The notes below the pieces were generated by a model that was not told the DNA's origin, ran no database searches, and saw only the letters and a list, made by a program, of their open reading frames with translations. From the NCBI RefSeq assembly GCF_900496995.4, contig NC_044019.1:5181501-5245500 (forward strand): DNA of 64,000 bases, given 5' to 3'. Of the stretch, positions 1 to 64,000 are shown one piece after another. Made by a program: the position numbers and the translations under genes. Positions within the stretch are counted from its first letter, which is position 1; each line of letters opens with the position of its first letter. Source of the DNA: Aquila chrysaetos chrysaetos. Its lineage: Eukaryota > Chordata > Aves > Accipitriformes > Accipitridae.

Positions 1-1311
1 GGAGGGGGTCTTTAAGGTCTCTCCTTAAAGAACAGTGCCCGGCAGCGCAGGATGCAGCATCTCATGCGGTTCAGAGACAAAGAGGCTGGGGAGGAGGCAG
101 GTGGCCCCGGAGCCCCCCCCCGGGACAGGACTCACAACAGCCCCAGCCAGCCCCGCAGCCGTGGCACAAAGCGGGGAGCAACGATAACTCCTTTCGCCCA
201 GCCGCGGCAATGTCCCCAGCTGGGACGAAGCATCAGGGACCGTGGAAAGGAGGGGAATAAATAAATAAATCAAGCCTTGAAAAAACTAAATCGAAGTTAG
301 TGGGGTCTGGGATCCCTCCCAGGACCCGGGGAGAACAGAGGCTCACAGTGAGGGCTGGACACGCGCCCAGGCTGGGGCAGGCAGGAATTAAATGCCAGCT
401 GCCAGCGGGGCCGACCGGCCGGGGGCTCGGCAGGGGCCCTCAAGGAGGAGAGACGGGCTGGGCAGAGCCACCCGCACCCCCCGATGCTGGGCACGGGGCC
501 AGCGCCCGACCTGGGCCTCAGTTTCCCTGGTTAGGGCAGCGGGTGCCGGGCAGCCCTGACCCCGGGGCTCGGTGACAGGGACACAGCCAGTGCCAGCAAC
601 CCCCTCCCTCTGCCAACCTGCACGGCTCCCAGTATCAGGGTCCCTGCTCCAAAGCCTTGGGGTGTCCCATGGAGGATGGGGACTGTTTCAAATTCACACA
701 CACCCCCCAAAAAAAAAAGGCATTGCAAGCCCTGCTGTAACTGCAGGCAGGAACCAAGCTTGGGCAGCGGTGCTGAGCCACCCCTGCCCTGCGTCCCCAA
801 ACCTCCCCAGGTGACGGGTCACCCCAGGGGTCACAGCCCAAAGTGGGGAGACCCAGCAGGCAGGGAGGGTGCCCCCCCACCCACGGCAGGCAGGAGGGCT
901 GCCTGCACCCAACCTTAACATGGGAAGAGGTTTGCGAAGAGCCTCAAGTGCCACGGCCGGGCTTTGAGACATGACCTGAACTGTTTGCAAGCCGGAGAAA
1001 GGCAAAAAAAAGGCTGAAAAAGGCTGAAAAGCGGAAGCCAGGAGCCAGCTTTGCGGGCACGCAGGGGCGAAGGGAAGTTGAGAAACGTTTGAGCCATTTC
1101 ACTGCGACTTCTGATTTCAACCCTTACCCTCCCCCACCCCAAAGAGAACTTAGGGGGGTGCAGACCCCAATATAAGCTGCATAATTTGGAAGGGGAGGGT
1201 GCTGTCCATCCTGGGGTCACCCACCTCTTGCTCCCTGCCCTGCACAGAGCCCCCAGACCCCCGTCCCACCGAAGCGATGCCCAAGGAAGGGATGGGGTGC
1301 AGACACCTTAC
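1..1311 (-). other. E2F2: E2F2 intron 1 (5' part)
   Basis: Sequence downstream of the E2F2 exon 1 donor, running off the left edge. I see no further E2F2 exon here: the next should open with a KRKLDL-like cyclin A-binding segment, which is absent. It contains a MIR-like scrap near 515-535 (CAGTTTCCC) and an A-run near 708-718. Confidence 0.7.
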
Positions 1312-1597
1312 CGGCAGCCGTCCCACCGAGGCCGAGCGGAGGGTCCTGAGCTGGGGGCCCCTGGGGGGTGGCGTAGAGACACCCCCCCCGGGGAGCGGGG
1401 ACGCTGACAGCCGCCGGCGTGTAGACCTGAGTGAAACTGCCGGTGGGTAACGGGGGGCTACCCAGGCTGGAAACCCCTCGCTCCACGGAGCCCATCACCG
1501 ACATGACCTTCTTCGGGTGGTGGTGGGGAGGGGGACGCGGGAGGGCGGTGCCCCCCCTCCCCGGGGCGGGGGACACTCCCCTGGGGAGCCGCAGCAT
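1312..1597 (-). CDS. E2F2: E2F2 exon 1 (N-terminus of transcription factor E2F2), partial gene
   Basis: First coding exon of the E2F-family transcription factor E2F2, which binds DNA with a DP partner, activates S-phase genes and is restrained by RB. The ATG at 1597-1595 opens with MLRLPRG, resembling the mammalian E2F2 start, and has a purine at -3. The exon encodes 95 residues plus one base and ends at a GTAAGG donor (1311-1306). A central stretch (FTQVYTPAAVSVPAPRGG, then LYATPQGP) aligns with the E2F2 N-terminal region before the KRKLDL segment. The DNA-binding, dimerisation and RB-binding parts lie in later exons beyond the left edge. Assignment is supported by ID3 being the upstream neighbour on the same strand, as in mammals, and by E2F sites in the promoter. 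E2F1 or E2F3 are less likely given this neighbour. Confidence 0.85.
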
Positions 1598-1981
1598 TGC
1601 AAAGTCCTTTCCGAGAAGGCCGGCCCGGGGGAGGGGGCAGAAGCACCCCGCGATTTTGCAGCAAGGGCTGGGGAGGGGGGGTCACAATCTCAGCGGTGGC
1701 ATTTTGGAGGAGCGGGGGGGGGGGGGGGGGGGTCCGCCGGGCGCTGACACCGGCCGGTCTCCAAAAAGCCCCCCCCTCCCCCCCCCGAAAAACCTGCAGA
1801 AAAGCAAAGCGGCGGCGGCACCACCAAAACCGGGCGAAAAAAAGCGCTTTTGGGCCCCAAAATCACCCGCGTTCGGGCCGGATGGGGACGGGGCAGCCCG
1901 GACCGTGGCCCCCCCCCTCGGCCCGGTGCCCCCCGCGCCCGGCTCCGCTCCTGCCCGATCGCGCCCGGCCCCGATCGCTCC

Positions 1982-2012
<31 letters not shown>

Positions 2013-2039
2013 GTGTGTGTTTTTTTTTTTTTTTTTTTT

Positions 2040-2230
2040 AAGCGCCAAACGCCCTCCCGCGAAATTCGGATTTCCCGCGGAAAACGCCGCGCGCTGATTG
2101 GCTGCTGCTGCCACCACCCCGCCCCTCTCCTCCCCCCCCCCGCAGCAGCCAGCGGCGTCGCGCCGGGAGGGGCCTTAAAGGGGCCGCGCGGCGGCGGGCA
2201 GGGCGGGGCCCTGTATGCAAAGCAGGGGGC
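2040..2230 (-). promoter_or_regulatory. E2F2: E2F2 promoter: E2F site cluster, CCAAT box, GC boxes
   Basis: CpG-rich DNA upstream of E2F2 exon 1. Visible elements are GCGCCAAA (2042-2049, the complement of TTTGGCGC), CCCGCGAAA (2056-2064), TTTCCCGC running into CCGCGGAAA (2071-2083), an inverted CCAAT box (ATTGG, 2097-2101) and GC-box sequence near 2112-2235. Three E2F-type sites within about 45 bases fit the known E2F autoregulation of E2F2. A long T-tract pair (about 1984-2040) separates this cluster from the 5'UTR. The transcription start is not fixed by the sequence. Confidence 0.75.
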
Positions 2231-3476
2231 GGGGCCTCTTTGGGACCACCTGTTGGGGGGGCGCTTGGGATGGGGGTCACTGGGGTTGGGATCGGGACTG
2301 GGATTGATTTTTTTGTTAATTATTTATTAAAGGACACCCCCCCCCCCAGTCTAGTGTGTTCCAGGCTGGGGGTTGTGACACCCCCCCCCCGTCCCCATCA
2401 CCCCCCCATCCCCAGCTGCAGTGACCCGGGGCACTGGGGGGGGTTTGCATCTATTTGGGAGACAAAATTTTTGGGGGTCCTCCAGCATAGGCTGTCTGGC
2501 AGCAACTCCCCCCCCCACCGCAGGCAGGGGTCAGTGCTGTTTGGGGGGGGGGCAGGGACCTCAGAGGGACTCAGCATGAGCAGATTTGGCCCCTGGTTCA
2601 CTGACAGCAGTTCACCCAACCTGCCACCCACTGACAGCAGTTCACCCAACCTGCCACCCACTGTCCCCATCGGCCACCCACCACGTGTCCTTGGGGCACA
2701 CGAGGTCTTTCTGGGAAAGGGGAGGGAGAAAGAGGGGGTGAAGGGCTCCCCGTTTGGCCCACGGGGTATTTCAGGGTGCAGCAGTAGCAGAAAGCACCGA
2801 GGCAATGGTGAACCCCTGAGTGAGGGCAACTCTGACACTTACTGGGACCAGTAAAAGGCCACCACAGCCACTGAGCTGAGCCACAGTTTAATTCTGCTGA
2901 GGTGACCGAGCCACAGTGGTTGATTCCACTCCATCACCTGGTTGCCCTCCATCTGTTCTTTCCTCTCTGTCGTTCTCCTCTCCGTCGTTCTCCTCTCCAT
3001 CGTTCTCCCCAGCAAAAGGCAACTTCATGCCCAGGCCTGGGATGGGGATGTTCAGATGCAGAGATGGAATTCCTTGCAAAGACAGACAGACAGATGGACA
3101 GACACACACACCAGCACCGTGGCCTCTGCTGTGGATGAGGATGGACACCAGACCTCCAGACTCTAACTCAGCTTGCCGAGGGACACCCAAAAATTTGCCA
3201 AGAGCCTCCGATCCAGGACAGACATTTGCCTCCCACCACACAAGGGCTTTGAGGCAGAACAAAAGGCCTGGCAGCAGTAAAGCCACGGCGCGGCTGGGCA
3301 CCGTGTCCCTCTGCCAGGAGCACGGCCAAGCTTGGCAGCTCAACCCACCCAGACCTTCATCTTCCCCCCCCCCCTACAGGGAGAAAGCAACTGCTGTCTC
3401 TATTTCAGCACACAAAGACAATGCCATGCCCAGTTGGGTGGATAAATTGGTGTCGCTTGGCTGCCTTGGGCTGGCT
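2231..3476. other. E2F2-CATSPER4 intergenic, no gene seen
   Basis: GC-rich spacer with several C/G runs of 8 or more. It carries a perfect 30-bp tandem duplication (2601-2660) and a short degenerate repeat of CTCTCCATCGTT/CTCTCCGTCGTT type near 2958-3010. Long open frames here have no recognisable protein features. Confidence 0.6.
2601..2660. repeat. Perfect 30-bp tandem duplication
   Basis: Bases 2601-2630 are repeated exactly as 2631-2660 (unit begins CTGACAGCAGTTCACCC). Two identical copies with no divergence imply a recent duplication or a copy-number-variable site. Confidence 0.9.
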
Positions 3477-3718
3477 TCAGCTGCATGACCCTTGGGACAG
3501 GGACAGGGACATTGGGGTATGGGGAGGGCTCGGGTTCTGAGCGCTTGGGCTGGCGGGTTGTGCCCCTACTTCCTCCAGTTTGGACAAAGGGGAGATGACG
3601 TCCCCACGCTGCATCAATGTGACCTTGCTGGGGTGGGGGCTGTTGAAGGAGATGGTGTAGAAAAGCCTCCGCTTGTGCTCCTGCACGATGTTGAACTCAA
3701 TGGCCCTCATCTCCTCGA
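3477..3718 (-). pseudogene. CATSPER4: CATSPER4 relic: terminal exon
   Basis: After a GCACAG acceptor the frame reads VEEMRAIEFNIVQEHKRR (first codon split), aligning with VEEVRAIRFNQEQ of mammalian CatSper4. It continues for about 60 residues without recognisable homology to a TGA at 3477-3479. Confidence 0.65.
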
Positions 3719-4049
3719 CTGTGCTGGGAGGCACAGCCAAGGGAAGCGTTAGGACCATCCTCCCCCCGCCCCAGTACCTAATACCTGCTCAATAAGTCTT
3801 CTCCAGGTTTTCCAACCATGGCTTTCCACCAGCAAAGTACTCTCCCATGCCAGAAGCCACAGGCTGATATCTCCCTGTGACCCCAATGCCTCCAGATGGG
3901 TGACAGCCACCAGCTTCCCCCCCAACCCAAAAGGGACAGCTCTCTCCAGAGAGGTTTTATCTTGGCTGTGTATAAATGGGCTGATTCCCCCCCATCCACC
4001 CTACAACCAAGCCAGCAAAGAGGCAGGAGGTTTGGAGCAGGTCTTAGAC

Positions 4050-4253
4050 CCTGAGCTCCTCCCGGATCTGTTTGTACTCTCTGATGTTCTCCTTGCTGCT
4101 TTCCAAGAGGCACTGGACTTCATGCAAGATCTCCTCGCCCAGTTTGCCCAACTTACTGTAGGTGAACAGGTCCTGGGAGACAAACGTGGAGACCCCATTC
4201 CCTATCACCTTCAGGCTGAGCTGAGGGTCCATGTTGACTTCTCCGCTGTCCAG
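4050..4253 (-). pseudogene. CATSPER4: CATSPER4 relic: C-terminal cytoplasmic helix exon
   Basis: 68 codons from a TTTCAG acceptor to a weak donor-like GTCTAA. The ending SKENIREYKQIREELR matches the C-terminal coiled-coil helix of CatSper4. The phase (0) does not fit the following block, which needs one carried base, so either the donor or the frame is damaged. Confidence 0.65.
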
Positions 4254-4505
4254 CTGAAAGGGTTAACACAGCAATGTGCCTATGTCTTCTCCTCCATCAG
4301 CTGCACACAAGGACCGACCCTCGTCATCAAACAAGCCAAGCCCAGAGTCCAGCGCTACAGAGATGGAAATCCTGGCCTTTAAATGCTGATGGTGAGTGCA
4401 AAGTGCAGATCTCTGCTATAACCACCTTCAAACTGCTGGAAGATCTCCACTTCTAGGCTCCTCCCCTCCTCCCATTGGTGTTTTTTGTAAGAAACACCCA
4501 TTTTA

Positions 4506-4581
4506 TCAAACAAAGGCCTCATTCATGATGAAGATGGTGAAGTAAATGGCCACCTTCATCTTCAGGGTCTGCCCTTCTTCC
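4506..4581 (-). pseudogene. CATSPER4: CATSPER4 relic: S6 start, terminated by stops
   Basis: Acceptor CCAACAG restores the split Gln codon. The block reads EEGQTLKMKVAIYFTIFIM and then NEAFV, after which TGA (4508-4506) and TAA follow. The family continues here through S6 (AFIGINLFV-like). A weak continuation may lie near 4440-4400. Confidence 0.65.
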
Positions 4582-4789
4582 CTGTTGGGGACACGGGCCA
4601 TCTGGTTGACAGTTGGTGGTGGCCACCTCGCCAGCACCAAGCCCCGAGGAAGCCTCTCAGCATCCACAGGAAAGGACTCCCCCCATGTGCCCCACATCTC
4701 TCCCAGGGTTGGGGGACAACACAGCTCAGCCCCAGCCGTCCCTGAGCCCCCCTGCCCCGTGGTGGGCTCAGTCCCTGCTGCGTGCTCAC

Positions 4790-4923
4790 TGGAAGGTCTC
4801 GTAGATGTCCAGCCTGCCGTCCAGCATGATGCAGGTGAAGAGCGAGTACAGGGCTTTCTCCAGGCCACCAAAATGGGCCAGGACAGATTTGCCAAACAGG
4901 ATGATGCCCAGCACCGAGAAGAT
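4790..4923 (-). pseudogene. CATSPER4: CATSPER4 relic: S5-pore exon
   Basis: Acceptor ATGCAG, donor GTGAGC, 134 nt, consistent phases. IFSVLGIILFGKS is followed by a turret and pore helix (EKALYSLFTCIM). The selectivity-filter position reads MLDGR where functional CatSper subunits carry TxDxW: the Asp is kept and the Thr and Trp are lost. Confidence 0.75.
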
Positions 4924-5263
4924 CTGCATGGGGACAGTGATGTGCATCCCAGCACCTTCTCCACGCTGGGAAGGATGCTCAGCATCCTCCAACCCCCAGC
5001 ACTGGGGCTCCCTGGCATAACCAGGGTCTGGCCAAGCTCCTCAGCCTCGGTGCTGGGAGCTGAGCCCCCGCCTCCAGCATGCCTGAGCCTGCCGGGGAGG
5101 TGGGATGGACCAACGTGGTGGGAGAGGATCATCCTGCTGCTGGGCTCTGTGCCTGCTTTCCCCACGGTCCCTGAGGTGCCGTGGCCAGCGCTGGACCCCA
5201 GTGGCCAAGATGCTTCCCCAGGCTGATGCTCCCAGTCCAGGCGGGCATTTCCCAGCCATTTAC

Positions 5264-5392
5264 CAGCATGGAGATAAAGAGGATGACCGTGATGTTACAG
5301 AGGTCAGGGATGACCTTGAGGATGGCCTGAAGCATCCTGGCCAGCCCACGGACCTGCAGCACCATCACCTCATCACCATCAGCCTCATCGCC
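5264..5392 (-). pseudogene. CATSPER4: CATSPER4 relic: S4-S5 exon with frameshift
   Basis: Acceptor GCCCCAG, donor GTAAAT. Entering in the phase set by the previous exon gives the voltage-sensor start RAMRLMVMR and then an immediate TGA. A different frame then continues as VRGLARMLQAILKVIPDL and the S5 start. The exon is 129 nt; in-phase joining needs 1 modulo 3, so it carries 2 surplus bases (net), in a TGATG-rich stretch. Confidence 0.7.
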
Positions 5393-5687
5393 CTGGGGCA
5401 AGGCGAGAGAGCCCATCACTGCACTGACCACGGCAGGGGAAGGAGCCAGGAGACTTGGGTCCCCTCCTGGCCTGAGGGTCTGGGAAGGGTCTGCACTGCT
5501 CCCCCTGCCCCCAAACCAGGGTAAAAAACTGAGGGTGACGAGCAAGCGATGACATTGCCTTTCCCAGTGCAGATCCAACATGTGGGATGTGGGATGGGGC
5601 CACCACGCCCGGACCACAGCATCTCTGCTCAGACCAACATGGGGACACCGGGGGCTTTGGGGTACGGGACCCCCTGCCCTCGCTCAC

Positions 5688-5785
5688 CTCAGGATCTGGA
5701 AAACCTTCTGGACGTTCCACTTGGGAATCAGGGCCCCCACCATGAGGCAGGCCACAAGGAAGAAGTTGAAGCCGTTCCAGATATC
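5688..5785 (-). pseudogene. CATSPER4: CATSPER4 relic: S3 to S4-linker block, acceptor missing
   Basis: Reads DIWNGFNFFLVACLMVGALI and on to the start of the voltage sensor (QILR), ending at a GTGAGC donor after two bases of a codon. Homology begins at GAT (5785), but the preceding bases are CTGCTG, not AG. The nearest AG (inside CCTCAG) would give the wrong phase against the previous exon. Confidence 0.65.
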
Positions 5786-6199
5786 CAGCAGGCAGAGGAG
5801 CAGGGGGCTGAGGCTGCGTTTGTAGACCCCAAATGAGGGCACTTCCCCTAATATTCCTCCCCCAGGAACATCCACAGGGGAGAGGGGACTACGGGGGGGT
5901 CCATGTGCCCCATGGCTATGCCCGTGGGGGGGGCACAGCCGGCCTGGTAGCAGGTGATGGGCCACCAGCCGAGCACGGGTGGCTAGCAGCCCCAATGCCA
6001 AACATCCCTGCGCCTGGGGGGGGGGGACACCGGCGGAGGTCCCGGTCCTTGCCAGGGTGGGGAACCAGAGGAGGGACCGCGGGGCCGGCTTTTCCTCCTC
6101 TGCCCTGGAGACGGCAGCAGCGAGCCACGGCCGCGGGGCCCGCACCGCCCCGGTCCCCCCCCCCGGCCTCGGCATCCCCGGGCAGCCGCAGCCGGAGTG

Positions 6200-6560
6200 T
6201 ATGAGGGAGCGTGGGATGGAGAGGTGCAGGGAGGGATGGACACGGGGAGGGAGGGATGGAGGGACACGGGGAAGGAGGGATGGAGGGACACTGGAGCCCA
6301 AGGACAGAGGGATGGAGGAGGGACTCAGGGATGCAGGGACAGAGGGATGGAGGGACGCAAGGATGGAGGAATGGAGGGACTCAGGGATGCAAGACAGAGG
6401 GACGGAGGGATATGGGGACATGGAGATGGAGGGACAGAGTGATGGAGGGAATTAGGGATGGAAGGATGGAAGGAATGAGGGATGCAGGGAGGGAGACAGG
6501 GGAATGCAGAGATGGAGGGATGAGGGACTCAGGGATCGAGGGACACAGGGAGGGAGACAT
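6200..6560. repeat. Purine-rich GGGATGGA minisatellite
   Basis: About 360 bases of degenerate repeats on the plus strand built from GGGATGGAGGGACA with an approximate 24-bp register at the start. It lies in a CATSPER4 relic intron. Strong purine strand bias. Confidence 0.85.
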
Positions 6561-6597
6561 GCTGAAGGCCTCCAGCCCAGCTCACCACAGGTCCCAC

Positions 6598-6699
6598 CTT
6601 CCAGTACAGCCAGAAACCTCTGAGCCAGTTAAGCAGGACCTCGGTGACCAGGGCCACCAGCACGACACTGTCTATGATATAGCTCAGCCAAAACTGGAA
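6598..6699 (-). pseudogene. CATSPER4: CATSPER4 relic: S2-S3 exon
   Basis: 34 codons from a TCTTCCAG acceptor to a GTGGGA donor. The segment SYIIDSVVLVALVTEVLLNW followed by LRGFWLYWK matches S2 and the short S2-S3 turn. The exon between S1 and S2 (about 12-16 residues) is not identified in 6700-7107. Confidence 0.75.
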
Positions 6700-7107
6700 C
6701 TGGAAGAGGAGGAGGCGAGAGCACCACCGGGCCCGGGGCAGGACTGAGGAACACGTGGCAACGGCCCACTGGGAAACCAGCTGAGGCTCTCTCATTGGAC
6801 CCACACTTGGTGTAAAAATACAAAGCCTTGTGGATTCTCCAGCAGCTAGTATGGATGAATTCACTGCCCAGCTGTGAGAATGGTGACCCCCCCCCCCTCT
6901 CCATGCACGAAGCTTGCAGGGAAGCAGCCACATTGGGGCATCTCTCCGCCATCAAGCTGGGCTGCGGGGTTTCATGGACCCATCCCGGAGGCAGCAAAAG
7001 GGCCAAGGAAAAGCCAAGGGAGCGGGAAGGGCCAGTGGCAGGCGGTGGTGGGCATGGCCGGCACTCACACTCCAGGGCAGCATCGTGGGGGTCTAGCTGG
7101 TGCTCAC

Positions 7108-7215
7108 CACCTCCTTGATGGCGATAAGCACAGACAAGATGAGCTTGACAGTGGGGTGGGTGAGCAAGTGGCCCATCCATACCTTGGCCATGTATTCCTT
7201 GTGGTCCCAGGAGTC
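7108..7215 (-). pseudogene. CATSPER4: CATSPER4 relic: S1 exon
   Basis: 36 codons between a CTCCAG acceptor and a GTGAGC donor, intact in phase 0. DSWDHKEYMAKVWMGHLL is followed by a hydrophobic run (VKLILSVLIAI) matching transmembrane segment S1. Confidence 0.75.
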
Positions 7216-7308
7216 CTGGAGGGGGAGGCAGGGTGGGGAGCCCAGAGAGGGTGTCCCTGCTGTCCCGGTGGGCTGTGGGTCCGGCACCCATCTCCCACCC
7301 CACCCTAC

Positions 7309-7377
7309 CTCACTGCACACCCCATCTCTGAAGTCAGCGAGCAGCCACTGCGGCTTCTCGTCTGGCTCCCGCTGGCA
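7309..7377 (-). pseudogene. CATSPER4: CATSPER4 relic: N-terminal cytoplasmic exon
   Basis: A block of 23 codons from a CCACCAG acceptor to a GTAGGG donor, reading CQREPDEKPQWLLADFRDG. It aligns with the cytoplasmic segment just before S1. It joins the next block in phase 0. Any upstream first exon is uncertain. Confidence 0.6.
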
Positions 7378-7566
7378 CTGGTGGCAGGGAGGGGACAGAG
7401 GGTCAGGCAGGCCCTGGTGGCACCACAATGGATCCGGCCCCCCCAGACCTGGGTCCCCCCCCCCAGCCCAGAATGATGGCAGAGGCTCCTCACCCTCCAG
7501 GATACTGGCAGGAGCCCCCGGGGACCCGCTGCAGTGTGACCTCACCGTTCTAAGCAGCAGAATGTG

Positions 7567-7597
7567 TGACATCATGCTTCCGTGCCTCGTGACATCA
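7567..7597. promoter_or_regulatory. Paired CRE-like sites upstream of the CATSPER4 relic
   Basis: Two copies of TGACATCA (7567-7574 and 7590-7597), one mismatch from the palindromic CRE TGACGTCA, about 200 bases upstream of the first recognisable CATSPER4 block. CRE/CREM sites are typical of spermatid promoters, which would fit a former testis gene. Function is inferred only. Confidence 0.4.
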
Positions 7598-7896
7598 CTG
7601 CTTCTCCCCAGCAAGGGGGAGGGCATGGAAGAGGGAAAGGAGCAGCGGAGTGTTGTGGAGGCAGAGAGGTTGATGGGGACTCAGTCCCCCAAACTGGTCT
7701 GCCTTCAGTTTGAAACCAGAGGGACGCTGGTGGCTTCAGGACCCCTGCACAGCCAGGGAAAAGCGAGGGGACAAGGGACACATGCCAGAGCTCCCAGAGG
7801 CAGGCTGGGCCAGTATCACCATGGGCCTTTCCCAATTATCCCTGCAGCTCCCCTCCTCTGTCCCAGTTTGCTTCCTGGAGCTGCAGCCACTTCCCG

Positions 7897-8005
7897 CTAT
7901 ACAGATGGGGAAACTGAGGCACAGAGAGAGTTCAGGGACCCAAAGGCCCCAAATTTTGTGGATGGAGAACCAGGTTTCTGTGCTGATTCAGTCCCAAGAC
8001 CAGGT
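7897..8005 (-). repeat. MIR-type SINE fragment
   Basis: The plus strand carries ACAGATGGGGAAACTGAGGC followed by ACAGAGAGAGTTCAGGG and later AACCAGGTTTCTG. This is the layout of the antisense MIR core and flank, so the element lies on the minus strand. Old and diverged. Confidence 0.65.
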
Positions 8006-8398
8006 TGACCTTCCTCGCATCACATCCGTCCCCCAAATGCTCCCCCATCACCCACCCCATCCTCACCCACGGCCATCCCAGGAGAGCCTGTGTCCCCACG
8101 GGTGTCAGTGGTTCACGTCTCTCTGGGTGATCAAGCCCATCACAAAGCTCCATGCTCCAAATCCCCTCGTTAATTAAAACCCAGCAGTAATGAGTTCCTT
8201 TCTCTGCTCCAGCCTTCACCTCCCTGCAGCCCTGGCCCCAGAGAATTTTGGGGCTGCGTTCAGGTGTGTGGGGAGCCCTGGTCCCTCCGTGGGACAGAGC
8301 CCCAATGTCACGCGTGGGAAAGGGAAGGCGAGGGGCTGGCAGGAGTACGTGGGGTGGCTGCTGGGATGCTGGGTGGTCTCCAGGGGGGTGGGGAGGGG

Positions 8399-8440
8399 GC
8401 TTTGCTTTCCCCACCTGTAAAATGAGGGGGGACAACCCTG
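8399..8440 (+). repeat. MIR-type SINE core fragment
   Basis: Contains CTTTCCCCACCTGTAAAATG, the sense MIR core motif. Short scrap only. Confidence 0.5.
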
Positions 8441-9009
8441 CTTGTTCCCTGTTAAAGGGAGGGGGCAGGAGCAGCCCCCCCCCAATCCCATAGCACCCCT
8501 TGGAGCTCCAGCCAAGGGGATACTGAGCTCCACCATGGCTCGGTTTGCAGGATGAACCCTCCTGGTCTGGCAATTAGGAGCCTCTGGGGTGGAGGGTGCC
8601 ACAGGAAATTTGGGGGCCTCTGGGAGGATGGTGGGGGAGGCTGAGGTTTTGTTCACCCCTTCCCCACGCTGGAAATCCCGAGCGTGCCTCAGTTTCCCCA
8701 CTCAGCGCTGGCGTGGGAACCGGAGCAGGGCGAGGCATGAGCAGGGTGTCAAGGGCGCTGGGAACGCCCTATGCTGGGCAGGATGGGGCCAATGGGTTGT
8801 GTGGGGCTGGTTTGGGTGCCATCCCCAGCAGAGCCCAAAATACACCGGCAGCCCTGACTCATCCCCACCCACAGAGCCAGGCCAGGGGCCGGGAGGAGCT
8901 GGAAGATCCGCAGGGTCCCCCCCTGGGCAAAGCGGCTTCCTGAGCTGGAAGGAAACCCACGGCGCCTGGGGTGGGGGGCCAAGGTGCTGGGGGGGGGGCT
9001 GCGCGTTTG

Positions 9010-9600
9010 GATTTGGGGTGCTGTGCACGTGCACGCGTGTGGATGTGTGTCCCTGTTGGCTGGGTCAGGGTGTGCACGCGTGTGTGTGCATGTGCGCGCA
9101 TGTGCGTGTGTGCATGCGTGTGCTCCTGTTGAGTGGGTGCATGTGTGTTGCACCCCTGTTGCAGCCCATGGGCATTAGTGCATATATACGTGCGCACACA
9201 CGTGTCTCGGAGGAGCACACGTGCAGCCGGTGCCTTGCTGTGGGCGTGTGTGCACGTGTGTCTGCCAGAGCGTGCGTGTGTACACACGTGCGTGCCCTCA
9301 TCGGGCTACGTACGTCTGCATGTGTGTAAGCGTGCGTGTATAAGCGCGCGCCCATGCAAATGCGTGCGCGCGCGCGCGCGTGTAAGCGCGCGCGGGCACG
9401 CGTGTGCGAGTGCCCGCAGGCGTGCAAGCGCGCGCAGCCACGCGTGCGTACCCGCGTGCGCCCCGGCGCACGCGTCCACCCGCGCTAAGTCCCCGCACAC
9501 GTACCCGCGGCCTCCGAGCGCGCACGCGTGCACCCGATCCCACGCGTGAGCGCGCCCAACCGTGCGCGCCCGCCTGAGGCCACGCGTGTGAGCGTCGCAT
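9010..9600. repeat. Alternating purine-pyrimidine GT/CG/CA-rich tract
   Basis: About 590 bases dominated by GTGTG, GCGCGC, CACGCGTG and TGCATG steps. The longest pure block is near 9363-9381 (GCGCGCG). The left half is GT-rich, the right half CG-rich. Such alternating sequence can form left-handed Z-DNA. Long open frames across it are compositional. Confidence 0.85.
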
Positions 9601-12270
9601 CCGTCCCAGCGAGGCGGCGGCCGGCTGGCGGGGAGCCGGGGAGCCGGAGAAGCGGGGGGGGGGGGGGCCCAGGCCTTGGCCGGGGCAGGCAGCGGGGAGG
9701 AGGAGGAGGGAAGTGCGGCTCAGACAGTACGGCGCCAGCAAACACCTGCAAACAGCTCCGGGCACACAATGGCAAATACAGGTGGGGAACCGCGGCCTCC
9801 GTCAGCGCAGCCGATTGCATCAGACTCCCGCTCTTGCCAAGAGGCGAGCGAGCCGGCCTGGCCGGCCACCGGCACAGCGGCTGGGGGACGTTTGGCCTTC
9901 ACCCCCCCCCCCCCCCCCCCGCCCTTGGGGTTATTTTTTGGCTTGCCTCATCTTTTTGCACCCGTGTAATGTAGTTGGGAAGATAAAAGCCAAGCCTGGT
10001 TTGTTCGGCTGGGGGCAGGGGGGGGGCATTTCTTGCACTACGTCTGCCCCGCAAGGTAAATCCCAGCCCTGGCAGGGCAACGGCATCTATTTTTAGTTGT
10101 GTTTTTTCCCTTTTTCTTTTTCTTTTTTTTTTTTTTTTTAAACCAGGGTTTCCAAGGAAAGCATCGGTATCATGCCACAGCCCAGGCTGGGGGTCCAGGC
10201 AAGGCTTCTCCGTCGTGTCCCCCCCCCCAGCTATTCCCGGGGCCTGGGAACAGCAGGGCGGCTGTTCCAGGAAAGGCGCCGGGATCCATCCGCCACGGGA
10301 GAGGAGGCGACGGCCCTGGGAGGCTTCCCGGGATCCAGTGCCAAATGCTCGTCCTGCCAAACCCCGCAGCCCCCGGGGAGCCGCAGCCCCCGGCCTTGGC
10401 CGAGGGAATCCCTTGCCCTGACCCCCCCGGCGAGGGGACGGGGACAGGGGCCACCTCCGCTCCCCTGGGCCAGGAGTCCCCCTCCTCCTCCCTGGTGCTG
10501 TTTCCATCCAAAAAGCCCCAGCAGGACTGGTTTCTCCCACCCCACCAGTGCCTGTCCCCACTTCTCCCAGTAAGCCCCAAACTGGGCTCATTAACTGCTC
10601 CCACAGGTCCAGGATCTCCACCGCCATCACCCCAGCTGGGGGACCCATTGCAAGCTGGGGTGCTCACACCATGGGGAGCCCCATTTTGCAGCTACTGAGA
10701 CCCATCCCCATGCCCCGGCTCATTCCCAGGGCGCTTTTCCCACCCACCCCAATTAAATCCCTTTGGCACATCAGCACTGGCACTAGCTGGAGGACCACGA
10801 CACTGGGGTGAGCGTGGGGATGCTCGCCCCTAAACCACCCCTCGGCTTTTCCTCCCAAGGCCAAACCCAGTGGAGATGGCAAAAGCCTATTTTTAGCCAT
10901 TAGCATAACACCAGCTCGGTTCCCAGAAGCTGTGGTTTCCAGCTGAACACCCTCACCTGCCTCCAGCCGCACTGGGACAGCCCCCTGTCACCCCATCCGT
11001 GGGTGCCAGAGGGTAACCTGCCCTTGGGACAACAAGCTGGGAAGAGGGAGGGATGTTCCCAGGGGTTCGTGATCCCGTTGGACCGGCTGTTGCTTTTTGG
11101 ATGGCCCACGTGCTGCTTTTCCCCATGGAAATGCCCACAGACAAGGGGTGCTTGGTGGGTGCCAGCTGCACCCCGAGCTCACGTTGGCCGTCGCAGGGAC
11201 GGGGGCCGAAGCCGGTGCACGCGGAGGAAGGTTTGCACCACCCTGTGCTCCAAGACCCCTCCTGCCTTTTTCCTCCTCCCATCTTGCAGCCCCTGACCCA
11301 GCTCACCTGGAGGCTGCAACACCCCGGGGACACCCCGATACCACGGGGCAAGCACCCACGCCATGCCTGGCCGAGCCCACAGCAGCAAAGCCAAAGCCCA
11401 GCACAGGGGATGGAGGAGACGGTGCTACAGGTGGGGGGATTTTAACCCTGGGGGAAAGCAGTCAGGCCTGACCCTGATTGCAGGCAGGCCAGCACCTTCC
11501 CCAGGGAGCAGGATCCGGCCCAGCTGTGCTGCAGCCACGGGGCTCCGCAGCTGAGCCGGCCGGCGGGTCGCATCTGCTCCGGGGCCAAAGGGAAACCACA
11601 GCATTAATCCGAGGGGAGGGAAAGGCATTTCTGCTCCCAACACCCCTTCCCCAGGGTGCTGCCCCCCCTTCCTGCCCCCCCCGGGCCTCAGCCCCCGGGG
11701 GGGGTTCCAGGCCAGGCAGGGGTGTGCAGTGTGGATGCCACCTGGGGAATTGCAAGACTCGGAACAACCCTAATTAGAGCCAGGGCAGCTGCAGCCCAGA
11801 AACTCCCCTTCCCTTGGCGGGGGGGATATCCTGGGGGACCAGCATCACCCCTTCCAGCCCAAGAGAAGCTCAAATCCAGCCCCAGGGCACCGGGCAGCCC
11901 TTTTTTTGCAAGGCAGAGAGTAGAAACCGCTGGAAAAAGCATCTTTTCCCCCCCTCCCAGGGCTCCAGCTACACCTCCAGATGGTCCCCGGGGCTCAGCA
12001 GCTTCTTCACTCCTTCCATATCAGATAAGCAGAGCAGCACCCAAAATAGCTGGCAGACACCTCAGCCGGGAGACAGCAGCCTAGGGTTAATTCCTCCCAT
12101 ACCTGAGCTGACATTTCAAAGCTATTAAACAATTAATGAGATTCCTACCGTAACCCTAGAAGTTACAATCGACGAGAGGGTTCGGGGGCTCCCACCCCCA
12201 GGATGCTGGTCTCCCACCCATGGGCGCACCCCAGCTCCCTTCCACCCCAGGGATGGAGAAAAACATTCAA
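9601..12270. other. Intergenic downstream of ID3, regulatory-looking patches only
   Basis: No coding gene recognised. It contains a C20-type run near 9904, a T-rich run near 10112-10140, and two CTATTTTTAG motifs (about 10087 and 10889) matching the MEF2 consensus. It also has AT-richer islands near 9930-10000 and 12080-12180 against a GC-rich background, which may be conserved non-coding DNA for ID3. Confidence 0.5.
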
Positions 12271-12279
12271 AACGACCTG

Positions 12280-12821
12280 TTGGGTTTTTTTTTTATTATG
12301 TAAAAATGGTAACTTTTATAAAAAGTTTATAAAGCAAGTACAAGGCATGTTCGCAGAAATTCACCTTCCTGCACAAAAGGTACAAAACGTTAATACTCTA
12401 GTATAGAGCTCCACAATACACGAGGCCGCAGCCCCAGAGAGTTTGGTTCATACTCGAGGATGTCCCCCCCCTCCCCAAAACCCCCTAATTCCCCCCCCCA
12501 CTCCCACCCCACCCCACGAAACACCTTTAAAAAAAGGACTCGCTGCTATAATCCAAAAATATACAGACAACCGCCTCTTCATCAGTCTATCATTAAAAGT
12601 TATCTCCTTGAAGTTCGGGTCCAAAGTCCTGTTAAAGCCGGGATGCTGGCGGTGGAGGGATGGAGGAATGGGGGGGGGTCGGGACCAGCCGCTCCCCGCC
12701 TGCGGTGCCCGGGCCCGGGGGAGGCGATGCCGGGGCCGGTAGGTCGCAGACAGCCCGGCGCCACGGAGGAAGCTGCTATTTACCTCCGGCTGATAACGAA
12801 CCAGGAACCGACACTCGCTGC
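12280..12821 (-). other. ID3: ID3 3'UTR terminal exon with poly(A) signal
   Basis: A likely acceptor (AAACAG) precedes 12821. The block is AT-richer than its surroundings and holds TAAAAAGT/TTATAAA stretches typical of ID 3'UTRs. An AATAAA signal (TTTATT on plus, 12292-12297) sits at the end, so cleavage is expected near 12275-12285. Confidence 0.7.
12292..12297 (-). terminator. ID3: ID3 poly(A) signal AATAAA
   Basis: TTTATT on the plus strand reads AATAAA on the gene strand, 0.8 kb past the ID3 stop including the 3'UTR intron. Confidence 0.65.
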
Positions 12822-13108
12822 CTGTTTGCTAATTGGCACCGGGAGGAGAGAGAAGAAAAGGGAGACGGGGGGGGGGGGGGGGGGAGGAGGAGAAAGGGGG
12901 GAGGGAGGAAAAAAAAAAATATAGAATTAGTGTTGGGTTAATTTGGGGTTTGGGGAAGGGGATTTGGGGGTCGCCCGAAGCGGGGGGAGAGCGTTGTATT
13001 GGGGCTGGTGTTGGTCCCCTGGGGATGTTGGTGCTGGGTGAGTGCGGGGGGGGGGGTTAGGGGGTGGGATGGGGGATTGGGGGGGACACTCACCTGATGG
13101 AGGAGCCG

Positions 13109-13165
13109 TTAGTGACACAAACTTCTCTCGTCTTTGGAGCAGAGTTCAGAGGCGAGCTCGGCCGC
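13109..13165 (-). CDS. ID3: ID3 coding exon 2 (C-terminal tail)
   Basis: After a CCGCAG acceptor it encodes 18 residues ending RSLCH and a TAA (13111-13109). The exon continues about 15 bases past the stop to a GTGAGT donor (exon end 13094), so a further intron lies in the 3'UTR. The stop is close enough to that junction to avoid nonsense-mediated decay. Confidence 0.93.
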
Positions 13166-13704
13166 CTGCGGAGAGCGGGGACAGGGCTCAGGGCCACCCC
13201 GGCGGCGGGGGGTCCCCAGCCCTCCCCCTTCCCCACCGCACCACGACCCCCCCACATCCCCCAACGCACCCGGGGCCGGGCATCACCCACCCCAGCCCTA
13301 CATGTCCCCTCCGTGTCGTCGTCCCGTCCCCCGTCCCCAAACCCAACATATCCCCCCCCGCCCCAGCCTAAAGCAGCCCTTACCTTAAGGGAGAGCAGGG
13401 TGGCCTCGGAGGAGGGGTCGCGTCCCTTGGCCCCCTCCTCCAGCACGATCTGGAGGTCGAAGATGTAGTCGATGACATGCTGGAGGATCTCCACCTGGCT
13501 CACCTTGCTGCCTTGCGGGATGCCCGGCACCAGTTCCCGCAACTTGGAATAGCAATCGTTCATATCGTAGAGTAAGTTCATGGGTTCCTCCAAAGCCGGG
13601 CTCTTGTTGTTGCTCCCCCGGGCGATGGCCAGACTCTGCTCCGAGAGGCAGCAAACGGCCTCGTAGCAACTCCGGACGGATCGTACCGGGCTGATGGCTT
13701 TCAT
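13109..13704 (-). CDS. ID3: ID3, inhibitor of DNA binding 3 (complete coding region)
   Basis: Dominant-negative helix-loop-helix protein that sequesters E-proteins such as TCF3/E47 and blocks bHLH-driven differentiation; a classic BMP/SMAD target. The coding region is 13704-13384 joined to 13165-13109, giving 125 residues (mammalian ID3 is 119). The start [20 protein letters not shown] is ID3-type. The HLH region is at about residues 40-90, with [20 protein letters not shown] then [19 protein letters not shown], and there is no basic region before helix 1. The coding intron falls after LLSLK in phase 0. The second exon encodes [18 protein letters not shown], the ID3-specific tail. Neighbouring E2F2 on the same strand supports ID3 over ID1, ID2 or ID4. 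The coding region is intact. Confidence 0.97.
13384..13704 (-). CDS. ID3: ID3 coding exon 1
   Basis: 107 codons from the ATG at 13704-13702, carrying the whole HLH domain and ending TCC-CTT-AAG at a GTAAGG donor. Phase 0. Confidence 0.96.
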
Positions 13705-13939
13705 GGTGGGGTTAGAGCTCGCCTGGGGATGCAGGATGGGAAGGGGAGGGGAAGGGGAGGAGGGGGGGGGGAAGAGGGAAGAAAGAGTGCCCGGTGGTGG
13801 TGTCGGTGGGTGCCGCGACGGCTGGGGCTCTGCTGGGATCTCCGAGCACCGGGACCACCAAAGCCTGGACCCCCCCGAGCCCTGGATCTATCACCCCCCC
13901 CCGGAGTCTCGAACCCTCGGACCTCGCTGGCGCACTGGG

Positions 13940-14085
13940 GAGGGGACGGCCCCGCGCCGCCCCTTATATAGGCAGCGGGCGGGGCCACGCCCCCTCTATG
14001 CAAACGAGGCGGGAGCACCACCTCTTTTATGTAAATGAAGCCGTAAACCCCACCCTTGCATCTAAATGAAGCGAGAGGCGCCGCC
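13940..14085 (-). promoter_or_regulatory. ID3: ID3 core promoter: TATA box, GC boxes, octamer-like repeats
   Basis: On the gene strand CTATATAAGG (13962-13971) is a TATA box about 260 bases upstream of the ATG; GGGCGGGGCC lies just upstream of it. Further up are three octamer-like elements: TTTGCAT (about 13997-14003), ATTTACAT (about 14030-14037) and ATTTAGATGCAA (about 14058-14069). Two of these share flanking CTTCATTTA. A GGCGCC palindrome follows near 14077. Transcription is predicted to start near 13935. Confidence 0.8.
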
Positions 14086-14440
14086 CCCCCACCCTTACCC
14101 CCACCCCAAAAAAAATGACCCTTGGTGGCCGGGGTGGCCTTAATGGGGGGGGACGGGGACGGGGACGACACGACCACGCAGGTTCCCCACCCCATAACCG
14201 ACCCCCAAACCACCCCCTTGGCGGGGGGGGGTGACTTCCCCCCCTAAACCCCTTGGACACCCCAACCTGCCCACCCCCCCTAATGAATCCCCCCTTATTT
14301 TTAGGCAGCACGATGGGGTTTTGGTTTTTTTTTTTTTTTTTTTTTTTCTGCCCCCCCCCCCCCGCCCCAAGTTTTTACCGGGCGATCTCGTAAGGAAATT
14401 AGTGCCGCCCTGTTCCTCAATCCGCTTCTCATCTGACCTC

Positions 14441-14456
14441 CAGACTTTCTGGCGTC
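14441..14456 (-). promoter_or_regulatory. ID3: Bipartite BMP/SMAD response element upstream of ID3
   Basis: On the gene strand the sequence is GACGCC, five bases (AGAAA), then GTCTG. This fits the GC-SBE plus SBE arrangement GRCGNC-N5-GTCTG bound by SMAD1/5-SMAD4, with the spacing usually required for activation. It lies about 0.5 kb upstream of the TATA box in an AT-richer island (14380-14560), and ID3 is an established direct BMP target. Confidence 0.75.
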
Positions 14457-14569
14457 AGGAATTATCTTGTGACCAGCAGAAAAAAATTAATTGCGGTAAA
14501 ACTGAGGTTACGATGGAGAAACCAGATTTAGGTCAGCGACTGCGAGAGGCCTGGAGGTTTTTTGGGGTT

Positions 14570-15400
14570 GGTTGGTTTTTTTTATTATTATTTTTATTTT
14601 TTGGAGAGGGGGGAGAGGAGATTTATAGGCAAGGGGGGTATTTCAGTAGAAGTGATGAGGGGGGGGATGAGGGCAAACAGCCCCCCACCCCAAACCGTCG
14701 CTGCCTCAAAAAACCCGAAGCCGGAGCAATTTGGGGTGGTCGGTGCCCATGGGTGTCACCGCAGCGGGTGGCGGTGGCACATGGAGGGATCCCTGGGGGG
14801 GGGGGTGACAGTCCCACGACACCCAGATTGTGAATCCCTGTTAAAATCAAGGGGCAATGCCCCCCCCCCCCCAGTCTTCTTTTGGGGGAATTTCCATAGG
14901 TTTTGGTTACGGGGGGGGGGTGAGTGCAGGAAAGGGACGTTACAGCCCGGAGGGTGGGGGGCACCCTGGGACCCGGGGGTCCCAGCTAATGGGGGTTCCG
15001 GGGGGGGGGCAGAGGCACCTGGACCAAATTACGCCTGCCCAAAGCAGCAATTTATTCCAGATCTGCCCAAATCCCAGTTCGGTGGCGCTGGGTTTTGTTT
15101 CCCTCCTTTGCCCCCCCCCCCTCGGGGGTCTGGGGGCCGCAGGCCGGGGGGCAGCCGCTCTCCCCGCTTCTTCTCCAGCCCGGGGGCTGCTCGATGGCCC
15201 CCAACCTCCTCCGCCCCCCGCCAAAACCAGCATCCAGCCATTTTTTGGGTTGGATTATTTTTTTGCCTTTTTATTCTCCCCCACCCTCCTCACTAATTTC
15301 CTGGGAAATCGCCTCCGTGTGGAGGGTGGCAGCTTGGGAAAAGCCAGAATTACCCTTGTTGACCTGCTCCGGGGCAAGCCGCAACAACCAGGACCCCCCT
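14570..15400. other. Intergenic upstream of ID3, no gene seen
   Basis: GC-rich DNA with T-rich (14570-14600) and G/C-run patches. Open frames across it are low-complexity Pro/Gly/Ser and match nothing I recognise. Confidence 0.6.
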
Positions 15401-15464
15401 CTTAAAAAAATGAGAAAAAAAAAAATTAAAAATTTTTTTTTAAAGTATTTTAAAAATTAAAAAA

Positions 15465-15850
15465 AAAAATTACAAGGTAAAAAAACTGCAAGATAAAAAA
15501 CTGCAAGGTAAAAAAACTGCAAGGTAAAAAACTGCAAGATAAAAAAACTGCAAGGGAAAAGGTTGCAAGGGAAAAAGTTGCAAGGGAAAAAGTTGCAAGG
15601 TAAAAAATTGCAAGATAAAAAATTGCAAAACAAAAAATTACAAAACAAATTTAGAAATAAAAAATACAAAATAAGAGATTACAAAAAAAAACAAAGTAAA
15701 AAAATACAAAATAAAAAAATTACGAGATAAAAAATACAAAATAAAAAACTTACAAAGTACAAACATTTACAAAATAAAAAAAATTTACAAAATTAAAAAA
15801 AAATTACAAAACTAAAAAAAACCTTTACGAAACATTTTAAAACTCCTTTC
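15465..15850. repeat. A-rich tandem array, about 15-bp units, acceptor-like on minus strand
   Basis: About a dozen units of AAAAAACTGCAAGGT and variants (CTGCAAGAT, GTTGCAAGGG) to about 15650, decaying into TACAAAATAAAAAAT-type sequence to 15850. Read on the minus strand each unit is a T-tract followed by TACCTTGCAG, resembling a 3' splice site. It is an AT-rich block in otherwise GC-rich DNA. Confidence 0.85.
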
Positions 15851-18800
15851 AAACCACCAAAACGCTCTTTTACCCAGTTAAGGCCCCCCCCCCCCAAAAC
15901 ACCAACCAACAACCATCTCCACCATCCCCTCTTCTTCCCATGCCCATCTGCACCCCCCCCCGCACACCCCCCCTCCCATTTCCCAAGAGGCTGAAGCGGG
16001 GCGGGGGGGGGGGGGGGCTGAAAGGCTGCTTTGGGGAGGTGGGGGGGGGGGAGCTTTTGTTTGCAGGGGGGTTTTGTTGGCGGCGGTTCCCACAGGCCCT
16101 GCCTGGGCGGCGGGACCCGCTGCCTTTGCCCAGCTGTGGCCCGGGCCCTCCAGCTGTGTTGATCTAACTCCCGGCCCCAGACAGCCTGGCGCCAGCCCTG
16201 CGCACGTCATGCATTCACACAGGGATGCGTGGCCAAGGCAACCTTCCCCCCCCCCTCCCATCGCCCCCCCCCTTACCACCACACACCGCCACGGCCACGC
16301 CGAGCGTGGCTTTGAAAATGGTTTGGTTTTTTTTTTTTTAGGGGGGGGGGGGGTTGTTACAAATGTGGGGTACCCCGAGAGCGCGAGCGAGGTGGGAGAG
16401 CGGGGACGGTGGTAGCTGCCCATCACCCCAGCTTTGGGGCACCTCCTGGGGGTTTCAAATTAAGGGAGGGGGGGTGTATCTCACGCTTTTGGGGTGCCGG
16501 CCGGCTGTCGGTTCTGGGTTTGGGGTGTCTGGGTTGGGGGGGGAGCGGATTTTTTGGCACGGAGGAGGGAAAAGGGGGGAGGAAGGGAACGCGAATGCTC
16601 CGGAGCGCGATGATTTCATGGTGAAAAGGGCCCACACTGGGTGTTTTATTAAAAGAAAAAAATAAAAGGAGGAGGAGGAGCAGGAGCTGGGCTTTACCCT
16701 TCTCGGCAAGCCCCCCCAAAACGATGCAAAGCCTCCCCATGTCCCCGGGGGGGGGGTCACCGTGTCATCCCCCCGTTACGGCTCAGCCGTCGCTCCCCGC
16801 AACCTTTCCCCCTTTCCCGGGGACAGGTCGTTAATCCCGTACGATTTGCCCACGCTGCAAATATCTGCGGAGGTCCCCGTGGCTCAACACGCTCGGGGGG
16901 GGGGTTCACAAGCAGCCGACCCCCCCCCCAAAAAAAATCCACCCCTCGGGCTTGGGTTTGGTTTGATATATTTATTTTTTTTTCCTTAAATAAGTCGGTA
17001 CAGGTGGCAGGATGTGAAGGACGTAAAGCCGAGTGGAAAGGGCCGGATTCAGCCCGGCTGCCGCAGGGCAGGGAGGGCGAGCATGGGGGTCCCGGTGTTC
17101 CCAGGGGGATGGCGTTGGCGTTTTTGGGGGAATTTCTTGTGTTTTGGAAGCCAGAGGCTGCCTGGAAGCGCTGGCTGCGGGGAAGGGATTTGGACGGGAG
17201 AGGGGAGGAACGGAGACGTGGCAGAGCGCCCAAGGCAGCTACAAAGGGAAGGGCTCTTCCCCAGGGGTCATCTGGATTCGCTTTCGGGATAGGGCTGGGG
17301 TATAAATCCCGTCTTCCTGGGATCTTCGGAGACCCTCAGGATCCTTCGGGAGCAAGGGAAGCTGGGGGACCTGGTCAGCCGTGCTCCGGCTCGGCACAAC
17401 GTGGGAGTGAGAGCTCAGAGCGACTGCTTTAATTCATCGATTTTTGGAGATGCTTCAAGCCAACCACCCAGCCCGGGCACCCACCCGGCATGGCACGGCA
17501 CGGCACAGCACGGCGGTGACCGAGGGAGTTTTGGTGCTGGAGAAGAAATCCGGATGGATGCTCAAGGGGAAAAAGGGATTCTGGCTTCTTAAACCAGCTC
17601 TGAAATCTCCTTCCCACCTTGTCCCCAGGGCCGTATCCAGCACGGGGAGGCAGCCGGTGCCACGCTGGGCTGTGCCGCGCGGTGAGGTTTGGTAACCGCA
17701 CTCCTCCCCGGGGTGCCGGCTCTCCCTGCGCCCCAATTTGCGCCAGGGCCGAGTGCTCCCGACCCGGCATCGGGTCCGGGATGGGCAGGGACGGGCAGGG
17801 ATGGGCATCGTGGTCTCGCTCTGGCTGTTGGTCAAACGGAGGACGTGCCGAAAAGTCCCAGCGTGGTTTGGTAAACCCGGCCTCCCTCGGGGTCCCCGTG
17901 GCTGCGGTGACAGCCCCGTCCTGGGCTACGATGTCCCAGATTTGGGGTGTTTTGGGATAAATGGGGATTATAAACTGGAGCTGCCAGACATGGATGGATA
18001 TCCATCAGCGACACGAGGCTGACTGCAGCCCACGTGGGAAGGAGCCCAGCCCCGGCCACTCGCCTTGCCCCCTGCCTCAGTTTACCCCTTCACCCACCGC
18101 AGGGACCCACAGCGAGAGCCAGACAGCACCAGAGGCTCCGGTCTGTGTCATGCACGGAGCCAGATGTGCAGGGAAATGGAGAGGAAAACTGGGGGGGAAC
18201 CAAGGAGGAGCACTGCTGGGAGCAGGCACCCAAAAAGGGGCAGCGAGCCCCCCCCCGCCGAGCCTGTCACTAGGAGACCGGATCCAGCCCTGGGGAATGT
18301 GCAGCTGTTTGTGCAGGGGATTAGCCCCGGGGACCCCCTCGGCCCCCGTGCCCGAGGCAGGGACTGAGCGTCCAGTCCCACAGCCGCTCAGGGCGAGCCC
18401 GGCCCGACTGAGCCTGCAGGCAGCATCCAGCACTGCGGGCTAAAGGGCGCTCCCTGCTTGTTATCATTAGGGGCCAGAGTGAACACAAGGCTTGTTCCAG
18501 AGCACCTGGGGGAGGGAGAGGAGCATACACATCCCTTCAGAAGGGGTGGTCCATGACCCCAGCCTTGGCCAGCTGCCCAGCCAGCAGCCGTGCCTCAGTT
18601 TCCCCAGACCCCCTCCTCCCTTCCGAGGCCTGGCCAGGAGCAGGGCCATGGCTCCAGCTCCGGCCCCCGCAGCACCGGCAGGATCAGAGGGAACCGTGGC
18701 TTCCTCCGGGGAAGCAGAGCTGCTTCTCCGGGTCAAACCCTGGGTACCCCCAACCCCTCGGAGCGGAGAGGCCGGCAGACTGGGAAGCATCCCCGGCTGG

Positions 18801-20220
18801 TACCCGGCCGCAGGGGGAGGCAGCGGGGCCGGGGGGGTCCCGCAGGCCTGGGGGGCGGCCGGGGGGGTCCCGCAGGCCTGGGGGGCGTCAGGCGGGCGGC
18901 AGCGGCCGTTCCCAGCACCGGGATTCCCTGCAGCTGCTTCCTGCCGCCCTATCTCACGGGCGCATCTGGGGGAGCCGGGAGCAGCCAGCCCCCCCCGGCG
19001 CTTCCTGCGCTGCCCCCCCCCCCAGCCCTGGCTGCCGTTCTCACGGCCTCCCCCCAAGGCCGGCCGGAGCCCCCCGCTTCCCCCCCCCACCCCCCGATGT
19101 CCACCCTAGGCCTGATACCACAGCAGCCCCCGCATGTCCCATCTGCACCCCTGGGGGGGGGGTCTTACCCCCACACCGCCCCCCCCCAAACCCTTTAGGG
19201 CATCCCCAGTGCTGTGATGGGGCTGGAGCATCACACCCCCATGTTACCCCAACGGGGCCAAGGCCAACCATGGTGTAAGGCCAGCTTGTGCCATGTAAGC
19301 CCCCCCGCCTCCCCAGGCGTGGGGGGGATCCACGGCTATATGTGGGTGCCCGCGGCAGGGTGGGTGCCGTGCCACCGCTGCGGGTGTACCCGCAATTTGG
19401 TGCTCAGCCCCCCCCCCTGCTCTGCCCCCCTTCTCCCTCCACCCCCTTGATTCCCCCCCCCCCCCATTGCATCCATCATTTCCCCTGCAAAAGGAGGAGG
19501 AGGATGGGGCTGGGGGGGGGGCGGTGCGAAGGCCGCAGGTGCGAGCATCCCTATCGCAGCCCCCGGCCGCTGCAGGTGTGGGGACACTGGTGACTCACAG
19601 GAGCCCGGGCCCCGCTGCCACCACCGCCGGGGTGGCAAGAAAAGCACCTCCCACCTCCCACGATATCCTCCCGGGGCCGGGGTGCGGTGGCAGGGGGGGG
19701 GCAACAGGCACCCAAAGCCTTCACCGCAGCCCCCACCCCCCCCCTCGCAAAGGTGGGGTGCTTCAGCCCTGGGATGGTCCGGAGAGGGGAAACTGAGGCA
19801 CGGGGAAGGGCAGCCCCAGCCCTTGTTTCGGGGAGGGAGGTGGGAAGGTCCCAGGAGGGGTTTTGCTGTTCCCCCCCAAATCCCTCCCTTTCTCAGCCCC
19901 CCGGATTCCTCCCCCCGGGTCCTGCCGCGCTGCAGGATGTGGCTTTGCCAGGCTGCCTCATTACACCCAAAGAGACTGTTACAACTCATCACACCCCCCA
20001 ACCCGCGCTGCCCAGCCCCAAATCACACTGTCCCCCCCACCCCCCTCCAGAAAACCTGACCCTCCCCACCCAGCACCCTAAAACCCCCCAGATCCTCCCC
20101 CAAAAAAATGGCACGAGCCTCTGGCCCAGCCATCCATCCCCATCACCCCCGGCACGGCCGGAAAGCCACGTCCCACGGCATCGCGTGGAACAACCCCCCC
20201 CCCCCCCCACGGAAAAACAT
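15851..20220. other. Intergenic, GC-rich, no gene recognised
   Basis: Contains G/C homopolymer runs, a T-run (16328-16340), an AT patch with TATATTTATTTTT (16965-16985), MIR-core scraps at about 18075, 18593 and 19789, and a near-perfect 30-bp duplication (GTCCCGCAGGCCTGGGGGGC, twice within 18835-18895). The plus and minus open frames show only compositional Pro/Gly/Ala-rich translations. Confidence 0.55.
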
Positions 20221-20239
20221 GGGGTGGGGGGAGGAAAGA

Positions 20240-20470
20240 TGTTTTATCTCGGCCCCCATCGGCCCCTAATAAGGCAGCTTTATTTTTAGCGAAGGTGAAA
20301 GCCAGAGCAACCAGCTCAAGAGCTTTTTCCACTCACATCTGCATTTGTACAATTTGGGTTTCCTGTCGTGGTTTCGGCGCTTTTCAAACCTGCCTGAATT
20401 GTTATTTTGTTCGTTCGGCGAAGAGCCCTGCAGATACCTCCCCTGGTATAAATAACACGTGAGCATCCCC
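20240..20470. promoter_or_regulatory. AT-rich island, candidate conserved non-coding element
   Basis: About 230 bases of mixed-composition, non-repetitive DNA in GC-rich surroundings. Motifs include TTATTTTTAG (MEF2-like), GAATTGTTATTTTG (SOX-like ATTGTT), GGTATAAATAACACGTGAG (TATA-like run beside a CACGTG E-box) and CAGCTC. It lies about 6.5 kb upstream of ID3. The short minus frame over it has no known domain. Confidence 0.4.
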
Positions 20471-20479
20471 TCCCCGACC

Positions 20480-23400
20480 TCCCCGCTCATCCGGCCCCCG
20501 CGCCCCCGTCACCCTGCTTTCTCGGAATGGGATCCGAGCATCCCCTTAGGATTCGGATGCTGGCGGAGGTTCGGGGCTGGACCGTATCTTTCCAGTCCTG
20601 GATCTTGGTTTTCCAGCCCCAGAGCGGGGAAGGAGATGCTTTTCAGACCCTGAGTAGGGAAACTGAGGCAGGGATGGGGTCAGCGCTGGGATTTGGGGAT
20701 GGGGAGCCCCAGCTTGGCCCCCCCGCCCCTCCAGGGGGGGTCCTTGGATTGCGCAGCCATGCTGGGTTTAAGCAGGAGGTGAAATGTGTCAGGCAGCAAA
20801 GCTGGGGGACAAAGGGGGGGTTGAGCGTTGTACCCTTCCTCTGCTGGGAACCCCCCCCAGGAATGGCCTGAGACCCGCCCAACTCATCCCAGCTGTGCTG
20901 GGGGCCAGGGCAGCTTAGCCCCTCGGCACAGGCGCTGGGGGGGACAGCTGGGTGTCCCCCCCCCCGCCCCAGCTGGGAGCACGGCCCCCTCTCCGCTTCC
21001 TCTGACACAGAGTTTCCATCAGCCCAGAGCAGGTGCCAGGTGAGGGGCAGTGGGGGGGGACAATGAGAAGGGGCCCCCCCATCTCCTCTCCTCAAGCTGC
21101 ATCCCTGCAGGGCTCCATCCAGGAAAGGGGGGACACGGGGCTTGTGTCGTCCCCCCCCCCGGTATGTCCCAGTGCTCCTCCAAACCCATTGGAGCTGTGG
21201 GACCCCCCCATGCTGTCCCTCAGTCTCTGGGGGGACAAACCCCGACATAGCCCCCCCACATACCCCACTATGGTCCCTCAAACTCTCCCCCTACCCCCCA
21301 TCACCCACTCACCCCCCTCCCCAAAATCCAGCCTGACCCAAAGAGTCTCTCCCTGTTGCAGGGATGGGTGCCCCTATGCCCCCCCCAGCTCTGCCCACCC
21401 TACCCGCCCCCCCCCAGCACCCTGGGGACAGATCCTGCCTCTCCACACAGGCACACACAAATAGACAGCTCAGACCTGGCTCAACCCTAATAGACATCAG
21501 AGAATCCAACATCACCCCATCCTCCCAGAGCTTTCAGCGCTCCTGTCCTCATCCTGCACCCCAAGGGACAAAGGGGGGGGGGAGAATAAATCCCGGGGGG
21601 GGTGATGGAGGGAGATGTGGTGGATCCTGGGGAAGGCGCAAAGCAGCAGCCAGTGGGTGCGATCCCGGCTACGTACCCTACTTTGGCGAGTGGGGATGGG
21701 GACACGGGGGGGGGGGGCAGGATCCGTCCCCTGGGACACCTCAGCTCTGCCACAGCCCACGTGCCTGTCACAGCCTAAGTGACAAACCCCGGGGAGATGT
21801 GGCTGTCACCTCCTGTCCCCTGGGACATCTCTCTATGCTTCCCTATCCTTTTGGCCCCTCTCCTCGTCCCATCCCCTGACTCCAGCAGCTGGGGATTTAT
21901 AGAAAAAAAAAAAAAAGAATAACTAAAAAATCCTCAGATTTGAGCACTCCCCATTCCAGTCATCTGCCCCCCTGAAACCCCACCACAGGCGCCCACGACC
22001 TCCTGCGGGATGAGGAGGATGCGGGGGCGTGAGGCTGAAGGCCAGGGTCCCCTGTCCCCTGTCCCCGGCTTTCATTCTTCTTTAACTCCTTCTTCAAAGC
22101 CAGGCGATGCGGCAGCTGTGGGGCCAGGTGCCGGAAGCCGACCTGCGCTCGCTTTCTCTCTGCTTTTATTTATTTTTTTTCGCTCTCCGTTGACCCAGAG
22201 AACTTCACTTTCTAAAAAAAAAAAAAGTCCCCGTGTCCCCCCCGCCACCGTGGGGTTGGGGACAAGCCCCATGCCGGGCTCTGCTCACGCCCTGTGTCAT
22301 GGGGATAGGACAACACCCAGCCGTGCCCCCATCCCTGGAATTGGAGGGGATACCCAGCACCCAGCTGGGATGCCAGCGCTGGCCAAGGGACGGTCATGAG
22401 ATCCCCGGCATGTGGCACCTGTGGCACCCAGGGGCTCCCCCGGGCCCTGTCACACCCCCCCGCAACCCCCCCGAAAGCTGCATCTCACTTTCTGCTTTCA
22501 CTCATCCTTGACAACCTTTTTTGGGGGCGTTTCAGCTTTATTTTCATTTCTTGTCAGCTTTTTCACTGTAAATCCGCCAAACCCGGCCCCCAAATCTGCC
22601 TGTGTTGGGGACATTGAGACAGGGACTCCCCTGCCCCAGGGGGGACGCATCATGACACCCCCAAAACATCCCTTGCGGGATGGTTTCCACCCACAGACCC
22701 TCCTTGGGGACACCGAGGTGTCCCCAGCCAGACCCAGCCCAGGCTCCCGGGTGCTGGGTGGGTGCGTGGGGCCCACGGGCTGCCTGTGTCATGGGTGGGG
22801 GTGGCCTTGGGACCCCCACCCAGGAGGGTACCCTGAGCCAAAGGGACTGGGACCCACTGGGGAGCCAGGGCAGGAGGAGGAAGGGTGGGTGAGCCTCACA
22901 GATGTCCTTGTCACCCGGGGTGGGAGGGGGTGCGGGGGGCTCTGGGTGCCCAGGCAGAGGGGTCGCTCCCCCAGAGGGGTGCAGAGGGTTTAGGAGGGGG
23001 CAGGGTTTGGTGTTGAGCCTGAGGGGGCTTTTACTGGGAAAACTGGGGGGGGGGAAGGACACAACCATCTGGGTTTCCTGCCCCATATCCCTGTCCCTCC
23101 ACCCTTGCAAAACCCAGTCTGCCCAGGACAAGGTGGGACTTGGCCACTGGGAGCCCTCACCCCTGAGAAGCGGGGAGACGGAGGCTGCCTGCTGCTGGGG
23201 GGGGTGGGGGGGGACACGACACCCCCCCAAGGACAGGGACCCTACAGACATGGCAGGGGTGACACAACGCCACGCTCAGCCCACCTGCCCACTCCAGCCA
23301 CCTCCATCACCACCAGTGGGGCACCCCCCCCAACTGCTCCCCCTCTTACCCCCCCCCCCCTACCTACCCCCCCCCCCCCCGCCCAGCACACACCTAGGGC

Positions 23401-23650
23401 CAGTTGGGCTCTGACTGGGCTCATGGGGACCATTAACCCTTTGGGAGCCAGCACGGGGGCTGTCCCTCATCGCTGTCCCTGCAGCGCCAGGCCGAGGGGA
23501 CACGGGAGGAACGTGCTCCCCAAATCCTTTTCGCCCAGGCCAGGGGCACGGGTCTGGGGACTCGGGGGACAGGAGGGATGTGGCCTGGGGACGGGTGACA
23601 GGAGGTGGCCCAGGGCATCCCCCAAAGGCAGTGAGTGCCCCCACAGAGCG
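20480..23650. other. Intergenic, no gene recognised
   Basis: GC-rich with C/G runs and two pyrimidine/AT-leaning islands (22070-22215 and 22490-22590) that break the pattern. MIR-core scrap near 20658. No coding similarity recognised, and the expected last MsrA exon was not found here. Confidence 0.5.
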
Positions 23651-23669
23651 TTCCCCCCAGCCACGATGT

Positions 23670-24440
23670 ACGTACCTACGTGTGCTGTGGGTACCTGTGT
23701 GCGCTGCACGCCCCTGTGCACGCGCATAAGTGTATGTATGCGGGCTGTATGGCCCTGTGCATGCATGTAGGTGTACGTATGTGAGCTGCACGCCGCTGTG
23801 CACGCATGTATGTGTATGTATGTGAGCTGCACGGCCCTGTGCACGCACATATGTGTATGTATGTGAGCTGCATGGCCCTGTGCACACACATATGTGTATG
23901 TATGTGGGCTGTACGGCCCTGTGCATGCATGTAGGTGTATGTATGTGAGCTGTATGGCCCTGTGCGTGCACGTAGGTGTATGTATGTGAGCTGTACGGCC
24001 CTGTGCGTGCACGTAGGTGTATGTATGCCAGTTGCATGCCCCTGTGCACACATGTATGTGTATGTATGTGAGCTGTACAGCCCTGTGCACACATGTATGT
24101 GTATGTATGTGAGCTGTAAGGCCCTGTGCATGCATGTATGTGTATGTATGTGAACTGTATGACCCTGTGCATGCACGTATGTGTACGTATGTGAGCTGTA
24201 CGGCCCTGTGCACACATGTATGTGTATGTATGTGAACTGTATGGCTCTGTGCACGCATGTAGGTGTATGTATGCCAGTTGCACACCCCTCTGCACACACG
24301 TATGTGTACGTATGTGAGCTGTACGGCCCTGTGCACGCATGTATGTGTATGTATGTGAACTGTACGGCTCTGTGCACACACGTATGTGTACGTATGGGAG
24401 CCGTACGGCCCTGTGCGTGCTCGTAGGTGTACGTACGCGT
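23670..24440. repeat. 41-bp minisatellite, about 18 copies
   Basis: Unit about TGTATGTATGTGAGCTGTAC followed by GGCCCTGTGCACACATGTATG. The GAGCTG core recurs at 23783, 23824 and 23865, and GGGCTG at 23906: exact 41-base steps. Because 41 is not a multiple of 3 and no unit frame has a minus-strand stop, an artificial frame of over 500 codons runs through it, His/Thr/Tyr-rich. Confidence 0.92.
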
Positions 24441-24539
24441 GTGCCGCACGCCCCTGTGCGCGCCCACGCCTGTGCCCTCGGTCCCCGTGTGTCACCCACC
24501 CGCACCTGTGCGGGCCGCGCGTCCCGCGTTTCCCCGTGC

Positions 24540-24604
24540 GCACGCACGTACCGTAAGTACGGACCGTACGTACCGCACGTACCGTATGTACCGTAGGTAC
24601 GCGC
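24540..24604. repeat. CGTACCG palindrome-rich array
   Basis: Direct and inverted copies of a 9-base unit (CACGTACCG, TATGTACCG, TAAGTACGG) within about 65 bases. GTAC and CGTACG are self-complementary, so the block can fold on itself. Confidence 0.8.
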
Positions 24605-24724
24605 CGTGCAGGCGCGCGCTACCTGCGCCGACGCTGCCCCCTGGCGGCCGGGAGCGGGCGCGGCCCGGCACTGCCCCCTGGCGGGAGAGCGCGGGGCTGC
24701 AGCCTTCGCCCGCCGGCGGCCCCG

Positions 24725-25095
24725 GCGACCGCCCAGACCCACGGACACGGCCCCCCCGGACCGCCAGACACTCGGACACGGCCCCCCCGGACTGCCAGAC
24801 CCACGGACACGGCCCCCTCGGACTGCTAGACACTCGGACACGGCCCCCTGGACCGCCAGACCCACGGACACGCCCCCCCTGGACTGCCAGACACACGGAC
24901 ACGGCCCCCCCAGACGGCCAGACACACGGACAGAGGCCCCCCGGACGGCCAGACACACAGACACGCCCCCCCCGGACCGCCAGACACACGAACACGGCCC
25001 CCTCGGACTGCCAGACACACGGACACAGCCCCCCCGGGCTGCCCAGACCCACAGACACGGCTCCCTGGACCACACAATCCCACGGACACGGTCCC
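24725..25095. repeat. 31-bp minisatellite, about 11-12 copies
   Basis: Units of about 31 bases starting CAGACACACGGACACGG, followed by CCCCCCCGGACTGC. First copies are regular; later ones diverge. Strong C-rich plus strand. Confidence 0.9.
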
Positions 25096-25544
25096 CCCGA
25101 CCCTGCCCCCCGGCTCAGACCATCAGATCCTCTTGCTCCAGCAGCCCCATGGACCCTCCAGTCCCTCCCATACCCCCCCCCGTTCCCCCCCTCTAGCCCC
25201 CCACCCTGGGGCAGAGCCACCCCCAGGCAGGGGCCCATGGGGGTCCCTGCCCATCCCAGCGAGCCCCCTCCCAGCCCAAAGACCCCCCCCCATGCCACCC
25301 AGCTGCACCCATGGGACTGGACAGGACAGGGTGGGGGGCACAGGGCAATGGGGGGGTGGGAGCCGTGACGTGTGGGGCTGGCCGCTGCGCCCACCCTGCC
25401 TTCAATGCCGGGGACACGGGGACAAGCCAGGGGACACGAAGTGGCCCCCCCCCAGGGTGTGATGGGGCAGGTGACACCGGTGGTGGCCGGTGTCCCCAGG
25501 AGGGGTCCCGGTGTCCCCAGGGGGGTCCCGGTGTCCCCATCTAC

Positions 25545-25645
25545 CTGCCGGTACACCTCCCTGCTGCGGAGGGCAGCTGCCTGCTGCTGGGGGCCCAGCG
25601 TGTAGATGACGGAGCGGTACTGGGTGCTCAGGTCCTCCTGCATGC
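25545..25645 (-). CDS. MsrA-like exon 5
   Basis: 101 nt, acceptor CCCCAG, donor GTAGAT. Encodes [20 protein letters not shown], then [13 protein letters not shown]. The family usually has a GND-type loop before TQYRS; here it is replaced by a two-residue-shorter EDLS. Confidence 0.82.
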
Positions 25646-27931
25646 CTGGGGGGGGGGAACAGCACCCAGGAGGGGGTTATGGGGCACCCTCTGGCCCCAC
25701 CGGGCACAGTGCAGTGGGCACTGCCTTCACCCATGGATGGGGAAACTGAGGCACAGGGGGCAAGGCATAGCTGCAGAGCTGGGGTGGGGGGGGAGGCGTC
25801 CTGCTGAAGGGGTCAGCGAGGGAAGTCTCTGCGAGCCTCCGGCTGCATCCAGCACCAAGGGATGGAGATGCCAAGGACCTCCTGTTGGACCCCATTTGAG
25901 GTTAAGACCCCCAGACCGGGATTCTGGGGCTGCCCCAGGGCTGCAGGAGGACCCATGGCCGCTGCCCAGCCCCGGCAGCTCGTCCCTACCTTGTGTGGGG
26001 TCATGGATCTCCCAAAAGACTTTGAGAAGCTCCTTGTAGCTGAGCTTCCAGGGATTGAAGATGACCCTCACCACCTCGGCATGCCCCGTCAGCCCTGCAG
26101 CGCTACCAGGGGCAGCCCCTCACCGTGGCCTCCTGCCCCCCCCAGCATCCCACCACCCCGGGATGGCGGGGGGGGGCCATCGGCTGATGCACCCTCCTGC
26201 TAGGAGCTGAGGTCTGGCAAATTCGTGACACTTGTGCAAAGCAGGAGCGTCGGCAGGGCTGGAGGGAGGGAGCTGGATACGGAGGGGCTGCAGCACCCGC
26301 TCACCCCCCGGGACCCCCTTCCCCGGGTGCCTGGTGGGGGTGGGATGCCCAGGCCCCCACCCCTGCACTGGGATAAAGCCCTGGCTGGAGACAGCAGCCG
26401 GAATAATATTTCCTGCAGACAGCTAATCCTCCGCAAAATGTTCCCCAGCTAAGCCGGGCAGCCGTCTGTCCGGGGCTGGGGGGTTCGGGGGGCTGGGGTG
26501 GGGGACAAGGGGGATCAGCATCCGATGGACACCAGAGAGCATCCCACGGGAGCCCAGGCCAGGGCAAGGCAGGGGCTGTGGGACACGCTGCGATGCTGGA
26601 TGGGGACATCAACCCACTGCGGGTGCGGGGGACATTGGGGGGGTGCCCGTCGTGGCACAGAAGGAAAGAAGCCCCTCGTTACCTGTGTACACTTCTTTGT
26701 AGATGGGGTTGGGGGGTGAAGCCTCCCACGTAGCCCACCTGGGTGGAGAAGACCCCCGGCATCTTCCAGAAGAGCTGCTCCGCTCCCCAGAAGCACCCCA
26801 TGCCTGTGGGGGGGACAGGCAGGGAGCGGGCAGCTGGTTGCCTTCGCTCAGGGGAGGGGTGAGCTGGGCTGGGGGGGTCCTGGGGGCAGCCCTGGCTGCC
26901 GGGACCCCCCTTCCCTGTCACGGGGGAACCACTCACCAAAAATTGCCATCTGTGTCTCCGCTGGGAATGAAGGGACCGTGGGGTTCCCGTTGACGGCGTG
27001 GGTGGCTGCAGGGGGGACATGGGGTCAGGACCCCCAGCTCATCCTGAACTGCAGCTGTCTCTGCCCTGTGTCCCCCCCCCAGAAGCGGTCACTGACCCTG
27101 TCCCCATCCCCTCCGTCTCCTTGGCCCACCTGGCTTCTGGCCCGTCTCCTCTCATAGTCACCTTGACCCCAACCTGGCCCACGTGGGGGTCCCGGGGCTG
27201 TCACCTTCCCCCGGGGATGCTCTGGTACCCCGTGCCCTGCCTGGTGCTGCCCACCCTGTGGGCATGTCCCCTGCCCCAGGGATGTACCCCCCACCCCACG
27301 GATGCTTTGGCCAGGGGGAACCTGCCCAGGGTTGGGGGGGGGGGCTGGAAGGGGAGGCTGGGGGCATCCATCCCCCCAGGCTGCCATCTCCTAGACATCC
27401 CCCCCCGGCCAGCAGCAAAGGGAAGCTGAGACCTGGCTGCTCATGACACTTGTGGAGCACAAAAACCCTCCGTGCTTCTCACCCTCCTCCTTCTGGGGCT
27501 CCCAGACCCTCCGTGTCCCCCACAGGTTCCCTGCGAGGATGGTCCCTGGGAGCAAACCAGGGGGTTACAGCATTCCTGGGGGGAGACAGAGGAGCCCGGC
27601 CCCCCCCCAGCACCCCCAGACACGTCCGGGTGATCATGAAGGGGGGGGGGGCCACTAGGATCAAAATACCCCAGCGATGGGGCCCTGCCCTGGACCTTTC
27701 CTTGCTCTGGGGACAAGGCCACCGACATCCCCCAGCACTGACACCCCTGGAGCAGCCCCCCAAAAACACACAAGGGTGTGCGTGGGGGGGGGGGTCAGCA
27801 GGGTGCCACCCCCCTCTCCCTACCCCCAGGGAGTCCCCCACCGCCCCCCAGCCCAGCCCAATGCCTGTGCTGGTACCTGCCACAGGCGGCCTTTGGGCTC
27901 TGCCCAGCAGAGCCTCGGCGGGGCTGGGGAG
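25545..27931 (-). CDS. MsrA-type peptide methionine sulfoxide reductase, partial, with one-base surplus
   Basis: MsrA enzymes reduce methionine-S-sulfoxide in proteins, with thioredoxin as recycler. Five exons match vertebrate MSRA in order and splice phase: about 27931-27877, 27005-26937, 26803-26683, 26094-25990 and 25645-25545. Diagnostic segments are [30 protein letters not shown], the catalytic [12 protein letters not shown], then [25 protein letters not shown] and [15 protein letters not shown]. The catalytic Cys, following Glu, His-Ala-Glu and Gln-Tyr-Arg-Ser are present. Exon 3 is 121 nt where 120 is required: an extra C in a C6 run shifts the frame after GGFTP. The start codon is unresolved, and the last exon (YHQQYL and C-terminal Cys region) was not found downstream. 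Mammals have one MSRA in a very large gene at another locus, so this compact copy is probably a paralog. Either a real gene with an assembly homopolymer error or a decaying copy. Confidence 0.8.
25731..25775 (-). repeat. MIR-type SINE core fragment
   Basis: ATGGATGGGGAAACTGAGGC then ACAGGGGGCAAGGCATAGC on plus, an antisense MIR core. It lies in the intron between MsrA-like exons 4 and 5. Confidence 0.5.
25990..26094 (-). CDS. MsrA-like exon 4
   Basis: 105 nt, acceptor CTGCAG, donor GTAGGG. Encodes [20 protein letters not shown], then [14 protein letters not shown], with the conserved HAE and HDPTQ signatures. Confidence 0.88.
26683..26803 (-). CDS. MsrA-like exon 3 (catalytic), one-base surplus
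   Basis: Acceptor CCACAG, donor [26 protein letters not shown] is followed by [10 protein letters not shown], then a C6 run where the family needs C5. Removing one C would restore [10 protein letters not shown]. Length is 121, against 120 demanded by the flanking phases. Confidence 0.85.
26937..27005 (-). CDS. MsrA-like exon 2
   Basis: 69 nt between a CTGCAG acceptor and a GTGAGT donor; encodes [20 protein letters not shown] and IF, leading into the catalytic loop. Phases agree with both neighbours. Confidence 0.85.
27877..27931 (-). CDS. MsrA-like exon 1 (homologous part)
   Basis: Reads [18 protein letters not shown] and ends GCA-G at a GTACCA donor. The carried base completes an Ala codon with the next exon, giving [10 protein letters not shown], as in MSRA. 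The upstream boundary and ATG are uncertain. Confidence 0.65.
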
Positions 27932-28503
27932 CACCCCCGGCACCCACCACGGCCCCCCCAAAGACGGGACGTCCCGCCGAGGCCTGCTGCCCCTGCAGAC
28001 TGGGAGGAGGGAGCTGTGGGTGCTGGGAAGGGCACTGGGAACACTGGGAGGGAGAAGGGTGCAGGAGGCTGGGGAGGCAGAGCCTGGCTCCAGGAGTGGG
28101 GTCACCGTGGGGGGGCACGGGAGGGGACATTCCGCTTTGTCCAGGGTCCCTCCCAGCCCCCCGCTTTGCCCCACCAAAATCTCCCTCAGGAGTGGGGCTC
28201 CGGACCCCCATGGCCGCGCTGGTCCCCAGGACAGCACCCCGGGGGCTGAGGGGGTTGTGGGGTGGGGGGGGGTTCCAGCCGCTCATCTCCAGCCGGGGAT
28301 GCCCAAGGGCCTGCAGACGGCACCGCATCCGAATCCATCCCCACTTCGGGCTCACCTGCCCACGCGAGGAATTGTCCCCAAACCTGTTGGGTTTAACCCC
28401 AACCTGAGCCTTTGCCAAAAAGCAGCCCCCCCCCCCGCAACTGCCCAGCCGTGACCCGGGCAGGTGACAGCCCGATGCGTGGTCCCTTGGTAGATCCTTC
28501 TAA

Positions 28504-29001
28504 CCCCTGACCCCATCCTCTCCCATCCCAGCCATCCCCTCTCATTCCACCCATCCCATCCCATCCCACCTCTCTCATCCATCCCATCCCATTCCTCTCC
28601 TCTTGTCCCTCCCATCCCACCCCTCTCACCCCATCCCTCCCCTCCCATCCCTTCTCGTCCCTCCCATCCCACCCCACCATCCCATCCCTCTCATCCCATC
28701 CCACCCCTCCCATCCATCCCATCCCCTCCCACACCTCCCCACCCCTCTATCCCATCTCGTCCCCTCCCCTTCCATCCCTCCTCTCTCACTCCATCCCTCC
28801 CATCCATCCCATCCCCTCCCACACCTCCCCTCGCATCCTTCCCACCCCCTCCCATCCCATCCCACCCCTCCCATCCATCCCATCCTACACCTCCCCTCTC
28901 CTCCATCCCATCTCCCTCTTATCCCATCCCTCCTCTCTCATCCCTCCCATCCCACCCACCCATCCCTCCCATCCCATCCCATCCCATCCCATCCCTCCCA
29001 C
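28504..29001. repeat. CCCATCC/CCCTCC pyrimidine-rich tract
   Basis: About 500 bases nearly free of G on the plus strand, made of CCCATCC, CCATCCCATCC and CCCACCCCTC words in 5- to 9-base registers. Its purine-rich complement resembles the 6.2-6.56 kb repeat. Confidence 0.88.
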
Positions 29002-32000
29002 CCCGCTGGCCTGGCCCCAGGCAGGGGACAAGGGGTGACCCCGGGGGGGGGGGGGGGGCAGAGCGGGGGACACACGGTGCTGCCCGGGCACGACCCCCGG
29101 GGGGGGGCCGGAGGGAGGGGGGTATATTTAACTGAAAAAATCTCCCACCCCCAAAAAACCCCCACCCAACCCACGGGTGGAAACGGGCATTTACTGGGGT
29201 GTACTTGGGATGGCCCCCAGGGGGGACACAGGGCTGAAACTGGGGTCTGTCCCCCCCCCCTCATCGCTCCAGTCCGGTTCCATCCCGGTCCCCAGGAGGG
29301 GATGGGGCAGGTCCTGGTGGGGAGGGGGCATTACCTGTGCTGAGTTTGTGAGGCCTCTACCTGCTGCTGTTTGGGACCAAGTCCTGGCCTGGAGGGGGGG
29401 GGCAGAGAAAGGCCTGGGCCATAGGATGGGCATTTGAGGCAATTTCAGCCATTTCAACTATTTTGATGCTAAATGCCCTGTAGAAATAGAGCAGATGAGG
29501 GTTTACTGGGTTTCTACCCCTCAACCCCTTTAGGACCAGTGTTCCAAAACCCACTCAAATGCACCCAAATTCACCTCACTTTAGCTGATATTCCAGGACC
29601 TCACCATCCCCCTGCAACCAGGCAGCCCCCAGCCCCCCCATATCCCCCCCAGACTGATCTGCTGAGGAGTTTAAGCCGGTAGGAAGACCCCCCCCCCAGG
29701 TTTCCATGGCTCGGATGGTGTGGATGACTTGACAAAACCTGGGGGAGGTGAGGACAGCTGGGGATGGGGGGGCTGCTGGGGCGGGGGGTGATTTGCCTTA
29801 TATCTCATTCAGAAATAGCTGCCCTGGCACTGGGGGCCAGATCCTGCACAGAGGGGTCAAGCAGCCACCTCCCAGCTGGGCCTGAAGGATGCAGGATGGG
29901 GCAGAATCTGGGGGTGCATCTGTATTGTGGGCCCCCCCATTTCATCCCAGCCCCAGGGCCATGCACTATGGGGCAGAGAGGGTCTCTGGGGGGGTCTACA
30001 CAGAGGAGAAAGAGGGATCGTGTAGGGCTCCTATGGTAACCCTATAGGGATCATGTCTGGGGGGGGGGGTACGGATGCATCTAGAGTTCTATAGGGACAG
30101 GGGATGGGGGCAGTCCCAGTCCCCTAATCTGCTGTGACTTTTGTCCCCCCAGTGCCCGCTCCGGGGGGGGAACAGATTGGTCCCAGCACAGGGCGGGTGA
30201 TGGAGGTCCCGGGGCCGAGGGGGGTGATGAGGGTTTGGGGATGGAGCAGGGACCCCAGGACTTTCCTCCACCGCTGCGTGCCCCCAGCCATCGGCCCCAG
30301 CGTTTCATGTTCACCACGGACCTTGATTTAACGTCACACAATTAAGGCACATGGTGAATGCCAAAGGGGGGGCTGGCCCGGGCTGGGGGGCGCGCGCTCG
30401 CCAAAGGAGGAGCGGGGAGATGCCAAAAAGCCTGAGCAGCAGCACCCTGCTGCCACGGGCCGGTAAGGGAACACGCTGCCGGACCCTCAGGGAGGAATGG
30501 GGCTGGGAGGGGGCTGGCACCCCCAGCCATCCTCTCCCCCCTCCCCCTGGATCCCTCCAGCCTCCCCATCTCCCCGCCAACTCTCTACAGCCCTGTTTGC
30601 GCTCCCCAAAGCCCACCGGCTGCCCCCGACTCCATCTAGTCCCACCCAAGACCATCAGGGCAGACCAGGACCCCCAAGCTGCCCCCCATCCTGACCCCCC
30701 CCAGCTCTGCCAGGGACTGGGATGCAAGCCCAGGAGAGGGGGTGCAGGCCCAGGGCACCTCCCAAATCCCCCCCCCCCCCAACCCACAGAGCGCCAAACC
30801 TGGACCCTTCCAATATTTTCTCTCTCCAGGAGCGGGTGCTGCTGCCTTCAGAGGTGCTGGAACTGATGGTGTGGGAAGGGGGAACACAGACAGAGGACAT
30901 TTTGGAGGAAGGGAGAAGCTGAAAGCCCTTAATGAGCCTTCATTAGCCGGGGAAGAGGAGAACAAGAACAACGATCGACCCAGCTCTTCTCCTGGCAAGT
31001 CAGGAGCAGCGGGGAAGCATCGGTCCCCATCCCACCACCCAGCCCCTCCGCACCCTGCACCGCCAGCTTCCCACCCGGCTGCTCCCCACAGCTCCCCACC
31101 GATGGGGGAAGAGACACGGTGACTGCTCCAGCATTTTTTTCAGCCAAACTTTGCCCAGATGGTTTTGCAGCCCCGGCATTCCCACTGAGCCGCTGTTTCT
31201 CCCGTGTTTCCAGCCGCCTCTGGCATACACCCTCCCACCTCGACTCCAAGCCCGGAGCAGCCACTGATGCCCCACGCTCCTGGGGGCCATGTTTCAGATG
31301 GAGGTTTTACCCACTGCAGCCCCTGGAGCTGAAGAAGGGCTGGATAAGTCACTCCTAGGAGGGAAAGCATCGCTGCCCCGGCCCACCTCAGCTGGCCTTT
31401 CCTGCAGCTCCAGGTTTATCCGTGTTTGTCCCAGCAAGATGCTTTTTGGGCTCTCGGGATTACAGCTCCCCCAGGACTAATCCAGGAACCCATTCATCAC
31501 CACAGGCTGCAGCAGAGCTGACATCTTCTCCCTCCGAGAATACTTTTTGCTGCTTTTCCTGCACAGAGCACAAGGAGACTCTACTTTTCCCCATGTCCTG
31601 CTCTCCCCTGCCAAGCAATTCGCCCAGGACCAGCGTCTCACCACCGAGGATTTGCTGCTGTCGGTGTCTCACCCAAGGCTCGTAGCTGCCAGCGTCCCTG
31701 CAGCCAGGCCAGCTCGGCGCTGAGCCCTGCATCTCTCCCAGGACCCACTCGCAGCCTCGGCAGCATGAAGCCACATTTGCTGCATCCTTGTCGTCCCATG
31801 GGCCCTGTGCGCCCCAACCACCCCGTTCCCCCCAGCAGCCTGGGGTACCCCCTGCCCTCTGGAGAGCAGCAAGGGCAGCGGAGACACCGAGCACCTGGAC
31901 GGATGTCCTCACAGGCAACATGCTCCTTTCTCATCCCAGATCTTCGCATTCCCATCCCTGGTACCCGAAACTCAGGGAGGGCAGGACCAGGTGCTGCATT

Positions 32001-35000
32001 CCATCCCCTCCCTGCCACCAAAGCAAGGCCTGGATGAAGGAACCAACGACAGCCGTTAAACACCCTGCAAGCCCCAAAAAGAGGGTCCAGCTGGGGGACA
32101 GACTGCGTCTTGCTGTTTGGCTCCCCACCAGACAGCCCCTGGGGTGGGAGGTGACCTGCAGGGCCGGGGCTGTCCCAGGGCAGCCGGGAGGGGAAGGGAC
32201 CAGTTGGTCAATAAAGGATCTCATCCGTAAATGCACAGGGACGCATGCCATCCCCCAAGCCAGCTCTGGGCACAACGCTAACTCCTCTGGGCTCTCGGCA
32301 CCCCTGCACCCCACTCATCTCCAGTGGTCCGAGGACACGGGTGCTCCCTCGTACGCATGGATGCAGCGGATCGGACTGGTCTCTCCCCTCTCCCAAGGCA
32401 TCCACCGGGCATCGGAAGAGCTGCAGGGCCCCCAGGAGCTGCACCCAACGGGGACTGTCAGAGCACCCAGGTCTGCAGAGCCGCCGTGGCTCCGTGGAGG
32501 GGTCCCTGCACCCCCCCCAGGCTCCAGCCCCTGCTCTGGCAGTGGGGGTGCAGCGCCCACCCTCCTCCTGGGGAAGGAGCTGAACTCCAGCCCAGCTGCA
32601 CGTTCGGCATCGCCCAAGCGGGAGCTGGATGCTCAGACCCCCCCTCAACTTCCCCTCGTCTGCCAGGGACGCTGGGCAGGGCAGAGATTTTGGGGTCCCT
32701 GCAGGACACGTTCGGTGACTTGAGGCCACAGAGGGAGGGCTGCAGCCATCGCACCAGGTTCCTCCATACCGCTCACAGCCTCTGCCCCGGCCCGGAGCCA
32801 CCACAGATACTTATTTTAAAAGTGTCTTGTCCTTCCCTGCAAGTACCACTGCCTCCCAGCCTTTGCAGTGCTCTGCAGCCCCAAAATGGCTCAGAGAGGC
32901 TGGGAGAGCATCGCACAGGGGTGCAGAGCAGCGCACAGCCACACAGAGCAGCACACAACCACGCACAGCTGTACACAGCCATACAAAACCACGCACGGCC
33001 GTGTACAGCCATTGCACGACGCTGCAGAGCGGTGCACAACCATGCACAGCAGTACATAACCACGCAGCACCAGCGGGATGCCAGCGTGGCTGTGCCACTG
33101 CACCCTCCCAGGCACTGCTGCTTGCACCCACTGCAGGGCTTTTTGCTTTCGCCTTTTGGATTTGAAGCCTTGAGGCTTATGGGGACGTCTGGCAATTTCC
33201 TTTTTCCAAGCAAATAAACCAGGAGCGGAGCGGCAGATGGTGCCAACAGCGAGAGCAGCGCTGGGTGCCCAACCACAGCACAGAAACCTGCCCTGCAAAC
33301 CCCCCTGCCTGGATTCTGCTGCCTTCAGGGCTCAGCTGAACTGTTCCCTTCCAGGGGGTCGGGGTGTTTGCAAACAGTTTGGAAAACCCCAAATGAGTCC
33401 CTGCACGGAGCCATTGTGCAAAAGCCAAGCTCAGGTTTATACAACTCCAGGAACCGCAGCTGCAAAGAGGCTTTTCTTTCGGTGGTACCCAGTAAGCGCA
33501 GCTCCTGGCTCCCATCCGTCCTTTGCTTCCCAGCCACCGCGTCCTAAAGCATCCCGGCCCCTGCACCCTGCTAGCGAGGGGATTTGGGCAGGGGAAATTC
33601 ACCTCCCTCTAAGCAGGGGAGAGCAGGACATCAGTAGGTAAAAATCCAGACAGGGATCCCTTTCCCCACACAGCCCAAGGAACCATTGGCAAATATTTTG
33701 CCCCTCTTCCCCCCCCCCCCCCCCCCCCAAGAAATAGCAGTAATAAATACCTTTTTGCTCTTACCTGTGCCACGCTCACAGGGAGATGGCCTTCAGTTAT
33801 AATTATGGAAGGGTTGGGTTTTTTTGCCTGTATCCTGAAGCCTGCCCTGCACAGACACACTGCAGCTGACTGAAAGTGAAGCCTCCTCAGACACACTAGG
33901 AAGTTTCCATTTTTGTCCCAGTTTAGACAAGAACAGGACCAGGTCCAGACTGAAGCAGTTCCCAGCTAGTCCTACCCTTCGAGCATCCTCAGAAGGGTCG
34001 GCAGAAGCAGCTACATCTAGGTCATGCATCAAATACCCACTTTTTTTCCCCCACATCCAAGCTACCCCTTTTTCTCAGGACTATTTCTACCCTCCAGGAC
34101 ATGCACTTGGCCTCTTCCTTTAAAAAAACAACCTCCTAATATTTTACATTACGCCCAATTTTGGTGTTATACCTTCCATTCCCCTCCAGAAGCCCCGCAG
34201 GTCTCCCAAACAGGAAAGGAGGAGCGCAGCCAGCCAGCAATGTAGAAAACTACCTATTTTTCTCTCCCCTCTCCGGTTTGGGGTGAAATGGGGCTGTTTC
34301 AGGTCCCTGGGCACGCTGGACTCCCATCCCCACACACAGCCCCGGAGGCAACTGGTTTCCATGGAAGTGATGCCAAGGTTGAAGGCGCTGCAGAATAAAT
34401 CCTGTGGAGAACATAGGCGACATGAGTGCGACATCCCAGAAATTCACCTGCTTTGCCTTAAAAGAGGAAAAAAAAAAAAAAAAAAAAAAAAGAGTATTTT
34501 AGCTCTCATGCAGCTAAACACAAGGGGAAATTCAAGCAGCAGCATGCAACGCCAGCGTGGGGCCATCCCAGGTTGGAGGACACAGATATGACCTGCGAAT
34601 AGTTTTTTTTTTTCCTTACGTAAAAATAATTGCAGGTACTACACCTGCATCTGAAGCCTTGGGGTTTTCAAATCACATCTTCCTGTTCCTCTCCCTTCTC
34701 TCTTGGGTCATTCCTTGAAGACCAAAATGGAGAACAGTGTCTGATCAACAGTGAAACCGAGCACGCAAACACCTGCCAGGCACGGCAGAAAAGCTGATTC
34801 TCTCAAAAGACAAATTGTTTAATTTGGGCTTTTAATCAAGTCAAGTTTCTGCCCTGATTTCCTCCAGCTTTGCAAATGACACAGGTTTTACACTCTCCCT
34901 CTGGAAACACAGGAGGACACCAGCAAGGAATTTAGGTTTTCAGTCAGCTCAGAGGTGAACAGAGAGGCCAAAGCTATCAAAGAACTGAAAGGACAGAAAT

Positions 35001-36005
35001 CCTTCCGGAGAAAACAAGTAAAATATCCCAATAAAATGCAAATGGCCACAAACTGCTTTTGACACCTGCAGAAACACCAGCCCAAACCCCCCCGCAGGAA
35101 GCAGCCCAAGTCCTCACCCGACACACACCGGGCTATCTGGAGCTGGGTTTTGTTTGTTTGCTTTTCAGAAGCAAGAATTAGTCCAAAAAAAAAAAAAAAA
35201 AATTAAGCATGCTTTTCAGTGAGTGCATACAAGGCTTGTGAGTATTCGCTGTCCTGCGCGGTGCAGGGACAGGGCAATGGGAAAGCAAGGCTCACCGCGC
35301 TAATTTTCCACCCAAGGTGAGAAGAGCAGAGCTGGCTGCTTCCAGATGTTTCCCAACTGTGATGTAATAATTGAGATATTTTCAATATAGCACAATTTTC
35401 CTTGACGACAACCCATTATCAACAATTAAAGCACTGTTACTGGCTCAGACAGTAGATTCATTTGTGGCTCTTTTATTCCCTCTGAACTGCCAAAACAAGA
35501 AAACCTGGATTTTTTTATTTCTTGACCACAAGCAGTTTTCCCAGGGGAGATAATTTGGGATGTGAGCAGGTGTCTGCATTTCACACACCTGAAGGAGCTG
35601 GATAATCCCCAACTTACCTGTGAAATGGGAGCGAGTCCTGAAGAGCGAGGCCAGCTGGGCACTGCCCCTCTCACCGTGGGGAGGGCTGGCTGGGGGCAAG
35701 CAGGGGCTCTGCCCGGTGCCAGACCACACCACTGGACATCTTCCCACATCAAGGAGCAAAACCAATCCCAATGTGCCAGGAAAAAGCCCCGGTACTGTGC
35801 CAGGACTGAGCTCGGGATGCCCAGAGACAGGTCACACCACCCTGCTTCAAACCCAGGGAAAAACCAGACTTCACTCATTATTTTACAGTATTAATATAGC
35901 AGCGAACCCCTGAGTTGCCATGCAGAGGGGAAACAATGAGGTGCACGTCCTTGCTACACCATGGAGCGGGCAAGCGCTGAAAAGGGAGCGGCAGACAACA
36001 GTGAT
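29002..36005. other. Intergenic between MsrA-like gene and YTHDF2, no gene recognised
   Basis: No exon I can assign. It contains AT-richer islands (29410-29600, 30295-30365), a short CAC/ACAGCC repeat (32925-33068), a C-run of about 20 (33711-33729), an A-run (34468-34492) and the shift to lower GC near 33.7-34 kb. OPRD1, the gene downstream of YTHDF2 in mammals, is not seen. Confidence 0.5.
32925..33068. repeat. Degenerate CACAACCAC/ACAGCC minisatellite
   Basis: Roughly 15- to 16-base words such as CACACAACCACGCACAGC and ATACAAAACCACGCAC repeated with variation. Confidence 0.65.
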
Positions 36006-36007
36006 GC

Positions 36008-36900
36008 TCAACAGGATCTCACGTTTATTATTGAGAAGTGATTAATGGTGAAAAGAAAGGCAACGCCCATTCCTCATTGGCTTAACAAGAAACTGAAGAA
36101 ACATATTCACTACACATTTTACAATATTTTTTTTTTTGTCCAAAATTCATTTTCCTGTAAACAAAACAAGTTTTTACCACTGTTCTCAGCTTTCAAAATC
36201 AAATTAATCCAGACTTAATCTGTAAATCTGTATAATGCACAAGAACAGAACATTTCTTAGGACTCCTAGTACTTGACTTTTGAGTAACAAAGGGTCAGAG
36301 AAAAATGAACCACCTTTAAGACACAACCTCGTGGACAATTTCTGTTCAATTCTTCTTAGGCCAAAACCCCAACTTCCTTGTAGAATTCCTCCTCTTCCAG
36401 GCCAGGGGGGGAGAAAGAAAAAAGTTACTCCACTTTCCATGGTGGATGTTACAACTCGGTGTTCCAAGTGCAAATGTCAAAACCAGGGGAAGGAGGCGCA
36501 AGGGGGTGGAAGGAAGGGAAGCGGCGGGGTTTAAAAATCAGAGAAAAAAAAAGGCATATGCCACTTACGGACTTTAAAATCCGAAAAAACATAGTAAAAA
36601 GACAAAAAACAAAGCTTATGCTCTGAAATCACAACCAAAGCCAAAAGAAAGGGGACAGTTTTTACCTATACTCTACCTAGAAGGGATTTTTTTTGTTGTT
36701 TTTGTTTTTTTAAGTCTATGTCTTGTGAAATTCCAATACTTTTTTTTTAAACTGCAAGTTTGTAAGAGTCTTTTTGAAGTCAATGAAATTAAAAAAAAAA
36801 AGTCCTAATTCTCTCTGGGATATTTTTGCTCTTTCTTTCTCTCTCTGAAAGATAGCTGGGATGCAATCTCTGCTGCAGTCTCTGTGGGAGGAATGGCCTT
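36008..36900 (-). other. YTHDF2: YTHDF2 3'UTR
   Basis: About 0.9 kb of AT-rich sequence between the stop and an AATAAA signal, with U-rich stretches on the transcript and no open frame. Length is similar to mammalian YTHDF2. Confidence 0.8.
36024..36029 (-). terminator. YTHDF2: YTHDF2 poly(A) signal AATAAA
   Basis: TTTATT on plus (AATAAA on the gene strand), followed within about 20 bases by a TG-containing stretch. Marks the expected transcript end near 36005-36010. Confidence 0.75.
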
Positions 36901-36924
36901 TTACTTGACACGGCCTTGGCGTTC
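36901..36924 (-). CDS. YTHDF2: YTHDF2 last coding exon
   Basis: After a TTTTGCAG acceptor, ERQGRVK and TAA (36903-36901). This seven-residue tail, 14.65 kb from exon 4, matches the ERQGRGK-type ending of mammalian YTHDF2. Confidence 0.93.
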   Translation of the reverse strand, partial: ERQGRVK

Positions 36925-39900
36925 CTGCAAAAGAAAAGAAAGGAACACGTTAGCCACGAGCAAATTTTATTCACTGCTTTCACACATCAGCATTTCAACA
37001 TGTGGATCTGCGATGGAAGCCTGTCCCATGCAAGCAAAGTCCGAGAAAGAACATTTCTGTTTGCAAAGGAGGTACTGTGACCGCGTATGGCTAACGTGAT
37101 GACGTATTACACCGCTTGGCTCTACCAGCTCATCAGGTCTCCCCTTAATGAGGGCCGTTGCTACCACAGCTCTGCTCCTCTTCCTCTCTCCTCGCTCACA
37201 GCAGCATGCTTCAGCAGAGTTACGGGCCCTCCCTGGGACAGACATCGCCAGGCTGCTCCAAGCCAGAGGTTTAACAGCATAAAGAGGAACAGGGGAAAAA
37301 AAAACCCTAACAACCAAGAAGGACAAACTGAGGAAAAATTGGTGAAAAAGAAGTGAGTCTAGGTCAGTGCTGAAGTTTGCAGCTGCAGTCAGTACAGGCT
37401 GGGAGTGGGGGTGACAAAGCTGCCCGCTCCTGGGCACGCACCTGCAGCACCCACAAGACATCTCAGCCATTGCCAGGCTGGAAACCAGCACCGGGGCAAA
37501 ACACAGCTCTGGGCTGGGGACCTGGGCAGCTTTGGGAACAGGACTTGGGAGTGCTGCAGGGATCAGGCAGAGCCTCTGCATCGGGGAAAAGGGAGGGGAA
37601 GCGAGGAACAAACGCCAGGGCCCACGACACAGCTCTGCCTGCATCCAGCTGCTGCCAGAGCAGGGCAGCCCGGCTCTCTGGGCACCATGGGTGCTGCACA
37701 GACCTTGCAGCCTCACCTGAATTCCCATGTGGGCATCAAAGTGGACTGCAGCTCAAACCTAGAGAGTACTGACTTCTGTCTCAGTCTGCAGGGACTGAAA
37801 CAGCCCACAGCTACCAGCAGAACACCTGATAACTCTGAAACCTACTGATGGGATCTCACTTGCTTTGTGAACCTGTTGGTTTTTGTTTCCCACTGAGTGC
37901 TGCTACCACCCCCTCGATGTTCACCCACATCTCTCCTCCAGCACTGAAGGAACACACTGTCCAGACAAACATTTGCGCCAAGCTCAACAGGCAGCACAGG
38001 ACCAAATACACCCAGGCATCAAGGGCTACTATATCCTCTCCTGTGCCAAGCACCACATGCCACAGTTTCTTCTCTGTTAAACCCAAACCCAGCAGCTTCG
38101 CACAGAAGTGGGTCTAGACTATCCCAAAGGGTTAAAAGATGCTGCCCAGCCCACGCTCAAAGTGCCATTTCCAGATCATATGACACCACCTCAAAAATAA
38201 AACCTGTCAACAGCTAAAGGGCTCTTGGCTGATGCTCCTCCCTGCCTCTTAACTGCATCTTCTCCAAGCACAGGCAAGTCCTTGCAGTCTCCTGTGTGAA
38301 GGGCACTACGGTGTTTTGGCTCTGGCTCCCACGCTCAGTGGTGGAGCAAGTTAATTGCCACCTAAGCCAGTCCTGAGAGATGCCAAGTCCATCCCACCTC
38401 CACGGCAAAGCAACACCTGCAGTAGGTGCCTGCTGGCAGAGCAAGACAATGTGGGTTCTCCTTTGCGTTAAGGTATGTCACTTAAAGAGAAGAGACACCG
38501 TTAGGGCTCTGAACCTGATATCTGGTTGTTTCAGCTCAGGATGCTTCCCTGCAAGCCTGCTACTCTGCCAGGGCCTGTGTTCCCCGACATCAGGGCAGCA
38601 GCAGAGCTGCCTGCCCACTTCGCCCTGCCCCACGTTAACTCGGTGATCAGAGGCACCTTCCCTTCCACCTCAGCGGCTCGCTGGCACAGGGAGCATGCAA
38701 CCTCTGCCAGAAGCATGTGGGTTGCTTGAAGAAACAATGTCCTCTGCCATCACTGCTAAATCCAGGGAGAGCTCATCTCCAAGAAGCTTCGATCCCAGGC
38801 TAACAGCATGTATAGCCATCTATTCTTAGAAACCTTCCCAAAAAGGGAGGCCTTGCATCCAGCTTGAAACAATACCCGAGGCTTTGGCAGCCCCTCAGCC
38901 ACATGCACATGGTGACCCAAGGAGGCTTCAGCTCGAACTGCTCTGCACGAGCTGGACAACAAAGCAAGCCCTATGTGATACCGTGCACAGATTGTCTTCT
39001 GGGGAGAGGCATTAGATGAAGGCACACATTCTCTTCAACAATATTTACCCCACATAAGTCAACTTAATTCTCCTCTTCTCCAGTATGTCTGCCCAAATCT
39101 GTTGCAGGTGCTATCGGTTGCTAAAAGCCACCATTACACAACAGCAAAAAAACCCTACCATGGTGGGAAGCAAAGCCAATCTTGAACGTGAAGTAACACA
39201 TGCGCTGCAGGGAAATCCACAAATCAAAAGGAAGGTGCCAAGCCCTGTTCCTTCTCTGCTGCCTGGCTCAGCAGCCAGCACGTTAAGTTAAACAAGGACA
39301 GATGGCAACGTGACGCATTCCTTCGGGAAGAAGCCGCAACTGCCTGAGCTAATGCCTCTGTCTTCCCGAACACAGACATGGGATCAGCCGGCTGCCAGGT
39401 TCAATCGCTCCCCCTCTCTGTCGGCAGCCACGGTCGGCGTCCTGGGCTGCCTGCAGATGGCGGCTGAGGGTCCTGCTGGGCATGTCGCCCCAGTAGCTGA
39501 CCAGATGGACCCCCAATAAGTCACTTCTCCTCCCCACTGTGAAGGTGAAGCTGCTCCCAAGGCCAGTGTATGGTTAACACATGGAGCAGGCAACAGGACC
39601 CAGCCTCAGTGCAGAAGTGACACTCCCCCCATCCCGCCTCAAAATCCCACTGTGCCAGAACTGAAGGCACCACCTCCAAAAGAGAGGCTAGAGCAGATGT
39701 CCCCAAGCTAGAGAGGGGTCCAGAGACATGCCTGAAGTGAATATCTTAATTTCAGGGTGGATTATAGCCCAATTTTTCTCAACCTAGTCTTCTGTTTAAA
39801 ACCTCCTGCTATTCAACCTCAAAACACCAGCACAGAACTACCCACTCCCCTCTGCAAACAGTATCCTAAGAAGCTTACCACAGAAAAATGCAGCATGACA

Positions 39901-42900
39901 TCCAACCACACCTGCTGTGGGCTCTCGAGAGGCTGATTTCAACACCTACCTTGGGCTGTCCTGCCCTGCTCTCCGCAAAGAGCCAGGCTTTAGGCACAAC
40001 CAAGCCTCCATCCACCCTGGGAGATGCTGAGGTGGCCAGCCAAGAGCTCTGCCCAGCTGAGCAGGCGCTGCTGAGGGCACTGCTGCCAGGGCTCAATGGC
40101 AGGGAAGGAACAGCTCTCTACTAATTTCAATATTGCTTTTCTTGCTCTTCTCTGGGAGATTCACAGCCACTCTCTTGCCATCTCCTCCTGGGAAATGGGG
40201 GCAGCCACGGCCTGAAGGATTTTTACACTGTCTAATCTGCCAGCCAAACTGCAGCAGATCCCATGAATGCATCTTGGTCCTTGGGGTGTTATGGAGTAAC
40301 AAGTGAGCAGTCAAATCATAGCAAAGAAGCAAACAGATCTACCAGAACACATAGCAAAGGTTAGCAGTGTTGCAAACATTCGTCTTTCCTGGCTCATCCT
40401 CCTCCAAAATCATGGCCTGTGGGATGGTGTAACCCACAGCTCACCCAGCTACAGGACAGCCCAGGAGAAGGCAGAACAGCATCTGCATGCACATGCTGGG
40501 CTTTGCTTTGGCGTGTAGTCCCTGGAGAGGAAAGAGATTCCATCAGAAGTGTTTTATTCTCTTTGGCTGTGCTTTCATTAGACCTGGGCTATGTCTTATT
40601 GATCCACGTGGGAGGAGCAAGAAAAAGACACCAGCTCAGACTCTCGTCTCCATCTATCAAACCGCTCAGCAACCAGAGGGGCAGGAGTGCGGCAGCACCA
40701 AAATGGCTGAAGTGCAAAGTGATACACCGATGACTAGAAAGACACATGCCATCGCTCAAATCAAGTGTTGACACCCACATATCACTGCGAGCGAGCTTCT
40801 GGGCTGGCGGTATTTAGAAGCACCAGGCTCAGACAAGGCAAGCGTGTGTAAGTAGGAGTCCTCTGTAATCATCCAGCTTAAGCCACTTCAGTCACATCAC
40901 TGCTGTCCCCAGGGGGGGCTGCAGCAATGTCACAAGTCAGGTCCTGATAATAGTAATGATAGGAGCTGGAAGAGAAGGCTGATGAGAGATTACATTACCT
41001 AGTCACACTGTGGGGAGCCAACAACAACAAAAGGCTCAAGGGTTTGGTACCAAGAAATGATGACAATAGGTGATAACGCTGCACATTTGTTCAGAAGCTC
41101 TTACCTTCATTAACAACAAACATTCCACCTCGGTACTCCTCTGGCAAAGGTAAGGATATTATTGCCACACTACAGATGGGGAAATAGAAGGCTATAATCA
41201 AAGGGAGGGCCTGGAGAAGAACCAAAAGCATGGCTCCCAGCTGTGCAGCACACAAACCACAGTTTATTTGGACCTGTCTGACCTGGAGCACAGCGTAGCA
41301 GCCTGAAGACATCAGGCAGGCCAGGAAGCAGTCTCAGTTTCAAACTGAAAAGGAACTACAAGCAAAAGACATCACTCACCCAGTAAGAGCCCTCAAAGGA
41401 ACAGCAGGAGATCACTTCATTAGAGCACAGTCTATGCTACCAGTATCATTCTCCAAAGGGCTGAGATCATCCGAGCAATCAAATACTAGCCTTAAGACAC
41501 GCACACACAACTTTCGCTCATCAGACACCTTGCTCAACAGCCCAACTCAGCCCACGACGCTTGCTGCAACGATGCGGCATTTTGCTGTTTGAATTCTCCT
41601 CCCAACCCCGCTGCCTGTCATGCACTGGATGCAACCCTAGCAAAGCAACACAGCAGGATTTCCATGTGCCCGTGTCTCTGAGGCAAACGTCTGACTTGCC
41701 TTAGAAATCAGGAGTTACAGTAGCCTGTTGCCTCAGACATACCCAGCACAGCCTTCCCAGCAGGATCAGCTCAATGCATGGTCACAGTCAGCACAAACAA
41801 TGGACGATGCATCACTTTATTATGCTCATCTGCTCTACAAACAGCCTCGAGTCCTAACTCATTTACAAACCAAATATGAGGTTTTCCTATTGTCAGCATT
41901 AGAAAGCCACCAAAGTTATAGAGAAAAGCTACATCCTAGTCTGCCTACAAAAGGGGATAAAAATCAGATACAGGGATCTGGTTATAGTCAGACACCTTCA
42001 TCCTACCTCCCGTTCACGTAACGGAGCTCACCACCAAGAACGAAGACAGGAGATATGCAAATAAAAGTGAATCCTTGTCAGAGCAGGAAAGACCTTTTGT
42101 TTTACAGATCAAAATTTAACAGAGCAAACCCAAATATCCACACAACCCCAAAAGGGGCAAACTCGCATTACTGAAAAAGCATGAGCCAAGCAGGGATGCA
42201 GCTGTGCCTGGTCAGCCCCTGCAGTTCAGACTTTGCCCCCAAAAATGCAGAAGGCAGCAGGAAGCAACACACTGCCACCACACTGAGCATCCATGGCTGG
42301 GCAGTTAGGAAGTTCTGATTTTCTCTTGAAACCCGAGCACACCGCAGCGTTGCTACACACCAGTCACCTCACCATTTAGTCAGAAGGATATGAAGTCACG
42401 GGGAATAAATAAGGAACAGCAAGATGCAATTCTTCAGGTACAGCTGTAAGCCAAAACATGCCTTAACATCAGGGAACTTAAAACACCACAGTGGCCACGT
42501 GCTTTACATCAGACATGGAATTTCCACGTCAGAGCAACTAGCTTGGGGCTAGGGGTAAGGAAGACACTAAGAGTGCCAGGACTTTCCCCCTGCAGTGGGT
42601 TTTGTACAAGTGAGGTGGTCCTAGCTGCCAGATACTGACAGGCATGCCACTGTTCTCTAGCATCTTTCAAGGCACCTTTAAAACTGATGCAACCAATTGC
42701 AAAGAAGGAACCTCTTCTTGCTTAGACATCACATTTGATTGCACGAATAAAGCAGCCCAATTCCCATAAACATTTATAACTACCCTCCCATAGAGAGCCT
42801 CGTCCCACAGGGAAAAACTTGTGCAGGAAATAGAACGGTGAAAAAAGCTAACAACATACATGAATATTTTGAGCAAAGAGCAACACAGAACAGCCTGGGA

Positions 42901-45900
42901 GGACTCCCACTGGCATTCCATGTGAGGACGACTGGGCTCCCAACTAGGGACTGGCACTGGACTTGCTGGATTTGGAGCACAAGTAAAATAACAACAACAC
43001 AAGTTCTTTCAAGTCATTGAGGAGGAAGAAAAATCTTCCTTGTCTGAAACCAGAGAGTCTTTATTCTTCCCCATCACTACAAGGGATGAGAAGTTTGCCA
43101 TGTTTCTTTTTGCAGTTTGCTAACACTTCCCATTTGGGCAGCTGAATCTCCCCACTACAGAGGGGGGCACTTGGCTTTGACCTATCTGTCCACACCAAAA
43201 TCCTCACAGAGCAGGGAAGAAAGTTAATAGCATGGACGAAAAGTAATGGGAATGGTTAGTGTGAAAATTTAAGCAAATAGCATTGAAATACTGACAGCAT
43301 TTACCAGAGGCTCACTCAGAGCATCATGTCACAGTTTTGACCTACACCAGATACAGTAAGGGTTTGTTTTGCCTTGGTTTTTTTGGGTTGGTTTTTTTTT
43401 TTGTTTTGTTTTGTTTTTTTTTTTTTTTTTAAACACACTAGTGTTCCTTCTCATTTGGGTTTACATGAAATGTGTTTCATGATGTTGGTTATCTTAAATC
43501 ATAGCTCATGCAGCAAGTATTAGCACTGGAAAACGAGTGAGACATGATTCTTTAGAAAAATGAAGGACCCCGACATTAATGTTTCAAAATCTTCACTGCT
43601 GTAGAGTTAATAATGCCTTTGTGCTGTCCTCTGTCACTCTACGCAAGCGTAATGCCAAGGACTGAATGATCTTGTGCAGAGAAAACCTGTGGAGCTTCAC
43701 TGGAATTTGTGGTTCCATATATTCATAGAAAATCTAGAAAAAGGAGTGAATAATAAAGTGACAAAGTTTACTGATGATACAAAGCTATTCAGGGTAATAA
43801 AAATAGCAGCCAACTGTGAAGAAATGGAAGACTTTGTGAGAAAAAGCAGCTGAACATGACAGTAAATTTGGTCTGTCTAGTTTAGGTAAATCAATGACGC
43901 ACATGGGAAAAAAGCACTGTCCTAACTCCAAAATTACAGGCTCCAAACTGACCATTAACAATTGGAAACACGAACTCAGGGTTACAATCTATAGCTCCAG
44001 GAAAATGCCTACCATCAAGAAAAGTAAACATAATTCAGAATAGATCAGATCACTATGCCTTTATACAAACCCAAGCTGCACTTCTATCCTGAACAGTGCG
44101 TAGCTCTCCTCTTCTCTATCTCTACAGGCATTGCAGAAGAACTGGAAAAGGGTCAGAGAAGAACAACAGGGATGAGCAAAGGACAGAAGGGTTTCCATCT
44201 GCAGAGCTACCATGCTCTAGGTCTCGAGCCTGGAAGAGAGACGACTGTAAAAGCAGAGCAGGCACAGAGAGGACATTGAAATCTACTGCTCACCACCTCT
44301 TCCAGTGCAAGAACTAGGGAGCATCACATGAGGCAGACTCAAAGCAAACCAAGAGGATGTGTTTCTTTACCCAACACATAATTAAGCTGAAGAACTTGCT
44401 GCTGCAGGATCCTGAGGATGCTCAAGGAATGCATCAAAATCTTGGGCATGAAGAGAAATCATGAGCTATTAAAGACAAAGATACATCCTCTGGGTCAAAG
44501 GAACTCCTGAGCCACAAATTGTTAAAGGCAAGGAAAACCTTCAGAGATGCATAAATATGTGTCCTTACACTGTCCTTACAGGCATTTGCTCTTGACCATG
44601 TTATTGTTTAGCTACACACAGAGCTTTTTACTTGGAAAAAGACATCAAGGATGCTTGAGCAATGTCTCTCTACGTGTCCAGCAGACCTGCAGATCTTGCA
44701 GCCAAAGGAGATGCAACATTAGACTACACAGACTTATGGCCTGATCCACTACAGTTGTTCTTGTGTTTGCCACCAAAATACTACCTACATCCCAATTAAG
44801 GCAGAAAAAATACTTCACACCACAAGAAAAACACACCACAATATTCTGTATTATGGAAGGACAAGAGGAGATCTATTTGCCTACTTCTGTCAACCATGAA
44901 GAGCTGAATTCACAAGCTCAAGTAAAAGAGCCAACACTCCCTATAGCCATTTATGTGTACCCTCATTTTATTGCCACTTGAACACAAAGCAGTATTCACT
45001 GGAACACAGTTTTATATTTCAACTTTTTTTGTTTCCTCCTTTAAATGTACCAAGATCATAGCACTCGAATCAGCTGAACCCCACATCAGGCTAGCCTGCA
45101 ACAGCCAAAAGGTTGATGATCAAGACTTCACAATTTCTTAAAAGTTTGCAGATGACGATGGGAAATTCCCTGAAGTCATTTTACAGGAGAGGGCATCACA
45201 TTACAAATAACAGAGCCGAGAGAGCAGAGCCTTCCCTGTATGTACAGATTCGCATAGGGAAGGAAACTAAAAGTGTGGTTTCTTTCTCCTCCCCCCCGCC
45301 CCCTCCAAGATAAGAAACAAAAGATAGAGTTTTGGGTAGATTTTATCTAAGTCTTCTAAACTGGTATTACATTACAAGAAATAGCTCTGCAGTTAACCAC
45401 AATAAGAGAGAGCTCAGCATTGTCCTCTTAATAAAAAAAATTCTAATCATATGGAACCAGAAATGGTTCTAAGTTCATTTCCAAGTTCTTGCTGAAGGAC
45501 GGCTTACAAAATCCAAACGCTTTATTATTAACTGCTCAAATGCAGTAATACATGACTTACACGTCAATTAAAAAGCCTCACACTGGGCAGCTAGTCACTG
45601 GAAGGGGCTACAATCAACTCTCTATCCCAGTCATCAGCTTGGATAATGACAATCCTTGTTAACGGAGACCTCCCTGGGTAACTTCGCCACAGTAAAAGCA
45701 GGGTGGCACTGTTCTAGCTGGCATGCATCCAGCATTTTGCACCACTAAGCAATTAGTTTATTAACTCACAAAGCCCTAAGATAGTACAATTACTACCAGG
45801 TACAAACAAGAGCATCCAGGAAAACAAGTGGACTCTAGTAACTGCGGCAAAAACGATCATGCAGTACAGAACAAGAAGCTTCCTAAACAAATACCTGTCA

Positions 45901-48900
45901 CATAATACTTTACAGGAAATAGAAAAGAAGGAAGGAACTTCTTTCAGACAAAACACTGTTGCAGAACTACATTTTCATTAGGAACAAGTGAGGAACATTG
46001 TGCATGAAGCTATTCTTGATGTATTGCATACATACAAGGCTCATGTATCAATGTACTTCAACAGTTTTCCTGGGATCCTAATCAGCTTTCAGCAACGTCT
46101 TGTGACCCACTGCACTTCTGCACCAGACAGAAATCCAGGGAACTGAAAAGGACCGTGCCGTGGTGCTTTCACCGAGCAAAATGGCTGGCAAACGCTTATC
46201 TTCCAAGGAAAACTACTTTTTATGGAGAAGCAGCTGTTAATAAAATAACCCAAAACACAAGGCCTTGTGTCAGTAGCTATTAATCTCAGTGTCAGTAAGT
46301 TACCCAGAACTCTTGGGAGAAAAAAAAAAAAAAGCCACCACTGCTGACACCTTACACACTCCCTTCTCACATACCAAACCCTCATTGTTTCTAGGGAATT
46401 TGCGAGCCACACACATGCAATTTCAACTCAACTGCTGAAGGAAGAAGAAAACCTTTTTTTTAATTTAAGACATTCATTTGAAGTCATTAGTACATTCATT
46501 GTGAATGCAATTAATTATTTATAAGAACGATCAGTTCAGGGTATTCTGCAACTTGGAGCTGAAATCACCCAGCCAAGGTGAAGATAATGTGGATGGGAGA
46601 GGGCATGATGCTTTGCCCACACCACGTGGGCAACAAGCGAGTTGGGAACAAGTTCACAAAAACAGGACATGAAATAAACTCCCCCTGCTCAAGGCCATAC
46701 CTGTAAGAGGCGCAAAACCGCCTTACTGCGTATGGCCCATACTGCGTCTGGCCCAGTGACTAGAAAACAGCTCCGAATCCCACTACCAGTCCTCGATAAA
46801 CAATTTTAAACAGTGTATCTCGACAGCTCCTTAAACCAACTTCAACAAGTTGACTTTAAACATTATGTTTTATAACATCATATTTTATTATTTTATAATA
46901 CTAACAAAATGTTACATTAGAATACTGTTTTAAAGACTGCTAACAAGGTATTAACAGTGAGAGGCAGGGCTATGGGGCAAGTGCAACAGGCTTACTCTTC
47001 CACCACTCAACTTCCACTTCACTTGCAGTGAAATGGCTCCCAGCTGCTCCCGTTTTACAGACAAGGAAACAAAGTCCCCTGTCTTACAGCAGAAAACTAG
47101 ATCTAAGCCTTCCCCTCCCATTTTCTCCTCCCTTTAAACAAAGCTAGAACACAACGAAAAATATGCAAGAATGCCCTCAGTGCTTTGTAGTGTTGTCTTA
47201 AAGATACCATAAGAACAAGGCACTCCTTATGTCAAACAGCCAGTACCAAACTCCTAAAATAAGCAGTATGGTTTCTGTTTCCTCTATCACAGGCCAAATA
47301 TACAAGCACAGACACACATGTATAGGATTTAAAAGGCCTGGAAATAAACTGAGAGAAACCACGTACGCTGCTGAACAGTGGAGGGTATTCGCAGCAAGGA
47401 GATTCTGTCCTGGTGCATCAATCAATTAACTTCACTATGGCCAGGATCTGGAGCAGAAAGCGCAAATAGCCTTGGGATCACGGGATGAAAAGAACCGCGA
47501 TGTGCGAGTGCAAGCCATGTTCCCTTCCTGTCGTAGGAAACAGTTGGCTTTGCCTGGATATGCAATATCCAGGAACCAAATCTTATAGTCAGAAACACTG
47601 TTTGGATATGGATATGTCCTGTTGGATATGGTAAAACCAAAGCAAATGCAGCACTAGCCAGGATGACCGTAACAGTGGAAGAAAAGTGCTAGCCCATCCT
47701 ATAGGAAATATGCTCTCTCCTCCCCTCCGAGATTACAAAATAGAAAGAAAAAAAAAAAAAAAATAAAGAGCTTTGCAAAATACATTGGAAAGCATTTCTT
47801 TTTTACAGCAACTGTGAAACAGTGTGCTAGTTTCCAATGGGGTCATATAACACCACTTAGTTTTCCCTTAAATCATATCTTCTAAGGGGGGCAGTGACAC
47901 TTGCCACTATTAATACTCCTTTAACCCGCAGACAGTGTCAGCTGAGACACAAAGCAGCACATTTCTGGAAATAATAGCTCCAATCTGGCAAATCATGCCT
48001 TTCCGTTTCAAGGCTAGCATACCTCAGCATGAAAAAACCCACAAAAAACCCACCCCATCCTGCACAGCACATCCTGACTCAACACCCACCAAAGTCCCAA
48101 TGCAGAGTGTCTCTTATCAACTGCAAACCTGACAACTGAGCACTCTGGCCCTGGAAGGGACAGGACAGGACTGATTTTCATGGGATAGCCTCCCCCAAAT
48201 CCCTGGAACCCCCAAGTAGCTGAGTACCCCAACCCTGGGCAAGGCAACAGGAAGAAGAACCAAAATAAACTTCTCTTACAAGTTTACATTCTTGCTGCAA
48301 TGAACACAAACTGTTAACCTTTCATGTACAAGCAGATCACTATCCAAGATCTTTACACTGAGGTCACTGCAACATTCCTAGAAATACAAGTGTATTACTA
48401 TGGGCTAGGGATTTTTGTTGGTGTTTTTTTTTTGTTTGTTTGTTTGTTTTAAACAAAGATAAAACAGTCCTTACAGGGAAGAAGTTGGTGACATGCTCTG
48501 CCTCAAAAGCACCTGTTATGTGTTTCAAGAAGTCCTAAACTGCTTCAGGTAGGATCGCACTGGGAGTCAGCTTCATCATTTTGGGCCAGAAGAACATCCA
48601 AACCTTTTAAAAAACTGGATTAGTAGAGCAAAAGCAAGACACTCGAAAGAAATGGAGATTAGTCTCTGATGACAAGATGGGCACAGGCAACAGAAAAGGA
48701 CAAGCAAGAGCATGATTTCAGTGTTTTCAACACTGAACAGTTTACCCCCCCTTCACCAGCCAGTGGGAAGAGCACAAACACTAAGCAAAGCATTTTTCCT
48801 ATGATTTCTTGGAACTATTTTAGGGAATTCTGAAGAAGTGACTCTAACAGTGAGAAATATAAAAGAACATTCAAGAGTTCCCAGACTTTCACAAGAGCTC

Positions 48901-51900
48901 GTCCATCTGCTCGGATAGCAAGCAGGAATCGAACTGCAAATCAGACAAAGGTTTAGGCAAGTTGAAGCCAAGTGAAACAATTACAGCTTGCTAGAAGTTC
49001 AAAACAAGCCAAACCTTGAGACATTTAAGCTTCAAGGAACAGGAATGCAGAACATTAACATATCGCCGCCATCCAAAGACTGGTGGCAGAGACAAAGAGC
49101 TGGTAGCGATGGGATTTCCCTGACACAAAAGCAGCTTGACAGACCGCAGGCAGGGAGCTGCGCCACCGGCTGCTGCCAGAGCAGCATTTTAACTTTCCAG
49201 GGCCTCAAGTCTGGTTTCTGGTATATTTTTTAATCCAGGTGATTACCTGAGATGCTTCAAAGCAGACATAGCATGGCTTGGGCTTTTTTTGCCACCCGCA
49301 GTTCCAGGGTCGCCATCAGCATTCACTCCAGGGGAAAAAAAAAACCCTCCATGAGCAAAAACGACTGCTTCTCAATGAAACTGTGAAAGAGCAGTTACAG
49401 AAACCTCAACCATCTTCAAGGCTGCGTCAGCAAGCAATCGAGGAGGTCAAACTGTTGCTTAAAGAAAGACCAAGTCACTTCCTCTGTGCCGGATGTTACA
49501 GGGCAGGGGCCCTGAGCATGCAACAAAGAGTGAGTCAATGGTAAAAAGCCAACACCAACTGTATATCTACAAGACTCCCTCCTTGCCGATGAATTCCAGA
49601 GACATATGACTGAATTCCCTTTCAAAGAATAAATGTTTTCCTAATCAACCGCTTCCGCAATGGAGTGCCACACTGAATCAACTCGAACATCATTTAGAAA
49701 GGAGGCGCTGGCACATTGAACATCGATCAGCTACCGTTTCTGCTTCTGACCCTCATACACTAGCACGTCTCAAAGAAATTGAAGAAAGCAGGGGAGGAGA
49801 CTTCAAAATGCAATTAGAAAGATGAATAAAGGTGGTTTACAGTTTTAAGAAAATTGCTAAGCCACATTTTTAATATCTTACTGATTTTCAGACAGTACAA
49901 ACAACTTGCAAATGCAGCAGCTTTCCAGAAGAGACCATCAGTCTGTCCACTTTTCCCCCAGCCTTCTCCACTCTGTTGCTCTTCCTTCTGCTTGCTACCT
50001 GCTTACATTTACTCAGTATTAACTCTTCTCATCATCCAACCCCCCCCTGCCCTGCATTCTCTCACTGTGCCAAGGCCTGCCTCTCTCACACTGCAAACTG
50101 TTGCTTCCTAAAGTCAGATCTGGAGCATGTGAGAATTCCCACTTCCTAAGATGTCCTGCACAGACTAGGTTTCTGATTGCATTCAAAATCTCAGTTAGTA
50201 AAAGAGAAATCACCACTTCAGTACAGGCTGGATACCAAGTGGAACAATTTTACAACGTGAAGTCACGCAAAATATTCAGGTTCTCACAAAAATCAAGTTT
50301 ACACCTCCACACTTTGCAATGTATTCCTCCCTTACAGATTTTCTTCAAGCACCGTTAAGTGCTAGGGTATCAGTCGCAAAACGTGACCACCTTTGTGTAT
50401 GGGTGATGCTATTTATACAGACAATGCTCCAAGTAAAATATATAAAAAATTAAAAACTGCATTCACTGTCACAGTGAGCAGTTGCAGCTCCCAATTCTGT
50501 TCTTCAACTGCTGGGTGGAAAATACCCCATTGCTGAAACTAAAGAGATCATCAGAAAATTTGGCAAACTACCAGAAAGCTCTGCTAATGCTAATTTGTAA
50601 TTACTATTTTGATCAAATACAAGCAAGACCCCTATTGTGGGGAAGGTCAGCCACAGGTGACTTTAACACGGCTGTATCCAAGTAAGATTTAAGGCCCACT
50701 GGTCACTGAATTTTGGGCAGAATTTTCAATTAGCAATCCTCCTATTAACGAATCAATGGTGACAGCAAGCTTCGAGCCAACGGACCCAAGCGGCAAGCCG
50801 GCACAGCTGCAGGCAGGCGGCAAGCACAGCTCACATGCCAGGCTGTTGGGCAGTGCAGGCAGTGCCCACGCAGGCGACAGCCCACCGGCTTCAAATACAG
50901 CCAAGCTTGCTGCCAAGAGGAACAGAACGACCCACTCCGCATCCGCCAGAGAGAGGACAAGTAGTTGTGGACTTAAATTGCAGCAAGGGAGATTTAGGTT
51001 GGGCATTAGACAAAGCCTTCTAACAGGAAGGATAATTAAGCATAGGAATAGATTGCCTGGGGAGGGACAGGAACTGCCATTCCTGAAGGTTTTACAAGCG
51101 GTGGGAAACATCTGTCACACTGACCCCACTTTGGGTAGGGGGTGGATTAGGCAGCTATTCAAACACCCGGCTCTGTTTTCTAACAACTCCCCGAACCCCC
51201 CACTGATCTCCTACTTTAAACTGTTCTGATCCAGGAGCTGACAATAGCACAGAAATAAATTTTGTTTAGAATACAGCACTCGGGGAAGGCTGAGATTTAG
51301 AGCAACCAAACGGCAGTCGATTGCAGGCAGGGCCAGGGCAAGCCTCCTCACACCGCTCTGCTGGGGTGCCGGCACCTGTTTCCACCCCAAATCTGGGCTG
51401 CCATTTGGGTAGCGGGTTCCACGTGCGAGCACGCAGCTAGCCAAAAGGCAGACTGATGCCCACCAAGCTTCCTCACAAGCCCATGGCTTCAGGCCCCAGA
51501 TTTAGTCCAGCACAAGGCAGCCCTCCTCCATCTCCTGCCCCGCAGGACTTCGCCGAGACAGACAAACAAGTTACCTTTTTAACATTTTCCTCCTCCTCTT
51601 GGCGTTTCTCATAGTGTGAGAAGTCATCAAAGATGGAGGTGGTGTGCTTGTAGGTGGCAATAATTTTCAACACCTGCTTAGCCTTTTCCAGAGGCACCTC
51701 CTGAGTGTCCCTGGAGTTGGTCACTGGTTTATTCTCGTTGTTCTCTAGGCGGATGTGTCGCAGCTGACTGTTGGGAACGTCCTTCACAAAAATCCACCTG
51801 ACATCAAAACGTCCCTTCCACTTGTCCTGGGACCACACACCCGCACACGTGTTATAGTCCACAGCAGATTTCATTTCTGCTACTCCGCAGAAGTGACCAC

Positions 51901-54900
51901 TACCGTTGACACTGAACAGTAAGTAAACAGGGCCCTTCCCGTTCATGGAGCGATAGGCGGCATCCAGTCTCTTGTTGCCGTGCTCTGTACTGCACCAGAT
52001 GTTATATTTAATGGAACGGTGGATATCGTCCTCAGAGTAACTCTTAATGATGAAAACCCGGCCATGTTTTGGGTTCCAGTCAAAATCCTTGGGGTTGTAG
52101 TTGTTGATGGATCTCAACTTCTCCAAGACCGGGTGCGGCTCCGAAGGAGCAGAACCAGAACTGGCCTGAGACTGTCCCACTCCATTACCATCCACTCCGT
52201 TTTGACCGAACCCGTTGCCGCGATTACGAGGGGCAACCCAGCGGGTGGGCTGAGCCGCCTGCTGCGGCACGGGCAGCTGGGCCGGCTGCGGCGGCGGCGG
52301 GGGCAGCGGCTGGGGCTGCTGCCCGCTTGAAGCCTGTGCCACCGGTGGGCTGTTATTGATCTGCTGACCCACGGGCTGGGGGGACACCTGGGCTGGCTGC
52401 TGACCAATATTCTGAACTAAGGCCTGCGACGGGGCTTTTGCCACCGGCCCTTTGTTATCCCAAGTTCCAATATCCATGTTATGTTTTATTGGAGGTGGTG
52501 GAAGACTCGAACCTGCAATGCCATTCTTGGTCTTCAGCTTGGGCTGCTGCTTAGCTGGTTTACTAGCGATGTCAGCCCAGGAGGTCGGCTTTGGAGGAGC
52601 AATAGTAGCTGGAGGCAAACTGTTAGATGCCACGATATTACTGGTAATGGATCCACTACCGACAGCTGAACCAACGACTTTCGGGACACTGCTTGCAACA
52701 TCTGTGCTGCCCAGCTTCAGAGCTGCCATCCCTTGGTCAATGGTGTTCATGCCAGGAGCCTTGTTCAGAGTCTCGTTAGCAAAGGCAGATTGCCCATCGA
52801 TCATGGCTCCACCCAGCGAGCTAGGGGCATAGGCGTAATTGCTACTATAGCCAGAGCTTTGAGTGGATTGTCCCTGAGAACTGTTATTCCCCCAAGCCGA
52901 AAAGTCAATCCCACTTGGAAAGAAGTTAAAGCCGTGCTGCCCGAGAAATGGAGTGCTGCCAAGGGCCCCTGGCTGCCCGAACATCGCGTCTGGGAGAAAG
53001 TGAGGCTCCCCGTTGCTCAGCTGTCCGTAAGAGGTTAGGTAGGGCATGGGTGGGTCACCCCCTGTAGACCAGGCAGCTTCACCTAAGGAGTAGGAGAATC
53101 CAATGGAGGGACTGTAGTAGTTTGGTAAGTAGGAATCGGACATTGCAGTATATGCATTATTCTGGAAAAAAAAAACAACAACAACAAACCAAAAAATAAG
53201 CACTGAATAATTAGAAGGAGTTGAACAAATTTCAAGGGACCAGGAATAAAAGCTATGTTAGGCTTCCCGTGCCCCACCCCTCCCTACCTTAGGGCTGGGC
53301 AGATAAACAGGCCCAGCCTTGAAACACCTCCTTTGTTACAAGTGTTCTAAAAACGGTTTCATTGCCAGAAAGATTAAACACAAAGGCTTAGCAAGCTTCC
53401 CATGCTGAGATGGGAGCGCACTGTGTTCCTGATGCATGATGTGCGACTGGACACTGGACTGCCCCAGAGCTCCAGCTCAGGCTGTAAAACCAGTATCTTA
53501 CCCAGCATCCAAATACTATCTTCTACTTTTTGTAGCTGCTACCAAAGAGGGCTTTTCTTGCCTGTGTACCATACTTATCAGCCCTTATTCTGTTGTCTGA
53601 GGGAGGGCTTGGGGGAAGGATGCAGAGAAGTGGAATATGGAGGAAAAGTCCCGTGGAAGTGCACTGCCAAAATCATGGATGTCCCTAATTGCCTGCCTTA
53701 AACTGAACTACCCATGAAAACAGCTTTATCCCCACAATTTAAAGTTTCAGAGCTCATAATACTCCAAGAACTTGCAAAGAAACAGGGATTTAAAGCCTAC
53801 TCCTCAAAACACAAATTGCTCCAGTGCTGCAGGCACATACTAAAAAAATACCTGAAAATGAGGAGTAATCAACAGGGTTTCAATAGGAGCCTTTTATAGC
53901 ATGGTGACAGCAGCTGCTCAAGAAAGCAGGCTTCAAATTCAGAGGAAAAAAGGCTGCTCCATGCCTTGGTCTCCCTTTGTAACATCCAAGTAGCCTTCAG
54001 GTTACAAAAACAAATGCCTAATTTTACAATTAGGGAACTCTCAGACATCACCAGGATTTGCTTACATGAAAAACATCTGTCATTTTGCATTCAAACCAAT
54101 GCCCCCTCCAGGGAGCGGTTAAAAGCCACGCTAATGGACATTATCATCCAGTAATTTGAACCTGTGTGCAGACAGCCTCGTGCTATACAGCCGCTTACAT
54201 GCCAACCCAATGCAGATGAGATGAAAGTCAGATTCAGTTCCCATTTAAAAGCTTGGCTTGCAGCAGGCTCTACTCCATTTTTCGTTGAATCATGTTTTCA
54301 CGTGCCAAGTGCAGCTCCCGAAGGACTTCATGCCATACTGAAATCTATGGAGGCTCTCAAGATGGCTCTGGCACCCTCCAGAAATAGCTGGTTTGCCTCT
54401 CCACCTTCCACCGAGTTAAAGGAAAGCAACAGGTTTGGGGCTAACACAGCCCCAACTTTACAACAATTAATAGGAATTATATAACACTGTTTTCAAAGAC
54501 AAGGTTTGTTTTGTTGAATAAGACAAAAAAGCTAAAAAGCTTTCTGTGGTACTTCATGGTGTGAATGCATGAAAACTCAGAGACGCTCTCTCCATCCTTT
54601 CCATTTTCCCAAAGAAGGGGTCCCAAAAGCAAATTAATAACTAAACTAACTCTTATCCAGGGTATGGTTTTACTAACTGAGGAACTCAGGCCAGCTAAAC
54701 CCAAACCCATGAACAGTCTTTAGGGCTCAATCTGTCCAAAAGCACAAATACTGACACTGACTAATTTGTAAGGCAAATGAAGGAACTTAAAAAAAGAAAA
54801 AAAAATATTATTTTGAACAAGCAAAGTCTCTTCAGAAGATAATCCCCTCAACTATAAAAGTAACAATACACTCTCCTGGAAAGTAGCTTTAATGGAACAT

Positions 54901-57900
54901 AAACATGCCAGCCCATACCTAAAACCTGAGCCCAGCAGGCAGAGTAATGGTTTCCTCTCCACAGGCTTCTCCCTCAAAGCACACGAAGCACATCACTTGC
55001 AGATTAAAACTTGTCCCCTCAAAATATTTTCTTACATGCCATTGTGTGTTTACCTTCATGAGATATTTTAACTTACTCTGTATTAAGCTATTACCTGTAG
55101 AGTGTTCACCAGCTACACTCATGTAGTAAGAAGGGAGCACAGGAGTTAACAGTTGAGCACTGCCAGCTGAAAGCAGATTTAAGACAGGCTCGCTGCTGTT
55201 CACTACCTGAATGTCTAGAACTACGCTTCACTATCAAACACGCCACCTCGCTCTGCTACCCTGCACTCGCACAACTGACACAGTTACTGATTAGTATGCA
55301 AATAAAACTTCACTGGCTTTTAATTCTCTCCAATGACTAAAGACTTTTTGTACAGTTATTTCCTCAAATTCACTATTCCTCTTCACCTCAGACAAGAACC
55401 AGGGTTTAAGCTTCCTTATTGTTGCTGTTGAACTTTTGTTTTTTAAACTGTTGAAGAATCACTTACTGTGTATCTGAGCTTTAAAATACACAGTAACCTA
55501 ACTTACTTGGCTGACAAGCTAGCAACAGTCGCACCTGAAATAGCAACTCCTGAATGAAAAGCCATGAAACTTTACAACCTGGTTACCTCATGCCTATGTG
55601 GAAAGCTCAGAAAGCAATTTCAGAAACCACTTGCCTTACTCTGCGGCAGTGGGCTGCATTTAATTCATTTTTCAGAGTCGTATCTGTAACTCCCTTTCCC
55701 ATCTTCAGAAAAGAGGTGCACGCTTTGATACCTTTGTATTTTTGAGCCTGGCTGGTTGGCTCAGCAGAACTGTGGCCCTCTCCAGACTGAACCCTAGGGT
55801 TTTGTTTTCTATTACACTGAGTGTCAAAACACAGATGAGAGCTGACAAGCAACACAGCACAGTGAGAAACTGAGATAAAGTTGCCCTAAAGTTTCATTCA
55901 AAGTTAAGATGGTGGTTTTACCTCACTCCTGCTGAATTTCTAGAGCAACAGCTCTGCTCTACCTCCTGGGGCGTGCTCCAATCACTTCCTTATTTTTAAA
56001 ATGTACTTCTACCAGTGTGACACACGCAAAAAGAAACTAAATATTCAGAAGTTCTTCATGAAACATGCAAAATAGGGTAAAATATCATGTTGGTTCTAAC
56101 ATTATAGTAACCTTCATTCTCTTTAGGAGATTTAAATAAACTACACTTTGCAGGAAATACATCCACATTCAGAAGAAGGAAGCTGGAAATTGGTGATGGT
56201 AATTTCTGGGATACAAAAAGCCCACCATTAAGTGATAGCTACTAGGAAAGTAGCCAGTTTTATTCAAGACTTGAGAAAGTAATCACACTCTCTCGCCCTA
56301 TGCAGGTCAAATTTAGGCTTGTAACTTTTTAGGGAGCTGAATGCAGCTTAATGTTATCTTAATGGACAGGTGGAATTCTGAAGATTATGAACTACTGACA
56401 GGAACTTAAAGAATATTAAGCCTCGTATCTTTAGCACAAACTAGGAAAATACTTGTTGAAAATTCAACTGAGACAGAAACCTGTTCTTGTGTTCCAGTAA
56501 AACATGCATCACTGTTATACGAAAAAATAAATATACTGACTAGTGAAAATGATCAAAAAAATACAGAAAGGGAGAACCAGAACAGCTTATGCTTACTAAT
56601 CACAAGTGGAGAGGAAAGAGAAGCCAAGAGAATGAACTAACTGCTCCAGTCCTATTACAGATGTTTATCTACAATGCTTACTCGTATCATCTAATCAGTT
56701 GAACTCCATCTGTTATGTGTCACTCTCCTACCACTCATTAAGAAAAACAAACAAAAAACAGTTAACAGTGGACCTAATCTTAAATAGAAAGTTAAGAGGA
56801 AAAGTATCTGGAAGTCTGACTTTCAGGAGCTGATCACAAGCTCTCCAGCTCAACTTCTAACTCAAGTTCTAAAAAGCCTTAACAGCCTTTATCACATGTG
56901 TGTTCTGTGGGTTTTTTGGTGAAAAGCAGAGAAAACCCCATGACACGCATTTTCAGTTTACTTGGTGGAGAGATAAGAACATTGACAGTAGCCTCCAAAA
57001 GCCCTTGGAGCGTAACTGCATCGTGTGAAGCAATTTCACAATGCAGTGTAGTGCATCTCCTCGTACAGTGTAAAGAGTCAGAAACCAGCAAGGAAACAAA
57101 GTCATAACAGTAAAACTGAAAGAGCAGAAATGGTAACTTCAAGACAGGTACGCTGTAAAAAAAAAAAAAAAAAAAAAGAGCTGAACACCAAGTGTAAGAA
57201 GTCCTTACACCCTCAAAAAGTTACTAAAACCTTTGTACCTCACCCACCACAATCTAACGGCATTCAGCGTTTTCTGCCTGGAGAAATGCGTGTATAAAAT
57301 AGCGTATTACGGTAGGGAAGCTGGCAAACATCAAACTGCCATCAGTGGAGATGGGGAAACGCAAGGACGCCTTCGTTAGAGAGCAGCAGGAAGCCCCCGG
57401 GGCTCTTGGTGCTTCCTGCCTATTACCAGGTACTCTTACTCACCGGCCGGGCCTGGGGACTCAAGTAGGGTTCAAAGTCATCATCATTTAACCCATCCTT
57501 CTGATGCACAGATCCGTTTTGCACTGAGGAAGAGATGGAGAGCGTTAGAAAGAACTCTGCCGGTAAACTCGAACATTTGCCAACTTAAAGTATTTAAAAA
57601 CAAACCCTATAACTAACCCCCCCCAGCCATAGCGTACCATGCTTAGCCTAGCAGAGAGTGGAAAGACGCTTCACCACCGCACAAACACTCTTTAACCGCA
57701 AACTTTCCCCAGCCCCAGCAACGACCATGGGCTTCACAGCCCACCGATTGTTTTTCTCCCAGCCGCTCCGCTGCGTAAAGGCGCAGAGACCCGAGGACAT
57801 GCCCAGCAAATTTCGGAGGAGATCCTCCCCGTCCCTCCCCCGCGGACACGCTCCCCAAAGGCGCAACTCCGCCGGATCCCCCATTTCCCAGCCCTCCCCG

Positions 57901-58353
57901 CCGCCCCCGGGCTCTCACCTTTGTTGCCTTGGCCCTTGGGTCTCTGGCGCGGCGGCGCGGCATGGAAAGAGAGAGGGAGAGCGGTGAGTCAGGGAGGAAG
58001 AAGCGGCCGCGAGCGGGAGCCCGGCGGGGAGCGGGGGGGGAGGCCCGACCCGGCCCGGCCCAGCCCAGCCCGGCGGGGGGAGGCCCGGCCGCGCCGCAGC
58101 ACAATGGAGGCGCGGCCCTGAGGTGTGTGTGTGAGGGGCTGGGCTGCGCTGGGGCGGGGGGGGGGGGGGGGGGAAGGCCGCGGCCGCCGCCCGGCCCGGC
58201 CCGGCCCAGCCCGCGCCCCCCGCCACTAGGCCCCGAGCCGCGGCCTCGCCTAGCGGGCCAGGCCCAGCGCCGCGAGGGGGGCGGTGGGGCGTGGGGAAGG
58301 CCGGACGGTGGCGGCGGGGCTCCTACCTGCTCCAGGAGGCTGCTGGCCGACAT
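36901..58353 (-). CDS. YTHDF2: YTHDF2, m6A mRNA reader (complete coding region)
   Basis: Cytoplasmic reader of N6-methyladenosine that recruits the CCR4-NOT deadenylase and speeds mRNA decay. Coding exons are 58353-58327, 57943-57919, 57523-57444, 53161-51575 and 36924-36901, all GT-AG and in phase, giving 580 residues (mammalian protein 579). The start is MSASSLLEQ and the end ERQGRVK. The N-terminal half is Gly/Ser/Gln/Pro-rich and disordered. A Pro/Gln stretch lies near residues 300-345. The YTH domain spans about 405-545, with the aromatic cage Trp residues visible in KYNIWCST and in [12 protein letters not shown]. Sequence is nearly identical to mammals, as expected for YTHDF2 rather than YTHDF1 or YTHDF3. 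Upstream GMEB1 in the same orientation matches mammalian order. No disabling change seen. Confidence 0.97.
41140..41250 (-). repeat. MIR-type SINE fragment
   Basis: GGATATTATTGCCACACTAC, then AGATGGGGAAATAGAAGGC, matches the antisense layout of the MIR core. Confidence 0.5.
43730..44470 (+). repeat. CR1-like non-LTR retrotransposon fragment (ancient)
   Basis: Contains AGTTTACTGATGATACAAAG then CTATTCAGGGTAATAAAA, and later GAAGAACTGGAAAAGGGTCA followed by GAGAAGAACAACAGGGATGA. These are hallmark words of the CR1 3' region in birds and turtles, in plus orientation. Heavily diverged and without an intact frame. Confidence 0.7.
47045..47110 (-). repeat. MIR-type SINE scrap
   Basis: TTTTACAGACAAGGAAACAA followed by AGTCCCCTGTCTTACAGC fits a diverged antisense MIR core. 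Confidence 0.4.
51575..53161 (-). CDS. YTHDF2: YTHDF2 coding exon 4 (low-complexity region and YTH domain)
   Basis: 1587 nt, 529 codons, from [12 protein letters not shown] (acceptor with a T-rich tract and CCAG) to a Lys codon at a GTAACT donor. Holds all of the CCR4-NOT recruiting region and the YTH domain. Confidence 0.97.
53162..57443 (-). other. YTHDF2: YTHDF2 intron 3
   Basis: 4.28 kb, AT-leaning, without recognisable genes or clear repeats apart from A-runs (about 57155-57177). A T-rich acceptor tract lies at its 3' end. Confidence 0.8.
57444..57523 (-). CDS. YTHDF2: YTHDF2 coding exon 3
   Basis: 80 nt encoding [20 protein letters not shown] and LSPQARP, acceptor CCTCAG, donor GTGAGT. 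Brings the total to 44 codons. Confidence 0.96.
57919..57943 (-). CDS. YTHDF2: YTHDF2 coding exon 2
   Basis: 25-nt micro-exon encoding RPKGQGNK plus one base, acceptor CGCCAG, donor GTGAGA. Confidence 0.93.
58327..58353 (-). CDS. YTHDF2: YTHDF2 coding exon 1
   Basis: Nine codons, MSASSLLEQ, ending at a GTAGGA donor. The ATG has GCC before it (purine at -3). It is embedded in the CpG island. Confidence 0.95.
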
Positions 58354-58860
58354 GGCTCCGCGGCGGGGCTGCTGGCGGGGCGGGGTGGGGCGGGGCGGGG
58401 CGGCGGGCGGCGGCGGTGGCTTTGTCCGGGCGCGGGCGCGGCGCGGCTGCCTGGCGGACTCCGACTCGCCCGCGGCGGCTGCCTGGCTGGGGCGACGCTC
58501 TAGCCAACCCCCTTCGCCTTTCCTTCCGGCCCGCGTCTATGGCCCGGGCCCGCCGCCTCGCGCCCACACGCGCTCCCCGGGCCGTCACGCGGCTCCTCGC
58601 GCGCGCGCGCGCCGCGCTCGCAGGCACAATGGCGGGAGCGCGGGGGACGGGGCGGGGGGGGGGGGGGGGGGGGGGGGGAGACTTGAGGGGGGGGGGGGGG
58701 GGGGGTGGTGAGCCGCGGTGCATGCCGGGCCGGCGGAGGACCGGCGGAATCAGCGCCCCCTGTCGGCCGGGTGCGGGAGCGCAGGCGGGGGGGGTGTGTG
58801 GAGGAGGAGGAGGGCCGCTCTTAAAGGGCCAGGCGCCCCCGCTGTCCGGCTGCGCTTTTC

Positions 58861-59539
58861 CAGCAAAAAATGGCAAATCCGAGGCCCGGTTGCAGCCCCC
58901 CCCCAGCTCTGCTGTGTCGCACCCCGATATTTTAGCTTCCCCCGCGCTCAGGGCACAGCCCCCAGCCCAGCACCCCAGGGGGTGTGGGTGGGGGGGAACC
59001 AGGGGCCATCGCAACCCTGGGGGACCCCCCCCCTTCCCCAGTCAAGGGGCTCCCTGGGCCCCGACCCCCGAGGGGCCGGGAGTGCAGCCTTTCCCGGCCA
59101 AGAAAGGGGCACAGCTCGGGCAGGGATGGCAGATGGAAGGACCTGCTGTAAGCCCAGTTTTGGGGGGGGGGGGGGGGGTGTCCCCCCAAAGGACCTCGTC
59201 CCTCCCCAGCAAAGGGGCTGCCTGCATGGGGCAAGCCGGAGGGGAATGGAGTGAAGGCTGCTGGACATGGAGGGAGGTGGACCCCTGACCCAAAATCCAC
59301 GGGATCTGGCTCCCACAGCTGTTCCCCAACACCCGGACTGGCTGCGAGCTGCCACTGCCACCTGGCTCCGACCTCCATCGGAAAACTGGTGGGATGTTTC
59401 CCGGCCGAGGCCGGGGGTCCAAGCAGCAGCGACCACCCCTCACGGCTGCGGGCAGAGGGATACCTGCCCGTCCCGTGCTGCCTCCGGGGTGACGGAGCCG
59501 CCGCCTTTCACCTACCCACAAATAAACCATTCAAGAGTA
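58861..59539. other. GMEB1-YTHDF2 spacer
   Basis: Short GC-rich intergenic DNA with C/G runs (G19-type run near 59161-59179). Open frames are compositional. The two same-strand genes are separated by about 1.1 kb between poly(A) site and YTHDF2 ATG. Confidence 0.6.
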
Positions 59540-59553
59540 GTTCAATTTTTCCT

Positions 59554-59559
59554 TTTAAT
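59554..59559 (-). terminator. GMEB1: GMEB1 distal poly(A) signal ATTAAA
   Basis: TTTAAT on plus (ATTAAA on the gene strand), then GTTTATTTGTGGG downstream, a GU-rich element. Composition shifts to CpG-rich just beyond, consistent with the 3'UTR ending here. Confidence 0.5.
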
Positions 59560-60073
59560 GCAAAAAAATAGCCAAACACATCTTCCTTCCCCCTCCCCAC
59601 CCACCCTCCCCAGGTGTGTTTCCTTTGCTGTTGTTTTGCTTAATATTTCCAGCCAAGCAGCTCCCTCCCCTCCCAGCCCTCCCGAACCTCCGCAGCTCTA
59701 ACAGCACCCGGCGCATCCCCCCTTCCACCTTCCCACCGTGGCGGAGCCCAAAGGGACCTCCGGCCACCGAAAAAAAAGAGGGAAAGAGGGAAAACGGCGG
59801 GGCGCACGTTATTTCAGCAACGTGCCAGTTCTAATCCTGCCAAGAGATTACAGGAAGAAAGAAGAAAAATACAAAAATAAAACCACCAAACAAGTAGCGA
59901 CAAGCACGGAGCAGCCCCAGCACACAGTGTAAACAGAAGCTGCCCCGATCCGGAGTCCAGCTCTCCCGGAAAGCAACAGCACAACATGCTTTGTACACCC
60001 CGAAAGGTCCCTGCAGCGCTGAGCAGTGAAGGGGGAGGTTGTAGTTTTAAGCTCGAGTTGATGTTTTTTTGCC

Positions 60074-60079
60074 TTTATT
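60074..60079 (-). terminator. GMEB1: GMEB1 proximal poly(A) signal AATAAA
   Basis: TTTATT on plus, about 0.83 kb past the stop; followed by T-rich sequence on the transcript strand's complement. Likely one of two used sites. Confidence 0.55.
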
Positions 60080-60911
60080 CAAAAGGCTGAAGTGATCTCA
60101 GAGTCTCCAAGCGGCGTCTGCAGCACCGAGCCTAGCCAGGCGGGGACAGGGATGGAGGAAAAGTGCCACGGGAAGAGGAGGGATTGGGATACAGGGACCC
60201 CGAGACCAGCGAGAGTAGGTCCCAGGGCTTTGCAGCTGGGAAATCTGGACAAGGGAAGGGAAAGAGCAAACAAATACAAAAAAATATAGATATAAAAACA
60301 ATTTGTGTGGAGGAGGAGAATATGGACAGTAAAGGCAGGGTTACTGTCCTCTTCCCCAAAGCAAGAATAATAATAAAAAAATCCCAGTTGAGGTGACAGT
60401 GAAGAGTCTGACAGAATTCCCTTCCCTCGGGAAAAATAAAAATACAAATGAGGTACCTGTTCCACCCCAAAGCCATCACCCCCTTCCCACAGTCACATCA
60501 ATGCTCCAGCCACTGGTTATTGTCTCTCTGAAATAAAATATTTCGGGCCAGGGCAGGCCCGGAGCAGAAGCACCATGCACGCGGCTGGGCCACGGCGCGC
60601 TCTCAGCGCCAGGAGCCCTCGTCCAGTTCCTCCCGGTTGGATTGTTCAGCAGAGATCCAGTCTCTCCTTGACCCTGCAAACAGGCGGTATTGTTCAGTGC
60701 TCCACGGAGACGGAGCCATTTCCAGGTCTCACGTGTTTATCCAGCTTTTTTGTTTTAAAAAAAAAAAAATTATATATATATATATATTATATACAGTACA
60801 ATGAAAATATCCATGGAAACAAATGGGGTGGCTGGCAAAGATGCTTAACAAAAAAGCCCAAAATAAAACAAGTTCCCAACTCTTCCCCAAACTGACGCTT
60901 GCCTTCCCCCA

Positions 60912-61618
60912 CTAGTCCTCCAAGACCACAATCTCCACGTTATGGACCTGGTGCTGGTGGTCCTCCACATCTCCCACCACTTTCTCCTCAGTCCTCAGCT
61001 CTGTCTCCAGGATCACAGCTTTGCCCTCCGACTCGTCCGTGTCTGCTTCAGGATCCGGTGCCGGGTCGATCTCTATGATGGTCTGCCCGTCATCCGAGGT
61101 GCCTTCCACGGCTTGGATGGTGGAAGTGAGGCCGGACTCCATGGCCACCAGTTCCACGGGGTTGACCACGGCCGCCACGTTCGCCAGGGCTCCGCTGTCC
61201 TGCATGGCCGCCGAGCTCAGCAGCGCCAGGCTGGAGGACGGGTGGAGGGTGACTGTGTCAGAGGAGCTGGTCTTGGAGGAGGACACCACGGTGGCGTATC
61301 GGAAAAGCTGGGAGCCAGATGGCAAGGTATGAACAGTCACCGGGCTGGAGCCTTGGCTAATAGTTGCCACCGGGATGTTGCCCACGGAGAACTGCTGTCC
61401 GACAGGCGCGATAGCGATGGGTGAGATGACCGTGAACTGAGGCTGCTGGATGGGGGTGGAGGGGCTGAGGACAGTGGCGGAGGCTGGGCGCTGCAGGCGG
61501 GGTCTCTTGGGGGGCTTGGGGGCGCTGACGGGCATCAGCACCACGTTCTGGATGGTTTGGGACTTCGCCTTCTGGTCCTTGGCAAGTTTCTTCTGCTCTT
61601 CCAGCTGCCGCTCCAGTT
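60912..61618 (-). CDS. GMEB1: GMEB1 terminal coding exon
   Basis: 707 nt, acceptor CTTTGCAG, stop TAG at 60914-60912. Carries the coiled coil, basic stretch and C-terminal transactivation-like region; acidic near the end (PAPDPEADTDESEGK). Confidence 0.95.
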
Positions 61619-64000
61619 CTGCAAAGAGAACGGCTAAGCAGTGCATTGGGCGAGGGCCAGCATGCTGCAGGAGCTCCTGGGGACTCACGGGCTCCATAAA
61701 TAACCGTTACACCCCACGTTTGCAACAGGAGGTCTCCTAACCACCCAGTCTAGTGTGATCTTAGCATTTCACTCAAGATCAAACTGCTCTGAAGGAAAAG
61801 GCCAGATTCTCCTGCCACCCACACAGACCTGGTCAATGTTCTGCACCTGCTCAGCCTGTTTTGGCTGGTTGTCAGCACCTGGATAAGGAACAGGCGATGC
61901 TGTATAGCAGTTGGCTACTCCTACTGATGAGAAGATGGGCATTTCTGCTCCCCAGGTGAGACCCACCTACAAGGGAGAGTGGACAAACCTCTCCAGGCGG
62001 TAGGAACTGCCTCCTGAGCTCGGCTGGGTCCCCTCCCCAGGAGCTGAGCACCTGTACTGGGGACAGGGAGCAGGACTGCCTGGGTCAATGAAACACCTCC
62101 CACAACCCTTGTCTGTGTGAACACTGGAAGTCGGAAGTAGCACAGTAATCTCATTTATCCAGGGCAGTAGGGGACTAGGACATCCCAGATAAGAACAGGT
62201 CCTACAGACACGGTGAGGAGGGAGACAAATCCAGCAAGCGGCTCTGGGGAATCCAGGTCAGGTTATTGGCTTCAGCTCAGGGGAAGCTGTGCAAGACACC
62301 TGATAGCTCCATGCCAAGACAAGCATACAACTCAGCACCCCGTAGACAGAGAAGCTTATTAGCTCAGGCACAGCACGGCACTGCCCGCAGCTCGGATGAC
62401 TGCCGCGCAGCTCTTAGCTAGCAGCACCTATTTCCTAATGCCAACAGAATCGGACTCACACCCCCAGCACCCTGGCTGCAGCAAAGGGCACGGACTTTGG
62501 GCTGTTGAATGCCCCAGGTAACTGCTCCCTGCGAGGCAAGGGAGAGGGGAAATTCCACTCAAGTCCTAGGATGAAAAGGGGTTGGGACGCATTTGTTTTG
62601 GGGCAGCATGTATTGAACAATAACCAAAATATGGTTCACTGGGGGTTATGTCAAAGGAAAGTCACATCAGTTCCCAAGAGCAGCAGCAGGATGAGAAGCC
62701 TTTACTAAGTACTGACTGTACCTGCCAGTGTGTAAAGAAACTGTTCCTCTCCTTGCTCTGTCTGGTTTTTCCTGTTGTCCAGAACCTTCTTGACTGTGTC
62801 CATAAGGCCAAATGTGTGGGCAACGTTGTTCAAGACAGCAGCATCTGCAAGGAAAGTGCATGGGATGAGTGCCTAGTCCCACATGTAGGACTTGGTCAGG
62901 TACTCAAAAGATGCTCGTATTACACCAAAAATTTTCTGCTGCTTTTTGTAAAACTATCTCTGTTCTTTCACATGGGCTGGCTGACAAGGGCAGACCCAGC
63001 TCCCACATCCTTCTGACATCCAAGGACTAAATAATCCCATTCACATGACAAAGAAAATGAAACAGAGATGTGTCACCCAAGCAGCTCAGAATTGCTGCAA
63101 ATGAAAGCATAATTTGCAATCACAGAGATACAAACGAGATCTCCACCTACAAATCATCACCCCATGCTGCTGACAGTGTCATTAACATGCCAGCTCCACT
63201 GAAAGCTGTGCAAAATTTCTATTATAATCCACTGACTTCAATCACTCACAGCTTCCAAAAGCTGCCACCTACCAGACACAAAGATCCGCCAGCCCAATGC
63301 TAAATTAGAAAATAAAAAAAAAAAATCCTGGGTAAAATGAAGTTTGTGGCTACATGGATGTTCTCTCAGCAAGAGCATCAACAAGAGGTGCTCTCAAACC
63401 CTGTGCTCACAGGGGCATGTGCTGAACTGGATTAGGGAACTGATCCAAGTTAAAAATAACCCTAAAGAGGCGAGGGGAGTTATTTTTAACCCAGATCAGT
63501 TCCCTCATCTGGTTCAGCCCCAAAAACAGGTTTTCTGGCACAAGTGAAGACAGAATGAGAAGTGAGGGGGCAGGACCTGTTCAAGCCTGCACTGTCACGG
63601 AGAAAAGTGTTTGACTAACTCTAGTCCGAGAAGTGAATCTGGCCAGGCTTTCATGAGGGCCGGGAGCTGAGGACAGTTGCCCAATGGTCTCAGCAAGCTG
63701 CCAGGGTTATTTTGCTCAGGGAACAGGGCGGCACGTTGTGTCCTTGTGCCCCGCAGTGGTGTAAGCAAATGCACTTCACAGTCGGGCAGGCTGAGACCAC
63801 ACCCAGACCCAGCTCCCCACCTCAGCTACTGAGTGGTAACTCGCTCACCATCCTGACTCAACAGCTTTAAACGGTGGGGATGGACCCTTGTCACTTTTTT
63901 TGGCCAGCAACTGCCCTTTTCAGCATCCTTCCCCACTGCAGAGCCAGAGGCTGTGGCTCACAACCTACCCGTCATCTGGAAGGGAGACTGACCCAACCTC
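60912..64000 (-). CDS. GMEB1: GMEB1, glucocorticoid modulatory element-binding protein 1 (3' part)
   Basis: Nuclear SAND-domain factor that binds the GME (ACGT cores) with GMEB2 and modulates glucocorticoid-receptor responses. Three exons are in the window: 64000-63969 (partial), 62844-62722 and 61618-60912, all in phase. They encode the region after the SAND domain: a central helical segment (LNNVAHTFGLMDTVKKVLDN), a short coiled coil (ELERQLEEQKKLAK), a basic PPKRPRLQRP nuclear-localisation-like stretch, a long Ser/Thr/Val-rich activation-type tail, and the invariant ending HQVHNVEIVVLED. The SAND domain exons lie beyond the right edge. The tail distinguishes it from GMEB2, and YTHDF2 immediately downstream matches mammalian order. 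The visible part is intact. Confidence 0.95.
61619..62721 (-). other. GMEB1: GMEB1 last intron
   Basis: 1.1-kb intron with no recognisable repeat or gene. Confidence 0.8.
62722..62844 (-). CDS. GMEB1: GMEB1 internal exon
   Basis: 123 nt, acceptor TTGCAG, donor GTACAG. Encodes AAVLNNVAHTFGLMDTVKKV and LDNRKNQTEQGEEQFLYTLA. Confidence 0.93.
62845..63968 (-). other. GMEB1: GMEB1 intron
   Basis: 1.12-kb intron holding the 96-base inverted repeat. Otherwise nothing recognised. Confidence 0.8.
63422..63517. repeat. 39-bp-arm inverted repeat with 18-nt loop
   Basis: Arms 63422-63460 and 63479-63517 are inverted copies matching at 33 of 39 positions (shared blocks AGGGAACTGATC and GTTAAAAATAAC; outer ends CTGAAC/GTTCAG). 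The loop is 18 bases. It lies in a GMEB1 intron. It could be a foldback mini-transposon or a hairpin RNA; no target-site duplication is obvious. Confidence 0.85.
63969..64000 (-). CDS. GMEB1: GMEB1 internal exon, 3' end only
   Basis: 32 bases reading RLGQSPFQMT plus one base at a GTAGGT donor, aligning with QQRLIQAPFQVTD of mammalian GMEB1. The carried G makes Asp with the next exon. Cut by the window edge. Confidence 0.8.

Follow-up and report, generated by a model that had tools for sequence, protein, structure and literature searches.

A probable unitary pseudogene of the sperm calcium channel gene CATSPER4 between E2F2-like exons and ID3

Results

A decayed CATSPER4 gene with its introns

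The sperm calcium channel CatSper has four pore genes, of which CATSPER4 is one. The minus strand of the window, the 64,000-nucleotide stretch of DNA that was analysed, very probably carries a unitary pseudogene of CATSPER4, in its original place and with its original introns. Eight exon-like blocks run from position 7215 to about 3567 and are collinear with mouse CatSper4 from the pre-S1 region to the C terminus, the last block being weak. The blocks and the flanking ID3 exon are as follows.

7069..7215, minus strand: pre-S1/S1 exon; acceptor CCAG, donor GTGAGT; codon 41 of its 49 is an in-frame TAG (7095-7093); tblastn match at 7215-7123 (E 1e-3, 35% identity), the remainder placed by reading to the donor
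6598..6699, minus strand: S2 exon; acceptor CCAG, donor GTGGGA; tblastn match at 6708-6592 (E 8e-8, 51% identity), second-best CatSper4 match genome-wide
5688..5785, minus strand: S3 exon; CTG at the expected AG acceptor, donor AG|GTGAGC; interval score 44, 0/500 shuffles
5264..5392, minus strand: S4/S5 exon; acceptor CCCCAG, donor GTAAAT; out of frame with the S3 exon and running into TGA; tblastn match at 5359-5180 (E 2e-3, 33% identity); interval score 58, 0/500 shuffles
4790..4923, minus strand: exon for the end of S5, pore helix and filter; acceptor GCAG, donor GTGAGC; MLDGR for mouse TQDGW; tblastn match at 4929-4789 (E 5.6e-10, 55% identity), best CatSper4 match genome-wide
4479..4581, minus strand: S6 exon; acceptor AACAG; TGA TAA in mid-S6 (4508-4503); no donor seen; interval score 42, 1/500 shuffles
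4045..4253, minus strand: C-terminal exon A (KENIREYKQIREEL); acceptor TTTCAG, no recognisable donor where one is expected; tblastn match at 4151-4047 (E 3e-3, 43% identity); interval score 69, 0/500 shuffles
3477..3718, minus strand: C-terminal exon B (VEEMRAIEFN...); acceptor CACAG; alignment reaching about 3567, frame closed by TGA at 3479-3477; interval score 37, 5/500 shuffles, the weakest of the blocks
13423..13704, minus strand: coding exon of the flanking gene ID3, outside the relic; tblastn match to human ID3 (E 4.5e-39, 71%); HLH domain 5.1e-14

The window was searched by tblastn with residues 48–442 of mouse CatSper4 (PDB chain 7eeb_D). The top five matches are all on the minus strand and collinear, identities across the matches range from 33 to 55%, and the exons that most clearly resemble the mouse protein are S2, the pore exon and C-terminal exon A. 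The S3 block (5785-5687) reached E 2.6 only, ranking below matches elsewhere in the window. A collinear chain of four CatSper4 matches scores 162.1 bits, whereas the best of 100 dinucleotide-shuffled windows scores 68.1 (mean 38.5). Five blocks were searched for again, each confined to the interval where it was expected and compared with 500 shuffles; scores at least as high as the observed one arose in none of the shuffles for S3, S4/S5 and C-terminal exon A, in one for S6 and in five for C-terminal exon B. The initial annotation had counted nine ordered blocks. Eight of these hold up, the last of them weakly, while the ninth, a possible N-terminal piece at about 7377-7306, precedes the mouse residues used as query.

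CatSper4 is the best fit among CatSper1–4 by the bit scores of the window matches. The pore exon scores 52.8 bits with CatSper4 compared with 33.9 for CatSper3 and 23.5 for CatSper1, and the S2 exon 45.8 bits compared with 31.6 for CatSper2. The match within C-terminal exon A aligns to mouse residues beyond the channel domain. In the stretch behind S6, no block matching mouse CatSper4 was found. Across the 1.23-Gb assembly the two top CatSper4 matches (E 6.9e-7 and 6.5e-4) both fall at this locus; the next has E 0.126, and no CatSper4 match elsewhere lies below 0.1. Judged from the sequence by best match, order and C-terminal region, the exons from S1 to the C terminus qualify as a putative CATSPER4 orthologue.

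Domain-level searches were blank. With Pfam, ten raw open frames yielded no channel family above cut-off (Ion_trans 0.22 for one frame) and the S2 and pore exons no channel above cut-off. Neither one raw frame nor the pore exon by itself retrieved a CatSper from the PDB by phmmer. We attribute these failures to the shortness and decay of the exons, which the whole mouse protein found by tblastn.

Genomic neighbourhood

The relic sits between E2F2-like exons and ID3, where the initial annotation had placed it, with the E2F2-like exons just outside the window on one side and ID3 inside it on the other, on a contig of 30.6 Mb. The former, found in a search for the E2F2 exons after the first, lie at 3802-5387 of L009, and about 4.6 kb separates the nearest of them from the window start. 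Human ID3 was the one ID-family probe behind the ID3 assignment. Within the window, probes for E2F2 (minus its first exon), RPL11, PITHD1 and LYPLA2 gave nothing at E 1e-3, and an E2F domain was absent from the Pfam results for ten frames of 261-2838. In human, CNKSR1 is a neighbour of CATSPER4, and the site may differ from that of the mammalian gene, as the initial annotation proposed.

Lesions and coding capacity

Mouse CatSper4 (PDB 7eeb chain D) and human CATSPER4 share the order of the eight blocks with the relic. The relic differs from the mouse protein in its stops, its frameshift, the lost S3 acceptor, the change of QDGW to LDGR and the lack of a matching block for the stretch behind S6. 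The disabling changes are the TAG after S1, CTG in place of the S3 acceptor, the frameshift at S4, the altered pore motif and the TGA TAA in S6; in-frame stops number three in 350 codons. These stops and the frameshift are read from one assembly of one genome. An AG acceptor is kept at seven of the eight exons and a GT donor at five, which argues for the original gene rather than a retrocopy. The locus thus presents a single broken copy with its introns kept and with stops, a frameshift and splice-site loss, bearing out the earlier proposal of a unitary pseudogene.

An open reading frame through six helices and pore, as expected of a functional subunit, is interrupted by the TAG, the TGA TAA and the S4 frameshift. 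As it stands, the relic is predicted from these lesions to be unable to make a channel. A GTGAGC donor upstream of the S1 stop could allow that stop to be skipped.

Other CatSper subunits in the same genome are also affected. CATSPER3 and CATSPERB carry stops, and searches for CATSPER1 and CATSPER2, as far as they were followed, returned other channels only, the two best places overlapping general Ion_trans matches. As far as these searches went, the intact partners CATSPER1–3 and B expected of a functional channel were not found. CATSPERG had no match in the genome, nor in any of 14 control genomes. A CATSPERD-like intronless match lies on another contig.

Alternative readings of the locus

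A truncated or re-spliced CATSPER4 product could still be expressed, for example from the N-terminal exons with the S3 exon skipped. The alternative donor ahead of the S1 stop would serve such a product, and splicing from the S2 donor to the S4/S5 acceptor would be a phase-0 join. The product would, however, lack S3 and part of S4 and would still reach the TGA TAA in S6, in a genome where CATSPER3 and CATSPERB carry stops and CATSPER1 and CATSPER2 went unrecognised in the searches. We consider it very improbable.

That the blocks match by chance, or are what is left of a different six-helix channel (a sodium or calcium channel or another CatSper), is scarcely credible. Single exons are short, the pore exon alone has no phmmer match in the PDB, and Pfam reported nothing above cut-off for the ten raw frames or for the S2 and pore exons; yet the order, strand and spacing of the matches exceed 100 of 100 shuffles, CatSper4 outscores CatSper1–3, and the channel domain does not include the C-terminal KENIREYKQIREEL block. 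Another channel was rejected on the best score of CatSper4 and on a chain above the shuffles, and no better match to another channel was found. Nor is there more than a minimal chance that a duplicate or retrocopied CATSPER4 has died here while its parent gene lives on elsewhere. Such copies may happen, as the intronless CATSPERD-like match illustrates, but nothing of the kind was found for CATSPER4: no CatSper4 match below E 0.1 was found elsewhere in the 1.23-Gb assembly, and a retrocopy was rejected because the introns are kept.

Discussion

CatSper losses in birds are already published (PMC2572835, PMC6679542 and PMC6660944). PMC6679542 reports loss in Neognathae and, for CATSPER4, found 'no trace' in either zebra finch or chicken. 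PMC11289002 describes birds as without CatSper1 only, on the basis of BLAST matches that include three birds for CatSper4. The chicken and zebra finch fragments described in PMC2572835 and PMC6679542 are likewise decayed subunits persisting in bird genomes, but they are pieces of CATSPER2, 3, B, D or E, whereas the relic is of CATSPER4. Palaeognaths (kiwi, tinamou and ostrich) have the same CATSPER family, reported present or intact in PMC6660944 and PMC6679542 (three pore subunits in ostrich), in contrast to the broken CATSPER4 here.

The gene loss has been reported for most birds, and the relic shows it in finer detail; a readable CATSPER4 corpse with named lesions appears to be the new part. 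The genome looks like that of a bird, probably a neognath. Should the source animal indeed belong to the neognaths, the relic would also correct the view that CATSPER4 has vanished from them without trace. The E2F2–ID3 interval provides an address at which CATSPER4 can be read in bird assemblies, and reading it across them could replace a bare 'absent' by losses dated on a tree.

In the most likely history, CATSPER4 had its place between E2F2 and ID3, on the minus strand and with the introns it still keeps, until the lineage of the source animal no longer maintained it by selection, probably after sperm had ceased to need the CatSper channel. Since then the gene would have decayed through point changes, loss of splice sites and a small frameshift, and it presumably has no present channel role. 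With a neutral rate of 1.9e-9 substitutions per site and year assumed, three stops in 350 codons correspond to an age of 44 Myr (range 9–129 Myr), a crude estimate that dates nothing firmly. The suggestion that the relic is datable is not borne out, the estimate spanning 9–129 Myr. At the assumed neutral rate about six stops would be expected over 90 Myr, and three are observed. It is possible, though unlikely, that selection still maintained CATSPER4 when the radiation of modern birds was well advanced, and that the gene died in the source lineage late and on its own. Given so few stops in 350 codons, a late death, if true, would mean several independent CatSper losses among neognaths and not one at their root.

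CatSper4-like blocks in the window

The window, contig 16 at 5181501-5245500, was searched by tblastn with mouse CatSper4 (the sequence of PDB chain 7eeb_D, from residue 48 on). Its minus strand carries eight CatSper4-like blocks, the first starting at 7215 and the last reaching to about 3567, and the top five matches are all on this strand in the order of the protein. The S3 block, at E 2.6 only, ranks after three window matches outside the locus or is tied with one of these, and the sixth-ranked match (E 0.66) falls elsewhere in the window. Of the nine blocks proposed in the initial annotation, eight are matched in order; the ninth, an N-terminal piece near 7377-7306, precedes the start of the query at residue 48.

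CatSper4 matches in the window (tblastn with mouse CatSper4)
7215-7123, minus strand, match 1
6708-6592, minus strand, match 2
5359-5180, minus strand, match 3
4929-4789, minus strand, match 4
4151-4047, minus strand, match 5
5785-5687, minus strand, S3 block

A colinear chain of four matches scores 162.1 bits, against a mean of 38.5 (standard deviation 10.8, maximum 68.1) for the best chains in 100 dinucleotide shuffles of the window. Five blocks were also assessed singly, with the expected mouse segment aligned within the expected interval only and 500 shuffles each. The observed score was matched by no shuffle for the S3, S4/S5 and C-terminal A blocks, by one for S6 and by five for C-terminal B, which is therefore the least supported block.

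Gene identity and copy number

Mouse CatSper1-4 were each compared with the window. CatSper4 scores highest at the pore exon (52.8 bits; CatSper3, 33.9; CatSper1, 23.5) and at the S2 exon (45.8 bits versus 31.6 for CatSper2), which bears out the assignment to CATSPER4 rather than to another CatSper subunit. CatSper4 is the one query of the four that matches as many as five blocks; CatSper2 additionally reaches the S3 block (E 4.2). In the genome (1.2337 Gb, 144 contigs; 22 of 22 first-pass candidates scored) the top two CatSper4 matches are both at the relic (E 6.9e-7 and 6.5e-4) and the third, at a different locus, has E 0.126, so no second CATSPER4 copy was found by this search. Seven of the eight blocks are preceded by AG, and GT donors stand at the expected position after five. 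A retrocopy origin is ruled out by the kept introns; the relic is the original gene, and the locus is very probably a unitary pseudogene of CATSPER4. At 6200-6560, in the intron that separates the S2 block from the S3 block, there is a series of GGATGGAGGGA-like repeats.

Disabling lesions

Six lesions are read from the one assembly. A TAG lies downstream of S1, and CTG stands in place of the acceptor ahead of the S3 exon, where use of the nearest upstream AGs would, by our count, change the frame. The third is a frameshift at S4: the donor border of the S3 exon (AG/GTGAGC) is in phase 2, in which the S4/S5 exon runs into TGA, and the CatSper4-like part of that exon is in a different frame. 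Mouse TQDGW in the pore reads MLDGR in the relic, and TGA TAA interrupts the middle of S6. Finally, neither the S6 block nor C-terminal exon A is followed by a recognisable donor, and the search gave no block for the part of the protein behind S6. Splicing from an upstream GTGAGC could bypass the first lesion, and joining of the S2 exon to the S4/S5 exon would be in phase; no route was seen around the stops in S6.

Neighbouring genes

As the initial annotation had it, the relic lies between E2F2 and ID3, since E2F2-like exons precede the start of the window and ID3 is found at 13704-13423.

Features around the relic
Contig 16, about 5175302-5176887 (positions 3802-5387 of genome locus L009), minus strand, E2F2-like exons with E2F domains (human E2F2 probe; E2F2 alone among E2F genes compared, without its first exon)
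13704-13423, minus strand, ID3 with HLH domain (human ID3 probe, E 4.5e-39; ID3 alone among ID genes compared)
30299-30369, plus strand, mir-124 family hairpin (Rfam, 56.7 bits; cut-off 49)
51473-53257, minus strand, long exon with YTH domain (E 3.2e-50)

The YTH-domain exon is probably YTHDF2. Human YTHDF2 lies megabases away from ID3, so the gene order around the two may be rearranged here relative to human. The mature arm of the hairpin, AAGGCACATGGTGAATGCC, has an intact seed and differs at two bases from miR-124.

Published record and time of loss

Cai and Clapham (2008) describe birds as without CatSper genes; chicken has short fragments of CatSper-beta, CatSper2 and CatSper3, and zebra finch of CatSper3 (PMC2572835). 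CATSPER1, 4 and G are listed as missing in Neognathae and present in ratites; for CATSPER4, 'no trace' was found in either zebra finch or chicken, and the authors themselves term the losses tentative (PMC6679542). In another study CatSper is conserved in Apteryx australis and Tinamus guttatus alone, with three intact pore subunits in ostrich (PMC6660944), and CATSPERB was found, among birds, in a ratite only (PMC4290089). CatSper1 is the sole CatSper gene missing in birds in PMC11289002, which has CatSper4 sequences from three birds; six palaeognath names do not occur in its main text. If these three birds are neognaths, its result counts against a general loss. In the open-access literature searched, we found no earlier report of a neognath CATSPER4 relic.

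A CATSPER4 pseudogene is unsurprising in itself; the relic provides a useful address for dating the loss across birds. Three stops in 350 codons give an unconstrained time of 44 Myr (9-129) for the still-recognisable blocks only, with 3.4% of random changes producing a stop, an assumed transition bias of 3 and an assumed neutral rate of 1.9e-9 per site per year. This range fits a single loss at the base of Neognathae as well as a later one.

Other CatSper subunits

Searches for other subunits in the same genome reveal that CATSPER4 is one among several broken CatSper genes. CATSPERG had no match here, but the same search matched nowhere at all, not even in 14 control genomes, so the result does not speak for absence of the gene. 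The best genome match for CATSPER2 has only E 0.013 and 25% identity, and that for CATSPER1 E 2.3e-5 and 29% identity over query residues 1-86 only. For both, the top two places coincide with Ion_trans hits, and those of CATSPER1 are accordingly read as other channels; weaker CATSPER1 matches include two with TAG stops, at E 0.05 and E 0.18, plus one at E 0.49.

Relics of other subunits
Contig 22, 18608802-18615099, minus strand, CATSPER3, four blocks matching mouse
Contig 22, upstream, to 18615968, minus strand, CATSPER3, weak fifth block (E 0.011)
Contig 2, 19228703-19234256 (genome loci L021-L024), CATSPERB, four pieces in order (E 4.5e-4, 0.0017, 0.027 and 0.41)
Contig 4, 48318059-48318916 (positions 1501-2358 of genome locus L014), minus strand, CATSPERD beta-propeller match (domain 5.4e-20 for part)

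The five CATSPER3 blocks (1317-8468 of genome locus L020) are 30-56% identical to mouse, with a single TAA between pore and S6 and the aligned stretches otherwise free of stops; this relic looks in better condition than CATSPER4. Two of the four CATSPERB pieces exceed the Pfam cut-off, and one piece contains a TAA. The CATSPERD match runs for 858 uninterrupted bases without introns, has one TGA and is adjoined by a second CATSPERD piece; it is perhaps a retrocopy from a time when the gene was expressed in the germ line.
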